A DNA stretch of 64,000 nt from Lachnoclostridium phytofermentans (GTDB taxonomy: Bacteria > Bacillota > Clostridia > Lachnospirales > Lachnospiraceae): contig NZ_JPOF01000003.1 of assembly GCF_000733755.1 (NCBI RefSeq), positions 784,501 through 848,500 of the forward strand, read 5' to 3'. Both the position numbers and the translations under genes were made by a program. Each line of letters begins with the position of its first letter. The stretch's first letter is position 1. Of this stretch, positions 1-64,000 are shown one piece after another. Under the pieces are notes generated by a model, which did not search any database, was not told the origin of the DNA, and worked only from the letters and a program-made list of their open reading frames with translations.

Positions 1-91
1 ATCTTCTATGGCCTAACGATATAAAACTTGACGCTTAATTTCTTTACTCGGCAGTAAAGAATAAGTCAATTGCTTATTCAATTTTGCGTTT

Positions 92-120
92 AGTGTAGCA
101 CAGGATATCCTGGTTGTCAA
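92..120 (-). promoter_or_regulatory. sigma-A promoter for an operon left of the window
   Basis: Reading the minus strand there is TTGACA at 120-115, a 17-base spacer and TACACT at 97-92. No gene starts before the window edge, so the transcript must run off the left end. A gene following tRNA-Trp, such as secE-nusG in many Firmicutes, is a guess only. Confidence 0.65.
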
Positions 121-210
121 CGTACAATGCTGTCTTTTGCCCTATGTTGTATAAAGATATTGCATTATTTTGTCACTTTGGACTTCTTTTGTATCTACAA
201 ATAGGCAAAG

Positions 211-243
211 AAAAAGCCTTGAAACATTTTGTTTCAAGACTTT
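211..243 (-). terminator. Rho-independent terminator of tRNA-Trp
   Basis: A 13-bp stem with one G-U pair (arms built on CTTGAAACA and TGTTTCAAG) is followed on the minus strand by a T-rich run. It lies 8 bases beyond the tRNA 3' end. Confidence 0.8.
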
Positions 244-251
244 CTAAGTAA

Positions 252-324
252 CAGGGGCAGTAGGATTTGAACCCACGACCTGCGGTTTTGGAGACCGTTA
301 TTCTACCAGCTGAACTATACCCCT
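252..324 (-). tRNA. tRNA-Trp (anticodon CCA)
   Basis: The minus strand reads a 73-base cloverleaf. The acceptor stem is AGGGGTA/TGCCCCT with discriminator G. The anticodon arm carries CTCCAAA, giving anticodon CCA, and the T arm carries GGTTCAAATCC. The 3' CCA is not encoded. The gene has its own promoter (362-390) and its own terminator (211-243), so it appears to be a single-gene transcript. It supplies the tRNA sensed by the T-box upstream of trpS elsewhere in this window. Confidence 0.95.
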
Positions 325-361
325 ATATTTGATTAAATTGTGTCACTCACTGTGCTTTATT

Positions 362-390
362 ATGATACTATGAATTGTCATAATTGTCAA
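362..390 (-). promoter_or_regulatory. sigma-A promoter of tRNA-Trp
   Basis: On the minus strand TTGACA (390-385), a 17-base spacer and TATCAT (367-362) lie about 37 bases upstream of the tRNA 5' end. Confidence 0.75.
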
Positions 391-528
391 GAGAAATATG
401 AATATAATCTTTCACTATCACAAACACTGATAAATAGCATAGTTAGGCTTATTTAACAACGTTACCACTTTATTATGTAAATTTTACCATGTTTCATTTC
501 GATTTTTTTCCGTTATTATCTCACTTTT

Positions 529-556
529 TTTACAGAAAAGAATACATTATTATAGT
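529..556 (+). promoter_or_regulatory. candidate promoter of the 71-aa ORF
   Basis: TTTACA, a 16-base spacer and TATAGT lie about 80 bases upstream of the small ORF at 637. The rest of the 312-base gap between the tRNA and this ORF is AT-rich and shows no further feature beyond the tRNA promoter. Confidence 0.45.
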
Positions 557-636
557 AAATTAATTCGGTAGACTAATAAATTTGCATGTAAGTAGTCTCT
601 ATTTTTTAGTGCGAAACAAGTGCAGGAGAAGGAGTA

Positions 637-852
637 ATGATGTCACAAATAGCAAAAGAATCTTCATTTAGTAATAAAGAGTCTAGGAACCTAGAGGCAA
701 AAGATTTCCATTGTTACTACAAAGCACCATACTGTCCTAATAATCCATATGCGAAGCATTATATTAATTCATATAATGCTGTAATTCATGACTCGCAATC
801 CCAAAATCTTTCGTCTAAAAAACATAGTAATCGCGACTATGAGAAACATTAA
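637..852 (+). CDS. hypothetical small protein, 71 aa
   Basis: I do not recognise this protein. It is short, hydrophilic and rich in Ser, Asn, Lys and Tyr, with two cysteines and three histidines in the middle region (HCYYKAPYCPNNPYAKHY). There is no signal peptide or membrane segment. The case for a real gene is contextual: a strong ribosome-binding site (AGGAGAAGGAG) just before ATGATG, a plausible promoter at 529-556, and hairpins with a bidirectional terminator immediately after the stop. The second ATG (640) has better spacing from the proximal AGGAG than the first. It is isolated, with the tRNA and the FAD-dehydrogenase gene both on the other strand. It could be a small regulatory or stress peptide, but nothing in the sequence decides this. 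Confidence 0.5.
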   Translation: MMSQIAKESSFSNKESRNLEAKDFHCYYKAPYCPNNPYAKHYINSYNAVIHDSQSQNLSSKKHSNRDYEKH

Positions 853-879
853 TTTTATACATCAAAAAAAGATTCCATA

Positions 880-932
880 AGAGTAGTTTTTATATAAAAA
901 AATTATATTATCTTATATACTATAAAAACTAT
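880..932 (+). terminator. AT-rich stem-loop after the 71-aa ORF
   Basis: A stem of about 10 bp (AGTTTTTATA paired with TATAAAAACT) begins some 28 bases after the stop codon. It is weak alone and is followed at once by the stronger hairpin at 941-997. Confidence 0.4.
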
Positions 933-940
933 TCCTTGGT

Positions 941-997
941 AAAAAAGGGTGCCTCAAAATGCATATATCTACATTCTGAGGCACCTATGTTTTTTTA
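941..997. terminator. bidirectional terminator
   Basis: A 14-bp stem with one mismatch (GGTGCCTCA / TGAGGCACC core) has a T7 run on the plus side and the complement of an A6 run on the minus side. It can end both the 71-aa ORF and the convergent FAD-dehydrogenase gene. Confidence 0.85.
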
Positions 998-1076
998 CAT
1001 AAATTGGTGCTTGGATACCTTTTTGAATCAACAGTTCCAAGCCATACAAACTCTCAAAAATTTGTCATACATATAA

Positions 1077-2477
1077 CTATACTAACTTTCTACCCATTAA
1101 GACACCCATGACCGATGCCATCATAAGACCTCTCGTCCATCCAGAAGAATCTCCTAGACAGTGAAGCCCCTTAATGTTTGTATCAAACTCTGGTGTCATC
1201 TTAATACGGTTACTGTAGAACTTTAATTCTGGCGAATATAATAAGGTTTCTGTACTTGCAAATCCAGGAACAACATGATCGACTGCCTGAATAAAATTAA
1301 TAATATTGGTCATAGCACGGTATGGCATTGCTGCAGTAATATCTCCGGCAACTGCATCTGGTAGCGTTGGTTTTACATTGGATTGACTTAATTCCTTAGG
1401 CCAGGTTCTTTTTCCAGAAAGAATATCTCCATAACGCTGCACTAGGATATGTCCGCAACTTAACATATTTGTTAATTCGCCAACCTTTTGTGCATAAGCA
1501 ATCGGCTGATTAAATGGAACACTAAAATTATGAGAAACAAGAATAGCAAGGTTCGTATTGTCTGACTTCATTTCTTTATAGGAATGACCATTTACGACTG
1601 CTAAATCATTATCATAGTTTTCCTGACTAACAAACCCTCCAGGATTTTGACAGAAGGTACGTACTTTGTTCTTAAATGGAGCTGGATATCCAATTAACTT
1701 GGATTCATATAATACCTTATTTACATCTTCCATAATTTCGTTACGAACTTCCACACGAACACCAATATCTACGGTTCCCGGCTGGTGAGCAATATCATGT
1801 TCTTCACATATTTTTTCAAGCCAATCAGCACCTTTACGTCCTGTTGCAACAACAATGCTATCTCCCATTAACTCAATGCAATCCTCTTGCTTTACAACGT
1901 TTTCAATAATTGCACCGGTACAGGTATTGTCTTCAATAATAATATTTTTGCATATATAATTAAAATAAATCTCTACACCGTTTTCTAACAGATATTCTTC
2001 AATGCTTTGATAAATCATTTGTGCCTTCTCTGTTCCAAGGTGACGAATTGGACAATCTACCAATTTTAAACCAGCATGAATCGCTCTTTTACGAATTTCC
2101 TTTGTTTTTTCTGGCTGACTAATTCCCTCAATTTTGTCATCAGCACCAAAATCCAAATAAATTCCATCGGTATAATGAATTGTTTCTTGAGCAAGATCTT
2201 CACCAATAAGAGTTGGTAAATCTCCACCCACTTCATAGCTTAACGATAATTTTCCATCTGAAAAAGCTCCAGCACCGGAAAACCCTGTTGTGATATGGCA
2301 AAAAGGTTTACAATTTACACATTGCTTTGTTTTTGTTTTTGGACAGCTTCTCTTCTCTACAGGACGTCCTTTTTCAACAATTGCAATCTTTTTTTTGCTT
2401 CCTTTTTTGATCATCTCAAGCGCAGTAAAAATACCTGCTGGGCCTGCACCAATAATCACGACATCATAGTGTTTCAT
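1077..2477 (-). CDS. FAD-dependent dehydrogenase (NAD(P)/FAD oxidoreductase family)
   Basis: This 466-residue flavoprotein is of the uncharacterised FAD-dependent dehydrogenase type that is common in Firmicutes; its substrate is unknown. The N-terminus carries a Rossmann dinucleotide-binding motif GAGPAG (about residues 10-15). A second signature GFSGAGAFSDGKL follows, and near the C-terminus HCLGDSSGWTRG fits the FAD pyrophosphate contact. A cysteine-rich stretch (residues about 45-60: CPKTK, QCVNC, PFC) lies just before the GFSGAGAF motif. I chose the ATG at 2477 rather than the one at 2483 because AAAGGAAG is 6 bases from it and abuts the first ATG. The gene appears monocistronic, with a shared terminator downstream. 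Confidence 0.85.
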   Translation of the reverse strand: MKHYDVVIIGAGPAGIFTALEMIKKGSKKKIAIVEKGRPVEKRSCPKTKTKQCVNCKPFCHITTGFSGAGAFSDGKLSLSYEVGGDLPTLIGEDLAQETIHYTDGIYLDFGADDKIEGISQPEKTKEIRKRAIHAGLKLVDCPIRHLGTEKAQMIYQSIEEYLLENGVEIYFNYICKNIIIEDNTCTGAIIENVVKQEDCIELMGDSIVVATGRKGADWLEKICEEHDIAHQPGTVDIGVRVEVRNEIMEDVNKVLYESKLIGYPAPFKNKVRTFCQNPGGFVSQENYDNDLAVVNGHSYKEMKSDNTNLAILVSHNFSVPFNQPIAYAQKVGELTNMLSCGHILVQRYGDILSGKRTWPKELSQSNVKPTLPDAVAGDITAAMPYRAMTNIINFIQAVDHVVPGFASTETLLYSPELKFYSNRIKMTPEFDTNIKGLHCLGDSSGWTRGLMMASVMGVLMGRKLV

Positions 2478-2679
2478 CTGCATCTTCCTTTCGGTAATTC
2501 CTTCATCAGTTTACTGATTCGAAACTTTATTCTGTTACTATAAAGCGGTGAAAAAAGCAGTTGCGTTCATATCCCCTTATTTTCATTCTGATATGTTTAC
2601 AAATGTTTCTTAACCTTATTTATTATAGATGACCTGAAAACTTGTGTCAAGCAAAGAACTAGGTACCAAGCTCAAACTA

Positions 2680-4422
2680 TTATATCTTGAATTGTTCCAC
2701 GATTTTTTGTAAGTCTTTTGCATGTTCCAATGTTTCAGATACTTTCTCAGAAGTTTTTCCAGTAAGTTCAACTGTATTTGAGGTTTTTTGTGCAATATCA
2801 GTTACACCAGTTGCTGCCTCAGACACCGTATCGTTGATTCCATTAATCGCCTCTGCTATGTCTTTAATTGTTGTCTGTAAGCCATCAATAGAGGTGTTGA
2901 TAATCGACATACTATCATTAAATTTTAAGGCATCATCGGAATATTGTGTACTAACATTACGAAATCCTGTATAGTCATTCAAAACTGTGTTTTCTAAGAA
3001 ATCAAGCGTCTTTGATAAACAATCTGCCATATTATTTACAGCATCTTGTACCTCCTCCACAATATCCGTAATATCTTTTACCGTTCTAGTGGATTGATTT
3101 GCTAAGTTACCAATCTCTGTCGCTACTACAGCGAATCCCCTTCCTGATTCACCTGCCCTTGCAGCTTCAATCGATGCATTTAAGGACAATAAACTTGTTT
3201 GAGAAGCAATCTCCATAATTGCTTTCGAAAGAGTTTGTATTCTTTCTACAGATTTTGATTTTTCGATTGCTGTCGTAGTCCTCACTCTTACTTCCTCATA
3301 CATCTGCTTTGTAAGATCACTGGCATGTTCTGTATTGGAATGAAGTTCTTCGGCTCTTTGCATGATTTCCTGAGCCATAGATTTTCCTTCCTCTGTAAGA
3401 TGACTAATCTCCTTTGTATTATCTTCGATATAAACAATATTTGCATTAATGGATTCCGTTGTTGCTGATGTTTCTTCCATTCCAGCTGCTAGTTCTTCTG
3501 CTGTAGCTGAGTTATCACTGGAATTTTCATTTACTTCATTGGCATAACGAGTTAATTCTTCTGCATTGCTTCCGATACGGTTGGAAGTATTTGTTAAACT
3601 ATTAATCATAGCAATGATATTTTCACGCATTTTTCCTATTGCACGACTCATATCGCCAAACTCATCTCGATGGGTATCCAGTTTCTTTTGCCTATCATCC
3701 TCAGTAAAGTTAAGCTCTGAGATTCGATTGACTGCTTCTGTTATAATTAGCGTAGGTTTTGCTAATATGTATGCAATTATTATTCCTACGATAATTGCTA
3801 TAATTAAAATAAAAATATTACCGTTTATCATTTTACGATTAAACTGTTCCATTGGTAACATAACTTCCGATTCATCAGCAGTAAGAACAAGAATGAAGTT
3901 ATCAGTGTCAGAAATATAATATCCTGCATATTTCATAACACCTTGAAATTCATAAGTAATCGTATTGTTCTCAGGAATAACTCCCTGTTTTATTTGCTCC
4001 ACGATTCCCTTTACTACGGAATTCTCAACTTCTGCTCCAACCTTATCCTCGGTCGGATGATACAACATGATTCCAGCTTTATCTACTACATATGCATAAC
4101 TAGAAGGAATTCCTTCTAATGAAGTATCATGAAGGAGTGTCATATAATCCTCATAAGTAAGAGCTTGGTCTTTTGTATCCATCTCATTTTGCAACAAGTG
4201 TCCATAAGCACCAGTTATATCCATCATACTGGTCTTAGTTTTCTCATCGATCGCTTTTTCGAAACTCGGAAAAGCTGTCAATAGGTTAAAAATCGACGCA
4301 ATAGCAGTAATTATTAGCACAACACCTATAACTTTGACTTTCATAGTACGAAACATACTTGTTTTCACTGTTTTTTTCATCTCTTTTCTTATTGAATGGT
4401 CATTTAAATTAACTGTATTCAT
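2680..4422 (-). CDS. methyl-accepting chemotaxis protein
   Basis: This 580-aa transmembrane chemoreceptor signals to CheA/CheW. A cytoplasmic N-terminus leads to TM1 (about 30-52) and an extracellular Cache-like sensor of about 145 residues. TM2 (about 203-223) precedes a HAMP segment and a long MCP signalling coiled coil (about 290-560). The hairpin tip is recognisable around [20 protein letters not shown] and leads into [14 protein letters not shown] good Shine-Dalgarno (GGAGG, 9 bases) supports the start. No che genes are adjacent. A possible sigma-28 promoter lies upstream, which would fit motility-coupled expression. The ligand cannot be told from sequence. Confidence 0.93.
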
Positions 4423-4540
4423 TCCACATTACCTCCACTCTGTATTATTATCTTCTACTCCTTCTACCATTTTTCTACTTTTTTACCATGCTTTTCAGAA
4501 ATTAAAATAAAAAATCATATATTTTTCATATTTCATGTAT

Positions 4541-4568
4541 TTATCGGTATATTTTGATTGAATCTTTA
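4541..4568 (-). promoter_or_regulatory. candidate sigma-28 (SigD) promoter of the chemoreceptor
   Basis: On the minus strand TAAA (4568-4565), a 17-base spacer and CCGATAA (4547-4541) lie about 120 bases before the start. Known SigD promoters are TAAA, about 15-16 bases, then (G)CCGATAA, so the spacer is about one base long. The remaining bases of the 4423-4689 gap are AT-rich with nothing else visible. Confidence 0.4.
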
Positions 4569-4689
4569 TATATTTTGTTTATTAATTTTAAAAACTTATT
4601 TGTTCCAAATATTACAATAACTTGATATACAAATATTTGTAAATATCTGTTGTTTTTTAGCGCATATTTCACAAAAAGAAAAATTATAA

Positions 4690-4718
4690 TTGACTAATAT
4701 TTCTAAAACTGATATATT
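4690..4718 (+). promoter_or_regulatory. sigma-A promoter of the TAXI lipoprotein gene
   Basis: TTGACT, a 17-base spacer and TATATT predict transcription from about 4725 and a leader of about 115 bases. The leader contains a perfect 8-bp hairpin (CGTAACTT/AAGTTACG, 4771-4795). Confidence 0.7.
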
Positions 4719-4840
4719 AGTGCGTGGTGAATTGTAAGCCGTTACATACTGAAAAACACATACTGAATATCGTAACTTCCTCACAACAAGTTACGTATCT
4801 ACGTTACTTTATCGACTGTCTAACTATAGAAGGAGTATCT

Positions 4841-5830
4841 ATGAGTAAATGTTTCAACGTTAGCAAGTATCCTTACTTGTTTTCTCTCATTCTCCTCATG
4901 TTGCTATTAACCGGATGCAATAAGACTAGTTCTCCCATTCCCCCTCAGACTTTACATATACCAACAGCATCCTCATCCGGAGCACTTTATCAACTTGGGG
5001 ACCTATTTTCAACCCTTTGGACAAATGAGTTGTCCTATATTACTGCAAACTCCTATGAAAGTAATGGAGGTATTGAGAACTTAACTCTATTACACCAAGG
5101 AGATGCAGAGGTTACGTTTGCTGTAACAAGTATCCTATATGAAGCTTATCATGGGATAGGAGATTTCGAAGAGAAAGCAAACGATAATTTACGTGTTATT
5201 GCTGGATTATACTATAACCCAAACCAGATCGTTGTTTCTAAAGACACAAATGCAAAATTTCTTACTGATTTAAAAGGACTTTCTTTCTCTCCTGGGGCAA
5301 TTGGAAGTACTACCATAAAAGAGGCTACACAACATTTTAAAGTTTTGGGCATTGATTTAGCAGAGTACTGTGACTTAGTGAATTCGGGATTTACAGAATC
5401 TGTGGAGTTACTAAAAAATAATGATATCAAAGGTGCATGGATTATGGCAGGTATCCCAAACCAAGCGGTAAGCCAAATGACAAGTGAAGCTGGCGCACAT
5501 CTCATCAGTATCAGTGACTTAACTATTACACAGCTCCAACAGAACTATCCGTGGTATTCCAAGTATATTATCCCTGCAGGAACCTATGAAAATCAAGATA
5601 CCGACATAACCACATCTGCTGTCAAATTAGCATTATGTACAACTACTGACTTAGATGTACAAACAGTATATGATTTAACAAAAACCCTATGGGAGCATAT
5701 GGATTCGTTAAAGGAGAAAAACAGCACATTACGCTCTGTTAGTCTAGAAGGAGCTGTCACAGACCTTGCTGGATTACCCCTTCACGATGGTGCGATGAAA
5801 TATTACAAAGAAAAAGGCATCATCAAGTAA
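4841..5830 (+). CDS. TAXI-family TRAP transporter solute-binding lipoprotein
   Basis: This is an extracellular binding protein of the TAXI type, anchored as a lipoprotein (329 aa). The ATG at 4841 is chosen because AAGGAG lies 7 bases before it and the protein then begins with a clean signal peptide ending in the lipobox LLTGC (Cys about residue 26). The family pattern is visible in ASSSGALYQLGDLFSTLW near the N-terminus, ESNGGIENLTLLHQGDAEVTF, and LKGLSFSPGAIGS. Known TAXI proteins work with a fused DctQ/DctM membrane subunit, usually encoded next door. Here the gene stands alone between a promoter and a terminator, with minus-strand genes on both sides. Either the membrane partner is elsewhere or the protein serves another role such as sensing. 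Confidence 0.88.
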   Translation: MSKCFNVSKYPYLFSLILLMLLLTGCNKTSSPIPPQTLHIPTASSSGALYQLGDLFSTLWTNELSYITANSYESNGGIENLTLLHQGDAEVTFAVTSILYEAYHGIGDFEEKANDNLRVIAGLYYNPNQIVVSKDTNAKFLTDLKGLSFSPGAIGSTTIKEATQHFKVLGIDLAEYCDLVNSGFTESVELLKNNDIKGAWIMAGIPNQAVSQMTSEAGAHLISISDLTITQLQQNYPWYSKYIIPAGTYENQDTDITTSAVKLALCTTTDLDVQTVYDLTKTLWEHMDSLKEKNSTLRSVSLEGAVTDLAGLPLHDGAMKYYKEKGIIK

Positions 5831-5915
5831 ACTGCGAAACGTTTCCTGATGATGCAATCTTATGCTATACTAAATGCCAAACCAATGAATTTGGTATAGA
5901 CTGCTTTTTATAGAA

Positions 5916-6021
5916 AAAGCTGTTGCATTTTTATTTCAGCTCTGCATCTAGTAATGGCGATGTTTAAGAGAAACTCCTCTTAAACTTGATATAGAGCTTA
6001 TAAAAAAAATGCAACAGCTTT
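5916..6021. terminator. long nested palindrome, probable bidirectional terminator
   Basis: Outer arms AAAGCTGTTGCATTTTT (from 5916) and its complement (ending 6021) enclose two nested stems: AGCTCT/AGAGCT (5938-5943 with 5993-5998) and GTTTAAGAG/CTCTTAAAC (5962-5970 with 5977-5985). It separates the convergent TAXI and permease genes. Confidence 0.7.
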
Positions 6022-6034
6022 CTAAATTTTAATA

Positions 6035-7033
6035 CTACTCTTCTTTATTAAATTCTTCTAATTCATCTTCAAGGTTTGGAAGATTTTCTTTGTGAATTAG
6101 TTCGTCTTCAAATTCTTCTTCTACCTGCTTTGCTAAATCTTTTGTAAATACAAGATAATCTTCATTCTCTAGCTCTTCGGAAGTATCCTCTTTCTGAAAT
6201 GAAGATTCCTCTTCTTCTGGTAACAAAGAGTCATATTCGTACTCATTCTCATCTTCTTCCTCTACGTCCGGTATTTCATCTGATATACCCAAAAAATCAT
6301 CTTGCTCTTTTTTACTGGAACGAATTCTCTTAGGACCTTCCATCTCTTCATCTTCATAACTATCTTCTTCTCCAGTTATCTTCTTCTTGATCGCATAGAA
6401 GATTCCTTCAATCATTATTGTCATAACAAGGTAAAATATAATACAGACAAAGATAGAAAAGAATGGATACATTGTTCTTTGACCAATCCTAGTCATAACC
6501 TCTGTTAAGTCATTTACTGAGATATAGGAAACGATAGTAGTCCATTGTAATAATAAAATTGCTAGTCGTTTTACCATGAATAAGGTATCTTCCACTGTTT
6601 GCGGTAAGGTTACTGTAAAATACACCTGTTTTAATCTTCGAATTACAACTGCATCCTGATGTTTTTTTGCTTCCCTCACCTGTCTTGCGATAATTTGTGC
6701 AAAATGACCTGCACCATATAATCCTATTGCAATTCCCGATATTAATGTGATACTAAGATGAAGTCGTTTAAACACTACATAATAAAATAGCAATAATAAC
6801 AATACTACTGGTGTACTACGGAATATAAAACTTATCGCATGCGCTAATCCCGAGATTCCTCTCTTATGGTATGACATAAAGTAACTTAACACAGATCCAA
6901 TTACTACTGTTACCACCCATGCAATCACTACTAAAATAATTGTCACAATAACGCTTTTTGCGATTAGATAATATGCTCCGCCGGAGATCAGATTGTTATT
7001 TATCGCATCAAAGATATTTCTGATAAAACTCAT
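6035..7033 (-). CDS. ABC-type amino-acid permease-like protein with acidic C-terminal tail
   Basis: This 332-aa membrane protein resembles the His/Glu/Gln/Arg permease family. There are about four or five membrane segments in residues 20-215. The loop at about 108-145 aligns with the ATPase-contacting EAA loop through its flanks (TLPQTVEDTL, IVSYISVNDLT). However, the canonical EAA...G core is replaced by HQDAVVIRRLKQ, which lacks the conserved glycine. Residues 221-332 form a very Glu/Asp-rich cytoplasmic tail not usual in the family. ATG 7033 has GAGGAGG 7 bases upstream; an earlier in-frame start lacks a ribosome-binding site. It is the last gene of a three-gene cassette with no ATPase gene. 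I infer that it may not power transport. Confidence 0.8.
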   Translation of the reverse strand: MSFIRNIFDAINNNLISGGAYYLIAKSVIVTIILVVIAWVVTVVIGSVLSYFMSYHKRGISGLAHAISFIFRSTPVVLLLLLFYYVVFKRLHLSITLISGIAIGLYGAGHFAQIIARQVREAKKHQDAVVIRRLKQVYFTVTLPQTVEDTLFMVKRLAILLLQWTTIVSYISVNDLTEVMTRIGQRTMYPFFSIFVCIIFYLVMTIMIEGIFYAIKKKITGEEDSYEDEEMEGPKRIRSSKKEQDDFLGISDEIPDVEEEDENEYEYDSLLPEEEESSFQKEDTSEELENEDYLVFTKDLAKQVEEEFEDELIHKENLPNLEDELEEFNKEE

Positions 7034-7131
7034 ATTCTTTCCTCCTCTCAATTCCAGATATCTCATCAAAGCTAGCATAACATTGGATGAGAAAATTCAA
7101 AAAGAATCACTCTGGAATTCCCTATATTTTA

Positions 7132-7152
7132 GTAATCATCATAGATGATTAC
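7132..7152 (-). other. intercistronic hairpin
   Basis: A perfect 9-bp inverted repeat GTAATCATC/GATGATTAC with a 3-base loop lies between the binding-protein stop and the permease start. It lacks a T-run, so attenuation or mRNA processing is likelier than full termination. Confidence 0.5.
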
Positions 7153-7165
7153 CGCCTTTCATACT

Positions 7166-8017
7166 TTATTCTAAAACCAGGTAAGCGTATTGATTCATTG
7201 TATAGTAACCGTCAGTCATACAATATGTTTTTTTCGTATCCACTGTATTTTTACTAGTTCCATAGCTAAAGAGCACATCTACCTTACCACCCATTAGCAT
7301 GGAAAAACTCGTATCATTTTGAAGGTATACATATCGTATCTCTTTTTCTAATATCTTACCTACTTCATGCATCAAAGCTACGCTAAATCCATATGGTTTT
7401 TGCTCAAAGTCTACCATATCGATAGGAGGTAAAGCACCCGTAACACCTACATATATCGTACCATTGGTAGCTTTAATTTTTTCAAAATCCTTCGCATACA
7501 TCGGTTTGATTTCTTCTGCCTCAATATAGGTAGATACAAGAGTTTCTAAAGTTCCATTTTCTTTTAGCGTGTTCAATGCTTCGTTAATGTCATCTTTCAA
7601 TGCTTGATTTTTAACAGAAAGTGCCATACCAAACTCAAGTCTATCTTCGGATGCCTTTGGAATCTCAAGCTTTCGGATTCCTTTCTCTGTTCGGGCCAAA
7701 TAATCTGCTGACACATCAGGAAACCAAGCGACCTGGATCTCATTGGTTTTCAACGCTGATAGTGTTTCATTAACATCAGGGTAGGAACGATATCCTCTTA
7801 ACTTAACTCCTAGTATACTGTCAAATAAAATCCTTGCACTATTATCTGGCATCTTTGAAGCTACGCCTCCCATTGTCTTTCCGTTAAGTTCCACAACAGC
7901 TTCTAGCTTATCTGAGGTTACCTTAGCTCCATCATTAAAAAATCCCGCACCAGCACATAGTAGACAAAGAATTGCTAGAACTGCCACCGTTATCCATTTT
8001 GATCTCGTTCTCATCAT
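7166..8017 (-). CDS. circularly permuted family-3 solute-binding protein, membrane-anchored
   Basis: This 283-aa protein is held by an N-terminal membrane segment (about 9-27) without a lipobox. The rest matches a bacterial family-3 (GlnH-like) binding domain in swapped order. Residues about 38-165 look like the usual second half: VVELNGKTMGGVA, then SYPDVNETLSALKTNEIQVA, then INEALNTLKENGTLETLV. Residues about 185-283 look like the usual first half: GTIYVGVTGALPPIDM, then YGFSVALMHEVGK, then LMGGKVDVLFSYG and the final MTDGYYTMNQYAYLV. The arginine normally contacting the ligand carboxylate (TxERK) is replaced by VDTKK. Its start overlaps the upstream stop by 4 bases (ATGA), so translation is coupled to the beta-propeller gene. 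Confidence 0.8.
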   Translation of the reverse strand: MMRTRSKWITVAVLAILCLLCAGAGFFNDGAKVTSDKLEAVVELNGKTMGGVASKMPDNSARILFDSILGVKLRGYRSYPDVNETLSALKTNEIQVAWFPDVSADYLARTEKGIRKLEIPKASEDRLEFGMALSVKNQALKDDINEALNTLKENGTLETLVSTYIEAEEIKPMYAKDFEKIKATNGTIYVGVTGALPPIDMVDFEQKPYGFSVALMHEVGKILEKEIRYVYLQNDTSFSMLMGGKVDVLFSYGTSKNTVDTKKTYCMTDGYYTMNQYAYLVLE

Positions 8018-9777
8018 CTTAAAGTCACCCCGATTATCTTTTCATTTCGAGTCCCTACAACAATTTTATTCTCATATACTGCTGCGGTTGCCTCGATTCC
8101 GCCACCAACATCAATACTATCAACGACTTTTCCAGTAGTAGCATCAATTAACATAAGCTTATTATTATAAGCTCCCTGTAACAGATAAGCATCTCCGCTT
8201 GCTGTATAAATAATATTTGCAGAGCTCCAAGAATCTGTCCCTAAATCTGTTCTCCAGATTTCCTCCCCAGTCTTTTTATCTAACGATACAAGATAACCAC
8301 CTTCAACGTTAGGAGTCTTTGAAACAAAGTAAAACACAGAATTTGAAACGATTCCTTTACCGGCAATACCTGTTGCTAAAAAACCGCCTGCTAAACCTGC
8401 AACACTATGAACTTCATAAGGTTTTCTCCATACAATTTCACCAGTAATTGCATTTAACTTATATACACTCGCCTCACCCATATTGTGGCTGTCTTTTCCA
8501 TACTTTAGGGTAGTGGCAACATAAATATACTTTTTACCATCCTCTTCTTTATCAAAGATAATAGAAGAATTCACATCATCTCCAACATCTTGTGTCCATA
8601 TCAGCTCCATGGTATTTAAATCAATGCAATTTACTACTCCACCATTATCACCAAGATAAAGATAATTTTCCCACACGCTACCGCTACATTCACTACCCCA
8701 TACATGATAATCTTCTGAGGCACGAGCAGCACTATATACAACACGAACTTCTTCCGATGGTGCGATCGATAGCGTTCCTTTTACCTTATCATATTTTGTA
8801 TTAAGCTTTAACGTATATAATACACCATTTTCGCCTGGACAGATAATCGTGTCAGATTCCACATGGAAGATGGCTGAACTGTCAAATGCATGCCAAATAC
8901 GTGGTGCTATAGGATCGTTCATCGCAAACTCGTATAGTTTCGAGCCATCGATCAAACTATAGATATAGATTCTTGGACTTATACACTCTCCATATACACC
9001 GGTTTGTGCATCTCCTGATCCCATCACTAACATCGGAATACCACCTGGGTGAAGTGAAGCAGTTCCCTTAAAGGTCATGCCAACGTTGATTGCATCTCTC
9101 GTTGGTTCCCCAGTATCCATATCTAAAAAGTGAACATACCCATCCATTCCAGGATAGATTACTTCTACAAGCCCTTCCTTTTTCTTAGCAGCATCATAAA
9201 GATTCATGATTCTCTTCGTCTCATCATCCCATTTAACAACCAATGGTTGGCCTGTCCATCCATTGCCAGACCAATAATCAACCCCATTACTTTTTAATAC
9301 CTTTCCTGTTGTAAAAGACCAGATATTAGAATCAAACTTTTTCTCAATAAGATTAGCATAACCATAAGCTTGGTGATTTCTATAATAGTCACCACGGAAC
9401 GTATAAACTCCCTTTAATTGATCCATTCCAGACAAATCCTCTTCTGAAAATGTCAGATCATAAGGACGTTTATAACTCTTAACATCTACCCCATTCACCT
9501 GAATACGAGTAGACATCGATAGCACATTTGGATTAGTATTTTTCGTTGCCCTTGGATGCGCTTCCTCAGCACCTTTGGCATTATCAAGGTATTGCTCTAC
9601 TGGAAGACTTCCTCTTGTGTCGACGGTATAATTATATAAATAGCTAAAGCTTCCCTTTACTTTTACTAGTAATTTAAAACCATAAAACCCAGCTCCTAGT
9701 ATGACTAGAACTAATACGCCGATTAGAATCCGAAATGTAATAGACTTTGTAAATCTTTTCTTTTTATCCATATTCAT
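8014..9777 (-). CDS. membrane-anchored PQQ-type beta-propeller protein
   Basis: The protein is 587 aa, with a basic cytoplasmic N-terminus and one membrane segment (about 14-36). About 540 extracellular residues contain blades of the PQQ/BamB type: ELIWTQDVGDDVNSS, GEIVWRKPYEV, GEEIWRTDLGTDSWSS, GKVVDSIDVGGGIEA. Such propellers are mostly protein-binding scaffolds. None of the residues needed for a PQQ enzyme can be identified with confidence. The ATG at 9777 has GGAG close upstream; the in-frame ATG at 9789 lies inside this leader and lacks a site. It is the first gene of the cassette with the permuted binding protein and permease-like protein, and is served by the promoter at 9912-9940. Confidence 0.85.
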   Translation of the reverse strand: MNMDKKKRFTKSITFRILIGVLVLVILGAGFYGFKLLVKVKGSFSYLYNYTVDTRGSLPVEQYLDNAKGAEEAHPRATKNTNPNVLSMSTRIQVNGVDVKSYKRPYDLTFSEEDLSGMDQLKGVYTFRGDYYRNHQAYGYANLIEKKFDSNIWSFTTGKVLKSNGVDYWSGNGWTGQPLVVKWDDETKRIMNLYDAAKKKEGLVEVIYPGMDGYVHFLDMDTGEPTRDAINVGMTFKGTASLHPGGIPMLVMGSGDAQTGVYGECISPRIYIYSLIDGSKLYEFAMNDPIAPRIWHAFDSSAIFHVESDTIICPGENGVLYTLKLNTKYDKVKGTLSIAPSEEVRVVYSAARASEDYHVWGSECSGSVWENYLYLGDNGGVVNCIDLNTMELIWTQDVGDDVNSSIIFDKEEDGKKYIYVATTLKYGKDSHNMGEASVYKLNAITGEIVWRKPYEVHSVAGLAGGFLATGIAGKGIVSNSVFYFVSKTPNVEGGYLVSLDKKTGEEIWRTDLGTDSWSSANIIYTASGDAYLLQGAYNNKLMLIDATTGKVVDSIDVGGGIEATAAVYENKIVVGTRNEKIIGVTLR

Positions 9778-9911
9778 CCTAACTCCCATCTGCGTGCTTT
9801 ACACGCATACATATCAAGAAAACCTCTATTTTAGTGCCTTGTCGCCTTTTTCTAACATATTTTTATTACGCACATGTATAATAAAGAAGGGTTTCCCACA
9901 GATTCACAGTT

Positions 9912-9940
9912 ATCATATAGAATATTACCATCTTTGTCAA
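9912..9940 (-). promoter_or_regulatory. sigma-A promoter of the propeller/binding-protein/permease cassette
   Basis: On the minus strand TTGACA (9940-9935), a 17-base spacer and TATGAT (9917-9912) predict a leader of about 130 bases. Near its 3' end the leader has the hairpin TGCGTG/CACGCA just before the ribosome-binding site. Confidence 0.75.
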
Positions 9941-9968
9941 CACTTATAACATTATCCAGGAAAGGCAA

Positions 9969-10016
9969 ACAAGGAAAAGTACGCTTCGCGAACTTTTCCT
10001 TGTCATGAATAAAAAA
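9969..10016. repeat. dispersed hairpin repeat, copy A
   Basis: ACAAGGAAAAGT and ACTTTTCCTTGT form a perfect 12-bp stem closed by CGC-TTC-GCG, followed by CATGAATAAAAAA. This is the best copy of a repeat family also seen at 27866, 45855, 61042 and, degenerate, at 47096. Confidence 0.85.
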
Positions 10017-10065
10017 GAATGTAAGCAAGTATAAACACAAAACCGTTGTTAATACACCTACATTC
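10011..10065 (-). terminator. terminator of the 146-aa gene
   Basis: On the minus strand GAATGTA (10065-10059) pairs with TACATTC (10023-10017) and is followed by T6 (10016-10011). The stem is short. Confidence 0.5.
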
Positions 10066-10074
10066 CCTCTTCTA

Positions 10075-10515
10075 TTACTTTGAGCCAATTGCGTCCTTCT
10101 CTGAATCACAGTTTACACACTCTTCAATTCCCTCAATATCTTCACGATGAACTGCAACTTCATTCTCCATGATATGTACTAACTCACAGGCATAACTAGC
10201 CTGTGTAGCCAATGTGTCGATATACTGCGAAACGGTTATCCCAATCAATTCTTGTTCTTCCACCATCGACATCACATGTTCTAACTCTTTTAGTTTTTCC
10301 CCTTGTACTCTTGCTAAATGATCTTTCAAATGATTTGCAACACAATAATTGATCGCTTCCATCTTAGAAATAAGCTTTTGTATCTCAAGTGAAGTTTCTG
10401 AAACAAGGCAACATAATTTATCTTGTTCATTGAGTACATCAAATGTAGTCTTCTCTACTTGATCTTGAGAACTATACAGCTTTTCCATAATCTCTTGTAA
10501 AGATTCGCTTTGCAT
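10075..10515 (-). CDS. hypothetical helical protein, 146 aa
   Basis: I do not recognise this family. The sequence is acidic, strongly heptad-like and probably almost wholly alpha-helical (for example ISKMEAINYCVANHLKDHLARVQGEKLKELEHVMSMVEEQEL), with no membrane segment. It has five scattered cysteines and a short C-terminal CVNCDSEKD. The ATG at 10515 has GGGGG 5 bases upstream and is preferred over the in-frame ATG at 10527. It lies downstream of radA on the same strand with a gap of about 117 bases, so co-transcription is possible but not shown. It may be a coiled-coil adaptor; the function is unknown. Confidence 0.65.
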   Translation of the reverse strand: MQSESLQEIMEKLYSSQDQVEKTTFDVLNEQDKLCCLVSETSLEIQKLISKMEAINYCVANHLKDHLARVQGEKLKELEHVMSMVEEQELIGITVSQYIDTLATQASYACELVHIMENEVAVHREDIEGIEECVNCDSEKDAIGSK

Positions 10516-10632
10516 GATTACCCCCATCTTTTATCTTACTACCCTTTGCACGCTTTCGCTCACAGATAAATTAAGAGTTGAAACTTAGTTATTTTCCACC
10601 TAAGACCAATTGCATGCCATAAATTGTAGCAT

Positions 10633-11991
10633 TTATTCTTGCAACAATTTAAATAATTCTCTCACGTTATTAACACCGATGAGACGGATTCCCTGAATTT
10701 TAATATGCTGTCGATTTACCTGAGGTAAAATACAGATTTCATACCCCATCTTCTTAGCATCATTCACACGTTGTTCTGCCATGTTTACCGCGCGAACTTC
10801 TCCAGTAAGCCCCACTTCTCCAAACACAATTGTTTTACTACTAAGTGCTCTATTTTTATAACTAGATATCAGTGCCATCACAATGGCTAAATCTAGGGCA
10901 GGTTCATTTATTTTCATACCACCAGCAACATTTACATAAGCATCACAGAAAGATAACTGTATTCCCAATCGTTTCTCAATAACTGCCATTAATAAATTAA
11001 CACGATTATAGTCCGTTCCTGCTGCTGTTCTACGGGGCATGTTTAAGTTGGATTGACATACTAAAGCCTGTACCTCAACCAACATGGTCCTTGTCCCTTC
11101 CATAGAGGCTGCTATAATAGATCCTGGTTCATCCTCCGGTTTTCCTTGGAGCATATACTCGGAAGGATTCATCACTTCTGCCAAACCAGTATTCTTCATT
11201 TCGAATACTCCAATTTCATTCGTAGACCCAAATCGATTTTTCACCGCTCTAAGAATACGATATGCTGCGGTATTATCACCCTCAAAATAGAGTACAGTAT
11301 CTACCATATGCTCTAAGACTCGTGGACCAGCCACAACGCCTTCTTTCGTCACATGTCCGACAATAAATATTGAAATCCCCATTCCCTTTGCCAAGTGCAT
11401 CAAGGCTCCTGTTGATTCTCGTACTTGACTTACACTTCCTGGCGATGCACTGATTTCTTCTTTAAACATCGTCTGGATTGAGTCAATAATCATAATCTCC
11501 GGAGTATCCCTCGATACAATGTCTTCAATCTGGTCTAGGTTTGTCTCAGAAAGTAATAGCAGTTCGCCTTGAAAGGTTCCAAGGCGCTCTGCTCTCATTT
11601 TAATTTGTTGTTGAGACTCCTCACCGGAAACATATAGTACCTTCTTTTTTGCCGTGGTAAGCTGTCTGCACATCTGAAGTAGCAACGTGGATTTTCCTAT
11701 ACCAGGATCTCCACCTACTAATACCAAAGACCCTTTGACAATTCCACCACCAAGTACACGGTCAAGTTCTCCGATTCCTGTGATAGTACGATTTTCTTCT
11801 TCTGTTCGTACCTCTGAGAGATACTTTGGAGTTTCCATTTTTCTATTGCTAGTTCTGTTAACCGATGTCTTTTTTACAACAGGTTCTTCGGTAAAGCTGT
11901 TCCAAGATTTGCATCCAGGACACTGTCCTACCCATTTTGCAGATTCAAACCCACATTCTTTACAAAAAAATACGGTACTTTTTTTTGCCAT
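10633..11991 (-). CDS. radA: DNA repair protein RadA
   Basis: This is the RecA-related ATPase that processes recombination intermediates during DNA repair (452 aa, normal length). An N-terminal C4 zinc finger has cysteines at 10, 13, 24 and 27. Walker A is GGDPGIGKST, and the RadA signature KNRFG occurs in AVKNRFGSTNE. A Lon-protease-like C-terminal domain contains GGMKINEPALDLAIVMAL. GGGAG lies 9 bases before the start. An unusual triple palindrome (12012-12098) sits directly upstream. In many Firmicutes radA follows the clpC operon; here it is close to clpC with one unknown gene between them. Confidence 0.97.
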   Translation of the reverse strand: MAKKSTVFFCKECGFESAKWVGQCPGCKSWNSFTEEPVVKKTSVNRTSNRKMETPKYLSEVRTEEENRTITGIGELDRVLGGGIVKGSLVLVGGDPGIGKSTLLLQMCRQLTTAKKKVLYVSGEESQQQIKMRAERLGTFQGELLLLSETNLDQIEDIVSRDTPEIMIIDSIQTMFKEEISASPGSVSQVRESTGALMHLAKGMGISIFIVGHVTKEGVVAGPRVLEHMVDTVLYFEGDNTAAYRILRAVKNRFGSTNEIGVFEMKNTGLAEVMNPSEYMLQGKPEDEPGSIIAASMEGTRTMLVEVQALVCQSNLNMPRRTAAGTDYNRVNLLMAVIEKRLGIQLSFCDAYVNVAGGMKINEPALDLAIVMALISSYKNRALSSKTIVFGEVGLTGEVRAVNMAEQRVNDAKKMGYEICILPQVNRQHIKIQGIRLIGVNNVRELFKLLQE

Positions 11992-12011
11992 GTTTTATTT
12001 CTCCCATGTTA

Positions 12012-12098
12012 TTGCATCGACCAGTTTACTAAACAGCCGATGCAATTGCATCGTCCATAAATTAATTTATTACTGTTTACTGAAAGTCGATGCAATTG
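12012..12098. repeat. triple palindromic array upstream of radA
   Basis: TTGCATCG (12012-12019) is followed by the perfect 16-bp palindrome CGATGCAATTGCATCG (12038-12053) and by CGATGCAATTG (12088-12098). Outer sites can each pair with half of the central palindrome. It could be an operator array or a mobile palindromic element. Confidence 0.7.
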
Positions 12099-12123
12099 TT
12101 TCCGATACTTCACTCATTAGTGT

Positions 12124-12537
12124 TTATAATTTTATAACACGTACCTGAACATCTCTCTCGCAATTAAGCTCTGTACTAATCATTAATTTTCCACCTAAAT
12201 TTGTCTTCATCTTACCAACATTAGTTCCATCAATGAAAATTTTATATTCTTTCTCTGGCTCTAATTCTAATGTAATCTGAGCATCTTCACTGCCCTTTAC
12301 ATAGAAACTAACTTCTTTTTCAGATATATCCAAATGAGATACTGCTGTCCCCGGTACAGACTCATAAACAAATAGTCCATTTTTCTCTAATTTCGTAATC
12401 TCATAAAATGTCTTTACTTTATATAAATCTCCGTTATGTTGGAAATCCGAAACTTTCTGTTTCGTCTCTAAGGTATAATCACCAAAGCTAATTGTGCCAT
12501 CCTTTTCTTCACGAATCAGATTCTCATTTAATGCCAT
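12124..12537 (-). CDS. conserved hypothetical beta-rich protein, 137 aa
   Basis: This protein begins MALNENLIREEKDGTISFGDYTLETKQKV and is predicted mainly beta. It resembles a small cytoplasmic family found in Lachnospiraceae and sometimes labelled endosialidase-like in databases; I recall that label only loosely and see no sialidase motif. There is no signal peptide and no catalytic motif. The ATG at 12537 is chosen because AGGAGG lies 8 bases upstream; the in-frame ATGs before it have no ribosome-binding site. It sits between radA and clpC on the same strand with substantial gaps on both sides, so probably has its own promoter. The roughly 280-base gap upstream is AT-rich and contains only a short AGCATA/TATGCT stem. 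Confidence 0.65.
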   Translation of the reverse strand: MALNENLIREEKDGTISFGDYTLETKQKVSDFQHNGDLYKVKTFYEITKLEKNGLFVYESVPGTAVSHLDISEKEVSFYVKGSEDAQITLELEPEKEYKIFIDGTNVGKMKTNLGGKLMISTELNCERDVQVRVIKL

Positions 12538-12816
12538 TTTCTTATCCTCCTGGTATTGTTTCATAACCATCTGTTTTTAGGGTTATTAAAATAACTAATA
12601 CTAACTAGTTGATTTTTCTATATATGCATTATAATATAATCCTTACTATAATGCTACTAAATATTCTGTATTTCGACGAATTTGTATAGAAAATGAGTTA
12701 GATATTCCCTTCAAAAGAAACTAATTACAGTTTTAGCATACCATAAACAATACTATGCTTTTTGTCGCCTTTTTTATAGTTGTTCGCAACCTTATGAAAT
12801 CAGTTGGAAATTTTGT

Positions 12817-15291
12817 TTACTCTGTCTTAGCTTTTCTGGTTCGTTTCTTTTTCCCTGTCATGACAATCTGATTTTCTTTATAATTAACTGTTACAAAATC
12901 CCCCGAACTAATCTTACCTTCTAAGATTTCTTCTGCTAATTTGTCTTCAATATAACTTTGTATTGCACGACGGATTGGTCTTGCACCGTATTTATCATCA
13001 AAGCCTTTTTCTGATATAAAATCAATCACACTTTCCTCTATCGTAAGCTTTAAATCCATTTGCTGTTCACAGCGTTTTTCAATAATCGCTAACATAATAC
13101 GAACAATGTTCTTAATATCTTCTCTTGTTAAGGAATGGAATACAATAATCTCATCAATTCGATTAATAAACTCTGGCTTAAAGATTCGTTTTACCTCCTC
13201 CATAACGCCTTCCTTCATTCGATTATAATCTGCTTTCTCATCGACTACGGAGGTAAATCCCAGCTTCTTCGGTGATATAATCCTCTCCGCACCAGCATTT
13301 GAAGTCATGATGATAATTGTATTCTTAAAACTAACTTTTCTTCCCTGTGCATCTGTGATATGCCCATCATCCAATACCTGAAGTAAAATATTAAATACAT
13401 CCGGGTGCGCCTTCTCAATTTCATCGAATAATATCACGGAATATGGATTTCTGCGTACCTTCTCGCTTAACTGTCCACCTTCATCGTACCCAACATATCC
13501 AGGAGGAGAACCTATCATCTTCGATACACTATGCTTTTCCATATATTCAGACATATCAACTCGAATCATGGAATTCTCGCTTCCAAACATCGCTTCTGCG
13601 AGTGCTTTGCTTAGCTCAGTTTTTCCAACACCCGTAGGTCCAAGGAACAAGAAGGAGCCAATTGGTCGATTCGGATCTTTTAACCCCACTCTGCCACGGC
13701 GAATCGCTTTAGCAACCGCCGAAACCGCTTCCGACTGTCCCACAACACGTTCATGCAATATTCCCTCCAGTTTCATGAGACGCTCGCTTTCTTCCTCTTC
13801 CAGTTTCTTTACCGGAATCTTGGTCCAGCCTGAAATCACCTCCGCAATTTCACCCTCTGTTACCATTAGTTTATTCTCTTCCCTAGCCTTTTCATGCTCA
13901 ATCTTCTGACGATTTAGTGTATCTCTTGCTCTATCTTGTTTTTTCTTAATTTCACTAGCTTTCTCAAAGGCCTCTGCTTTAATAGCTTCTTCCTTCTCTG
14001 CTTCCAGTTCTGCAATCTTTTCTTCTAACTGCTTCATCTTTGGTGATACTACGTACGTGCTTAATCGTACTTTTGATGCAGCCTCATCCATAAGATCGAT
14101 TGCTTTGTCTGGTAAATAACGGTCATTAAGATATCTCTTTGATAGTTTTACCGCTGCAATTACAGCATCATCGGTGATCACAACATTATGATGAATTTCA
14201 TAACTAGTGCGTAGTCCCATTAAGATTTTGATGGTTTCATCTTCAGATGGTTCTTCCACCACAACTGGTTGAAAACGACGCTCTAATGCTGCATCCTTTT
14301 CAATATACTTACGATATTCTTCTCTTGTAGTCGCACCAATTAATTGAAGCTCTCCACGTGCTAGGGATGGTTTTAAAATATTAGAAGCATCGATCGCACC
14401 CTCTGCTCCACCTGCACCTATAATAGTGTGTAATTCATCTAAAAATAACAGCACATTTCCATCATAAATAACTTCTGATATTACTTTCTTAATACGTTCC
14501 TCAAATTCACCACGATATTTTGAACCTGCTACCATACCAGATAAGTCTAAAGTCACTACACGTTTATCCTTAATGGTATCTGGTACATCGCCTTCCACAA
14601 TCTTTAATGCTAATCCTTCTGCAATAGCAGTCTTACCAACACCTGGTTCACCCACCAAACAAGGATTGTTCTTCGTTCTTCTGCTTAGAATCTGAATGAC
14701 ACGATTAATTTCATTTTCTCTGCCAATGACTGGGTCTAGTTTTCCTTCTTTTGCATAATCCGTAAGGTTTCTACTATACTGATCAAGCGTAGGTGTAGAG
14801 GATTTTCCCTTCCCTTTTCCCTTGGTTGCACTGAATTCACTCTTCGCTGCATTCATATCAACACCAGCTGCTGCTAAAGTATCTACATAGAGTTTTTGAA
14901 TATTAATTCCTAGAGTATTTAGTAATCTTACTGCAATACAGTCAGTTTCTTTCATCAAAGCAATCAGTATGTGTTCTGTGCCTATTTGCTCTGCATTCAT
15001 TCTTTTTGCTTCTTTGTCACTTTGTTCCAAAATTCCTCTTGCTCTGCTTGTGAAATTGTTATTACCTGTGATTTTCACTGGCGTATTTGGTGCAATTAAT
15101 TGATTGACTAGCTCTAAAACTTTTTCTTCTTCAACACCATTTGTTTCAAGAACTTTAGAGGCAACTCCGTCAGCCTTTAGCAAACCAATGAGTAGATGCT
15201 CTGTTCCAATATAATTATGCATTAAGCGGAAAGCGACATCAGTTGCCAGATTGATTGCCTCTTTCGCATTTTCGGTAAATCTATCTCTCAT
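12817..15291 (-). CDS. clpC: ATP-dependent Clp protease ATP-binding subunit ClpC
   Basis: This is the AAA+ unfoldase that feeds proteins to ClpP and, in Firmicutes, degrades arginine-phosphorylated substrates made by McsB (824 aa). Two Clp N-terminal repeats come first. AAA1 has Walker A GEPGVGKT and Walker B-region [16 protein letters not shown] coiled-coil/UVR-like middle domain follows, then AAA2 with GPTGVGKT and [15 protein letters not shown]. The [14 protein letters not shown]-type pore motif reads [17 protein letters not shown] 15291 has GGAGG 5 bases upstream and makes the protein start [13 protein letters not shown] as in homologues; the longer reading frame overlaps mcsB. It is the last gene of the gntR-mcsA-mcsB-clpC operon. 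Confidence 0.97.
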
Positions 15292-15310
15292 ATATTCCTC
15301 CATTCTTCTT

Positions 15311-16342
15311 TTAAAGCTGTGGTAGCTTTTTATTGATGTATTCCGCACGATAGCGGTCTCGTTCACCACGTCCGATACTCTTTCCCAGACTCTTTTGTAA
15401 ATTTGCTGGCGTTATCTCCATCATCAACTTATGAATATTAATAGGTTCTTTTAATTTTATAAGATCCTCATCCATTCCTAGCTTTAACTGAGATAACATC
15501 ATGAGTGCATCAATGGTATTAATACTCTTTGCATATTTTAATACACCATAAGAACGGTATACCTTATCTTCAATTTCATCGCCATTCATGTTTAGCAGAA
15601 ATTCTCTGCGTTTTCTTTCTTGCAGTACTGCTTGATCCACGATTTTTTCCAAATTATCAATGATCTCTTTTTCTGATCTCCCAAGGGTTGTTTTATTGGA
15701 TATCTGAAAGATATGTCCTAACCCCTTGGTACCTTCGCCATAGATACCTCGAATCTGTGCTCCGTACCTGCCAATTTCTTCTGCAAGTTTATCAATCTTA
15801 CCTGAGATATTTAACGCTGGTAAAAATACCATATAGGAGGCCCTAAGTCCAGTTCCAACATTAGTTGGACAACTTGTTAAATAACCATATCGTTCATTAA
15901 ACACATAGCCCAACTTCTCAGAAAAAAAATCATCGATTCTATCCGCATCTAAAAATGCCTTTTCCATATTCATACCGCTTGCAACAGCTTGAATGCGAAG
16001 ATGATCTTCTTCATTCACCATAACACTGATACTCTCATCTTGAGAAACTATAAGTCCTGTTTCTACTTCCTTTTCTGCAAGGAGAGGGCTGATAATATGA
16101 TATTCCACCATGGAGGCTTTATCGATATCTCGTAATTTGTTAACACTGCATTCATAGAACTTCTGATTTTCTTTCAGTTCTAGGTCTTTTGTAAGTCCAG
16201 TAACTTTATTCACAAGCTGTATCGCTGACTCTCTATTCATTCGTTCCTGAAAATAAAATCCTTTGATGTTCCTTGCAAGGCGGATACGGCTAGAAATTAC
16301 TATGTCGTTATCCACCGACTGCTCTTCATACCATTTTTTCAT
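15311..16342 (-). CDS. mcsB: protein arginine kinase McsB
   Basis: This phosphagen-kinase-fold enzyme phosphorylates arginines on client proteins, marking them for ClpC:ClpP (343 aa). Family hallmarks are visible: VISSRIRLARNIKGF near the N-terminus, YLTSCPTNVGTGLRASYMVFLP with the catalytic-cysteine motif CPTNVGTGLR, and RGIYGEGTKGLGHIFQISNKTTLG. GGGAGG lies just before ATG. The stop is 20 bases from the clpC start and the start is 13 bases after mcsA, so the genes form one operon. Confidence 0.97.
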   Translation of the reverse strand: MKKWYEEQSVDNDIVISSRIRLARNIKGFYFQERMNRESAIQLVNKVTGLTKDLELKENQKFYECSVNKLRDIDKASMVEYHIISPLLAEKEVETGLIVSQDESISVMVNEEDHLRIQAVASGMNMEKAFLDADRIDDFFSEKLGYVFNERYGYLTSCPTNVGTGLRASYMVFLPALNISGKIDKLAEEIGRYGAQIRGIYGEGTKGLGHIFQISNKTTLGRSEKEIIDNLEKIVDQAVLQERKRREFLLNMNGDEIEDKVYRSYGVLKYAKSINTIDALMMLSQLKLGMDEDLIKLKEPINIHKLMMEITPANLQKSLGKSIGRGERDRYRAEYINKKLPQL

Positions 16343-16355
16343 AGCCTACCTCCCT

Positions 16356-16877
16356 TTAAACCTTTTTCAGTTCTCGGATTCGGTCTCTTATTCTTGCAGC
16401 TTCCTCGTATTCTTCTTGTTCAATTGCTTGCTGTAATTGTATTGTTAGTTTATCCTCTTCCGAGAGTTCATTTACGATACGATTCATTTCACTTTCATAG
16501 CCTTTCGGCTTTTTCCCTGTATGAGTGTCTGCTCCATGGATACTTCTAAAGTTCTTGTTTAACACCTTACCAAAACTACTATAGCAATCTTCACAACCAA
16601 ATTTTCCTAGCTTTAAAAATTCTTCGTAACTTAAACCGCAGCTTTTACACTTGGTAATTGGTATTTCTTCCTCATTTTGCTGTTTTCCAATACTATCAAG
16701 TAGCCCAAATAGCATCCCTCCTAAAGAGAGGTCATTCCCATCTCCTTGTGGAAAATTTAGAAAGGAACTATTCTTAGATGCACAATCCGAGCATAGATGC
16801 TGCTCTTTTTTCTTTCCGTTAATGATTTCCGTATAGTAGATTTTCGCTTCTTTCTTTCCGCAAATATCACATAACAT
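16356..16877 (-). CDS. mcsA: McsA, zinc-finger activator of McsB
   Basis: This 173-aa partner protein activates McsB. Paired CxxC motifs lie in the N-terminal half: CDICG and CSDCA, then CKSCG and CEDCY. The C-terminus carries a UVR/coiled-coil segment (QQAIEQEEYEEAARIRDRIREL). AGGAGG precedes the ATG, which starts 11 bases after the stop of the GntR regulator gene. Confidence 0.95.
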   Translation of the reverse strand: MLCDICGKKEAKIYYTEIINGKKKEQHLCSDCASKNSSFLNFPQGDGNDLSLGGMLFGLLDSIGKQQNEEEIPITKCKSCGLSYEEFLKLGKFGCEDCYSSFGKVLNKNFRSIHGADTHTGKKPKGYESEMNRIVNELSEEDKLTIQLQQAIEQEEYEEAARIRDRIRELKKV

Positions 16878-16888
16878 ATGGTTACCTC

Positions 16889-17278
16889 CTATCTGGAATC
16901 ACAGGAGAACTCTCCCATGATGCTGTCCATCAGCTCATGAATCTCCTCACAACTAATATCTTTACAGATAGCCTGAGCTAAAATCACCCTCATCTGACTC
17001 TTCAGTTCAGCAATTGCTCTAATCTTATCATAGTCGAGTGCGATTACAGCTCCTCTTCTTCGGTCAAGTTTTACAAATCCCTCTTGTTTTAATATAGTAT
17101 AAGCTTTATTCACTGTATGCATATTAATACCAATATTTTCTGCTAATTCTCTCACCGAAGGAAGATTATCCCCTTCTCTGATTTCTGAGGTTGCAATTCC
17201 CAGGATTATCTGATTTCTTAATTGAATGTAAATTGCTTCATCACTATTAAAGTCAATGGTTACAATCACATTCTTCAC
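16889..17278 (-). CDS. GntR-family (YtrA-like) transcriptional regulator
   Basis: This is a short 129-aa GntR regulator of the YtrA type. Its winged-helix domain (about residues 10-80) contains IYIQLRNQIILGIATSEIREGDNLPSVRELAENIGINMHTVNKAYTILKQEGFV. A small helical tail follows instead of a ligand-binding FadR or UTRA domain. It is the first gene of the mcsA-mcsB-clpC operon, the position CtsR holds in Bacillus and many clostridia. It does not resemble CtsR. An inverted repeat overlapping the -10 element upstream suggests autoregulation of the whole operon. YtrA relatives often control ABC transporters, so this neighbourhood is atypical. Confidence 0.9.
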   Translation of the reverse strand: MKNVIVTIDFNSDEAIYIQLRNQIILGIATSEIREGDNLPSVRELAENIGINMHTVNKAYTILKQEGFVKLDRRRGAVIALDYDKIRAIAELKSQMRVILAQAICKDISCEEIHELMDSIMGEFSCDSR

Positions 17279-17317
17279 CTCCTTGCTGTATTACAACGTG
17301 TTCTCGAAGTTATATCT

Positions 17318-17336
17318 GTTATATTCATACTATAAC
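17318..17336 (-). promoter_or_regulatory. candidate operator of the GntR regulator
   Basis: GTTATA-N7-TATAAC is a perfect 6-bp inverted repeat covering the -10 hexamer of the operon promoter. No tandem GGTCAAA CtsR heptads are present nearby. Confidence 0.6.
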
Positions 17337-17355
17337 ACTATGATTCATTTGTCAA
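17327..17355 (-). promoter_or_regulatory. sigma-A promoter of gntR-mcsA-mcsB-clpC
   Basis: On the minus strand TTGACA (17355-17350), a 17-base spacer and TAGTAT (17332-17327) lie about 50 bases before the regulator start. Confidence 0.8.
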
Positions 17356-17466
17356 CTGATACTACTTAAGACTAGTTTGGATGCAATCACAAAGGTACTC
17401 AAAAAATCATCTTCATCACAAATATTATGCAACCACGCAAATTCATATCGTTCTGAAAGTATAAAT

Positions 17467-18717
17467 TTAGAACAAATCATCATCTTGGTTCGTTTTCATA
17501 CGAAGCATTAATCGTATCATACCAATCAGAAGTATAGCGCAAATGCCACACAGTACTATAATAACGATAGTTAATTGACTTATTTTTTCTTCAAACTCTT
17601 TTTTCTGTACCTTTAACTCTAGATTATAGTTTGTAACAGGAGAGCTCTCCTCTTTTTCTGTGATTGCCTGCTCTGTATAAAGCTGGATTGTCTTTTCTGT
17701 TCGGTCATATCGATAAAGAGAAGTATTCCCAAATGGGTTTTCTAAAATCATTAGTAGAAAATCTTCTTTCAGGCTATCCTTCCGTTGATAAACTGGTATA
17801 GCGCAGCCGTCAACAAGAATACTACTCTTTACATATCCTTTAGGTATAATAATATTGTTTTCCTCCGAAACTACGGTATAATTGTACTGACCTAATATCT
17901 TAATCTTACCAGCTTCTTTCACTGCTTTAAAACTAGGAGCATCTCCAACGTCATTTTCATTTTTCTCTTCTGACTGATAACTTTCTTCTTTTAGTACTTG
18001 AATTCGGTACTCGTCAGTATCTCCACTTTGTGCAGTTACTTTAATCACAATAGTATTATTGCCAAACTTTAACGAGTCATTACCTGTTACACTCACTGTT
18101 GCAATAGTATCCTCTGGTATCGCACTAATCACGATTTTCTCTGTCTCTGGTCCAACCATAATGCTATATTCTTTTACGTTTGATTGAAAAGAAGGAGTTA
18201 AGGTACCTGGGCTTACTTTTAATATACTTAGATTCGTATTCTCTGAAGCAGCTTCCTGGGCATGAATTGTGATATTCCCAGAATATGCTGACACAGACAT
18301 CGGGTCTCCTGATTCGAACTCATATGCAATTGGATTTTCGGTCATTAATAGCTGACAGTTTCCAACCTCCAATGCTTTAAATCGCAACACATATTTTCTT
18401 TCACTTTCCGAAGCAGATGCATTTGTATCCATAAAACGAAGCATTCCATTGCCACCGGTAACACATGCTGGACCTGAAATAAATTCTATGATTTCTGCAT
18501 TATAGGAAAGATAACCTTCAAAGTCACCAAGAGTACTATCGGAAGCTATTACAATCGATATCTTAAACTCTTCCTCCTTACTTACCTCTTCTGTTGGTAT
18601 TTCAATCTTTATGGTTGCACTGGCAGCTAAACTATTCGTACTAGGGAAATGAAGGAATAAAATACAAAGAAGCATGCATAGAAAAAATCTTAAGCTTTTT
18701 TTATACCAGAATTTCAT
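17467..18717 (-). CDS. secreted cohesin-like and cadherin-like-domain membrane protein
   Basis: This 416-aa surface protein has a signal peptide (to about residue 32, ending SLAASA). A cohesin-like beta domain follows (about 33-150; IKIEIPTEEVSKEEEFKISI, then GYLSYNAEIIEF). Next is a cadherin-like beta-sandwich of the kind starting LSILKVSPGTLTPSF (about 160-245), then a domain of unknown type, and a C-terminal membrane helix (about 383-405) with a short charged tail. Cohesin-like modules can dock dockerin proteins, but this one may simply be an adhesion module. The upstream gene ends with the same cadherin-like module, so the two may act together at the wall. A terminator separates the two genes. 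Confidence 0.75.
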   Translation of the reverse strand: MKFWYKKSLRFFLCMLLCILFLHFPSTNSLAASATIKIEIPTEEVSKEEEFKISIVIASDSTLGDFEGYLSYNAEIIEFISGPACVTGGNGMLRFMDTNASASESERKYVLRFKALEVGNCQLLMTENPIAYEFESGDPMSVSAYSGNITIHAQEAASENTNLSILKVSPGTLTPSFQSNVKEYSIMVGPETEKIVISAIPEDTIATVSVTGNDSLKFGNNTIVIKVTAQSGDTDEYRIQVLKEESYQSEEKNENDVGDAPSFKAVKEAGKIKILGQYNYTVVSEENNIIIPKGYVKSSILVDGCAIPVYQRKDSLKEDFLLMILENPFGNTSLYRYDRTEKTIQLYTEQAITEKEESSPVTNYNLELKVQKKEFEEKISQLTIVIIVLCGICAILLIGMIRLMLRMKTNQDDDLF

Positions 18718-18730
18718 AAGTTCTCCTCTC

Positions 18731-18807
18731 GTTTTAAAAATCCCATAAAATTAACCATTCGTTTTGAAACCTTAGTTTCTTACCGGTTAGTTAACTCTAT
18801 GGGATTT
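18731..18807 (-). terminator. terminator of the SH3b glucosaminidase gene
   Basis: On the minus strand AAATCCCATA pairs with TATGGGATTT, with a nested TTAAC/GGTTAA stem, and is followed by TTTTTAAAAC. It lies between the two surface-protein genes. Confidence 0.75.
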
Positions 18808-18877
18808 CGTTTTATTATTGTAGATTGTTCTTCCACTCTATGAGTAATTAATAACCCACTTTGTATTCAACCATCTT

Positions 18878-21800
18878 TTATTGTAATTCTCGTACAACTG
18901 AAATCTTATACTCACGTAAATCTCCACTTTGAGCAATTACCATAATGGTAATCTCGTTAAGTCCTTCATTTAATGGCACAACACCAGTTCCACTAAGAAC
19001 TGCCTTACTACTTACTGTAGTAGCCGATATATTAATTCCCTCACAACTGTTAGGTACAACCAAAGAGAACTCTTTCGTATTTAGTATGTCAAATGTTGGT
19101 GTTAATGTCAAATCATTTCCATTTAGATCTTTTATACTCAAAGTCTTTAAATAATTGTTCGGATTATACTTTGTAGTTGGTGCAGCGCATGGAATCTCAG
19201 GCATGTTTAAGTAAACAGGAATGGAAAATACCAATGGGAGATTGCCAATCTGAGCATATGCTGTTCCAACCTTCTTTCCTTCAGAAAATGGCGCTTCTAC
19301 ATTCGCCATATACTGATGAGAATGGGTAGAGGTCGGAGTTACATTAAATTTTTGGAGGTAAATCGTATCTTGACCACGATTGATATAAGAGTCACCAATA
19401 ATAAATGCACCACCTACGATGGAACGATACCTATTATTCCAAGGGATTAATGATTTCATATTTAAAGTTGCATTTGTACTACCATTTTTCGCATACTTTA
19501 AACCATTTGCAATTGCACCACCTGCTACTGTGGAATGATAAGCACCAATATTATAAAAATTATATAACCCTTCCCATCCGCTTACGGTACCAGAGACACT
19601 ATTACTTAAAGAAGAGGTGCCAGTTACTACCTCCTGCTTTACACGAGAAGCAAGATGATATGGACTTACGCCTGAATATTCTGCTGCTTTCATAAATGTC
19701 TCACCATAGGTAATACTTTGTGTTGCACCAAAATCATCAGTATAAGTATACCTAGCATTCGATAGAGGTGTATACTTTAGAATACTTTCAACACCACTTA
19801 GGTTCTGATAGGATGGTTTATAGGTTAACACTTCAAACTGGTATACTGACTTTTCATCAAGGAAGTTTCTTGGATCCATGTAATACGCAATTGCTTCTCT
19901 TGAGGCAGTAACCCAAGTGGAGCCATCATATACTATAAAACTATCTGTTTTCCAGTTATAAGCTTTCTCCTCTAAGGATTTCCACTCTATTCCTTTACTA
20001 TTTGATATTAAATTCTTACCAGGAACACTTTGATTATTAATTACAGTATTCCAATCAAGTCCGGTGTGATAAGCCTCGAACTTCCAGTCAGGATATAATT
20101 CGTGAAGAGCACGTAAATATGGCTTATAGCTCTCTGGAAATCCCTGTATTGTTAGTTGTTGCTCGAAATCTTGGTTATCTGGTAGTGTTGGGGTTGGCGT
20201 TGGGACACTGGATCCAGAATCACCATCCACTATAGTTGATTCATCAATTTTAACGTAATACTCATTCACATAGCCAGAATATTCGATGCCACTTTGGGTG
20301 AATTTAATATGAAACCAATAGATATTATCCTCGTAATACTTTCCATACACCTTTACTGTATCATTATTATAGAGTGTTACTGCATAGCCTGCGTTATTTT
20401 TAACGAAAGAGCTACTATAACCAGGTGCTTGTTTTACAACGAGAGCTGTTGCATTAATTATTATACCATCCGCTGTGAAAAGTTGAGCTGTTGGAGTTGG
20501 GGTTACGGATGGCTTTGGTGTAACAGTAGGTGCCGGCGAGGATGTTGGCTTTGGTGTTGCTGTTGGTGTTGCTGTTGGTTTTGGCGTTGCTGTTGGTGTT
20601 GGCGTTGCAGTCGGTTTCGGAGTAGGAGTAGGTGCTGGGCCACTCGCAAGTAATGTTACTGAATTTGCCTGTAGGTAACCAGTTACCGTCTCACCTGATT
20701 TTGTATAAGATACCTTGAACCACTTTTCATTCGAGGTTTCCTCTGAGATCAAGGTTACCTTTGTCCCTTTCGCGAGATTTACAATCGTTCCACTCTTATA
20801 TTTCACATAGCCAGCCGTTGTTTTTGCGGAAGTTCTCAATCTCGTGTTGCTAGTTAAAATTGATGCGGTCGCTTTCTCTGTTAAGGTTAATTTAACATAG
20901 TTACTAAGAACATGCCCAATTGTCTGTTTTTTGTTAACAGTAACAGCTACTCGGTACCAAGTTTCACTTCCTACCTTAACCTGATTCAGTACGGTTAGTT
21001 TTGTATTCTTTGATAATGTCCCCAATACCTTGCTTTTTGTAGTTGCATCTTGTCTAAGATTTAGCGTTGATGCTGTAATAACGCCCGGTATTTGAAAATC
21101 CTCGTCTTTATCAATTGGTTTCTGCGTTGGAGTTGGAGTATTTGTTGGCTTCACCGCTTCGGTAGGTGTAGGTGTTACAGTTTCACCTGGGGTTTCAGTT
21201 GGAGTTGGAGGAACTCCAGTATCTTTTTTCTTCCCAATTAACTCTAAGTCATTCTCGGTTACAAATCCAAAATAAGTAATCGAAGGTTCTTTATAACTAA
21301 TTCGAAACCACTTAGTACCTGCTACTGTTTTCTCCTCAGACACCCATACATAGGAATCTTTCGAAGCTTTAATCAACTCTCCGTCATCGGTATACAAATC
21401 CTCTGCTGTTTCGGAAGCTAACTTTTTATAGATGATTTCTTTTGTAGGCTTTGCATAAAATCCACTTCCAACAGTTGCAGTAATATATTTACTAAGCATA
21501 TAGCCAGTTACTGTTTTTTTATTCTGAACAAAGGAAATCTGATACCATTTATCATTTCCATCGTACTTTTCTTTTAAAATGGTTACTTTGGTATTTTTAT
21601 TTAGAGAAGTAACCTTAGCACTGCCTGTTGTTGCATCCTTTCTTACATTGACGCCCTCTGCATTTACTTTTCCTGCGAGATTGATCTTATGGCTCGCTGG
21701 TGTTGTTGAGGTGTTTGAATTATCCGTCTGATTATCTTCTTCATTACCATCAGAATTAGAATTATCCTGATCACCACCTGTTGTTACTTTTGTTCCATCT

Positions 21801-22645
21801 AGTTCTACATAACGCGCAGGCAAGTAACCATAATATTTCGCTCCGTCATAGGTAATACGAACATAAAACCATTTTTCATTTCCTATTCTTTTTTCTGCTG
21901 TCAAATATACAGCTCGGTTTTTATTTAAAATTAATTTTGTTCCATCCGCAGCAGATACCGTCTTATTTCCTTCTCCTGCATCAAGTTGCATAGCTATTTT
22001 ATTAGAACGAATCTTACCATAAAGACCACTCTTATAATTCATTTCAATGTAAACAGCTAATACATATCCCTTTACTGTTTTACCGTCTAATTCTGTTTGG
22101 ATTTGATACCAACAATCCTCACCATTCCACTTTGTCCCTATTACGGTTACTGAATCACCATTTACTAAGGTTCCTAAAACAGCACTTGAGGTATTGCTAT
22201 CTTTTCTTATATTTAATTGTGATGCGTTTACTGTCGCAGGTTGTTTTAACTCATATGTTGTCGAAGAACCGTTAGTTGGTGTAGGTGTTGGAGTTGGAGT
22301 TGTTGTTGGTTTACTTTCTGTATTCTCCACCTTTTTTATGTAGGTTCCTAACGAAAAGCCTGTGATTTTTTTCCCACCAAAGGTAGCTTCAATCTCATAC
22401 CATCCATCTTTTTCTGATAATATTGTTACCTCCTGATCCCTTACAAGGTATACATCTGCACTACCTGAGGTTACTTTATCATACGAAGTTCCCGGCCCTT
22501 TTCTAACATAGAGCGTTGATGCTGTACAAATACCTTTCGATGCTGCATATGCTTCATCTGGTCTCTGCCATATTAGATTTGGAATCAGCATGCTGATGCA
22601 CAATATCCATATAATTAATCGTTTGTGTTTCATTTCTAATCTCAT
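18878..22645 (-). CDS. multi-SH3b wall protein with glucosaminidase-type domain
   Basis: This is a 1255-aa secreted cell-wall protein. The signal peptide ends about residue 35 (DEAYAAS). About eight bacterial SH3 modules follow (starts near 37, 136, 207, 325, 396, 520, 592 and 726), several with the NIRKDS/NVRKDA/NLRQDA motif. They are separated by Thr-Pro linkers at about 113-125, 480-508 and 668-720. Residues about 835-1140 match the GH73-like N-acetylglucosaminidase fold (PYHLASRVKQEVV, probable catalytic Glu about 1005; YNFYNIGAYHS). A C-terminal cadherin-like module completes it (about 1160-1252). It probably cuts the glycan strand of peptidoglycan while the SH3b modules bind the wall. 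GAGG lies 5 bases before ATG 22645. Confidence 0.9.
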   Translation of the reverse strand: MRLEMKHKRLIIWILCISMLIPNLIWQRPDEAYAASKGICTASTLYVRKGPGTSYDKVTSGSADVYLVRDQEVTILSEKDGWYEIEATFGGKKITGFSLGTYIKKVENTESKPTTTPTPTPTPTNGSSTTYELKQPATVNASQLNIRKDSNTSSAVLGTLVNGDSVTVIGTKWNGEDCWYQIQTELDGKTVKGYVLAVYIEMNYKSGLYGKIRSNKIAMQLDAGEGNKTVSAADGTKLILNKNRAVYLTAEKRIGNEKWFYVRITYDGAKYYGYLPARYVELDGTKVTTGGDQDNSNSDGNEEDNQTDNSNTSTTPASHKINLAGKVNAEGVNVRKDATTGSAKVTSLNKNTKVTILKEKYDGNDKWYQISFVQNKKTVTGYMLSKYITATVGSGFYAKPTKEIIYKKLASETAEDLYTDDGELIKASKDSYVWVSEEKTVAGTKWFRISYKEPSITYFGFVTENDLELIGKKKDTGVPPTPTETPGETVTPTPTEAVKPTNTPTPTQKPIDKDEDFQIPGVITASTLNLRQDATTKSKVLGTLSKNTKLTVLNQVKVGSETWYRVAVTVNKKQTIGHVLSNYVKLTLTEKATASILTSNTRLRTSAKTTAGYVKYKSGTIVNLAKGTKVTLISEETSNEKWFKVSYTKSGETVTGYLQANSVTLLASGPAPTPTPKPTATPTPTATPKPTATPTATPKPTSSPAPTVTPKPSVTPTPTAQLFTADGIIINATALVVKQAPGYSSSFVKNNAGYAVTLYNNDTVKVYGKYYEDNIYWFHIKFTQSGIEYSGYVNEYYVKIDESTIVDGDSGSSVPTPTPTLPDNQDFEQQLTIQGFPESYKPYLRALHELYPDWKFEAYHTGLDWNTVINNQSVPGKNLISNSKGIEWKSLEEKAYNWKTDSFIVYDGSTWVTASREAIAYYMDPRNFLDEKSVYQFEVLTYKPSYQNLSGVESILKYTPLSNARYTYTDDFGATQSITYGETFMKAAEYSGVSPYHLASRVKQEVVTGTSSLSNSVSGTVSGWEGLYNFYNIGAYHSTVAGGAIANGLKYAKNGSTNATLNMKSLIPWNNRYRSIVGGAFIIGDSYINRGQDTIYLQKFNVTPTSTHSHQYMANVEAPFSEGKKVGTAYAQIGNLPLVFSIPVYLNMPEIPCAAPTTKYNPNNYLKTLSIKDLNGNDLTLTPTFDILNTKEFSLVVPNSCEGINISATTVSSKAVLSGTGVVPLNEGLNEITIMVIAQSGDLREYKISVVRELQ

Positions 22646-22688
22646 TCTAACCTCAATTCTGGCGCTTTAACGCCCTTTTATAACGGTA

Positions 22689-22716
22689 GTCAATTTGTAA
22701 GTCAGCACAAATTGAC
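22689..22716. promoter_or_regulatory. inverted repeat in the SH3b gene leader
   Basis: GTCAATTTGT and ACAAATTGAC form perfect 10-bp arms with an 8-base centre, about 45 bases upstream of the start codon. It lacks a T-run, so an operator or RNA control stem is likelier than a terminator. Confidence 0.6.
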
Positions 22717-22987
22717 GATTGATATCATTTAATATATCAATAAGAAAAACCATCTACCCAAAAGAATTCACTTTGTCATCTGCAATCGCCTAATCTATAT
22801 TATCAAAGCTAGTTAATCCTACTTTCACACACACTATTATAACACAATAAACCATTTTAACCGACTTATTTCTCCATTTTTATTGGTTTTTTTCACTCGT
22901 TTCCATACTAAATGGGATATATGGCAGTATTGTGGCATCTGAGTTGAATTTATTACTATTTCCATTGGTATATCTGTCATCACAAGA

Positions 22988-23031
22988 TAAAAAAATAAAC
23001 CGTTTCACTATCTACATGATAGGAAACGGTT
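22988..23031 (-). terminator. terminator of purM-purN-purD
   Basis: A 14-bp stem with one bulged base (AACCGTTTC / GAAACGGTT core) is followed on the minus strand by TTTATTTTTTATC. Confidence 0.85.
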
Positions 23032-23124
23032 CATAACATCACTTTATGGACTAATTCGATTTTAAAGTATTTTTTATTATCCTAACTCTTGAAGCAGCAT
23101 ACAAGCCATGCAAATAACTATCGA

Positions 23125-24396
23125 TTATGCCTCTTCTATCGCTTTTCCAATATCGTTTCTCTTATATTTATTAGAAAACTGTACCCATTCTGTTGCTTCA
23201 TAAGCTTTCTTACGAGCCTCACGCAGATCTTTTCCGGTTGCGGTTACTCCTAACACCCTACCACCATTTGTTACGATACCCTCATTTGTCTTCTTTGTAC
23301 CTGCATGAAAAGCATAATAATCTGTTTTATCTTCAAATGCAGAAAGACCATGGATTACAAATCCCTTCTCATAATGTTCAGGATAGCCTTCGGATGCTAA
23401 CACAACACAAACCGCAGCATTATCGTAAAATTCCAAAGGGATTTCCTCTAGCCTTCCATCAATACAAGCTTCCATTACATCGATGATATCATTCTTCATT
23501 CGTGGTAATACTACCTGTGCCTCTGGATCACCAAATCTCGCATTGTACTCAAGTACTTTAGGTCCCTTCTCGGTCAACATAAGTCCACAAAATAGGATAC
23601 CGGTAAAGTCTCTGCCTTCCTTTTTCATAGCATCAATGGTAGCCTGATAAACGTATTTCTTACAAAAATCATCTATCTCCTTAGTGTAGAATGGGCTTGG
23701 AGAAAAGGTTCCCATTCCGCCCGTATTTAGCCCTTGATCACCATCTTTCGCACGTTTGTGATCTTGAGCACTTGTCATAGGCTTGATTGTCTTCCCATCG
23801 CAAAAAGCCAATACTGATACTTCTCTACCAGTCATAAACTCCTCTACCACAAGACGATTTCCTGCTTCTCCAAACTGCTTATCAAGCATAATGCTTTTTA
23901 CACCATCTAGGGCTTCTTCATACGTATTACAAATTAATACTCCCTTTCCAAGTGCAAGTCCATCTGCTTTTAATACGATTGGATAATGAGCAGTTTCTAG
24001 ATACTTAATTGCCTCCTTGGCAGAATCAAATGTCTCATACGCCGCTGTAGGAATTTGATATTTCTTCATTAAGTCTTTCGAAAATGCTTTGGATCCTTCA
24101 ATAATAGCAGCATTCTTTCTAGGTCCAAACACTCTAAGTCCTTGCGCTTCAAAAACATCTACGATACCGCCAACAAGGGGATCATCCATACCAATAATAG
24201 TTAAATCTACTTCTTTTTCCTTTGCAAAGGCTACTAACTTGTCGAATTCCATTGCTCCGATTGCTACGCACTCTGCGATCTCTTCTATACCGGCATTACC
24301 CGGTGCACAATATATTTTAGTAACACGTCTGCTTTCCGAAACTTTTCTAGCAATGGCATGCTCTCTTCCGCCACCACCTACGATAAGTATATTCAT
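23125..24396 (-). CDS. purD: phosphoribosylamine-glycine ligase
   Basis: This enzyme joins glycine to phosphoribosylamine with ATP in purine synthesis (423 aa, full length). It starts MNILIVGGGGREHAI, the PurD signature. The ATP-grasp core is visible in PIVLKADGLALGKGV, TGREVSVLAFCDG, MGTFSPSPFY and VLEYNARFGDPEAQVVLPRM. GAGG lies 5 bases before the ATG. It is the last gene of purM-purN-purD, 25 bases after purN, and is followed by a strong terminator. Confidence 0.98.
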   Translation of the reverse strand: MNILIVGGGGREHAIARKVSESRRVTKIYCAPGNAGIEEIAECVAIGAMEFDKLVAFAKEKEVDLTIIGMDDPLVGGIVDVFEAQGLRVFGPRKNAAIIEGSKAFSKDLMKKYQIPTAAYETFDSAKEAIKYLETAHYPIVLKADGLALGKGVLICNTYEEALDGVKSIMLDKQFGEAGNRLVVEEFMTGREVSVLAFCDGKTIKPMTSAQDHKRAKDGDQGLNTGGMGTFSPSPFYTKEIDDFCKKYVYQATIDAMKKEGRDFTGILFCGLMLTEKGPKVLEYNARFGDPEAQVVLPRMKNDIIDVMEACIDGRLEEIPLEFYDNAAVCVVLASEGYPEHYEKGFVIHGLSAFEDKTDYYAFHAGTKKTNEGIVTNGGRVLGVTATGKDLREARKKAYEATEWVQFSNKYKRNDIGKAIEEA

Positions 24397-24421
24397 AATT
24401 ACCTCTTTTCTACGTCATCCA

Positions 24422-25045
24422 CTAACTCACGATAGCAATGTTATCTTTTATCTTTACTCTACCGTTCGCTATTGCATCAATAGCCTGAGGAAGAATGATC
24501 CACTCTGCTTCCTCCATCACCCGCTTTTGAAGACTTTCTGGGGTATCCGAAGGCTTTACGCAAACTGCCTTTTGTAAAAGAATCGGTCCAGAATCTGTTC
24601 CCTCATCTACAAAATGAACGGTTGCCCCCGTTATTTTATTTCCTCTTTCTAACACAGCTTCATGGACACGTAGACCATAAAAACCTGCACCACAAAAAGA
24701 AGGAATTAAGGACGGATGGACGTTAATTATTTTATTTGGATAATTTTCTACTAATGCTTTTGGTAAGATGACTAAAAATCCAGCCAATACGATTAAGTCT
24801 GGATGATAATCATCAATAGTTTTTAAAAGCGCTTCATGGAATTCTTCTCTTGACTCAAAGTCTTTGGGAGATACGCTACAAGCATCAATGCCATAATTCC
24901 TTGCTCTTGTTAGAGCATAGGCATCCTTTTTATTACTTATAACCGATACGATTTCCGCATTGCTAATACGACCTATTCGAATACTATCTATGATAGCCTG
25001 AAGATTGGTTCCACCACCGGATACCAGCACTACGATTCTTAGCAT
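24422..25045 (-). CDS. purN: phosphoribosylglycinamide formyltransferase
   Basis: This enzyme transfers a formyl group from 10-formyl-tetrahydrofolate to GAR (207 aa). The N-terminal nucleotide-binding loop [13 protein letters not shown], the catalytic region [18 protein letters not shown] (His in HPSLIPSF) and [16 protein letters not shown] are all present. Its start overlaps the purM stop by 7 bases, so the two are translationally coupled. Confidence 0.97.
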
Positions 25046-26064
25046 AGGCAGATTCCCTTCTCTCCATCCTTAATCTCGCCAACAATATAAGCTGTTTCTC
25101 CTGCCGCTTTGATTAAGTTTACTGCTTTGTCTGCATCTGCTTTATCAACAGCAACCATCATACCAATACCCATATTGTAGGTATTATACATCATATGCTC
25201 TTCAATACTTCCATCCTTTTGTAACATTTTAAAAATTGGTGGAATGTCATAAGAATCTTTTTTTACAACAGCAGTAACACCCTCACGTAACATTCTTGGA
25301 ATGTTCTCATAAAATCCTCCACCAGTGATATGAGAGCATGCTTTTACTTCCACATTCTCTGTCTTTAAACTATTCAGTGCTTTTACATAGATTTTAGTTG
25401 GTGTAAGAAGAACTTCTCCAAGTGTTGCAGAAAGACTTTCATAATACGTAGTAAGAGCTTCCTTCTTCATATTAAATACTTTACGCACCAAAGAATATCC
25501 ATTGCTATGAATACCAGAGGAAGCAATTCCAATTAAAACATCACCAGCTTTTAAGTTTTCTCCTGTAATTAATTTCTTCTTGTCAACGATACCAACTGCA
25601 AATCCCGCAAGATCATATTCATCCACTGGATAAAATCCAGGCATTTCAGCTGTTTCACCACCAATTAATGCAGCATTCGACTGTTTACAACCTTCTGCTA
25701 CACCACTAACAATCGTAGCAATCTTCTCAGGCTCATTCTTCCCACAGGCAATATAGTCTAGGAAGAATAATGGCTCTCCACCAGCGCATGCTATATCATT
25801 TACACACATAGCAACACAATCAATCCCGATCGTATCATGCTTGTCTAATACAAAAGCAAGTTTTAACTTTGTACCAACACCATCGGTACCAGATACTAAG
25901 GTAGGTTCCTCCATGTCTTTAAAGGAGGCCAAAGAAAATGCACCCGAGAAACCACCTATTCCCGTTAACACCTCACTTCTCATCGTTCCCTGAATATGTT
26001 TTTTCATCAGTTCTACAGCCTTATAACCTGCTTCAATGTCTACTCCTGCTTTCTTGTAATCCAT
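25039..26064 (-). CDS. purM: phosphoribosylformylglycinamidine cyclo-ligase
   Basis: This enzyme closes the imidazole ring to give AIR (341 aa). PurM motifs seen are [43 protein letters not shown] and [19 protein letters not shown] lies 6 bases before the ATG. It is the first gene of this pur cluster. A possible weak promoter with TAGAAT lies within the gap before padR. purE is about 5 kb away in the same orientation, and purF, purH, purL and purC are not in the window. Confidence 0.97.
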
Positions 26065-26374
26065 GGATACCCTCCTGATAATGTATTTTAAAATTTCTTC
26101 TTAGCTCTCTTTTGTTTATTTCATGATTGATAGATTCGCTTATCTTCTCTTATTTTCACAACCTATTTACGAGTATCATTCTACCATATGTTCCATCCTT
26201 TGTCGTTAATTTTCCATTCTTAATTTCTTATCTCATTTATTATTCTAACTTATAAGCCTATAAGCTATGCTATAAAAATGCACCCATACTCTTATAAATT
26301 AGGTTCCTATTTTCAAGATTTTTATTATTCAAATACAGATGCAAAACTATTTTATATTTTATAATATTGTGTTG
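26065..26374. other. gap between divergent purM and padR
   Basis: This is AT-rich sequence with a possible TAGAAT -10 for purM on the minus strand (about 26190). I see no purine riboswitch core or PurR-type box here. Confidence 0.4.
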
Positions 26375-26404
26375 TTGACAATACTGTATATCATACAGTA
26401 TAAT
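26375..26404 (+). promoter_or_regulatory. padR-operon promoter with embedded palindromic operator
   Basis: TTGACA (26375-26380), an 18-base spacer and TATAAT (26399-26404) form a near-consensus promoter. The spacer is filled by the perfect inverted repeat ATACTGTAT-ATC-ATACAGTAT (26381-26401), so a bound dimer would block RNA polymerase. This is the classic layout of PadR autorepression. Confidence 0.85.
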
Positions 26405-26423
26405 GTATCCAGGAGGTGGAAAT

Positions 26424-26765
26424 ATGGGTGATGAAAAGGACTTAGTTTCTGGCTTAATACTAGAACTAAGAAGAGGTACTTTGATCCTTAGCGTTTTGAG
26501 CTTATTAAAAAATCCAAGATACGGATATTCTCTTGTACAAGCATTAGAAGAAAAAGGCGTATCCATAGATCCTAATACATTATATCCACTGCTAAGAAGG
26601 TTGGAGAAACAAGGTTTATTACAAAGTGAATGGGAAATGGGTGAATCAAAGCCTCGTAAATATTACCATAGAACTGAATTTGGGAATACAGTCTATTCCC
26701 AATTAAAAGAGCAATGGCTTATGATGTCTGAGAATCTGAATCAATTATTAATGGAGGAGTCTTGA
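26424..26765 (+). CDS. PadR-family transcriptional regulator
   Basis: This 113-aa winged-helix repressor has the PadR core in GTLILSVLSLLKNPRYGYSLVQALEEKGVSIDPNTLYPLLRRLEKQGLL, followed by the wing GESKPRKYYHRTEFG. ATG 26424 is chosen because AGGAGGTGG lies just upstream; a frame opening at 26403 would start inside the -10 element. It overlaps the next gene (TGATG), an HAAS-domain membrane protein, the usual partner of such PadR proteins. The palindrome inside its promoter suggests autorepression. Confidence 0.93.
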   Translation: MGDEKDLVSGLILELRRGTLILSVLSLLKNPRYGYSLVQALEEKGVSIDPNTLYPLLRRLEKQGLLQSEWEMGESKPRKYYHRTEFGNTVYSQLKEQWLMMSENLNQLLMEES

Positions 26766-27823
26766 TGGAAAAACAACAAAATGATTTAATGAATCGGTAT
26801 ATATATCAAGTAATCTCACAACTTCCGAGAGATCAAAGAGCAGAAATAAAGATGGAACTAGAAGAACTCATTAGTGATATGTATGATGCCAGAAATAATG
26901 ATACTGATATGGAGAATATTTTGCTTGAACTTGGAGATCCAATGGAGTTTGCAAAACGTTACCGAGATGAAAGTAAATATCTCATTAGCCCAGAATACTT
27001 CGATGATTATTGCTGGCTCGTTAAAATTGTATTGGCTGCCGTTGCGTTATCCGCAATTGTTTCTTTTATTGTTCAACTCCTATTTAGTGAAAACAGTTTG
27101 CTTACTTGCTTAATAAATTTAGCTAGTACTTTGTTTATGGGTAGTATTTGTGGCTTTGGAATAATTACTCTTATCTTTGCTTTTCTACAGCACCAGCATA
27201 TAAAAGTGGAATTTCTTAAAAAATGGAAACTCGATCAACTAATGAGCACGAATGGAGATTTTGATGTACAGACATGGAAACCAGAATATCTCCCTAAGGT
27301 ACCTGATAAAAAGGCTCTCATTAACAGAGGGGATAGCATAGCAGGTATTATCTTCACAATAATATTTGCCATTGTTATTATCTTGCTGCCTTCCATTGAA
27401 CGCTTGGGCATTATGACCAAAAATGGTGTTAAGGTCATATCTCCGATTAACATAGAGGTCTGGAATATTATATTACCAATGATATTAATAAGTTTTGTTA
27501 TTGGGATAGCTTATGAGATTGTAAAACTAATCACAGGTAGATATAACGTACGAGTAATGATCATGTGTATTATTACTGGGATATTTCAGATTATCATAAC
27601 TTTTATACTTTTAAAGATGATTCCATTCTTTAATCCTGATTTTATAACTTTTCTAGAAACTGAAATAGGAGCTACATTAAATTCTAATTTTGATTTTATC
27701 TCCTGGTGGAATTCGGATTTTATTATTAATTTCCTACTTTTCTTTGGCATCATGGTTGAGTTAATAGAAATGGGAGTAACCATCTATAAAACTTGGAAAT
27801 ATGGTTTAGATTCAAGAGGATAA
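26765..27823 (+). CDS. HAAS-domain membrane protein partnered with PadR
   Basis: The 352-aa protein has an N-terminal cytoplasmic HAAS-type helical domain (about 1-75; LPRDQRAEIKMELEELISDMYDAR, LLELGDPMEFAKRYR). This is followed by about seven hydrophobic helices in membrane regions at about 85-150 and 190-345. In known PadR operons such proteins are thought to tie membrane state to the repressor; the biochemical role is unknown. ATG 26765 overlaps the padR stop and has GGAGGAG upstream. A bidirectional terminator follows at 27951-27996. Confidence 0.8.
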   Translation: MEKQQNDLMNRYIYQVISQLPRDQRAEIKMELEELISDMYDARNNDTDMENILLELGDPMEFAKRYRDESKYLISPEYFDDYCWLVKIVLAAVALSAIVSFIVQLLFSENSLLTCLINLASTLFMGSICGFGIITLIFAFLQHQHIKVEFLKKWKLDQLMSTNGDFDVQTWKPEYLPKVPDKKALINRGDSIAGIIFTIIFAIVIILLPSIERLGIMTKNGVKVISPINIEVWNIILPMILISFVIGIAYEIVKLITGRYNVRVMIMCIITGIFQIIITFILLKMIPFFNPDFITFLETEIGATLNSNFDFISWWNSDFIINFLLFFGIMVELIEMGVTIYKTWKYGLDSRG

Positions 27824-27865
27824 GTATATAGATTCAAAAGGTTATGATTTTTAGGTATAATAGAT

Positions 27866-27906
27866 TTAGAAGCACGCTTCGCGTACTTCTCCTTGTCATG
27901 AATTAA
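27866..27906. repeat. dispersed hairpin repeat, copy B
   Basis: AGAAG-C-ACGC-TTC-GCGT-A-CTTCT forms the hairpin, followed by CCTTGTCATGAATTAAC. The arms are shorter than in copy A but the loop and the right flank are conserved. Confidence 0.75.
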
Positions 27907-27950
27907 CAGCTTTAAGGAATACTATCTTTAAAGCTATAAGATGAATTAAC

Positions 27951-27996
27951 AAAAAGGTGAATATGCCATTTAACCAATGGGCCGATTCACCTTTTT
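27951..27996. terminator. bidirectional terminator
   Basis: Perfect 12-bp arms AAAAAGGTGAAT and ATTCACCTTTTT lie between convergent genes, with T5 on either strand. Confidence 0.9.
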
Positions 27997-28076
27997 CATA
28001 TCAATATAATCTATCACCTAAAACTGCACTACAACTCTTTATCACCCTTGCTACATTGCTTATTACGTTTCGTTCT

Positions 28077-30647
28077 TTAAACAAATAAATTAACATTAGA
28101 TTCTTCTGCATCTCCAAGGTAAGTTGCAACTCCAGCAAACTCTACCCCGTCAAGTAATTCTTCTTTCGTAATTCCCATGACATCCATCGACATTGTACAA
28201 GCAACTAGCTTAATTCCACTCTTCAATGCTTGCATCATCAATTCTTCCACAGAATTTACATTCTTATCTTTCATTACTTTTTGCATCATCTTCGTTCCCA
28301 TACCGCCCATATTAAGCTTTGACAGCTTTAATTTCTTGCTGCCTCTAGGCATCATAGCACCGAACATTCTATCCATAAATGGCTTCTTTACTTTCACTTT
28401 TTCTGGCTTTCTTAATGCATTTAATCCCCAGAAGGTAAAGAACATAGTAACAGGTCTTCCAAGCGCTTTTGCGCCATTTGCAATAATAAAGGAGGCTAAT
28501 ACTTTATCTAGGTCACCGCTGAATACAATTATTGTCTTACCTTGTGGTAGTGTGGTCGGAACAATAGAATTTAAAATCGAACACGATTCATTTCCTTTTT
28601 TGATGTATACGGTATTTTCTTTTGAGCCACGCTCTACTTTTACTAAGGTGTTTCCTGTTCGTCTACACCATGCTTCTACATCTCGTGCAAATCCCATATC
28701 GGTTGCAGTTACCTTTATTACTTCCCCATCCTTACATTTGGAAAGTGTCTCATTTACCTTTAAAATAGGTCCAGGACACTGAAGCCCACAGCAGTCTAAG
28801 ATATGGATTTCTTCTACCGGTATCTCTTTTAATGCTTCGCTTCCCATTAACGCTTCACTCTCTTGCATTTTTTTCATAGGAGCTTCTGCTGCCTCTACTT
28901 TTTCTGAACCATTCGTTAAACTTTCTTCTGATCTCATATCTTCCTCATTCTTTTTATATGCATTGAAATATACTTCATGATGCATCGCCTTATAAAATGA
29001 AGTTCCACCTGATAACACCTTCACTTTATGAAATCCATGTTGTTCCAAAATTCGAGCTGCATTATAGGAACGTACCCCAATTGCACAATATGGAACAATC
29101 GTTTTATTTTTATCTAACTCATCCAATCTTTGTCGTAGCTGTCCAAGAGGTATGTGATAAGATTTTGGTATCTGATATACCATTCGTTCTACTTCTTCTG
29201 TTACATCAAGTACGATATAGTCTTTCGATTGTTCTTCCTCTGCTAGAATCTCATCAAGCTCCTTAGGTTCAATAAAACTTACGAGACCATTTAAGATATT
29301 CTCAGCGGTAAATCCCAGCATATTAACTGGGTCTTTTGCTGAAGAAAATGGTGGTGCATAAGCAAGTTCAAGTTCCGTTAGATCATGTACTTTACCACCT
29401 AGCTTCATCACAGTTGCTAATGTATCGATTCTCTTATCTGCTCCTTCCACACCAACGATTTGACCACCATAGATTTGTCCCATCGTACCAAATATAAGCT
29501 TTAGTGCCAAAGTAGTAGCCCCCGGATAATATCCTGCATGTGATTTCTGATAAATGAGCGCGGTATGATAGTCAACATCCTTCTTCTTACCAAGCTGCGT
29601 TAACATTCTCTCATTTACCCCGACACTAGCGCTTGTTAAGTCAAATACTTTTGCGACCGAAGTTCCCATTGTACCTTGATACTTTAAGTTATCTCCAGCA
29701 ATATTATCAGCAGCTATTCTTGCCTGCTTGTTAGCTGGTCCTGCTAAAGGAATCATTGTTTTATTTGATAGAATTGGATTCTCTACTTCTATTACATCGC
29801 CGACTGCATAGATGGAAGGGTCTGATGTCTGTAGATATTCATTGACAACAATACCACCACGCTCGTTAAGTACAAGATTAGCTTCCTTTGCAAGTTTACT
29901 ATTTGGCTTGATGCCGATTGATAAGATAACCATATCTACAGTACAAGATTTTCCACTGTTAAGTAATATCTTTGTTTTCTCACCATGTTCCAAGGCTTTC
30001 ATACCATCGGATAAGATTAACTCCACTCCCTGATTTCGAATCTGTTCATGAAGTAGCTGTGCCATTTCAAAATCCAGCGTTGGCATCACTTGATTTTGCA
30101 TCTCTATCATGGTTACAGATAATCCTGCGGCATGAAGGTTTTCTGCCATCTCAATTCCTATAAAGCCGCCACCAATTACTGCAGCACTCTTTGGTTTTTC
30201 TCTGTTTAAGTACTCCTTTATAGCATCTGTATCTGGAACATTCCATAATGTAAAAACATTCGAAGCTTCAATTCCCTCAATCGATGGGCGAATTGGAGAA
30301 GAACCTGTTGCTATAATAAGTGTATCGTAACTTTCTTCGTAAGGTTCTGCTTCTCCAGCCTTCTTTACGATTACTTTTTTCTCCTCGGGATTGATTTTCA
30401 CTACCTCACTATGAACTCTAACATCAATATTAAACTTAGATTTCATTCCGGCAGGTGTTTGTAATAACAGGGCATCTCTACTTTTAATCACATCACCGAT
30501 ATAATAAGGGAGACCACAATTCGCATAAGAGATTTCTCCCCCTTTTTCAAAAACTATAATTTCCATCTCTTCATCACGTCTTCGTAAGCGTGCTGCCGCA
30601 GTAGCCCCGCCTGCTACTCCACCAATAATCACTGTCTTTTTTCTCAT
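28077..30647 (-). CDS. CoA-disulfide-reductase-like flavoprotein fused to rhodanese, TusA and DsrE-like domains
   Basis: This 856-aa four-domain protein is probably involved in persulfide or polysulfide handling in the cytoplasm. Residues about 1-455 form a pyridine-nucleotide disulfide oxidoreductase with GGVAGGATAAARLRR at the start and a redox cysteine in SYANCGLPYYIG (Cys44). Residues about 465-550 form a rhodanese domain with catalytic cysteine in PYCAIGVRSY. A TusA domain then carries CCGLQCPGP. The end (about 700-856) is a DsrE/DsrF-like domain (IIVFSGDLDKVLASFIIANGAKALG). GGAGGG precedes the ATG. No sulfur-metabolism neighbours are visible. The fusion suggests sulfur relay within one chain. 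Confidence 0.9.
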   Translation of the reverse strand: MRKKTVIIGGVAGGATAAARLRRRDEEMEIIVFEKGGEISYANCGLPYYIGDVIKSRDALLLQTPAGMKSKFNIDVRVHSEVVKINPEEKKVIVKKAGEAEPYEESYDTLIIATGSSPIRPSIEGIEASNVFTLWNVPDTDAIKEYLNREKPKSAAVIGGGFIGIEMAENLHAAGLSVTMIEMQNQVMPTLDFEMAQLLHEQIRNQGVELILSDGMKALEHGEKTKILLNSGKSCTVDMVILSIGIKPNSKLAKEANLVLNERGGIVVNEYLQTSDPSIYAVGDVIEVENPILSNKTMIPLAGPANKQARIAADNIAGDNLKYQGTMGTSVAKVFDLTSASVGVNERMLTQLGKKKDVDYHTALIYQKSHAGYYPGATTLALKLIFGTMGQIYGGQIVGVEGADKRIDTLATVMKLGGKVHDLTELELAYAPPFSSAKDPVNMLGFTAENILNGLVSFIEPKELDEILAEEEQSKDYIVLDVTEEVERMVYQIPKSYHIPLGQLRQRLDELDKNKTIVPYCAIGVRSYNAARILEQHGFHKVKVLSGGTSFYKAMHHEVYFNAYKKNEEDMRSEESLTNGSEKVEAAEAPMKKMQESEALMGSEALKEIPVEEIHILDCCGLQCPGPILKVNETLSKCKDGEVIKVTATDMGFARDVEAWCRRTGNTLVKVERGSKENTVYIKKGNESCSILNSIVPTTLPQGKTIIVFSGDLDKVLASFIIANGAKALGRPVTMFFTFWGLNALRKPEKVKVKKPFMDRMFGAMMPRGSKKLKLSKLNMGGMGTKMMQKVMKDKNVNSVEELMMQALKSGIKLVACTMSMDVMGITKEELLDGVEFAGVATYLGDAEESNVNLFV

Positions 30648-31006
30648 CGCTATCCCTCCAATTAAGATTTTTAAAACTAATATTTATAACAAAATACAAC
30701 TTATGTGAAATTGCGTAGCTATTTCTCATAAAATGTGCGTTATTTTGCACCGTAAATCCGATGAAAGGAACTGGCTTTGGGTTCCATTCATTTAACTGGA
30801 TCATACTCTTTCGTATTTCGTAAAATCTATTCTTATCTTTATCATTAGATACCACTTATCAAAATAATCTTTCAAAATGATTGATTATTTTTTAACAATA
30901 TAGATTAGATATGAGGTATCTTACCTTTTATATATTTTATGAACAGTATAGCTCTGTAATAATTATCCGTCAGTGATTAAATCACATATCCTAACTGCAG
31001 AACAAA
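30648..31006. other. gap upstream of the sulfur-transfer oxidoreductase
   Basis: It contains the palindrome at 30861-30891 and AT-rich promoter-like sequence. An open frame on the minus strand (30574-30855) runs through the ribosome-binding site into the next gene and looks non-coding. Confidence 0.5.
30861..30891. promoter_or_regulatory. candidate operator upstream of the sulfur-transfer oxidoreductase
   Basis: Perfect 9-bp arms AAAATAATC and GATTATTTT with a 13-base centre lie about 215 bases upstream of the start codon. The regulator is unknown. Confidence 0.5.
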
Positions 31007-31049
31007 GAGCTATTACATAATAGGGTTAAACCTATTGTTGTAATAGCTC
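31007..31049 (-). terminator. terminator of purE
   Basis: Arms GAGCTATTACA and TGTAATAGCTC with an inner AATAGG/CCTATT stem are followed on the minus strand by TTTGTT. The plus side has CTTTTG. Confidence 0.7.
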
Positions 31050-31115
31050 CTTTTGTTTACTTAGGATGATTTATTGTTTCGTTCTAATGTTATACAAAGC
31101 TTAATTATTGGGGGA

Positions 31116-31622
31116 TTACTTCATGTATTCTTTGTAGCCAACATTCTCAAGCTTCTCTTTTTTTACTAATACAGAAGCTTTTAACTCTTCTTTGTAAGCT
31201 TTTAACTTCTCGAGCAATTCTGGATCAGAAGTTGCTAATATTTTTGCTGCTAAAATACCTGCATTTGCTGCTCCATCAATTGCCACTGTTGCTACTGGAA
31301 TACCTGCTGGCATTGAAACGATGGAGTATAGGGAATCTACACCGCTTAATGCTTTTGAGTGAATTGGTACACCGATTACTGGCATAGGAAAAATAGCTGC
31401 TGACATTCCTGGAAGATGTGCTGCACCACCTGCACCCGCAATAATTACTTTGAATCCCTTTTCTTCTGCTTTTGTAGCATAATCAAAGAAAACGTCCGGC
31501 ATTCTGTGCGCACTAATTACAGTTATCTCGTAATCAATTCCAAATTTCTCAAGCATTTCTGCTGCCTTACTCATTACTGGAAGATCTGAGTCGCTTCCCA
31601 TTACAATTCCTACCTTAGCCAT
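31116..31622 (-). CDS. purE: N5-carboxyaminoimidazole ribonucleotide mutase, class I PurE
   Basis: This enzyme rearranges N5-CAIR to CAIR in purine synthesis (168 aa). Class I signature residues are visible: [37 protein letters not shown] and VIGVPI. It is separate from purM-purN-purD but on the same strand; the sulfur oxidoreductase and PadR genes lie between. Whether it shares a transcript with the peptidase gene upstream (91-base gap with a 9-bp stem-loop at 31678-31710) is unclear. Confidence 0.97.
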
Positions 31623-31713
31623 GTTAAATACATCCTTTCCTTTTGCTTTCTATCTTTAGGTAACTCCCCACTTTATGGAGAAGTAACTTTTAAAAGGGTG
31701 ATTACTTCTCTTC

Positions 31714-33795
31714 TTATTGAAGCTCTTTTAATGCATCATTTAATTGCTCTGTCCCTGGTAGAACAAAACGCCCATCTTCTATAATCATAATCTTTTGATT
31801 ATCCTTGGTATACACTGAAATCTCTTTGATTTCATCATAAGGAATCGTAATGTCTGTATGACAATTTACATAAGCTTTTGCCATATCGGTATGACGAAGG
31901 GCAGATACCTCATTTTCTCTTGCGACAATCTCTTTCCCATCCGGATTATATACCTTATGATCCTCGCTTCTACTGTAGCAGGTATCGCCTACTGCAAAAT
32001 GTGGTCCTGTTTTTTCTGCAATTAGAATTGGCAATTTGCGCTGAATATCAAATTTACGGCCCATTACATATGCTGTTGTATTAGTTCCTATTGCAAACTC
32101 TCCCAGAGGAAGAGTATCTCGGTTCATTAAGATATTCTCTTTAACATAGTTCGCATTTTGATCACTGTCAGTAAAATTTGAACAGCTATAGTCAGATATC
32201 ATACCATCTTCAAAACAGATCTTTAAATCCTTATATTCTAAACCGTTTAAGAAAACCTTGCTCACATTTAAACAGCCATTCGTTCCTGTCAGCTTTGGTG
32301 AAGTAAATACTTCTCCAACCGGAATATTAACATCCGCTGTACAGTTCTCAAATATTGTTTCCTTCTCAGGGTTCTTTAGTTCATAAAGCATTACTTTTAA
32401 GTCTGTTGTATTCCCATTCGCACCTAAGATTTGGCAGTATACACCTTGATCAAGTGCATCAATGATGTGTTGCTGGATTGCTTTATATTCTTCATTATCC
32501 AGATTATTTACTTTGACAGTCTCAGCAAATATATCCTGGAACTTATCTCCGATAGATGGAAGTGGATAAGCAATAATGGTAAAGGAGATTTCCTCTGATT
32601 TGATAAACTCCTGCATCATTTGACTTATCTGTCCTTGTGACTGTGTATTTAATTCTTGTTGTTTTTTATCCAAATGAATTACTTCTGGTTTATTCACTGG
32701 CTCAAAGTCTGGTTCTCCAAAAGTTTCTAACACAGCTGGACCTGCGTAGGAAGCACATTCCACACGGTATTTTTCCATTGCTGCTTTGGTAGCGACCAAA
32801 TGACGCTCTGCATAGTTTTTATCAAAGAAAAGTCCTTTATCAAATCGATGGTCGTATTCATATTGTGGGTTAGGACTTGTTGCATAGTAACCTACTTTTC
32901 TACCACCCTTACGATTAATCACATCAGTAGCAACACGGTAAACCGTTACTTTCTTTCCTAGATTCTCAAAGTTTTGAAATGCATAACGCATCATACGTTC
33001 AAATCCAATGCAGGTACGAATTCCTACAATGCTTTTCTTTGATAAGTCCGCACCCATCATAACAAAACCACGTACATAACCTTCGGTATAAGTATCTGCC
33101 ATCGCTTTTACTTCCTTAGGTGAAAGTTCATTTAAAAACTCGGCAATTTTTAATTCATTATCTGTAATATATTCTCCGTATTGATAGAGATATCTAAGGT
33201 CTGATAAATCGGAATCCATAATAATATCATAAGCAAAGGTATAAGTTGGATCATACATCTCACGCACACGCATGTCCATAAAGTCTTCTGCATAATCGCT
33301 CGCAAAGTAATAAATGGCACGTTTTACGTCTTTATAAGTATATTCATCCTCTTCTTCAAAGTAATTGTACACTTCAATAAAGAGTTCAACAGACATGGTA
33401 AATGGTAGTAACTTATACTCAAAAGCACATGGAATTAAAGAACGAACTTCTGTTGCCAAAAAGGTTATAATCTTACCATATTCCTCACCAAATACCGAAA
33501 CTGCATAAGCAGGATTTGCATAACTTTGGTTATAATTATTATCTAGAATATCTTCATACAGTTCCGTGTTTTGCTGTTTTAACTGCTCTAGTGTTAATTT
33601 TGCCTGCTCTCCACTTTTTACTGCTAACGCTATATGATATAACTTTAGTAAAAAGGCAGCATTTTTCTTAAAAAAGTCACGGTACTTCTCACACACAGTA
33701 TCCTCAGTTAACATTACCTGTAAGCGTTCCATCGATAATGATAGCCTCTCTAATGCTGCTTCATTTTCTTCCTGTAAACGTTGAATCGTTCTCAT
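31714..33795 (-). CDS. M29-type aminopeptidase-like protein with large extra N-terminal region
   Basis: The protein is 693 aa; ordinary M29 aminopeptidases are about 410. The C-terminal part (about 400-693) carries the M29 metal-site pattern in order: Glu495 in IPVGEVFTSP, Glu566 in LGEFAIGTN, His599 in GPHFAVGD, and His646/Asp648 in CHTDI. These would bind two metal ions. The first about 390 residues form an acidic, mostly helical region that I do not recognise and that replaces the usual M29 N-terminal half (YYFASDYAEDFMDMRVREMYDPTY). It has no signal peptide, so acts in the cytoplasm. It is likely a real peptidase, but the fusion leaves substrate range open. Confidence 0.8.
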   Translation of the reverse strand: MRTIQRLQEENEAALERLSLSMERLQVMLTEDTVCEKYRDFFKKNAAFLLKLYHIALAVKSGEQAKLTLEQLKQQNTELYEDILDNNYNQSYANPAYAVSVFGEEYGKIITFLATEVRSLIPCAFEYKLLPFTMSVELFIEVYNYFEEEDEYTYKDVKRAIYYFASDYAEDFMDMRVREMYDPTYTFAYDIIMDSDLSDLRYLYQYGEYITDNELKIAEFLNELSPKEVKAMADTYTEGYVRGFVMMGADLSKKSIVGIRTCIGFERMMRYAFQNFENLGKKVTVYRVATDVINRKGGRKVGYYATSPNPQYEYDHRFDKGLFFDKNYAERHLVATKAAMEKYRVECASYAGPAVLETFGEPDFEPVNKPEVIHLDKKQQELNTQSQGQISQMMQEFIKSEEISFTIIAYPLPSIGDKFQDIFAETVKVNNLDNEEYKAIQQHIIDALDQGVYCQILGANGNTTDLKVMLYELKNPEKETIFENCTADVNIPVGEVFTSPKLTGTNGCLNVSKVFLNGLEYKDLKICFEDGMISDYSCSNFTDSDQNANYVKENILMNRDTLPLGEFAIGTNTTAYVMGRKFDIQRKLPILIAEKTGPHFAVGDTCYSRSEDHKVYNPDGKEIVARENEVSALRHTDMAKAYVNCHTDITIPYDEIKEISVYTKDNQKIMIIEDGRFVLPGTEQLNDALKELQ

Positions 33796-33939
33796 ATTTC
33801 ACCATTCCTTCTTTCTATGCTTTCTATTTTGCTTTTGTAACTAAAGAAAGATTTTAATCTTCTTTGAACTCTATTTAATTTTTCATTTGCTTTCACATTT
33901 ATTTAGTAGGCTCTCTACTTTACTATAATCTCTCAATGT

Positions 33940-34263
33940 TTAAATCACAATTCCTAGAATATACAAGCAAAACAAGCTTATCATCATAATACCATTGATG
34001 CCAATCCCTAGAATAGGTGCAACCAGATAAATATCTTTTTCTTGAAAACTCTTATATCCTGCAATAAAACCATAAATAGATGCCAAAAAGGTTGTTATAC
34101 CAACTGCACCCAGAACGATATCCCCTTGCCCCTTATTGATACCTGAGATAAATGAAATGGTGAAGAAGGATATGATTACAGCTAGTCCTAACAAAAATGA
34201 CAGGATTCCATTCTTTGAATGCACTCTTCCTTTAAATTTATACTTTGCTTTTTTTAGTATCAT
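33940..34263 (-). CDS. small integral membrane protein, 107 aa
   Basis: A basic N-terminus (KKAKYKFKGRVHSKNG) is followed by three hydrophobic helices (about 20-40, 48-70 and 80-105). It resembles a small membrane family common in Lachnospiraceae (I recall it as DUF6142-like, not certain). AGGAGG lies close before the ATG. It is 27 bases downstream of the VanZ-like gene and on the same strand, so the two are probably co-transcribed. Function unknown. Confidence 0.7.
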   Translation of the reverse strand: MILKKAKYKFKGRVHSKNGILSFLLGLAVIISFFTISFISGINKGQGDIVLGAVGITTFLASIYGFIAGYKSFQEKDIYLVAPILGIGINGIMMISLFCLYILGIVI

Positions 34264-34290
34264 GAATTCCTCCTGTTATTTTGCCTGTGA

Positions 34291-34785
34291 TTATTCCATA
34301 CGATATTTATGGTGACTACTCTTTCTTACTTTGTATACCGTATAAATCGCAAGCATAATCCTGTAGCATATATAGCCAAGTACTCCTCCAATGGTATTAA
34401 GTAATAAATCATCAACATCAAAACTTCCTATTTGATAAAGAAGTTGTATTGTCTCAATCGTTAACGTAAGTCCAAAACTCCAAAAAAGAACAGAGAAAAA
34501 ACCTCTCCGCTTTAAACTAATCATCGGTAGGCAAAACCCAAATGGCATAAACGCAGCTACATTCCCTACCATATTTACCAAAAAACCTTCCAGGCCGACT
34601 TCCCTCCGATAAATGAAAAAACGCTTTATTTCTCGAAATAACACTAAATTATAACGGTATCCATTACTCGTATCTGTTCTTCCATATCGTTCACTAAAAA
34701 AAAGAAAGTATGACAAACAGGCCAAATAGCCAAGAAAAAGTATCCATACCAATGCTCGTTTTCCCGTAGTTAAATTACACTTCAA
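34291..34785 (-). CDS. VanZ-family membrane protein
   Basis: This 164-aa protein has about four membrane helices and the VanZ-like signature NMVGNVAAFMPFGFCLPMI with ETIQLLYQIGSFDVDDLLLNTIGGVLGY. VanZ relatives give low-level teicoplanin resistance in some strains, but chromosomal family members mostly have unknown roles in the envelope. I place the start at the TTG at 34785, because AGGAG is 7 bases upstream of it. The ATG at 34803 lies before that site and has no ribosome-binding sequence of its own. It probably forms an operon with the 107-aa membrane protein. Confidence 0.8.
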   Translation of the reverse strand: MKCNLTTGKRALVWILFLGYLACLSYFLFFSERYGRTDTSNGYRYNLVLFREIKRFFIYRREVGLEGFLVNMVGNVAAFMPFGFCLPMISLKRRGFFSVLFWSFGLTLTIETIQLLYQIGSFDVDDLLLNTIGGVLGYICYRIMLAIYTVYKVRKSSHHKYRME

Positions 34786-34930
34786 AACACATACTCCTAT
34801 CATGTCATACTAGAATCTCTATTATTATACACTAGCATTTCCACATATTCAAGAATAACAAAATTGTCATACTTAATAAAATAACCAATTTCTATGATTT
34901 TAGCCTATGATATGATTTATAAAAAGTTTA

Positions 34931-34979
34931 AAAAAAGGAGTGCATAAAACAACAATTGTCGTTCCATGCACCCTTTTTA
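34931..34979. terminator. terminator of the Big-domain surface protein gene
   Basis: AAAAAGGAGTGCAT pairs with ATGCACCCTTTTT with one irregular base, giving T5 on both strands. An inner AACAA.AATTGT stem may extend it. Confidence 0.8.
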
Positions 34980-35021
34980 TTTATAACAAGGTAAGGTTAG
35001 TAAAAGGTACCCTTTCTTGTT

Positions 35022-37544
35022 TTAGTATGTTCTCTGAACGGACAGCGGTGAACTAATTATCGCTGCATTATTTTGGTAATCTACAAAGTAATTATTGGTT
35101 AAAATCAGATAGGAAGCGTTACCAATCGCTTGATTAAAGCTTAGGTAAATCACTTTTCCGCTAACATAGCAGCTTGTAGGTGACACATAGCTACTACCAG
35201 TATAAACCTGGAATGTTCCTGTCCCTGTTACTGGTTTGGATAATTCGATTTCTATACCATATGGAGATACTTGCTTACAGCTAACTACCGTAGCAGCTGT
35301 ATTCTCTATCAAGGTAAGTGTTGTGTTATAGACCTTCATCTCACCATAGGAACCATTATAACCTTTAAGTCCCCTAATAGTTAACGCATGAGTCCCTGTG
35401 TTTGTTATTGCACCATTCGCAAAGGTTAAAACTACAACTGCTTTATTATTATCCTGCTGTTCTATTACTGCACTGATAGGATTAGTATAAGATCCTAATG
35501 TATAATTCGACACATTTGCAACGCTTGCTAAATCAAGCTTATAATTAAAGGTGACAATTAACTTACTTGGATTGGAAGCATCCTGTATTACTGAAGATGG
35601 TGCTGGTAAGTTTGATGAGCTTCCTGTGGATTTTTGAACCTGTATTGTGGTTGAAAGAGAGGCATTACTTAAATTGTCTAATACAAAATCCTTTGGTATT
35701 GTAATATTGTAAGTACCACCTTCTAGTGTCAGGTTATCTAATGTAAGTGTTACTGTCTTATCCTCCACTGAACCAGTGTATGTGAAATTCATCGGTAGTA
35801 TATTACCATTGTTACTATACACTAATGCTGATAAGGAACTACTAATATTCGTAAGGCTAACTGTTTTGTTATAATTCAAGATTAATTTATTAACAGGCAC
35901 TCCATTTTGCATACTACTTGTTAACTCATAACTTAATAGTATTGGTGGAGTTGTATCTAGGGTAAAGTCAACTGCTCTTGTCTGGTTAGCATTTACTGAA
36001 TAACTAGCATTATAGTTTCTCCAGCCTGAGAAGGTAACTAACTGATTACCTGTTAAGTTAGTATTAATAATTGTGTAATTAACCTTTTTATTATTATCCG
36101 GATCTACCGTACCATAAGAAACTAACCCATCAATTTTAGCATAACCTGCAGTTTCAATTGGTGCGTCAAACGTTGCTGTTAACTGAGTTTTATTTATTCT
36201 TTCCACCTTAACTATGTTTGCTAACGCTTTTTCTGTAGCATCACATCTTACAATAACAGAAAGTACATAAGGTTCTGCTTCATTCCCCTTTAAGTCTTTA
36301 ATTCCGGTCATCTCAACCATTGCATTCACAACCTTTTGTCCAGTTGCCATTAAGTCGATTGTCAATGTCTTTTTATCACTGCTTAAGATATAGTTGTTTG
36401 CATTTCCAATATAATTCTTTACATAAGTATTGCTTTCACCATAAACTTGTAAAATACTTAGTTTTGAGATGTCAATTGCTTCACTAAATTGAATTTGCGC
36501 TTTGTATCCGTTATCACTTATTGTTGTTTCCGTATAAGTAGGTCCTTTGGTATCAACAAAATCGTTTTGGAAAGCTGCTGCCTGAACTGGAGTTCCATCA
36601 ACAGTTTCGGTCTTATTAAAGATTGTAGTAACATAAACTCCTGCAAATTCACCACTTGCAATAATATTTAACTCCATTAAATCCTTAGATAGCTTCGCAC
36701 TTAAATTTCCTAGTGCTGTTGCTTTATTACCCGGTGTAATAGTAATCGCACCACTTATTAAGTTACCATTTCCATCAATAACACTTGATTTACGGATTGG
36801 TGTATTAAAGGTAATCTTAATTTCATTCGAACTTACTAAAGAAACTCCTAATGCCTTAGGTTCAGTAACAGGTGTTGGTGTTGGCGTAGGAGTTACCGTT
36901 GGTGTAGTCTTAGGTCTTACTAAGATATATGTTCTTGCTACAACTTTATTTGTAGATTTCATTGCTTCTGTCTTATTTACACCAATTCTTGCTTCTAACA
37001 CAGTAATACCAGGTTTCACACCAGTAACAATACCTGCAGAATTCACTGTAGCATAAGTAGTATCTGAGATACTATAATAGGTAGAATCTGTAGATGTTGA
37101 TGGAGTTAACTTTGTGTTGAAGTCATACTTACTTCCTACTTCAATAATATGGGCATTAATTTCATCATGTACTACATTAAGAGTAACACTAGTAGCTGGA
37201 ATACGCTTCTTTACTGTTATCTTACTGCTTAACTGTTTTTGAGTACCATCTTTAAAATAAACAGTTGCTGTTATTGTTGCTGTACCTGGTGCGACTGATG
37301 TCACAAGACCCTTTCCGTTTACTGTGGCAACCTTTGTATTCGAAGATTTCCATGAGGTTTTGGACATATTAGTAGCATTTTTCACCGACAGTGTATATGT
37401 GTTACCAGCTACCACTGTCTTGCTAGTTGCATTCAGTGCTATTGAAGCAGCATAAGCATTCTGTGTCTGACTTACTGCTATTGTACTGAACATTACTGCA
37501 AACATCACCGCAAAAGCTATGAGTCTCGCGTTTATTTTCTTCAT
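35022..37544 (-). CDS. secreted surface protein with Big_2 and other Ig-like domains
   Basis: This 840-aa exported protein has a signal peptide ending about residue 33 (NAYAAS). Two bacterial Ig-like Big_2 modules follow (about 34-115, with SWKSSNTKVATVNGKGLVTSVAPGTATITA, and about 120-210). After a Thr-Pro linker (TPTVTPTPTPTP) comes a long run of about six further beta domains like those of S-layer or adhesin proteins (FNTPIRKSS, ITFNYKLDLAS, IELSKPVTGTG). There is no LPXTG or SLH anchor at the C-terminus, so wall attachment is unclear. ATG 37544 is chosen for its AGGAGGAG; an earlier frame start lacks one. It may be an adhesin or structural protein. Confidence 0.85.
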   Translation of the reverse strand: MKKINARLIAFAVMFAVMFSTIAVSQTQNAYAASIALNATSKTVVAGNTYTLSVKNATNMSKTSWKSSNTKVATVNGKGLVTSVAPGTATITATVYFKDGTQKQLSSKITVKKRIPATSVTLNVVHDEINAHIIEVGSKYDFNTKLTPSTSTDSTYYSISDTTYATVNSAGIVTGVKPGITVLEARIGVNKTEAMKSTNKVVARTYILVRPKTTPTVTPTPTPTPVTEPKALGVSLVSSNEIKITFNTPIRKSSVIDGNGNLISGAITITPGNKATALGNLSAKLSKDLMELNIIASGEFAGVYVTTIFNKTETVDGTPVQAAAFQNDFVDTKGPTYTETTISDNGYKAQIQFSEAIDISKLSILQVYGESNTYVKNYIGNANNYILSSDKKTLTIDLMATGQKVVNAMVEMTGIKDLKGNEAEPYVLSVIVRCDATEKALANIVKVERINKTQLTATFDAPIETAGYAKIDGLVSYGTVDPDNNKKVNYTIINTNLTGNQLVTFSGWRNYNASYSVNANQTRAVDFTLDTTPPILLSYELTSSMQNGVPVNKLILNYNKTVSLTNISSSLSALVYSNNGNILPMNFTYTGSVEDKTVTLTLDNLTLEGGTYNITIPKDFVLDNLSNASLSTTIQVQKSTGSSSNLPAPSSVIQDASNPSKLIVTFNYKLDLASVANVSNYTLGSYTNPISAVIEQQDNNKAVVVLTFANGAITNTGTHALTIRGLKGYNGSYGEMKVYNTTLTLIENTAATVVSCKQVSPYGIEIELSKPVTGTGTFQVYTGSSYVSPTSCYVSGKVIYLSFNQAIGNASYLILTNNYFVDYQNNAAIISSPLSVQRTY

Positions 37545-37783
37545 TTTTTCTCCTCCTAGTGTCAAATTTAGGACATTTCCCCTTTATATTCTAATATTAG
37601 AGATTAGTTTTGTCAAAACTATGTTAAAACACTTATTTAATGGTAAATTAAGAAATATGTAACAAATTCACTACTCGTAAGTTCCATTGCCTTTAATGAA
37701 TTATATATGATAAAAATATCTCCTTATGTCTGCTAAACTTATATAAATAAGTAACCTCACAAAATATTAATTCCTTATACTTA

Positions 37784-37813
37784 AGAAAACCGGGTATAAC
37801 AACCCGGTTTTCT
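37784..37813. terminator. terminator of pheS-pheT
   Basis: Perfect 12-bp arms AGAAAACCGGGT and ACCCGGTTTTCT lie 67 bases after the pheT stop. The rest of the gap to the surface-protein gene is AT-rich and featureless. Confidence 0.9.
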
Positions 37814-37879
37814 CTATACTTCAGTTATAGCTGTTCGAATGCGCTTATTCTTATCTATCTCTATCTCAAGTAATAGACT

Positions 37880-40318
37880 CTACTGTCTTAACTCAATTCC
37901 AAGTGCTGACAGTCCCTTTAGAATCTTATTCATTACTTCTGTAATATCCTTATCTTCTAACGTACGGTCCAATGCTCTAAAGCTTATAGAGTAAGCCATT
38001 GATTTATACCCTTCTTTAATCTGAGCTCCTTCATAGATATCGAATAAGCTATAATGTTCTAATAGCTTACCACCATTCTTACGAATCACTTCTTCTACTT
38101 GGCCAGCTAAGATTTCTTTCTTCATAACCATACTAATATCTCTGGTAACTGCTGGGTATTTAGCAATACCTGTATACTTCACATCATAGCTTGCTCTTGC
38201 AACGATTTCAGGCATATCAAGAACTGCAACATATGCTTTCTCACCAATATCATAGTTATCAAGCACTTCTGGGTGAACTTCACCTAAGTAACCGATTAAG
38301 GTTCCTTCGTAGTAAATATTCGCTTGACGGCCTGGATGAAGGAAGGTTTTTCCTGAATTAGGATCATAAGTTAAGATACCTTTCATCCCGACTTTCTCAA
38401 TAAATTCTTCCACAACACCCTTTAGGTCAAAGAAATCACCAGCACCATAGAAACCTAGAGTAAACTGCATTCTCTCATCTGGTAATTCAGTTACTGGAAG
38501 TGCCTTTGGTAAATAGATATTTGCAAGTTCATATAAACGAACATTTTTATTACGACGATTATAGTTTGTAGAAAGTGAGCTTAGCATACCGTTTAATGGT
38601 AAGGTTCTCATCACACTATAGTCTTCGCCAAGAGGATTTGATATGGTTACCGTTTCACGCAGTTTATCCTCTGCTGGTATTAATAATTTATCATATACCT
38701 TTGGACTTTCGAAAGAATAAGTCTGAGCTTCTGAGAAACCAAACTGTTCCGCCATCGCTCTTGCTTCATTTTCAATACGAAGTTTAAAAGTAAGCTTACC
38801 AGTAGTAGCCTCACCATTAGGGAGCGTTGATGGGATATTATCATAACCATAAAAACGAGCTACTTCTTCATCTAAATCTGCTTGGCATTCTACGTCTTGT
38901 CTCCAGCTTGGAACGATAACTTCGTCTGTTGCAGGATCAAATCCTAAGTCTACCATCTTAAAGTAAGAAAGCATTGTTTCTTTATCAAGAGAAGTGCCAA
39001 GTACCTTATTGGTACGCTGCCAATTAAACTTCACTCTCTTTTCTCCACGTACTCTTGGATATACATCCACTGCTCCGCCAACAACCTCGCCTACACCAAG
39101 TTCTTCGATTAACTGACATGCACGGTTAATTGCTGCCATTGCTGTATTTGGATCTAACCCTTTTTCAAACTTTGAGGAAGCATCGGTACGTAAGCCTAAC
39201 TTCTTACTGGATAGACGAATGTTAGTACCATCAAAGCATGCTGCTTCGAGTAATAAGGTCTTTACATCATCTGTAATCTTTGAGTTTTCACCACCCATAA
39301 TACCGGCAATAGCAACTGGCTTTTCTGCATCACAGATCATTAACATACTGGAATCAAGTTTTCTCACCTGACCATCTAACGTTACAAATTCATCTCCATC
39401 ATTTGCACGTTCTACAATAATCTTATTTCCTGCGATTAAGTCTAAGTCAAACGCATGCATTGGCTGTGCGAACTCTTCCATTACATAGTTTGTGATATCA
39501 ACAATGTTATTAATCGGACGAATACCACAAGCAGATAGTCTTCTCTGCATCCATAATGGGGATGGGCCAATCTTAACGTTCTTAACTACTCTAGCAACAT
39601 ATCTACTGCATAGATCTGCATCCTTAATTTTTACTTCCACATATTCTGCTACTTTTTCATCATTACCTGTTTCTTTCACAACAGGAGGAACGAATGGCTT
39701 GCGAAATGTTGCTGCTGCCTCCCTTGCAATACCAAGTACACCAAAACAATCCACACGGTTAGAAGTAATCTCATACTCAAATGTAACATCATTTAATCCC
39801 AATACTTCAATCGCACTAGAACCAATCTTTACATTCTCATATTCCTTTATATCACTAAAGATATAGATACCATCTTCTGGTGCCTCTGGGTACATCTCTT
39901 TGGAAGAACCTAACTCTTCGATGGAGCACATCATACCATTAGATTCCACACCTCTTAGTTTCCCCTTCTTAATCTTAATTCCACCAGGAGTTTTACTTCC
40001 ATCATGTCCGCCAGCAACACGTCCTCCGTCTAATACCACTGGTATTACGTCGCCTTCTTTTACATTCTTTGCACCAGTTACTATTTGTACGCTATCTCCC
40101 TCTTCCGATATCTGAACCTGGCATACAATTAATTTATCCGCATCTGGGTGTTTCTCTATTTTAAGAATCTTACCAACGATGATTTTCTCTAAATCAGCGT
40201 CAAGTCTTTCAAATCCTTCTACCTTAGTTCCGCTTAAGGTCATCGCATCAGTATAGTCCTGTGCTGTCACGTCTAATTCTGGAACATAAGCTTTAATCCA
40301 TGAAAGTGGTGTATTCAT
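37880..40318 (-). CDS. pheT: phenylalanyl-tRNA synthetase beta subunit
   Basis: This is the 812-aa beta chain of the alpha2-beta2 enzyme that charges tRNA-Phe. An N-terminal tRNA-binding domain (IVGKILKIEKHPDADKLIVCQVQ) is followed by the B3/B4 editing domain (FEYEITSNRVDCFGVLGIAREAAA), the B5 domain, and the ferredoxin-like anticodon-binding C-terminus (AVTRDISMVM). AAAGGAG lies 7 bases before the ATG. It follows pheS with a 46-base gap containing the hairpin GCGCATAA/TTATGCGC. Confidence 0.98.
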   Translation of the reverse strand: MNTPLSWIKAYVPELDVTAQDYTDAMTLSGTKVEGFERLDADLEKIIVGKILKIEKHPDADKLIVCQVQISEEGDSVQIVTGAKNVKEGDVIPVVLDGGRVAGGHDGSKTPGGIKIKKGKLRGVESNGMMCSIEELGSSKEMYPEAPEDGIYIFSDIKEYENVKIGSSAIEVLGLNDVTFEYEITSNRVDCFGVLGIAREAAATFRKPFVPPVVKETGNDEKVAEYVEVKIKDADLCSRYVARVVKNVKIGPSPLWMQRRLSACGIRPINNIVDITNYVMEEFAQPMHAFDLDLIAGNKIIVERANDGDEFVTLDGQVRKLDSSMLMICDAEKPVAIAGIMGGENSKITDDVKTLLLEAACFDGTNIRLSSKKLGLRTDASSKFEKGLDPNTAMAAINRACQLIEELGVGEVVGGAVDVYPRVRGEKRVKFNWQRTNKVLGTSLDKETMLSYFKMVDLGFDPATDEVIVPSWRQDVECQADLDEEVARFYGYDNIPSTLPNGEATTGKLTFKLRIENEARAMAEQFGFSEAQTYSFESPKVYDKLLIPAEDKLRETVTISNPLGEDYSVMRTLPLNGMLSSLSTNYNRRNKNVRLYELANIYLPKALPVTELPDERMQFTLGFYGAGDFFDLKGVVEEFIEKVGMKGILTYDPNSGKTFLHPGRQANIYYEGTLIGYLGEVHPEVLDNYDIGEKAYVAVLDMPEIVARASYDVKYTGIAKYPAVTRDISMVMKKEILAGQVEEVIRKNGGKLLEHYSLFDIYEGAQIKEGYKSMAYSISFRALDRTLEDKDITEVMNKILKGLSALGIELRQ

Positions 40319-40364
40319 AATTATTCTCCTTTCCCGCGCATAATGTGTTATGCGCTACCTTCAT

Positions 40365-41384
40365 CTAGAATTGTTTTAAGAATCTCATATCATTCTCATA
40401 AAGAAGTCTCATATCATCTATTTCATATTTGAGTAGTGCGATACGCTCAAGACCCACACCGAATGCAAATCCTGTGTACTCTTCTGGATCAATTCCGCTC
40501 ATTTCAAGAACATGTGGGTGAACCATACCGCATCCTAAGATTTCAATCCAACCGGAACCTTTACAGAAACGACATCCCTTTCCACCACATTTGAAGCAGG
40601 ATACATCCACCTCAGCGCTAGGCTCTGTGAATGGGAAATGGTGTGGTCTGAACTTAACCTTTGTCTCTTCTCCAAATAACTGTTTTGCAAACTCTGCTAA
40701 CGTTCCTTTTAAATCAGCAAATGTGATATTCTTATCGATTACTAACCCTTCAATCTGATGGAAGCTTGGAGAATGTGTTGCATCCACTTCATCCGAACGA
40801 AATACTCTTCCTGGTGCAATCATACGGATTGGAAGTTTTCCTTGCTCCATAACATGTACCTGAACTGGGGAAGTCTGTGTACGAAGTAAGATATTGCTTG
40901 TAACATAGAACGTATCCTGTTCATCTTTCGCTGGATGATTTGCTGGAATATTAAGCGCCTCAAAGTTGTAATAATCGTACTCAATTTCTGGACCTTCTAC
41001 TACTTCATAACCCATACCAACGAAGATACGCTCTGCCTCTTCTAATGCTATTGTATTTGGATGGCGATGGCCAAGCATAGGTTTCTTAGCAGGAAGTGTA
41101 ACGTCGATTGTCTCTGCCTTCATCTTTGCTTCACGAAGCAATTTTTCAAATGCTGCCTTCTTACTTTCTAGTGCTTCCTCTAAAATTTCTCTTGCCTCAT
41201 TTACTAACTGACCAACTTTGGGACGATCTTCTGGTGCCACATCCTTCAATGATTTTAAAACAGAGGTTAATTCCCCCTTCTTACCTAAGAAATTCACTCT
41301 GATTTCATTTAACACATCTAAGGTCTCACTTGCATTAATTTGACTCAATGCTCTTTCCTTGATTTCCATCAATGTTTGTTTCAT
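40365..41384 (-). CDS. pheS: phenylalanyl-tRNA synthetase alpha subunit
   Basis: This is the 339-aa catalytic subunit. A coiled-coil N-terminus precedes class II motifs: motif 2 around RTQTSPVQVHVME with HQIEGLVIDK, and motif 3 in GFAFGVGLERIALLKY. The C-terminal part includes a cysteine quartet CFKCGGKGCRFCKGSGW, as in many Firmicute PheS proteins. It is controlled by the T-box leader just upstream. Confidence 0.98.
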   Translation of the reverse strand: MKQTLMEIKERALSQINASETLDVLNEIRVNFLGKKGELTSVLKSLKDVAPEDRPKVGQLVNEAREILEEALESKKAAFEKLLREAKMKAETIDVTLPAKKPMLGHRHPNTIALEEAERIFVGMGYEVVEGPEIEYDYYNFEALNIPANHPAKDEQDTFYVTSNILLRTQTSPVQVHVMEQGKLPIRMIAPGRVFRSDEVDATHSPSFHQIEGLVIDKNITFADLKGTLAEFAKQLFGEETKVKFRPHHFPFTEPSAEVDVSCFKCGGKGCRFCKGSGWIEILGCGMVHPHVLEMSGIDPEEYTGFAFGVGLERIALLKYEIDDMRLLYENDMRFLKQF

Positions 41385-41488
41385 AGTAATGCTCCTTTCT
41401 TTTCGCTGACTTAATCTCTTTCACATAGACAAAACACACAATATTCGCTCTAACACGGATTTAAACTTCTCTGGTTCATTTTAACCAC

Positions 41489-41821
41489 AAAAAAACTCCG
41501 TCCCCAAAAAGGGACGGAGTATAAAAGCTACCCGCGGTACCACCCTAATTCCCATTATAAAAATAAGGAGAATAACGAATCCTTATTCCTAACATAGGCA
41601 CTTAAGTTATGCGTAACGTGCATATACGTCATATCCTACTAATGTTAACCCTGTGACTTTATTTTTTTGGAGGTAGGTTAACATATTCAAATATGCAGCT
41701 CCGGTGAGAAAATCAATTAAACTCTGAACTCGGGGAAGCTTTCAGCCGGTGACTTCCTCTCTCTGATAGAAAAGTTTAATCTGGTTGCCTGTAGCAACAC
41801 CTTCATAGCCTTTTTCTTATA
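41489..41821 (-). ncRNA. T-box leader controlling pheS-pheT
   Basis: The minus strand shows a full T-box riboswitch. A Stem I with arms ATTAAACT/AGTTTAAT has a specifier-loop candidate GAGTTCAG carrying TTC (Phe; 41728-41726). The antiterminator core GGGTGGTACCGCGGGTAGC is at 41545-41527. A terminator with arms ACTCCGTCCC/GGGACGGAGT (41495-41520) is followed by T7. Uncharged tRNA-Phe would stabilise the antiterminator and turn on pheST. Confidence 0.95.
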
Positions 41822-41827
41822 GGGGTA

Positions 41828-41855
41828 ATTCTATCATATATTTTTCTATTGTCAA
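41828..41855 (-). promoter_or_regulatory. promoter of the pheST T-box transcript
   Basis: On the minus strand TTGACA (41855-41850), a 16-base spacer and TAGAAT (41833-41828). It is back-to-back with the yihY-like gene promoter region. Confidence 0.7.
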
Positions 41856-41863
41856 GTGCTCAA

Positions 41864-41891
41864 TTTTGATTTACTATGGATATAATATAAT
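41864..41891 (+). promoter_or_regulatory. candidate promoter of the YihY-like gene
   Basis: TTTTGA, a 16-base spacer and TATAAT at 41886-41891; an overlapping TATAAT starts at 41881. Confidence 0.5.
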
Positions 41892-41929
41892 AATTAAGAA
41901 CTTTTTAAGTTAAGATCGGAGTTTGTGCA

Positions 41930-42799
41930 ATGCTGTTTATTTCAATCGCAAGAGTCATTCGGGTATTTAGTCATAAACTAAGAGATGATTATATCAGTGC
42001 CTTTTCCGCGCAGGCAGCATTCTTTATCTTCATCTCCTTTTTCCCGTTTGCTATGTTTTTATTATCCATTATGCAATACCTTCCATTTACAGAAAGTGAA
42101 GTAATGCATGCCTGCAGAACTGTTTTTCCTGCAGCAATTCAAAGTTTTATCATCTCTATCATTACTGAGCTTTACAATAAGGCTACTTCAACAACAATAC
42201 TATCCGTTACTTTGGTTGCTGCGCTATGGTCCTCTTCCAAGGGATTTTTAAGTATTATCCGCGGAATGAATGGAGTTTATGCGAATACTGAAACAAGAAA
42301 TTATATTATCATACGTATTAAATCAGCGATTTATACCGTTCTTTTTGCCTTGATGATTATTTTATTTCTTGTAATTTTTGTTTTTGGAAATCAGCTCTAT
42401 CTTTGGATTGTAAGACGTTTTCCAGTATTCACAGAGTTTGCTCTTCTTATCATCAGTTTACGTACTATCGTAGGTCTTTGTTTGTTAATTGCTTTCTTTT
42501 TGTTTATTTTTATGGTAGTTCCTAACCGAAAAACCAAGTTGATTAAAGAACTTCCTGGAGCAATATTATCTTCTTGTGGATGGGTGATTTTTTCTTATCT
42601 GTTTTCCTTCTATATTGATAATATGAGCAACTACTCTTATACTTATGGCAGCCTTACTGCAATCGTGTTATGCATGGTGTGGCTGTATTCCTGTATGTAC
42701 ATGATGTTTATTGGTGCTGAAGTCAACTCAGTACTATCAAACCCTACTGTTCTTTCTGCACTTAAAAAGTTGTTTAGTAAGAAACAATCACAGGAGTAA
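41930..42799 (+). CDS. YihY/BrkB-family inner-membrane protein
   Basis: This 289-aa protein has about six membrane helices and the YihY signature AFSAQAAFFIFISFFPFAMFLL near the N-terminus, then LWSSSKGFLSIIRGMNGVY and the C-terminal YGSLTAIVLCMVWLYSCMYMMFIGAEVNSV. The family was once called RNase BN in error; its real role is unknown, with transport or lipid-related functions suggested. GGAG lies 8 bases before the ATG. It is divergent from pheS and ends at a terminator (42873-42941). Confidence 0.9.
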   Translation: MLFISIARVIRVFSHKLRDDYISAFSAQAAFFIFISFFPFAMFLLSIMQYLPFTESEVMHACRTVFPAAIQSFIISIITELYNKATSTTILSVTLVAALWSSSKGFLSIIRGMNGVYANTETRNYIIIRIKSAIYTVLFALMIILFLVIFVFGNQLYLWIVRRFPVFTEFALLIISLRTIVGLCLLIAFFLFIFMVVPNRKTKLIKELPGAILSSCGWVIFSYLFSFYIDNMSNYSYTYGSLTAIVLCMVWLYSCMYMMFIGAEVNSVLSNPTVLSALKKLFSKKQSQE

Positions 42800-42872
42800 A
42801 CTAAGCCAATTCTGCACCTTGCCCAATCTTTACTACAACTTTTGTCCTATTTGAAATCAAAGATAACGTATA

Positions 42873-42941
42873 AAAGTGGATACCACCTAGTCTATTCATG
42901 GAGCTTAAATTTCCATAGAAACCCTAGTCTGTATCCACTTT
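42873..42941. terminator. long branched hairpin, probable bidirectional terminator
   Basis: Arms AAAGTGGATAC and GTATCCACTTT (11 bp) enclose an inner ATGGA/TCCAT stem. It lies between the convergent YihY and SpoIID genes. T-runs are only moderate on both sides. Confidence 0.6.
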
Positions 42942-43049
42942 GTTCTTTAAAAATTCTATTATTATCCACAGATTAACGCTTTTGACACAATTTCGTGTTT
43001 ACAAAATACTTTAGAATTCTATTCTGCTTTTCTTAAACCTAAATTCACT

Positions 43050-45608
43050 CTACTCATAGATTACTTCTAAATTAGCATCAGTATAGTAATGCTTTAAGAT
43101 TTCCTCATAGCTTTTTCCCCTGCTAACCATCGTTTTCACACCATTTTGCGACATACCAGTTCCGTGACCAAAACCACCACCAGTTAGTGTAAATGTTGTC
43201 TTCGAACTCTCGTTACTCTTATCGATGACAAAAAAAGCACTTGGTAATAATGACATTCCATTGACTGTACTGCCATCCAATCTCACCACTTCCGTTGCAA
43301 CTGGAGCTAATAATTTTCTTATGTTCGTCTGATATCTTACTAATACAGTGTTCTCAGTTCCTTTGATTAGCAATTCCTTTATAATACCGCTGCTTCCTCT
43401 CGTAATAACCTTCATATCGGCCAATGTCCCAATCGTAGATACTGGAATGCTTTTAAAGACCTTTCCTTCTACAATCGTTGCTCCCGGGATCTCGGTTGCA
43501 TCATTTAATTCTTGTGAACGTACGTAGGTTAATATCGATGTCTTATTACTGTTATAACAATCCGCTAAATACTTATTGATCTGTTTGCTTAATGTTGCCA
43601 CGTCCATGGTTACATTCCATCGATACATTAAAAATCCACTATCATAAGTAGTTACAGCCTCTTCTTTTTTCGTACCATCCGTCATGACAGAAACTTCATC
43701 TTTTGCTAAAAAGCCTCGAAACACCTCATCTTTTGAAAAGTCAACAGTCATTCTCTCCTCGGTTTGAAGATTTCCTGTTAAATATTTCGCCTCCTTCGCA
43801 TCCTGCCAGACATCCTCAATACTTGCAGTATGCCCACAAGAAGTAGAAAAATAGTAAGCTGTAATTACCTTTCCACCTTGCGTTAACACCTTCCCATAAG
43901 TATCCTTTACTGCCATAATCGAAGCATCATTTTCTGCCACATTATTGTATACCTGGCAGCTTACACTATCATCAACATGAGCACCGTAGGCACTGTATTT
44001 ATTGGCATATAACTGATTAAAAGCATAACTTCTTGCACATACTGCTTGCACTTTTAAAGCTTCATTACCGTAACTTACCGGCATTTCACTCGGAACTACT
44101 GCATACAAATATTCTTCGATACTAAGTTCGTTAATCACGATGAGGCCTTTTTCATTCACTGAGATTTCCATTGTCCCTCGATATTTTGGTACACCTAAAT
44201 TACGCTTCACATTCAAAAGCGCAACTTTCCCATGTTCTTCTAATGGAGTAATTTTAATACGCCCATTGGTCATAAGCTTACTATCTTTTGTTATGGTAAA
44301 TTCCTCATCTTTTTCAAAGCGTACGGTCTCTTCTCCATTGTCAATGGTATACGGGCAATCGACTGTAAAAATAATCGAATCATGATAGACACTTTGATAA
44401 TTACTCGAATTAATTAGAACACGAATATTTTCTGCCTTGATTTGATCCCTGATTAAGGCTGCACATATCTTTCCTTCCGAGACAACAAAGTCTGTTACAC
44501 TATATCCCACTAAGATGTTATTGGTTTTTTCCATCTCCATCTCACCAAAAAGCTTGTAAATCCGATAGTTATCATCGAGTGGTAGAACCCCATAGCCCTC
44601 CACCTCAATCTCATTCTTACCGGTCACTAAAACCTTCCCTCTGATGATATCAGGCTTTATTGTAACACTCGTAATAAGCCCATCCGTTAAAGTTAAATCC
44701 CCGACCTTCTCTGTAAAACTATCCGATAGCGTAAGGCTCGTTTCAAAAGTTCTTGTAATTCCAGAGATAAAGGTTTTTATTTCTTTTCCTTTTCCTTCAA
44801 TCATATATACATTCTTTAAAACTACTGGCTTGTCTATCTGCGCTCTCACATAAACTAGCTCATCTGCACAGGTTAATACAGAAAGGTATCTCCCGACATA
44901 ATCATCTTTGTTTTCCTTTCCTCGAAACGGAATTGCTTTACTGGGAGGCTCGTTCTCTGGCTGAAATAAATCCTGATAATTTCGAAAATATGTAGTCTGA
45001 TATTGATTGCCATCCTGAGCTAATAGATTATCTCCTGCTTCTGATAAGCTTCCAAGGAAATATAGCTCTTGATAGGAAAGTTTGGTCTTACCTTTTAACA
45101 TTGATATCATTGTTTCATAAATGGAGAGAAATTCAGTTAACAATAATTCATCTTTTTCTCTGACCGTAGAAAATCTATCTGGAAATGATTTTTTAAGTCC
45201 ATTATAATCTATTTCATACAAATCTGTTATCATAAACAGCATGTCTCGAAATTCTCCGCAGGTAATATTCTCTAACAACCTTGCTTTCTTGTCTTCTTTG
45301 GTCGCATTACTAACAAATCCTGCATTAATTGCAGCATTTAAATATTCACTATACTCCTCTTTCGCTGAAACATCAGAAAATTCACTTAGGAAAGATAATT
45401 CCTTCCTTTCCTCCGAAGTATAAAAAAGGTAACTAAAGAGTCGCATCGCTTCTGCACGAGTAATACGCTCCCCCTGCAAGGTGTTTGACTGTTCTCCACC
45501 ATCGTTATCTTTTGTTCCACCTAAAATATTACGAAATAAGAGTATGATAAATATAACAATACAAATCCCTGCTAATATTAATTTTTTTATCCATTCCTTT
45601 TTGTTCAT
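43050..45608 (-). CDS. SpoIID/LytB-domain protein with SLH-like N-terminus
   Basis: This 852-aa membrane-anchored protein is far longer than SpoIID itself (about 340). After a single membrane helix (about 9-30), residues about 47-105 look like one S-layer-homology module (ITRAEAMRLFSYLF, then FSDVSA and YLNAAINAGFV). A middle region of mixed beta strands follows. The C-terminal half carries the SpoIID lytic transglycosylase domain: SIEEYLYAVVPSEMPVSYG (probable catalytic Glu), VQAVCARSYA, YYFSTSCGHTASIEDVW, and the ending GGGFGHGTGMSQNGVKTM. It probably trims peptidoglycan. ATG 45608 has GGGGG 5 bases upstream; earlier in-frame starts lie within the leader. The role may be vegetative or sporulation-related. 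Confidence 0.88.
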   Translation of the reverse strand: MNKKEWIKKLILAGICIVIFIILLFRNILGGTKDNDGGEQSNTLQGERITRAEAMRLFSYLFYTSEERKELSFLSEFSDVSAKEEYSEYLNAAINAGFVSNATKEDKKARLLENITCGEFRDMLFMITDLYEIDYNGLKKSFPDRFSTVREKDELLLTEFLSIYETMISMLKGKTKLSYQELYFLGSLSEAGDNLLAQDGNQYQTTYFRNYQDLFQPENEPPSKAIPFRGKENKDDYVGRYLSVLTCADELVYVRAQIDKPVVLKNVYMIEGKGKEIKTFISGITRTFETSLTLSDSFTEKVGDLTLTDGLITSVTIKPDIIRGKVLVTGKNEIEVEGYGVLPLDDNYRIYKLFGEMEMEKTNNILVGYSVTDFVVSEGKICAALIRDQIKAENIRVLINSSNYQSVYHDSIIFTVDCPYTIDNGEETVRFEKDEEFTITKDSKLMTNGRIKITPLEEHGKVALLNVKRNLGVPKYRGTMEISVNEKGLIVINELSIEEYLYAVVPSEMPVSYGNEALKVQAVCARSYAFNQLYANKYSAYGAHVDDSVSCQVYNNVAENDASIMAVKDTYGKVLTQGGKVITAYYFSTSCGHTASIEDVWQDAKEAKYLTGNLQTEERMTVDFSKDEVFRGFLAKDEVSVMTDGTKKEEAVTTYDSGFLMYRWNVTMDVATLSKQINKYLADCYNSNKTSILTYVRSQELNDATEIPGATIVEGKVFKSIPVSTIGTLADMKVITRGSSGIIKELLIKGTENTVLVRYQTNIRKLLAPVATEVVRLDGSTVNGMSLLPSAFFVIDKSNESSKTTFTLTGGGFGHGTGMSQNGVKTMVSRGKSYEEILKHYYTDANLEVIYE

Positions 45609-45686
45609 TCTATCCCCCATTCTGGCACAAGCTTTCTGCACTTATGAAGCCTTCACCAATACAAGATAAGACAATAAAATGTCTCA

Positions 45687-45707
45687 CTTGTCATGAATAA
45701 AAAGTGT
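45687..45707. repeat. partial dispersed repeat, copy F
   Basis: The right flank word CTTGTCATGAATAAAAAG occurs without the canonical GC-rich hairpin. An ACAAG is found 29 bases to the left, so this may be a decayed copy. Confidence 0.45.
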
Positions 45708-45854
45708 AAATTGACTTTTAATTTTCCTGCTACTCTCGATAATTATTTTGCTTTTTTTCAATAGCTTGTATCTCTTATAAGCTAATATATTAGGAACAGA
45801 ATAATAATATTCATCAAACTTTCTTGTACAATTTTTACTAAGTAAATCACTGAA

Positions 45855-45897
45855 ACAAGAAAAAGTACACTTCGCAACCTTTTCCTTGTCATGAATG
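45855..45897. repeat. dispersed hairpin repeat, copy C
   Basis: ACAAGAAAAAGTACACTTCG continues into CAACCTTTTCCTTGTCATGAAT. The stem ACAAG.AAAAG/CTTTT.CTTGT is imperfect; the loop keeps CTTCGC. Confidence 0.75.
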
Positions 45898-45923
45898 ATA
45901 ATTTCCTCATGCATCTTCTTTAC

Positions 45924-45982
45924 AAAAAAAGAGCTGTTGTCATACGGTATCTACTTCACAATAAATACATTTTCAACAGCTC
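45924..45982 (-). terminator. terminator of trpS
   Basis: Perfect 9-bp arms GAGCTGTTG (45931-45939) and CAACAGCTC (45974-45982) are followed on the minus strand by T7. The same GCTGTTG/CAACAGC arms occur in the palindrome at 5916-6021. Confidence 0.8.
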
Positions 45983-46002
45983 TATTTTCTTATTCAAATA
46001 AA

Positions 46003-46998
46003 TCAATCGATAGAAACACACATTGCCTTCTTCACTTTAGCAACAGTCTCCTCACCGATTTTATTCGCTTTTTCACTACCAGCCATTATAATGTCTCTTA
46101 CCTCTGGCTTACGTGCTTCATAATAGGCACGTCTGTCACGAAATGGATCAAGCAACTCATTTAGTTTTTCCGCCAAACGCTTCTTACAAGCAACACAACC
46201 GATATTCGCTGTACGGCATCGATTGCAGATATCCTCATGTTCTGAAGGATTAAACACCTTATGGTATGCCTGTACTACGCAGATTTCTGGATTTCCTGGG
46301 TCTTTTAATGTAATACGATTTGGATCAGTAACAGCAGCTCTTACTTTCTCGTTGACTGTTTTCGTATCATCGGAAAGGTAAATCGCATTACCAAGGCTCT
46401 TACCCATCTTGGCATTTCCATCTAAACCAACTAATCTAGAGCAAGAGCTAAGCTTTGCTTTTGGCTCGTGTAATGTCTCACCGTATAAGTCATTAAAGCG
46501 GCGTACTATCTTTCTTGTCATCTCCATATGTGGAAGCTGATCTTCTCCAACAGGAACTAAATCAGCGTTACAGAAAGTGATGTCCGCAGACTGGCTTACC
46601 GGATATCCTAGGAATCCATAGGTTAAATCTTCATATCCATATTGTGCAGCCTCTGTTTTAATCGTTGGGTTATGACGAAGCACATTGACAGATACAAACA
46701 TAGAATAAAAAACTGTTAATTCTGCAATCGCTTTGATTTGGGATTGTTGAAATATCGTCACTTTATTTGGATCAAGGCCGACCGATAAATTATCCATCGC
46801 AACATCATAAATACTCGAATTAATCAATTCTGGTCTTTCAAAATGCGTTGTTAATGCTTGAATATCAGCTAATAAAATAAAAGTATCGTATTCATCTTGT
46901 AACTCTACACGTTGGGAAAGACTTCCCACATAGTGTCCAAGATGAAGTTTTCCAGTTGTACGGTCACCAGTTAAAATTCTCTTCTTTACTTCACTCAT
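46003..46998 (-). CDS. trpS: tryptophanyl-tRNA synthetase
   Basis: This class I synthetase charges tRNA-Trp (331 aa). The HIGH-type motif is HLGHYVG and the KMSKS-type motif reads KMGKSLGNA. Trp-binding region sequences such as LADIQALTTHF and GYPVSQSADITFCNADLVPVGEDQLPHMEM are present. The ATG at 46998 is used because GAGAGG lies about 10 bases before it; the longer frame opens at a TTG without a site. It is controlled by the T-box at 47137-47407. A dispersed repeat (47096-47138) lies in the leader between T-box terminator and start codon. Confidence 0.97.
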   Translation of the reverse strand: MSEVKKRILTGDRTTGKLHLGHYVGSLSQRVELQDEYDTFILLADIQALTTHFERPELINSSIYDVAMDNLSVGLDPNKVTIFQQSQIKAIAELTVFYSMFVSVNVLRHNPTIKTEAAQYGYEDLTYGFLGYPVSQSADITFCNADLVPVGEDQLPHMEMTRKIVRRFNDLYGETLHEPKAKLSSCSRLVGLDGNAKMGKSLGNAIYLSDDTKTVNEKVRAAVTDPNRITLKDPGNPEICVVQAYHKVFNPSEHEDICNRCRTANIGCVACKKRLAEKLNELLDPFRDRRAYYEARKPEVRDIIMAGSEKANKIGEETVAKVKKAMCVSID

Positions 46999-47095
46999 GA
47001 TTTTCCATCCTCTCAAATAAATACAAATTGTTTATTAGTGACAACTTTTCTTAATGCTAAGCGAGCGCATCACTTCGGAGCACTTTTTAAATTAT

Positions 47096-47138
47096 TCAAG
47101 AAAAGCGCGTATTGCGAACGCTTCCTTGTTATCAATAT
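47096..47138. repeat. dispersed hairpin repeat, degenerate copy E
   Basis: CAAGAAAAGCG and CGCTTCCTTG form the stem around GTATTGCGAA, followed by TTATCAATATAAAAAA. It sits directly at the T-run of the trpS T-box terminator, inside the trpS leader. Confidence 0.55.
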
Positions 47139-47407
47139 AAAAAAGCTTCTGCCCCTGCTCCTACAGGGACAAAAGCCTAAACTTCTGCGGTACCACCCAG
47201 ATTGGTGCAAAGCACCCACTCTATCTGTAACTTACTGATTACAGTCCCATGGATAACGGTTGGGGATCCGTCAACGTCTACTCCCTTACGGTTTCAAGTT
47301 GCCCTCACAAGTCCATTCAATAAGCTTTCGTTACTGTATTCCCACCTACAACAGCTCTCTGAAAACTCCTTACTTATCTACTTCTCCTGATCATCGGTTT
47401 CTCTTTT
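47137..47407 (-). ncRNA. T-box leader controlling trpS
   Basis: The minus strand has a Stem I with a specifier-loop candidate GAATGGACTT carrying TGG (Trp; 47315-47313). The T-box core TGGGTGGTACCGCAGAAG is at 47199-47182. A terminator stem built on GGCTTTTGTCCCTG and CAGGGGCAGAAGC (47178-47143) is followed by T6. It senses uncharged tRNA-Trp, whose gene is at 252-324. Confidence 0.95.
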
Positions 47408-47413
47408 ACTTGT

Positions 47414-47442
47414 AGTATATCGTCTGTATTTTCGTTTGTCAA
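47414..47442 (-). promoter_or_regulatory. promoter of the trpS T-box transcript
   Basis: On the minus strand TTGACA (47442-47437), a 17-base spacer and TATACT (47419-47414). Confidence 0.85.
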
Positions 47443-47486
47443 GGCATGAGTATCTACCATTGACAAAAATAGTTCTGCAATTTATC

Positions 47487-48242
47487 TTAAGCAATCACAT
47501 CGCTCATAGAATATAGACCAGGACCTTTACCAGCTAAATATTTTGCGGCTGTGATCGCTCCCTTGCCAAAGATAGCCTTGGAATAAGCGGTATGTTTAAA
47601 CTCAATTACTTCATCCGTACCTGCAAAGATTACTTCATGTTCACCGACAATATTACCGCCACGAACTGCACTGATTCCAATTTCTTTCTTATCACGTTTT
47701 TCACGAACCTTAGATCGGTCATACATATAATGATACTCTTTATTTAGTGCTTCATTAATCGCATCCGCAAGTGCAAGTGCTGTACCACTAGGCGCATCCA
47801 CTTTTTGATTATGATGTTTTTCAATGATTTCAATATCGTAATCTGCTTTCGCAAGTACATTTGCTGCAACACTCACTAATTTAAGTAGTGTATTTACTCC
47901 CAAAGACATATTAGCAGAACGAAGAATTGCAACTTCTTTCGAAGCTTCTTCGATTTTTTTAATATCCTCATCAGAATAACCTGTTGTACATAACACCAAG
48001 GGAAGATTTCGTTTTTTAGAAACTCGAATTAACTCATCTAAGCTCTTAGGAGAGGAAAAATCAATGACTGCATCCGCTGCAACCGTACACTCTTCCAGAT
48101 TTTTAAATACCGGATATGGATTTCTTCCATCATCAAAAACATCCACTCCAGCAACAATCTTCGCATTTTCATCCTGTGCTACCAAATTACTGATTACCTG
48201 TCCCATCCTTCCGTTACAGCCAACCATTATTATCTCTGTCAT
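47487..48242 (-). CDS. dapB: 4-hydroxy-tetrahydrodipicolinate reductase
   Basis: This enzyme reduces the DapA product with NAD(P)H in the lysine/diaminopimelate pathway (251 aa). The Rossmann motif is VGCNGRMGQVI. The catalytic and substrate signature EKHHNQKVDAPSGTALALA contains the conserved HH and K residues. AAAGG is near the ATG. It is downstream of dapA; a perfect 14-bp hairpin lies between the two. The lysine riboswitch before dapA probably controls both. Confidence 0.97.
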   Translation of the reverse strand: MTEIIMVGCNGRMGQVISNLVAQDENAKIVAGVDVFDDGRNPYPVFKNLEECTVAADAVIDFSSPKSLDELIRVSKKRNLPLVLCTTGYSDEDIKKIEEASKEVAILRSANMSLGVNTLLKLVSVAANVLAKADYDIEIIEKHHNQKVDAPSGTALALADAINEALNKEYHYMYDRSKVREKRDKKEIGISAVRGGNIVGEHEVIFAGTDEVIEFKHTAYSKAIFGKGAITAAKYLAGKGPGLYSMSDVIA

Positions 48243-48275
48243 GACTTCACCTTTCCTTTGTCTATGTTATCTGAA

Positions 48276-48310
48276 TTTTCAGGGAATCGATTATAACGAT
48301 TCCCTGAAAA
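48276..48310 (-). other. intercistronic hairpin between dapA and dapB
   Basis: Perfect 14-bp arms TTTTCAGGGAATCG and CGATTCCCTGAAAA with a 7-base loop. It is not followed by a T-run on the dap strand, so partial attenuation, RNA processing or 3' protection is likelier than strong termination. Confidence 0.6.
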
Positions 48311-48397
48311 CTATTCTAATAGAAAGTTTTAGTGCCACCTTCTAATCCTTATATTTTCTTCCTATCGATCGGTAATAAATCCTTTTTTTTATATTAA

Positions 48398-49282
48398 TTA
48401 GATTAAACCAACTTTTTTCATCTCTTCTGCAAGAACTTTTGCATGATCCTCTTCCATCTCTGTTAAAGGTCTTCTTAACTGGCCTACCTCAAATCCCATC
48501 AGGTTAAGCGCCTTCTTTACCGGTATCGGATTTACCTCGCTAAAAAGCGCATTAATCACTGGTAAATACTTTAACTGAAGTTCTAAGCTACCCTTTGTGT
48601 CCCCTGCAAGGAATTTAGCTACAATATCATGTGTCTGTCTTGGTGCGATATTGGACAATACAGAGACAACTCCAAGGCCTCCTAAGGACATTACTGGAAC
48701 GATGGATTCATCGCATCCAGAATAAATATCAAGTCTACCTTCACATGCATGCACTAATTCTGCAACCTGAGCAATATTTCCGGAAGCTTCCTTCATTGCA
48801 ACAATGTTATCTACTGTTTTAGATAATGTCGCAGCAGTTGCTGGTAGGATGTTACAGCCCGTTCTTGATGGAACATTATATAACATCACTGGTAAATCAA
48901 TAGAATTAGCAATCGCAGTAAAATGCGTGGTTAATCCTTTTTGGGTTGCTTTATTGTAGTAAGGTGTTACCAAAAGTACAGCATCTGCACCAGCAACCTG
49001 CGCTTCTTTTGATAAGAATATCGCGGTTTCGGTACAATTCGATCCTGTTCCAGCAATCACCGGTACTCTTTTCTTTGTGTGCTCTACTGCAAAACGAATA
49101 CACTCTATGTGTTCTTCGTGTGTCAGGGTTGAAGATTCTCCTGTTGTACCACATATAATTATACTATCAGTTCCATTGTTAATCTGAAAATCAATAAGCT
49201 CACCTAGCTTTTCGTAATTAACTTCTCTGTTTTCCTTAAATGGCGTAACAATAGCCACACCAGCACCAGTAAAAATTGCCAT
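48398..49282 (-). CDS. dapA: 4-hydroxy-tetrahydrodipicolinate synthase
   Basis: This enzyme condenses pyruvate with aspartate semialdehyde at the entry to lysine synthesis (294 aa). Key residues are visible: GTTGESSTL near the N-terminus, LLVTPYYNKATQKGL, YNVPSRTGCN with the catalytic Tyr, and VAMKEASGN with the Schiff-base lysine. ATG 49282 has GGAGG 7 bases upstream and gives the usual start MAIFTGAGVAIVTPF. It is preceded by a lysine riboswitch. Confidence 0.98.
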   Translation of the reverse strand: MAIFTGAGVAIVTPFKENREVNYEKLGELIDFQINNGTDSIIICGTTGESSTLTHEEHIECIRFAVEHTKKRVPVIAGTGSNCTETAIFLSKEAQVAGADAVLLVTPYYNKATQKGLTTHFTAIANSIDLPVMLYNVPSRTGCNILPATAATLSKTVDNIVAMKEASGNIAQVAELVHACEGRLDIYSGCDESIVPVMSLGGLGVVSVLSNIAPRQTHDIVAKFLAGDTKGSLELQLKYLPVINALFSEVNPIPVKKALNLMGFEVGQLRRPLTEMEEDHAKVLAEEMKKVGLI

Positions 49283-49311
49283 AACAGCACCTCCATGGAT
49301 AAATTGGCATA

Positions 49312-49570
49312 AAAAAAGCCGACGCGGAGTCGACACTAAAGAATTCTACTACATTACCAAGTGATACCCTAACGCTTTGTAAATAGGATATGATTGATAC
49401 ATTCTTTAGGTAGCTCTCCATCAATAAGTTGATGACAGTCCCATGATTCTTCATCATACGACCAGCTTTACATACTTCAGGGTATCTAAAGCTTCGGCAT
49501 CTCATCCTTTCAACAATCCTCTACTATGCCTGACATATCCGATTGTTTACTGATAATTGATGCACCTCTA
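49312..49570 (-). ncRNA. lysine riboswitch (L-box) controlling dapA-dapB
   Basis: Conserved elements appear in order on the minus strand: AGAGGTGC, CAGTAAACAATCGG, GTTGAAAGGATGAGATGCCGA, AAGCTGGTCG and GGGACTGTCATC. A terminator stem GTCGAC/GTCGGC is followed by T7 (about 49335-49312). Lysine binding would favour termination and shut off dapA. Confidence 0.96.
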
Positions 49571-49710
49571 CCAATTGTTGTTCAATTGTAAAATCATATT
49601 ATCACCACAATCTCTTATTGTCAACCCAATCTTACACATATTTCTAAATTCTGCGCTTTGACTCCATTTATTCCATCTCATTTGTTATTATTATATTCGA
49701 AACATAAAAA

Positions 49711-49740
49711 AAGGGTGTTGCTTCCAACACCCCTCTTTTT
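49711..49740. terminator. terminator of the SSB gene
   Basis: Arms GGGTGTTG and CAACACCC with loop CTTC; the minus strand continues with T7. Confidence 0.9.
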
Positions 49741-49802
49741 ATTATGTTATATATGGAAAGCAGTATACCGCTCTTGCTAATTATTATGCAAGAAGGTTAT
49801 CG

Positions 49803-50441
49803 TTATTCTTCCTCACTATTCACATACTCTAGCTTACTTACAGAAACTTCATATGCTACTCTCTTCTCAAAATCAGTTTCACCAGTTTTCTTCTGATACT
49901 CACGACTTTGAATTCTGCCCCATACCTGAATATGTCCACCAACTTCGAAACTTTCTGCAAATCTAGCATTTCTACCCCAGCATATGCATGGAATGTAATC
50001 AGACTTACCATATGGACGATTTACTGCAAGTAAGATATCTGCAATCTCTCTTCCAAGTGGGGTCTTACGATATACTGGTGGTTTGCAAACGAAACCATCC
50101 AAGAAAATGTAGTTTGGCTTTGCATTTTCGGATTCTTCCTCGGTTACTTTAATCTCTCTGGCAAATACAGAAAGCACTAACCGATTCTTACTGTCTTCAT
50201 GACGATTATAGGAACGGAATTGTCCGCTTACTTCTACGAACTTTCCTTTATAATTTCCTTTCACATCAATCAAACGTTCTGATACCATCACTGGTATTAC
50301 ATCAAATGAGTTACTTAATCTTCCAACAAGTACCTCCAATAAATAGAAGCCTTCTCCAAAGACTTCATGGCTAAAAGTAAATTCACTGATTACCTCGCCT
50401 GCAACACTTACTTGATTGTTATCAAATACTTTATCTGTCAT
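49803..50441 (-). CDS. single-stranded DNA-binding protein with two OB-fold halves
   Basis: The protein is 212 aa. The second half (about 105-205) is a typical SSB OB fold: NYIFLDGFVCKPPVYRKTPLGREIADILLAVNRPYGKSDYIPCICWGRNA, followed by HIQVWGRIQSREY. The first half (about 8-100) has a similar order of strands: NQVSVAGEVISEFTFSHEV, then FVEVSGQFRSYNR. This suggests a diverged second OB fold. Normal SSBs carry one OB fold and an acidic DDDIPF-type tail; here the end is just VNSEEE. It probably binds ssDNA as a dimer-like arrangement. The gene is monocistronic and is probably an accessory SSB rather than the replicative one next to rpsF and rpsR. Confidence 0.85.
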   Translation of the reverse strand: MTDKVFDNNQVSVAGEVISEFTFSHEVFGEGFYLLEVLVGRLSNSFDVIPVMVSERLIDVKGNYKGKFVEVSGQFRSYNRHEDSKNRLVLSVFAREIKVTEEESENAKPNYIFLDGFVCKPPVYRKTPLGREIADILLAVNRPYGKSDYIPCICWGRNARFAESFEVGGHIQVWGRIQSREYQKKTGETDFEKRVAYEVSVSKLEYVNSEEE

Positions 50442-50515
50442 GCTGTATGACTCCCTTCTCTTCTTCTGGTTCGTTCAGATTTTCTCTACAACTAATTTGT
50501 ATTCTATCTGTCTTC

Positions 50516-50544
50516 ATTATATAAGGAATATATTTACAAATCAA
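50516..50544 (-). promoter_or_regulatory. promoter of the SSB-like gene
   Basis: On the minus strand TTGATT (50544-50539), a 17-base spacer and TATAAT (50521-50516), about 75 bases before the start codon. Confidence 0.7.
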
Positions 50545-51174
50545 TCATTTTTGGTATTCAATTTTTGACATAATTCTTGTCAAAAGCACTCCCTTCCTTG
50601 TTTCACTATACCATTTTCCTCATAATTACAGTTCTTTTGTGTACTGCTACCTTCACCCTTGCAGTAACTACCGTTGTTAGAACACAACCTTTCCGTCAAA
50701 GCACTTCTGACCGTATAGAAACACTTTCATAACCTTGGTTATTTTGGAAATGTTTTACTTGTGAATTTTTACTAATTATAACCTAGAATCACAATGAAAA
50801 CAAGTTATTTTTTTGTTAAGATTTGTCGTATTATGCTTGACAAAAAGCAGAGAATATCTCTATATTGTTTCTATTGTTAAGATTTTGGCACTTTTACCAT
50901 TACCTCTGTGTTAGTTATGTGGATAAAGGTCGGAAAATATACTTATACTTTAAAATAAATGTAAGGATCCATATTCATTTTTAAGTCAATTACAATAAAT
51001 AGATCCAATATTAACTCACAGGAAAACATAATACCTTTTACGTCATAGTAATCTTTTCTATCCATATGCCGAAAATTTTCTGACTACCAAACCAAACATA
51101 TTAATTTCTATTAATTATAGAACTTATTTTATAGCACTCACATAACCTACCATTTAGTAAAAACAAGAATTTTC
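50545..51174. other. long non-coding gap between the SSB-like gene and typA
   Basis: About 630 bases without a plausible coding region remain after removing the SSB and typA promoters. The notable element is the promoter at 50837-50866. Only short stems are visible beyond it (for example GGATC/GATCC around 50966-51006). Confidence 0.6.
50837..50866 (+). promoter_or_regulatory. orphan sigma-A-type promoter in the typA upstream gap
   Basis: TTGACA, an 18-base spacer and TATATT point toward typA but lie about 400 bases before its start and 330 before the proximal typA promoter. It may make a long typA leader or a separate small RNA. Confidence 0.55.
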
Positions 51175-51202
51175 TTGTAAATTCATGAAAATATGTTACA
51201 AT
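51175..51202 (+). promoter_or_regulatory. promoter of typA
   Basis: TTGTAA, a 16-base spacer and TACAAT lie about 57 bases before the start codon. The inverted repeat ACAAGAATTTTCTTGT (51163-51178) overlaps the -35 region. Confidence 0.65.
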
Positions 51203-51259
51203 ACAAAAGTTGAACAGTGAACGATTAATTGATGGACCATTAAAGAAAGAAGGTTTCAA

Positions 51260-53086
51260 ATGAATACGAAACGTGAAAATGTAAGAAATATCGCAATTAT
51301 TGCCCATGTCGATCATGGTAAGACTACGCTCGTAGACGAGCTTCTAAAACAGAGCGGTGTATTCCGTAGTAATCAAGTTGTAGAAGAGCGCGTTATGGAC
51401 TCTGGTGACATAGAAAAAGAACGTGGTATTACTATTCTAGCAAAGAATACGGCAGTTACTTATAAAGATGTAAAAATTAATATCATTGATACACCAGGTC
51501 ATGCAGATTTTGGTGGTGAAGTAGAACGTGTTCTTAAGATGGTAAATGGTGTTGTACTTGTTGTCGATGCCTTTGAGGGTGCTATGCCTCAGACTAAGTT
51601 TGTTCTTAAAAAAGCTTTGGAACTTAGTTTACCAGTAATTGTATGTATTAATAAGATTGACCGTCCAGAAGCTAGACCAACCGAAGTTATTGATGAAGTT
51701 TTAGAACTCTTCATCGACCTAGATGCGAACGAAGAGCAACTTGACTGTCCATTCGTCTTCGCTTCTGCGAAATCAGGAATCGCAATTCTTGAATTAGATG
51801 ACACTCCAAAGAACATGGAGCCACTCTTTGAGACAATCCTTGAATACATCCCTGCTCCAGAAGGAGACCCAGATGCTGGCACCCAGGTACTCATTAGTAC
51901 CATTGACTATAACGAATATGTAGGACGTATTGGTGTAGGTAAAGTGGATAATGGTGTACTTCGTGTCAATCAAGATGTTGTTATCGTAAATGAACATGAA
52001 CCAGATAAGTTCAAAAAAGTAAAAATTAATAAGCTTTATGAGTTCGAAGGTTTAAAAAAGGTAGAAGTTTCCGAAGCCACCGTCGGTGCTATTGTTGCTA
52101 TCTCTGGAATTGCAGACATCCACATTGGAGATACCATCTGTTCCACTGATAATGTACGACCAATCTCTTTCCAGAAGATCTCTGAGCCGACTATTGCAAT
52201 GCACTTTATTGTAAATGATAGCCCTCTTGCTGGACAGGAAGGTAAATTTGTAACCTCCAGACACTTAAGAGAACGTCTTTTCCGTGAATTAAATACTGAC
52301 GTCAGCCTTCGTGTCGAAGAGACCGATACGACCGAAAGTTATAAAGTATCCGGTCGTGGTGAACTTCATTTATCCGTTTTAATTGAGAATATGCGCCGTG
52401 AGGGCTTTGAGTTTGCAGTTAGTAAAGCAGAAGTATTATACCACTACGATGAAGCTGGTAAAAAACTTGAGCCAATGGAAAGAGCATATCTTGATGTTCC
52501 TGAAGAATTCTCTGGTACTGTAATTGAAAAATTAAGTCAGAGAAAAGGTGAACTTATTGGTATGTCAACTGCAAATGGAGGCTATACTCGTCTAGAGTTT
52601 TCCATCCCTGCCAGAGGCTTAATTGGATACCGTGGTGAGTTTATGACCGATACAAAGGGAAATGGTATCATTAACACCTCTTTTGATGGCTATGGCCCAT
52701 ATAAAGGTGACATCCAGTATCGTAAGCAGGGAAGCTTGATTGCTTTTGAATCTGGTGAGGCAATTACTTATGGTTTATACAATGCACAGGAACGTGGTTC
52801 CTTATTTATCGGACCTGGCGAGAAGGTATATTCCGGTATGGTAATTGGTCAAAATGGTAAGGCAGAAGATATCGAGATCAACGTATGTAAAAGAAAACAG
52901 CTTTCTAACACTCGTTCCTCCAGTGCAGATGAAGCGCTTCGTCTTACACCTCCTAGAGTATTAAGCTTAGAGCAGGCGTTAGAATTTATTGATACTGACG
53001 AATTATTAGAAGTTACTCCTAAGAGCTTAAGAATTAGAAAGAAGATTCTTGATCCTACGATGAGAAAGAGAGCGAATAGGGGTTAG
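51260..53086 (+). CDS. typA: translational GTPase TypA/BipA
   Basis: This ribosome-binding GTPase of the EF-G family is involved in ribosome assembly and stress or cold adaptation (608 aa, normal length). The G domain has NIAIIAHVDHGKTTLVDELL (P loop), ERGITILAKNTAV, IDTPGHADFGGEVERVL (G3), and INKIDRPEARP (G4). The BipA-specific C-terminal end STRSSSADEALRLTPPRV reads NTRSSSADEALRLTPPRVLSLEQALEFI. GAAGG lies 6 bases before the ATG. It has its own promoter and terminator. Confidence 0.98.
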   Translation: MNTKRENVRNIAIIAHVDHGKTTLVDELLKQSGVFRSNQVVEERVMDSGDIEKERGITILAKNTAVTYKDVKINIIDTPGHADFGGEVERVLKMVNGVVLVVDAFEGAMPQTKFVLKKALELSLPVIVCINKIDRPEARPTEVIDEVLELFIDLDANEEQLDCPFVFASAKSGIAILELDDTPKNMEPLFETILEYIPAPEGDPDAGTQVLISTIDYNEYVGRIGVGKVDNGVLRVNQDVVIVNEHEPDKFKKVKINKLYEFEGLKKVEVSEATVGAIVAISGIADIHIGDTICSTDNVRPISFQKISEPTIAMHFIVNDSPLAGQEGKFVTSRHLRERLFRELNTDVSLRVEETDTTESYKVSGRGELHLSVLIENMRREGFEFAVSKAEVLYHYDEAGKKLEPMERAYLDVPEEFSGTVIEKLSQRKGELIGMSTANGGYTRLEFSIPARGLIGYRGEFMTDTKGNGIINTSFDGYGPYKGDIQYRKQGSLIAFESGEAITYGLYNAQERGSLFIGPGEKVYSGMVIGQNGKAEDIEINVCKRKQLSNTRSSSADEALRLTPPRVLSLEQALEFIDTDELLEVTPKSLRIRKKILDPTMRKRANRG

Positions 53087-53193
53087 GTTTTAGATATAGA
53101 AATTAGATTTAAGGACTTCGGTTTATGAACTTCAAGTTTATTATTTAGATTCATTGATTATGTTTTCTTGATTGAAATAATATATTTATAAAA

Positions 53194-53235
53194 GCCCACT
53201 ATTCTTTATTTTAGAGGAATAGTGGGTTTCTTTCT
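53194..53235 (+). terminator. terminator of typA
   Basis: Arms AGCCCACTATTC and GAATAGTGGGT are followed by TTCTTTCTTG, about 108 bases after the stop. Confidence 0.8.
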
Positions 53236-53470
53236 TGTTTTCATCCTTATCACTATTTTTTGTAGTTTTAATGCTTATAGGCAGTAAATGTTTTTGGATA
53301 TAATAAACTCCCATTTTGTAGTTTCCCCATTCTAATGCTGTCCCATAAGTGTTGGTCACTATATCTTCTAACTGACAATAGCCTCTCTTCGTCAGGAATT
53401 GTAAAAGCTCTAGACATTCACAGGTGCTGTCCATTTAATTTTCACATCATCGAATTTTTGCTTTACGTTA

Positions 53471-53499
53471 TTGCCTTCATCTAACATTCCATATATAAT
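53471..53499 (+). promoter_or_regulatory. candidate promoter of the MerR-methyltransferase gene
   Basis: TTGCCT, a 17-base spacer and TATAAT. The spacer is ordinary in length and lacks a palindrome, unlike the rfb promoter at 54825. Confidence 0.55.
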
Positions 53500-53527
53500 A
53501 ACCTTATTAAGAAAGGACATCATAATT

Positions 53528-54706
53528 ATGAGCTTATCAAATTACTATTCCTCCGGAGAATTTGCACGCATGGCTAATGTATCAATTCGTACCATTCGTT
53601 TTTATGATAATCAAAATATTTTAAAACCTTCCTTTGTCAAGCCATCGGGTGCACGTTTTTATACAGATTCAGACTTTGCTCGCCTTCAACAAATTCTTTT
53701 ACTAAAGTATCTTGGGTTTTCATTAGATGAAATACGAGAAATGACTATTAATGATACCGATTATCACTTTATGCTAAGCGCTTTAAACCTACAGAAGAAG
53801 CTTGTACAGGACCGTATAGAGCAAATGCAGCTCGTGGAGAGTGCTATTGAGAATACAGTATCCGCCATTGATCAACATCATCAAGTTGATTGGTCACAGG
53901 TGCTAAACTTAATTCATTTAACAAGTATGGAAAAAAGTTTAAAAAGTCAGTACCAGAGTGCAAAAAATATTTCAACACGTATCAGATTACATAAAGAATA
54001 CTCTACCAACACTCAAGGCTGGTTTCCATGGATATATCAACAATGTCATATTACCGATGGTATGAATATTTTAGAACTTGGATGTGGCAACGGTGCATTA
54101 TGGACTGAAAATATACAATACTTGCCTAACAAGACCAATATAATTCTCTCTGATCTATCAGAGGGCATGCTACGTGATGTTCGAAGAAGTATCGGACCAG
54201 AGGATAATCGATTTTCTTTTCATGCGTTTGACTGCCATAGTATCCCTTATGAAGAGAATACCTTTGATCTGGTTATCGCAAATCATGTCCTGTTTTACTG
54301 TAAAGATATTCCTCTGGTATGTAAAGAAGTCTCTCGTGTCTTAAAACCAGATGGTATCTTTTTATGCAGTACATATGGTGAAAATCATATGAAAGAAATA
54401 AGCGAATTGGTGCAGGAATTTGATAATCGTGTAGTACTGTCCGCAGAAAAGTTATACGAGCACTTTGGTTTGGAAAACGGTCAGAAGCTTCTGAAAACTT
54501 ATTTCTCTAATATTCACTTAAAGAACTATGAAGACTCTATTCAACTTGACCGACCGGAACCATTAATTGAATATATCCTCTCCTGCCATGGTAATCAAAA
54601 TCAATGGATTTTAGACCGATACAAGGAATTTCGTTCCTTTGTAGAAAAGAAGACAAAAAGGGGATTTCATATTACCAAGGAAGCAGGTATTTTTGTATGT
54701 AATTAA
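53528..54706 (+). CDS. MerR-family regulator fused to a SAM-dependent methyltransferase
   Basis: The protein is 392 aa. Residues about 8-75 form a MerR winged helix (YYSSGEFARMANVSIRTIRFYDNQNILKPS, then ARFYTDSDFARLQQILLLKYLGFSLDEI). The usual dimerising helix follows (about 85-130). In place of a ligand pocket there is a class I methyltransferase from about residue 150, with SAM-binding motif I ILELGCGNGALW, an acidic end of strand 2 in NIILSDLSEGML, and NTFDLVIANHVLFYC. ATG 53528 has AAAGGA about 10 bases upstream. The methyl acceptor is unknown. It sits directly upstream of the rfb operon, whose promoter has the 19-bp spacer and palindrome expected of a MerR target. Confidence 0.88.
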   Translation: MSLSNYYSSGEFARMANVSIRTIRFYDNQNILKPSFVKPSGARFYTDSDFARLQQILLLKYLGFSLDEIREMTINDTDYHFMLSALNLQKKLVQDRIEQMQLVESAIENTVSAIDQHHQVDWSQVLNLIHLTSMEKSLKSQYQSAKNISTRIRLHKEYSTNTQGWFPWIYQQCHITDGMNILELGCGNGALWTENIQYLPNKTNIILSDLSEGMLRDVRRSIGPEDNRFSFHAFDCHSIPYEENTFDLVIANHVLFYCKDIPLVCKEVSRVLKPDGIFLCSTYGENHMKEISELVQEFDNRVVLSAEKLYEHFGLENGQKLLKTYFSNIHLKNYEDSIQLDRPEPLIEYILSCHGNQNQWILDRYKEFRSFVEKKTKRGFHITKEAGIFVCN

Positions 54707-54824
54707 TAATTATCTTATTGTAAACTTATAGCAATAAAAGTCTTATGCAAAAACTTTTATAAACTGTATTCGTTATCGATTTAAAACCAATTTGTAAATT
54801 ATTTATAAAAAATAAAAAAAGTAC

Positions 54825-54855
54825 TTGAAGGTGACCTTGCGTCACCTTTTATAAT
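54825..54855 (+). promoter_or_regulatory. MerR-type promoter/operator of the rfb operon
   Basis: TTGAAG (54825-54830), a 19-base spacer and TATAAT (54850-54855). AAGGTGAC (54828-54835) and GTCACCTT (54841-54848) form a perfect 8-bp inverted repeat centred between the hexamers. A 19-bp spacer with an internal palindrome is the known design of MerR-activated promoters. The palindrome could instead act as a weak terminator stem of the preceding gene. Confidence 0.75.
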
Positions 54856-54927
54856 ATAACTAGACACCAAGCTACTACTGAATAAGGACATTCATCGTTC
54901 TTAAATAAACGTATAGAGGAGTTATTT

Positions 54928-55824
54928 ATGAAAGGAATTATTTTAGCGGGCGGTTCTGGTACTCGCCTTTATCCACTGACCATGGTAACGTCAAAACAGT
55001 TACTTCCGATTTATGATAAGCCAATGATTTATTATCCAATATCAGTTCTAATGAATGCAAGCATTCGCGATATTTTAATTATCTCTACGTCTCAAGATAC
55101 TCCGCGTTTTCAGGAACTCCTAGGTGATGGACATCAATTTGGTGTAAATCTATCTTATGCTGTTCAACCTAGCCCTGATGGACTTGCACAAGCTTTCCTT
55201 ATTGGCGAAGAATTTGTAGGTAATGATACTGTTGCCATGGTTCTTGGCGACAATATTTTTGCTGGCCATGGGTTGAAAAAACGTTTAAAATCAGCCGTAG
55301 AAAATGCGGAAAAAGGAAAAGGTGCAACTGTTTTTGGTTATTATGTTGAAGACCCCGAACGTTTTGGTATCGTAGAATTTAATAAAGAAGGCAAAGCAAT
55401 TTCAATTGAAGAAAAACCAAAGATACCCAAAAGTAACTACTGTGTTACTGGGCTATACTTCTATGATAACAAAGTGATACAATATGCTAAGGATCTAAAA
55501 CCAAGTGCTCGAGGTGAACTTGAAATTACTGATCTAAACCGCATCTATTTAGAAAATAACAACTTAAACGTTGAATTACTTGGTCAAGGGTTTACATGGT
55601 TAGATACTGGAACACATGAAAGCTTAGTAGAAGCCACTAACTTTGTTAAAACAATGGAGTCCCATCAGCATCGAAAGATCGCTTGCCTCGAAGAAATTGC
55701 ATATCTTAATGGTTGGATTACAAAAGAGAAAGTATTAGAAGTCTATGAAGTGTTTAAGAAAAACCAATATGGCCAGTACTTAAAAGATGTACTAGATGGT
55801 AAATATCTAGATATTTTAAACTAA
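54928..55824 (+). CDS. rfbA: glucose-1-phosphate thymidylyltransferase
   Basis: This is the first enzyme of dTDP-L-rhamnose synthesis (298 aa). The nucleotidyl-transferase motif [16 protein letters not shown] is at the N-terminus. [35 protein letters not shown], and [18 protein letters not shown] are characteristic. GAGGAG lies 6 bases before the ATG. It is the first of four consecutive rfb genes, all on the plus strand with short gaps. Confidence 0.98.
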
Positions 55825-55857
55825 TTATCATTGATTAGATAAAAAAAGGAGAAAAAT

Positions 55858-56877
55858 ATGACTATTATTGTAACTGGCGGTGCCGGATTTATTGGAAGCA
55901 ACTTTATCTTCCACATGTTAAACAAATACCCAGACTATCGTATTGTATGCCTTGATTGCTTGACTTACGCAGGAAACTTATCTACTCTTTCTCCCGTAAT
56001 AGACAATCAAAATTTTCGTTTTGTTAAAATAAATATAACAGACCGTGAAGCTGTTTATCAATTATTCGAAGAGGAACACCCTGACATTATTGTCAACTTT
56101 GCTGCAGAAAGTCATGTTGACCGCTCGATTGAAAGTCCAGAAATCTTCCTCGATACGAATATCAAAGGAACTGCAATACTAATGGATGCTTGCAGAAAAT
56201 TCGGCATCCAAAGATATCATCAAGTATCTACGGATGAAGTATATGGCGATTTACCACTTGACCGACCTGACCTCTTCTTCACCGAAGAAACACCAATCCA
56301 AACTAGTAGCCCTTATAGTTCCTCCAAGGCAAGTGCTGATCTCCTCGTATTAGCTTATCACCGTACTTATGAACTACCCGTTACCATTAGCCGTTGTTCA
56401 AACAACTACGGACCATATCACTTTCCTGAGAAATTAATCCCTTTAATGATTGCTAATGCCTTGAACGATAAGCCCCTTCCTGTTTACGGAAATGGTGAAA
56501 ATGTGCGTGACTGGCTCTACGTGGAAGACCATTGTAAAGCAATTGATTTGATTATTCACAAAGGGCGTGTTGGCGAGGTATACAATATTGGTGGTCACAA
56601 TGAAATGAAGAATATTGACATTGTAAAAATCATTTGTAAAGAGCTAAACAAACCAGAAAGCTTGATAACTTATGTTACAGATCGCAAAGGTCACGATATG
56701 CGATATGCCATCGATCCTACCAAAATCCATAATGAACTAGGCTGGCTTCCAGAAACTAAATTTGCAGAAGGGATCAAAAAAACGATTCTGTGGTACTTAG
56801 AACATAAAGAATGGTGGGAAACTATCATCTCTGGTGAATATCAAAACTACTATGAAAAAATGTATAGTAACAGATAA
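55858..56877 (+). CDS. rfbB: dTDP-glucose 4,6-dehydratase
   Basis: This NAD-dependent extended-SDR enzyme converts dTDP-glucose to the 4-keto-6-deoxy form (339 aa). It has GGAGFIGSNF (NAD binding), the active-site region STDEVYGDL with Thr-Asp-Glu, and YSSSKASAD (YxxxK). RDWLYVEDHCKAI and GWLPETKFAEGI are typical of RfbB. AGGAG lies just before the ATG. Confidence 0.98.
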   Translation: MTIIVTGGAGFIGSNFIFHMLNKYPDYRIVCLDCLTYAGNLSTLSPVIDNQNFRFVKINITDREAVYQLFEEEHPDIIVNFAAESHVDRSIESPEIFLDTNIKGTAILMDACRKFGIQRYHQVSTDEVYGDLPLDRPDLFFTEETPIQTSSPYSSSKASADLLVLAYHRTYELPVTISRCSNNYGPYHFPEKLIPLMIANALNDKPLPVYGNGENVRDWLYVEDHCKAIDLIIHKGRVGEVYNIGGHNEMKNIDIVKIICKELNKPESLITYVTDRKGHDMRYAIDPTKIHNELGWLPETKFAEGIKKTILWYLEHKEWWETIISGEYQNYYEKMYSNR

Positions 56878-56944
56878 CCCTCAGATTAGGTAAATAACCT
56901 TTCTCTATCCCTTGATTGTTGCTAAAAACGGAGGACATATTAAA

Positions 56945-57832
56945 ATGAGAATACTTGTAACAGGTGTCAAAGGGCAACTCGGATACGATGTTGTCCTCGA
57001 ACTTACAAAAAGAAATCATGAAGCGATTGGTGTAGATATTGAAGAGATGGATATCACGGATAAAACATCTGTTGATAGAGTCATGAAAGAAGTAAAACCA
57101 GAAGCAGTCATACACTGTGCAGCATGGACTGCAGTAGATACAGCTGAAGATGATGATAAAAAAGAAATAGTCCATCAGGTGAATGCTATTGGAACTATAA
57201 ACATTACAAATGTATGCAAAGAACTTAACATTAAGATGATGTATATCTCTACCGATTATGTGTTCGATGGTCAGGGAACCGATGCTTGGTTGCCTGAATG
57301 CAACGACTATAAACCTCTTAATGTCTATGGAAAGACCAAACTGGAAGGCGAACTTGCTGTATCTACTACACTTTCTAAATATTTCATAGTTCGTATTGCA
57401 TGGGTTTTCGGTAAAAACGGAAAGAACTTTATTAAGACAATGCTGAATGTTGGAAAAAACCATAATAAACTTACCGTTGTGAATGATCAGATTGGTACAC
57501 CGACATATACTTATGATTTGGCAAGGCTTCTAGTTGATATGATTGAAACCGAAAAATATGGATACTATCATGCAACTAACGAAGGCGGTTATATCAGTTG
57601 GTATGATTTCACAAAAGAAATCTTCCGTCAGGCTGTAAAATTAGGTCATTTAGAATATTCTGAAGACCGATTAATCGTAACTCCAGTTACCACCGCTGAA
57701 TATGGTGCGTCAAAGGCTAAAAGGCCATTTAATAGTCGCCTAGATAAGAGTAAGTTAGTAGAAAACGGATTCGAACCACTCCCAACCTGGCAGGACGCCC
57801 TTAGTAGATATTTAAAAGAAATTGAATTCTAG
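56945..57832 (+). CDS. rfbD: dTDP-4-dehydrorhamnose reductase
   Basis: This enzyme makes the last reduction to dTDP-L-rhamnose (295 aa). MRILVTGVKGQLGYDV is the NAD(P)-binding start, YISTDYVFDG and VYGKTKLEGE (YxxxK) mark the active site, and ATNEGGYISWYDF is typical of the family. ATG 56945 is preferred because GGAGG lies about 10 bases upstream; an earlier in-frame start at 56912 lacks one. Order here is A-B-D-C. Confidence 0.97.
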   Translation: MRILVTGVKGQLGYDVVLELTKRNHEAIGVDIEEMDITDKTSVDRVMKEVKPEAVIHCAAWTAVDTAEDDDKKEIVHQVNAIGTINITNVCKELNIKMMYISTDYVFDGQGTDAWLPECNDYKPLNVYGKTKLEGELAVSTTLSKYFIVRIAWVFGKNGKNFIKTMLNVGKNHNKLTVVNDQIGTPTYTYDLARLLVDMIETEKYGYYHATNEGGYISWYDFTKEIFRQAVKLGHLEYSEDRLIVTPVTTAEYGASKAKRPFNSRLDKSKLVENGFEPLPTWQDALSRYLKEIEF

Positions 57833-57843
57833 GAGTGAAAATT

Positions 57844-58437
57844 ATGGGACAGATAAAAGTAGAAAAAAATGTTGGTGGAATTGAAGGACTTTGCATTATC
57901 GAACCTACCGTTCATGGTGATACGAGAGGATATTTTATGGAAACATATAATCTAAATGATATGGAAGAAGCAGGACTTACCATGAAATTTGTTCAGGATA
58001 ATCAGTCTTGCTCCACTAAGGGTGTACTGCGTGGCCTTCATTATCAAAAAGAGTTTCCACAGGGAAAATTAGTCCGAGTAATCAAGGGGATAGTATTCGA
58101 CGTTGCTGTGGACTTAAGAAGTAATTCTGAGACTTATGGAAAATGGTACGGAGTTGAACTTACCGAAGATAATAAAAAACAATTTTATATTCCAGAAGGA
58201 TTCGCACATGGATTTCTAGTATTATCCGACGTTGCTGAATTCTGCTACAAATGCACTGACTTCTATCATGCTGGAGATGAAGATGGTTTGGCATGGAATG
58301 ATCCTTCAATAGGGATTGAATGGCCACAAGTGGTTGGGGAGTATAAGGGGAAGGCTTCAGGGGAAGGATATAGACTTATTGATGGAACAAGGCTAAAGCT
58401 TAGCGAGAAGGATCAACACTGGGATAAAATAAGATAG
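57844..58437 (+). CDS. rfbC: dTDP-4-dehydrorhamnose 3,5-epimerase
   Basis: This cupin-fold epimerase is the third step of the pathway (197 aa). The catalytic His lies in VLRGLHYQKEFPQGKLVRV, and the Asp and Tyr regions GIVFDVAVDLR and EFCYKCTDFY are present. ATG 57844 has AGGAG 8 bases upstream and is 11 bases after the rfbD stop. The pathway is complete in this operon, but no rhamnosyltransferase or polymer export gene accompanies it in the window. Confidence 0.97.
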   Translation: MGQIKVEKNVGGIEGLCIIEPTVHGDTRGYFMETYNLNDMEEAGLTMKFVQDNQSCSTKGVLRGLHYQKEFPQGKLVRVIKGIVFDVAVDLRSNSETYGKWYGVELTEDNKKQFYIPEGFAHGFLVLSDVAEFCYKCTDFYHAGDEDGLAWNDPSIGIEWPQVVGEYKGKASGEGYRLIDGTRLKLSEKDQHWDKIR

Positions 58438-58530
58438 ATTAAAATTTAGAACTGTACATTATATTAGCAACAAGCTTACCTCCTAATGATGTTAAAAAAT
58501 TTAATTAAGAGAGCTAATAGGTTGATATGC

Positions 58531-58576
58531 TACCCCTATATAAGACAATGAAATATAAAAGTCCTATATGGGGGTA
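58531..58576 (+). terminator. candidate terminator of the rfb operon
   Basis: A 16-bp imperfect stem (TACCCC...GGGGTA with inner ATATA/TATAT) about 95 bases after rfbC is followed by TATTTCTATG. The T-run is poor. Confidence 0.5.
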
Positions 58577-58649
58577 TTTCTATGTCTAGAAAAAGAAAGT
58601 TGAACCAGTGGATAAAGTAATCATTGTTGAGAATATCCCCTCGTTCTTC

Positions 58650-59756
58650 TTATGCTGTCATTAGCTCAAAAACAATTTTACTACACTTTACAAGTTCCGA
58701 AACAAAAGTGTACTCTTGTGTAGAATGCACCTCATTCATACCGCATGCTATGACAATACCTGTGATTCCATGACGAACAAAATTATTATTATCACTCCCT
58801 CCAAAGGTCTTAACATAGTTTGTAGGAATATTTAGCTTATTACATGCTTTTTCATATTTTGTAACGACAGGATGCGTTTGATCAATTTCATACGCGATAC
58901 AACCAAAGGAGGTTGTAAAATCGCACTCTGCACCATGTTTTTTTGCAACATCCATAAAAACATCATGAATTTTATCAACTTCATGAACTGCCTTATCATG
59001 ATTTAAGCTTCTAGCTTCCCCCTCGATGGTACAGACTTCAGGTACAATATTTTTTGCCAATCCACCAGTTATCGTACCAATATTTACTGTTGTACTTTCA
59101 TCGATGCGCCCTTGTTTTATCTGTCCGATAGCATCTGCTACCGCAGCGATTGCATGTATTCCATTCTCTGGAGCAAATCCAGCATGCGCAGCTTTTCCAA
59201 TCATCTTGGCAGTAAAGGAAACTAGTGTTGGTGCACTTAACGCTGCAGTTCCAACCTCGCCAGTTAAATCAAGTACATAGGCTTCTTTTGAACGAATTAA
59301 GGAATAGTCAAAAATCTCACTACCTAGTATATAAACCTCCTCTGCAATCGCAAATAATACTTCAATACTTCTATGAGGAATTCCTTGTTCTTTTATCATT
59401 CTTAAAGCTTCTAGGATAGCAACAATTCCAGAAATATCATCAGCTCCAAGTACAGTTGTGCCATCACTAGTGATCTTACCATCTACTTGCACCACTGCTT
59501 TTTTATTCTTTGAAGGCTCTACGGTGTCCATATGAGCAGAAAAAAGAATTGGATCTCCTGGTAGCTCCCCTTGTAAATATCCATAGAGGTTACCGCAGTT
59601 TCCGTTATAATGTATCCCTGCCTTATCTTCTACTACATCGAATCCTAGTTCTACAAGATCTGCTTTTAACTGGTCTGCCATTTTCCGTTCACCAAATGAG
59701 GGTGAATCAATTTCTACTAACTTACAAAACTCCCTAACAATACGTTCTTCCTTCAT
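58650..59756 (-). CDS. M20-family peptidase, PepT-like
   Basis: This cytoplasmic zinc-dependent peptidase is of the tripeptidase/M20 type (368 aa). Metal and catalytic residues are seen in order: His-Asp in FSAHMDTVEP, bridging Asp in VLGADDISG, catalytic and metal Glu pair in AIAEEVYILGS, Asp in YVLDLTGEVG, and the final His in NEVHSTQEY. The dimerisation domain contains GKAAHAGFAPENGIHAI. It lies between the rfb operon and tcdA with gaps on both sides, so probably has its own promoter. The exact peptide preference is not readable. Confidence 0.9.
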   Translation of the reverse strand: MKEERIVREFCKLVEIDSPSFGERKMADQLKADLVELGFDVVEDKAGIHYNGNCGNLYGYLQGELPGDPILFSAHMDTVEPSKNKKAVVQVDGKITSDGTTVLGADDISGIVAILEALRMIKEQGIPHRSIEVLFAIAEEVYILGSEIFDYSLIRSKEAYVLDLTGEVGTAALSAPTLVSFTAKMIGKAAHAGFAPENGIHAIAAVADAIGQIKQGRIDESTTVNIGTITGGLAKNIVPEVCTIEGEARSLNHDKAVHEVDKIHDVFMDVAKKHGAECDFTTSFGCIAYEIDQTHPVVTKYEKACNKLNIPTNYVKTFGGSDNNNFVRHGITGIVIACGMNEVHSTQEYTFVSELVKCSKIVFELMTA

Positions 59757-59872
59757 CTTTAAGCCCCCACCTTTTGACTTAAAATATATTTGCTATTCAA
59801 GGCTTTCATAACTCTTTTTTTGTATCTATTTTACCTATACTACTTTAACATCTTTAAATTTTCTATTCCACA

Positions 59873-60637
59873 TTAAGCTTCTGTAATCCCAATAATATCT
59901 TTTACTACTTCACCTGCAATTATTAAACCTGCTACCGATGGTACAAAGGACGTACTTCCTGGAATAGCTCTTCTTTGTGTACATTTTCTTTCCGCACCTG
60001 GAGGACAGATACAACCAGTTTTACAACTAAGTGCCATATCTGAAAGTGGCTGTCTTACAGGTTCTTTGGAATATACCACTTTTAATTTCTTAATCCCTCT
60101 TGTTTTTAATTCCTTACGCATCACCTTTGCAAGCGGACATACTGATGTTTTGTATAGATCTGTAACTTCAAATCTGGTAGGGTCTAATTTATTACCCGCT
60201 CCCATACAACTGATAATTCTTGTATTTGCTTGATTTGCACGTAAAACTAATTCAATTTTTGCAGTAACCGTATCAACAGCATCTACAACATAAGAGTACT
60301 CGCTAAAATCAAAACTGTCAGCATTTTCAGGCATAAAAAAACACTGATGGGTGTTTACGATGGCATTGGGATTAATCTCAAGAATTCTCTCCTTCATCAC
60401 ATCTACCTTGTATTTACCAACTGTCTTTCGTGTGGCAATCAACTGCCTATTTATATTCGTTAGGCAAACCTTATCGTCATCGAATATATCAAAGGTTCCA
60501 ACTCCACTTCTAGCAAGAGCTTCTACTGTATAACTACCAACACCACCAATTCCAAACACCGCAACTCTGGATTTAGACAGCTTTTCCATTCCTTCTGTTC
60601 CTAATAATAATTCTGATCTTGAAAATTGATTTAACAT
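59873..60637 (-). CDS. tcdA: tRNA threonylcarbamoyladenosine dehydratase
   Basis: This E1-like ThiF-fold ATPase converts t6A37 to the cyclic ct6A form in tRNAs (254 aa). The ATP loop is VFGIGGVGSYTVEALARSGVG, with NINRQLIA and DAVDTVTAKIEL. The TcdA-specific late region CPPGAERKCTQRRAIPGSTSFVPSVAGL is present. The ATP-binding Arg-Gln pair occurs in INRQL. The upstream gap holds a 14-bp tandem repeat and a perfect palindrome. Confidence 0.93.
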   Translation of the reverse strand: MLNQFSRSELLLGTEGMEKLSKSRVAVFGIGGVGSYTVEALARSGVGTFDIFDDDKVCLTNINRQLIATRKTVGKYKVDVMKERILEINPNAIVNTHQCFFMPENADSFDFSEYSYVVDAVDTVTAKIELVLRANQANTRIISCMGAGNKLDPTRFEVTDLYKTSVCPLAKVMRKELKTRGIKKLKVVYSKEPVRQPLSDMALSCKTGCICPPGAERKCTQRRAIPGSTSFVPSVAGLIIAGEVVKDIIGITEA

Positions 60638-60681
60638 AAAACTCCTCTTTCTTATAATATCTTAGTGATAGAATTTTTTTT

Positions 60682-60709
60682 GTAAAATATTCACTAATTA
60701 ATATTTTAC
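60682..60709. promoter_or_regulatory. palindrome upstream of tcdA
   Basis: GTAAAATATT and AATATTTTAC are perfect 10-bp arms with an 8-base centre, about 45 bases before the tcdA start and abutting the tandem repeat. Confidence 0.55.
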
Positions 60710-60848
60710 TTATGAATGTCCTACTTATGAATGTCCTACTTATAATGTCCTACTTATAATGCCCTACTTATAATGTCCTACTTATAATGTCCTACTTATA
60801 ATGCCCTACTTATAATGCCCTACCTATAATGCCCTACCTATAATTTTC
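60707..60848. repeat. 14-bp tandem repeat, about ten units
   Basis: Two 15-base units (TACTTATGAATGTCC) are followed by seven complete 14-base units (TACTTATAATGTCC with T/C variants) and a decayed last unit. Each 14-base unit carries TATAAT on the plus strand. It lies wholly within the 520-base gap upstream of tcdA. Confidence 0.95.
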
Positions 60849-61041
60849 AATTATATTCTAATTATTCCTATATATTTAATATGAATTAGTATAGATATTT
60901 TCATGCACAAAGTCAACCCTATATCTATAATGATAAATCGATTTTTTTTACTTCTTAACTATGCTTGTTATACATCCTCTGAAAGCTCTTACGAATTATC
61001 ATACTAAATCTTTACGACGTTTCGCTAAACATTAGAATCAA
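60849..61041. other. rest of the gap upstream of tcdA
   Basis: This is AT-rich sequence between the tandem repeat and repeat copy D. I see no gene and no clear promoter. Confidence 0.5.
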
Positions 61042-61088
61042 ACAAGAAAAAGCACGATTCGCGGACTTTTCCTTGTGATGAAAAAAAG
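61042..61088. repeat. dispersed hairpin repeat, copy D
   Basis: ACAAGAAAAAG and CTTTTCCTTGT form the stem around a GATTCGCG-type loop, followed by GATGAAAAAAAG. It directly touches the terminator at 61082-61127. Confidence 0.75.
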
Positions 61089-61127
61089 TTCATGAAAGAA
61101 AATATATCTTCCTTCATGAACTTTTTT
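61082..61127. terminator. bidirectional terminator after the Panacea-type gene
   Basis: Perfect 15-bp arms AAAAAAGTTCATGAA and TTCATGAACTTTTTT give T6 on either strand. Confidence 0.9.
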
Positions 61128-61157
61128 ATCATTATATGTTATAGCAACTTGCTATTT

Positions 61158-61985
61158 CTATATCTCTTTATGTACATTCGCTGAAAATAAAGCATCTTTT
61201 CCAATTGCCTGACTGAGTCTTTGTTGCAAATACTTTGGAAAATCTTGATAGCGTTTTATTTGTAATTGACTAAACATCTTACCATATACAGTTCTTAGAT
61301 AATCTTTTGTTATGATTTTACTATTAAGCCCTTCTAATAAATCCTCTGTAGCCTTTCTCTCCACGGATGAGATGGCAAAAATAGATTTAGGTCCATACCA
61401 ACCACATGCATTTTGGACGCAATCAATAATATCTTTTTCAATGCGACTTAGTTTGTCAAGATTCATCTCAATGGTTCGGATCCCCTGCTTCCTTAGCCCT
61501 TCATAGAGGCTTAAGTAAGGCATCTGATTGTAAGTTAATTGCGCATCCTCATCAAATATTTCCTCACCCAAAAAAACAAGGGCTAGTATCTGTGAGTAAA
61601 ACAATATACTTTGAATCTGCCTAGGATTTATTTCAGCATTTGCCTGATTTATAATATATTGTGCTGATACATGAAGCTTCGAACGCATCATTACATCCAA
61701 TACTGCTTTCTTGCTTTTCTTATAAGCAACATTGGTAATCTTACTTTGATTTTCCATAAGTATCCGATAATAATACATTGGGCTTTCTGCAATCTCTTGT
61801 AATTTCTCAGTATATTCCAAAGTTGGAATATCGCCATCCAGATAACGAATTACAGTGGTTTCTCCCCACCCCAGTAATTTCGCTAATGGCTTTTTTCCTA
61901 TGTTGTACATCTCCAAAATCTCTCTGATTTGGTTTACGCTGATGACTTTTTCATTAAATAATTTTCCTATGATATCCCCGCTCAT
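61158..61985 (-). CDS. HTH and Panacea (SocA-like) domain protein
   Basis: The protein is 275 aa. Residues about 15-65 look like a helix-turn-helix of the XRE/MqsA type (ISVNQIREILEMYNIGKKPLAKLLGWGETTVIRYLDGDIP). The middle (about 105-215) resembles the Panacea/SocA antitoxin-type domain: VSAQYIINQANAEINPRQIQSILFYSQILALVFLGEEIFDEDAQLTYNQMPYLSLYEGLR. Panacea proteins often neutralise toxins or act as proteolytic adaptors. There is no toxin-sized gene beside it: the downstream neighbour is far away and the upstream neighbour, 84 bases off, is an AI-2E-family permease. It may be a solitary regulator. GGG-rich sequence precedes the ATG. Confidence 0.7.
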   Translation of the reverse strand: MSGDIIGKLFNEKVISVNQIREILEMYNIGKKPLAKLLGWGETTVIRYLDGDIPTLEYTEKLQEIAESPMYYYRILMENQSKITNVAYKKSKKAVLDVMMRSKLHVSAQYIINQANAEINPRQIQSILFYSQILALVFLGEEIFDEDAQLTYNQMPYLSLYEGLRKQGIRTIEMNLDKLSRIEKDIIDCVQNACGWYGPKSIFAISSVERKATEDLLEGLNSKIITKDYLRTVYGKMFSQLQIKRYQDFPKYLQQRLSQAIGKDALFSANVHKEI

Positions 61986-62069
61986 ATTAACCCTTTCCCT
62001 TCTAATTGGTTCCCCTCTTAGCTATATCCATTCTTTGAGTCTGATGCTTTATCGCTTACAGCTCTAAAT

Positions 62070-63194
62070 TTAGTATTTTCTGAAATCGTTTATGCCCGTA
62101 GCAATAATCTTGATACCGCGTATGATTCGTTCAAACATTCCAAGTCGATAAAGACTAACTAACACCATCCCAACTGGAATACCAAATATCATACCGATAA
62201 CATTATAGAGTTTATACCCTATAAACATAAAGATCAGAGTATAAAAAGGACTAATTCCAATGCTGTCTCCTACCATCTTTGGTTGTAATACTTGCTTAAT
62301 GATTTGGCAAGCAAGATATAACACCAATATAACAATGGCTTCCACATATTTTTCATTCAAAAATGCAATGATTGTCCATGGCCAGAACACTAAGCCAGTT
62401 CCAAGCACTGGTAAGAAGTCGATTATTGCTATAGTAAGCGCTAGTAAAATTGAGTAACTAATCCCCAGAATCTCAAATGTTAAAAACATTACCAACGTTA
62501 GAATACTCATAATCTTAAACTGCGCCTTAAAATATCCACCTACAGCAGTCTTAAAATTATCACTTATAATTCGGTAAAAACGCTTGATCGATTCTGGTAA
62601 GACCTTGTTGGCAGCCGCAATAATATTCTCACGATCTGCAATAAAAAAGTAAGTAGCCAATATTGTAATAATAATCATAAATACCATATTGGCAAAATTC
62701 ATGACGACGCCTCCAGCTTTTAAGACACTGGTGAAATCCACTCCACTTAATAGCTTGTCTAATGATCCTTGTGCACTATTATTTAAATTATCCAAAAACG
62801 TTTTCAAGCTTTGTGGGAGTGCTTCATACAGCCTTACAAACTTAGTCGAAATGCCCTCTAAGGTGTCGACAATTTGTTGTGCTATATTTGGTATATCTGA
62901 AATCAGATTGGAGATCTCGTGAAATAGCATAGATAAAACCAAATAGAGCAAGCCAAATATTAGGGCCAAAACTAGAATAATGATAATAGCAGAACCATGC
63001 TTCCTGGCTATCTTTATCCTTTTTTCCATAAACTTAACAAGAGGATTAGCAATGAGTGACAGTATATAAGCCACTACAAACGGAAGAAAGAATGCTAATA
63101 ACTTTGGTCCAATCAACAATAGAATTACTCCTAACAGGATGGTCAGTAATAGGTTTACAATAATTTTAATATAAATGACCCAATTGTTCTGCAT
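62070..63194 (-). CDS. AI-2E/PerM-family membrane transporter
   Basis: This 374-aa member of the YhhT/PerM exporter-like family has seven or eight membrane helices. Two are near the N-terminus (about 8-50), one is at about 65-90, and a soluble helical segment follows (about 95-160: LISDIPNIAQQIVDTLEGISTKFVRLYEALPQSLKTFLDNL). The C-terminal bundle contains DFLPVLGTGLVFWPW and the conserved end GDSIGISPFYTLIFMFIGYKLYNVIGMIFGIPVGMVL. Members have been linked to AI-2 release or Na+/H+ exchange; the substrate here is unknown. GAGGTG precedes the ATG. Confidence 0.9.
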   Translation of the reverse strand: MQNNWVIYIKIIVNLLLTILLGVILLLIGPKLLAFFLPFVVAYILSLIANPLVKFMEKRIKIARKHGSAIIIILVLALIFGLLYLVLSMLFHEISNLISDIPNIAQQIVDTLEGISTKFVRLYEALPQSLKTFLDNLNNSAQGSLDKLLSGVDFTSVLKAGGVVMNFANMVFMIIITILATYFFIADRENIIAAANKVLPESIKRFYRIISDNFKTAVGGYFKAQFKIMSILTLVMFLTFEILGISYSILLALTIAIIDFLPVLGTGLVFWPWTIIAFLNEKYVEAIVILVLYLACQIIKQVLQPKMVGDSIGISPFYTLIFMFIGYKLYNVIGMIFGIPVGMVLVSLYRLGMFERIIRGIKIIATGINDFRKY

Positions 63195-63225
63195 TTTATC
63201 ACCTCTAATATGTTGGTCTGAGGTC

Positions 63226-63254
63226 AGTATAGCAAATAATGTAAAATTTTACAA
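63226..63254 (-). promoter_or_regulatory. promoter of the AI-2E-family gene
   Basis: On the minus strand TTGTAA (63254-63249), a 17-base spacer and TATACT (63231-63226). The palindrome GTAAAATTTTAC (63241-63252) overlaps the -35 side. The rest of the 233-base gap shows nothing else. Confidence 0.7.
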
Positions 63255-63427
63255 TATCAAACCAACATAATTCCATAATTTTCGCTCATTTTCGTTATCA
63301 ATAATCGTTGTTCTTTGTGAGTTTCGCACATTTCGCGAGAATATTTTGTTCACATTCACTTTACTGTGACTATTTTAGTTCTGAATATTACTATCTGTGG
63401 ACAGAAACTTTCTGAATTTCCGAAACT

Positions 63428-64000
63428 TTAGCTTTCCACTCGCCCCTTCATCCATAACGTAGAAAAGAATATTACTGCAGAAATAATAACTATCATTGGA
63501 CCAGTAGCTAGATTTAAATAATAACTTAAGATTAATCCCAAGATACCTGAAAACACTGAGATTAAAATGCTAAATAAGTGATACTCTCTCATATTAGAGG
63601 AGATATTTCTTGAGGCAGCGGCTGGTAAAATTAACAAGGCATTTAAGATAAGTAACCCTACCCATTTAATGGATAGCATTACAATTAGAGCAATGAGTAC
63701 TGCAAATAAATTCTCAATCGTAGCTATATTTACTCCTTTACTCCTTGCCAGACTCGTATTTAAGCTTAACGAATGAAGCTTATTAAAACAAGTTACAAAG
63801 AATACTAGTGTAACAGCAAAAATAATTACCAATAAACCGATCTCTTTCGGAGTAATACTTAATACATCTCCAACAAATAAAGAGGAGTACTTTGAGAAGT
63901 TACCTCCGCTCGATAATATAACTAGACCAATTGCCGTACTGGTAGAGGAAAACACTGAAATTATAGTATCCGTCGATGCGGTGTTATTTCTCTTAATAAA
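63428..64000 (-). CDS. metal ABC transporter permease (ZnuB/ABC-3 type), 3' part only
   Basis: The reading frame is open to the window edge, so the 5' part of the gene lies beyond 64000; 190 codons are visible. The sequence (DTIISVFSSTSTAIGLVILSS, then LHSLSLNTSLARSKGVNIATIENLFAVLIALIVMLSIKWVGLLILNALLILPAAASRNIS) matches the second half of ABC-3 permeases that import Zn or Mn with a ZnuA/ZnuC partner. About five membrane helices are visible. GTG 63955 is an internal codon rather than a start. Partner genes would be to the right of the window. Confidence 0.88.
   Translation of the reverse strand, partial: FIKRNNTASTDTIISVFSSTSTAIGLVILSSGGNFSKYSSLFVGDVLSITPKEIGLLVIIFAVTLVFFVTCFNKLHSLSLNTSLARSKGVNIATIENLFAVLIALIVMLSIKWVGLLILNALLILPAAASRNISSNMREYHLFSILISVFSGILGLILSYYLNLATGPMIVIISAVIFFSTLWMKGRVES

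Follow-up and report, generated by a model that had tools for sequence, protein, structure and literature searches.

A conserved cassette of propeller, permuted binding protein and permease-like protein without an ABC ATPase of its own in Lachnospiraceae

Introduction

Every part of the cassette described here belongs to a known family, and several described systems resemble it in one respect or another. The closest are the PAAT importers with a permuted binding protein found in Lachnospiraceae, represented in the same genome by a transporter on another contig (locus L182, G000:C8) that comprises a lipoprotein-type binding protein, a permease and an ATPase. These importers share with the cassette the family-3 binding protein, with homology running linearly along its whole length, and the permease fold; they also possess an ATPase, the EAA motif, the carboxylate arginine motif and mostly a lipobox, all of which the cassette as a rule lacks, and they lack the propeller gene that stands in front of the cassette. 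The part of an ABC permease that contacts the ATPase, the coupling helix, is the EAA region (PMC8603345). Permuted binding proteins are already known, among them the anchored MglB-2 (Tp0684) of Treponema pallidum (PMC4990184) and OpuAC, for which 2B4L has been described as a natural permutant (PMC2395249). MglB-2 and the OpuAC of B. subtilis resemble the cassette protein in their permuted lobe order and in being anchored, although MglB-2 has the cluster B fold and OpuAC binds betaine, whereas the cassette protein belongs by sequence to family 3. A binding-protein-type helper of a propeller enzyme is likewise known, from methylotrophs, in which the solute-binding-type protein MxaJ is needed for a functional PQQ enzyme and MxaJ/XoxJ are required for PQQ methanol dehydrogenases (PMC9291206); this pair parallels the propeller and binding protein of the cassette but, as described there, includes no permease. 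No description of the three-part set itself was found in the open-access literature. What appears to be new, judging from the sequences, is a set free of an ATPase in which the coupling and carboxylate motifs have been lost and the lipobox is mostly gone, and which is nevertheless held under strong purifying selection.

Organization of the locus

The window, that is, the whole stretch of 64,000 nucleotides analysed, encodes the cassette on its minus strand as three open reading frames between positions 9777 and 6035, in the order propeller, binding protein, permease-like protein. The principal features are as follows.

9912..9940, minus strand: candidate sigma-70-like promoter, TTGACA-17-TATGAT, with 11 of 12 consensus bases in a consensus scan
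8014..9777, minus strand: gene 1, membrane-anchored PQQ_2/BamB-like propeller, 587 aa (PF13360, 56.1 bits)
7166..8017, minus strand: gene 2, membrane-anchored, circularly permuted family-3 binding protein, 283 aa (PF00497, AncQR match, AlphaFold model)
6035..7033, minus strand: gene 3, PAAT-type permease-like protein, 332 aa (PF00528, 24.4 bits; 4yms_D)

Alternative starts would extend the propeller to 591 aa (from 9789) and the permease to 347 aa (from 7078). The family matches of these frames bear out the three-gene cassette of the original prediction, which had further placed three translationally close genes behind one promoter. A near-consensus promoter is indeed present at 9940-9912, and the start of the binding protein gene overlaps the propeller stop by 4 nt; the permease gene, however, begins only after a further 132 nt, so that in the window genes 1 and 2 alone are translationally close in the strict sense. 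This last gap contains, at 7132-7152, a perfect short inverted repeat seen by eye (GTAATCATC-TAT-GATGATTAC), which might set the ratio of binding protein to permease product.

Conservation and selection

Conservation of the gene order across Lachnospiraceae had been suggested as a check on the cassette, and the survey shows the order to be strictly kept. A first search of 200 Lachnospiraceae genomes yielded orthologues in G127, G115, G039 and G134, arranged as clpC, a small gene, radA, propeller, binding protein and permease, with an extra gene after radA in some of them, and a locus in G189 in which binding protein and permease are fused; G242 and G355 came to light when 397 genomes were searched for the propeller. 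Named public genomes, scanned next, yielded 54 loci. In 36 of these the propeller and the binding protein are encoded by separate genes, 35 of the 36 also having the permease and one reaching the contig end, and in eight the binding protein and permease are fused. The same order is present in 44 public loci, the eight fused ones included, and the gaps within the cassette are mostly below 60 nt across loci. In some loci with a close propeller the two partner genes are missing, in part at contig ends and in part genuinely (L120, L122). Most cassette records are Lachnospiraceae MAGs, many of them from rumen or gut, and a few are labelled only Clostridia or Clostridiales; the closest record is filed under Lachnoclostridium phytofermentans, with 93% propeller identity. 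Soil as well as gut members of the family thus carry the set. Since the cassette is conserved in many rumen and gut Lachnospiraceae, it likely serves a basic surface function in this major group of gut bacteria. Occurrence outside the family was considered and rejected: samples of the order (24 of 392 genomes) and of the class (74 of 391, window genome included) gave distant propellers only, with no cassette partner beside them in the loci inspected.

Purifying selection acts strongly on all three genes, with dN/dS values between the window and locus L096 of 0.054 for the propeller, 0.072 for the binding protein and 0.112 for the permease. These values bear on the idea that the cassette is a decaying transporter, a functionless remnant heading for loss, as the disappearance of the ATPase and of key motifs could suggest. 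Purifying selection on every gene contradicts decay, the order has been kept in 44 loci and the proteins have gained new invariant residues, all of which makes such an explanation extremely improbable.

Absence of an ATPase

The statement that no ATPase lies inside or next to the cassette stands. Scanned as a whole with the Pfam ABC ATPase family, the window's genome showed 146 matches. Within the window there is only a weak one, at about 11.5 kb, to RadA; the closest true ABC ATPase is about 55 kb from the cassette, 0.7 kb past the far end of the window. The profile scan covered this one genome; ATPases near the orthologues were sought by a Walker A plus signature pattern, which is less sensitive, and were found near three cassettes only (L121, L125 and L142). 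Those near L121 and L125 sit in a set with FtsX-like permeases of their own and that near L142 lies on the opposite strand beside its own permease, and all three were rejected as cassette parts. None of the 44 public loci of the same order thus has an ATPase of its own, and homologous loci regularly carrying an ATPase gene, named in the original prediction as the finding that would count against it, are not what the orthologues show.

Most of the distant matches of the 200-genome search represent complete transporters that include an ATPase; the binding proteins of these matches are permuted as well. In a permease tree the 44 cassette proteins are divided from 16 relatives, nearly all from ATPase loci, by a branch supported at 100/100, although the tree is unrooted and its flagged long branches call for care. 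By its sequences the cassette is a separate clade related to the ATPase-bearing transporters of the PAAT family.

The permease-like protein

Assignment of the third protein as an ABC-type permease is favoured by its best solved sequence relative, the amino-acid ABC permease 4yms_D (4.4e-6), and by a series of matches lying under their cut-offs, including BPD_transp_1 (PF00528, 24.4 bits against 26.4), TIGR01726 (32.9 against 42.2) and the NCBIfam models for EhuC, ArtQ and GltK. The membrane core is still recognisable in structure as well: the natural fusion from L121, modelled as a monomer (pLDDT 86.8, pTM 0.71), has 4yms_D as its top structural match, with MetNI permeases also among the matches. 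Two regions of the protein are listed below.

6584..6688, minus strand: permease residues 116-150, the rebuilt coupling-loop region, which lacks the EAA motif (motif counts; dN/dS 0.019, window against L096)
6038..6358, minus strand: permease residues 226-332, an acidic C-terminal tail with 45 D/E against 10 K/R, found in this genus only (dN/dS 0.26, window against L096)

The EA...LG coupling motif is present in 16 of 16 ATPase-bearing relatives and in none of the 44 cassette permeases, and in several fused forms most of the coupling loop is deleted. The very low dN/dS of the rebuilt loop indicates that it is under constraint though it has no standard docking motif. Loss of the coupling loop in a protein that otherwise carries the sequence signs of a permease agrees with the earlier description of a repurposed transporter, and standard ATPase coupling has very probably been lost.

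Docking of an ATPase by another surface, or an ATPase shared in trans, may count against such an uncoupled reading. The genome contains the related C8 transporter, which has its own ATPase, and further ABC ATPase domains numbering well over a hundred, and an importer whose permease docks an ATPase encoded elsewhere, for instance that of the C8 paralogue, could continue solute uptake with its recognisable membrane core. The docking motif that is universal among the relatives examined is nonetheless missing from all cassette permeases, and the loop is largely deleted in several fused forms; continued import with a shared ATPase is unlikely. If the permease is truly uncoupled from ATP, the type-I ABC permease fold would have been kept under strong selection for a job other than ATP-driven transport; the family matches of the cassette genes, which read as parts of an ABC transporter, would then be a warning against annotating the set as an amino-acid importer.

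The binding protein

The second gene product matches PF00497 in two stretches (54.6 bits, E 1.2e-14, cut-off 26.4) that follow one another in permuted order, residues 34-161 corresponding to residues 105-227 of AncQR and residues 185-276 to residues 9-98.

7514..7918, minus strand: residues 34-168, lobe 2 of the binding protein, placed second in standard members of the family (AncQR match, profile fit)
7169..7477, minus strand: residues 181-283, lobe 1 of the binding protein, placed first in standard members of the family (AncQR match, profile fit)
7715..7717, minus strand: Asp101 codon, the residue being the same in all 45 cassette binding proteins
7229..7261, minus strand: residues 253-263, in place of the relatives' GxTxTxxR carboxylate-binding motif (0 of 45 cassettes against 15 of 15 relatives)

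Cassette binding proteins have a hydrophobic N-terminal stretch, and the description as a permuted, membrane-anchored protein holds; a lipobox occurs in 3 of 45, against 13 of 15 in the relatives. The permutation itself, which the original prediction had included in its description of the cassette, is common to ATPase-bearing transporters of the same family. A profile built from the binding proteins of 15 ATPase-bearing relatives fits all 45 cassette sequences better as they stand than after rotation, and the protein of one such relative matches AncQR in two permuted pieces (83.5 and 77.5 bits). Because ordinary ATPase-bearing relatives share it, one of them in this very genome, the permutation is ruled out as a cassette-specific novelty. 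Permuted family-3 binding proteins accompanied by an ATPase gene seem to be common among the amino-acid importers of Lachnospiraceae, either as separate proteins or fused to the permease (L035, L036, L037, L040, L041, L182 and others).

An AlphaFold monomer model of the window's protein (pLDDT 88.5, 36 sequences used) has OpuAC entries as its top structural matches (Z 11.6, rmsd 4.6, 204 residues), with standard amino-acid binding proteins ranking after them (Z about 10, about 166-180 residues). The ligand-binding motifs, in turn, differ in sequence. In LAO-type proteins the GxTxTxxR motif holds the arginine that binds the carboxylate of the amino acid; besides this motif, the GT[TV] stretch of lobe 2 has also been lost from the cassette proteins. 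The invariant aspartate lies at the amine-binding place or one residue off it, the doubt in the alignment being one residue.

The propeller

The first gene product scores above the cut-off of PQQ_2 (PF13360, 56.1 bits, E 5.6e-15, cut-off 27.6), and a hydrophobic N-terminal stretch is present in 41 of 49 orthologues, among which 121 residues are identical throughout; the description as a membrane-anchored PQQ-type propeller is accordingly sound. The outer membrane assembly factor BamB has the same PQQ_2 propeller, but the cassette protein falls far below the BamB equivalog models (38.6 against a cut-off of 423 and 37.4 against 285). Propellers of the family, with up to 611 bits against the cassette profile, also stand alone in many Clostridia, in the inspected loci with neither binding protein nor permease beside them, unlike the cassette propellers, which mostly exceed 850 bits. 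Tandem pairs of this propeller family occur in several families of the class (L166, L167 and L173, in genomes G725, G785 and G1064).

By analogy with MxaJ/XoxJ, the binding protein might be a factor for assembly or activation of the propeller, with the permease serving only as an anchor. Such a helper pair has a precedent in the solute-binding-type protein required by a PQQ enzyme (PMC9291206), and the binding protein scores weakly with the MoxJ-type model TIGR03871. That score is 20.8 against a cut-off of 212, the propeller misses the PQQ-dehydrogenase model PF01011 (22.5 against 26.7), and the same propeller family manages on its own in many Clostridia; on balance the analogy very probably does not hold.

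Neighbouring genes and the Dlt-like components

Main-lineage cassettes come after radA, in many cases separated from it by a few dozen bases or overlapping it. An M14 zinc carboxypeptidase lies between radA and the cassette in nine loci, and SpoIID-like and YihY genes come after the cassette in nine main-lineage loci; elsewhere the neighbour is a uridine phosphorylase, a deoxyribose-phosphate aldolase or, by sequence, an apparent cytidine deaminase. In the fused lineage the cassette adjoins VanW, a DltA-like enzyme and mostly a DltC-like carrier, which lie upstream or downstream depending on the locus. These last genes recall the D-alanylating Dlt system but fall short of it at the equivalog level (386 against 560 for DltA, 33.6 against 52 for DltC). 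A close DltA-like gene is present in all eight fused-lineage genomes and in the genome of L122, and in none of the 18 main-lineage genomes tested; the window's genome has distant DltA-like matches only, at about 30% identity. A gene for an MBOAT protein, the family of DltB, occurs somewhere in six of the eight fused-lineage genomes. The two in which none was found are both MAGs, and the absence is for that reason weak evidence. Replacement of DltB as a general function of the cassette was rejected, given that none of the 18 main-lineage genomes has a close DltA-like gene and that six of the eight fused-lineage genomes have some MBOAT protein. At L122, a propeller-only locus, VanW, DltA-like and DltC-like genes precede a close propeller gene, which is followed by a MoxR-type ATPase, with no binding protein or permease.

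A possible role at the cell envelope

By sequence, the hallmarks of ATPase coupling and of free-amino-acid binding are gone, a propeller has been gained and selection continues. From this we infer that the cassette may be an ATP-uncoupled relative of PAAT importers, acting in the cell envelope as a fixed complex in the membrane, a reading to which we give about an even chance. The natural fusion of binding protein and permease (eight loci) and the fully supported split in the permease tree would fit such a complex. An importer-like set without its motor or the socket for it, and joined to a propeller, probably has a job at the cell surface, as yet undescribed. The permease would have ceased to be an ABC pump and become a hub in the membrane, serving as a scaffold or as a gated path whose driving force is not an ABC ATPase; the binding protein would read or pass on a ligand with a blocked or missing carboxylate, such as an aminoacyl or peptidoglycan-stem group, using the invariant Asp101; and the propeller would hold the binding protein together with a further extracellular partner. 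Confidence in any particular ligand is low.

Assembly or modification of the envelope would be the most likely task, with signalling second. The envelope-assembly complex of the original prediction is partly sustained, in that neighbours of peptidoglycan type and Dlt-like neighbours point to it (M14 carboxypeptidase, SpoIID-like, VanW, DltA-like, DltC-like). Against an envelope role, neighbours vary by lineage, some belonging to nucleoside metabolism, and the two lineages have no single common partner outside the cassette. Confidence in a role in the envelope is moderate. A bolder conjecture is that the cassette would represent a new class of envelope machine, an ABC permease core without any ABC ATPase, in which, in the fused lineage, an aminoacyl group charged onto the carrier by the DltA-like enzyme would provide the energy and be passed to the outside by the permease-like and binding proteins; this is conceivable but highly improbable.

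The original prediction had also offered extracellular sensing, in which the binding protein would close on its ligand and the permease relay the change to a cytoplasmic partner. Transport features have been lost while the receptor fold is retained, the structural matches include sensor domains such as BvgS, and a histidine kinase and, by sequence, an apparent response regulator come after the cassette at the fused locus L125. Across the loci, however, the cassette has no conserved neighbour that encodes a cytoplasmic signalling protein, and the permease has no conserved cytoplasmic domain, its acidic tail being limited to one genus. With no conserved cytoplasmic output partner found, sensing receives little support and is rather doubtful, and for the same reason assembly or modification of the envelope is preferred, a scaffold or hand-over function being more likely than signalling.

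Flanking elements

Several features around the cassette in the window deserve mention. Just past the permease gene, at 5914-6021, paired arms about 80 bases apart (AAGCTGTTGCATTTTT and AAAAATGCAACAGCTTTTT) were seen by eye and form a possible terminator; a scan for short-loop terminators did not pick them up. An Rfam scan of the first 16.5 kb of the window returned nothing except a tRNA at 252-324. Between radA and the cassette, at 10075-10527 on the minus strand, lies a gene for a 150-aa protein with no family assigned, relatives of which occupy the same position in close genomes only (L096, L097, L098 and L099, and weakly L077). A 148-aa protein with weak family matches only is encoded at 12124-12570 on the minus strand between clpC and radA, and is found there in most main-lineage loci (cluster c4, 32 loci). 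On the other side of the cassette, a TAXI-type TRAP solute-binding protein (TIGR02122, 257.6 bits) is encoded at 4724-5830 on the plus strand without an adjoining TRAP permease, the only strong DctM gene of the genome lying about 780 kb away on the same contig. Its neighbour at 2680-4422 on the minus strand reads as a methyl-accepting chemotaxis protein, and the TAXI-type protein may for this reason act as a receptor.
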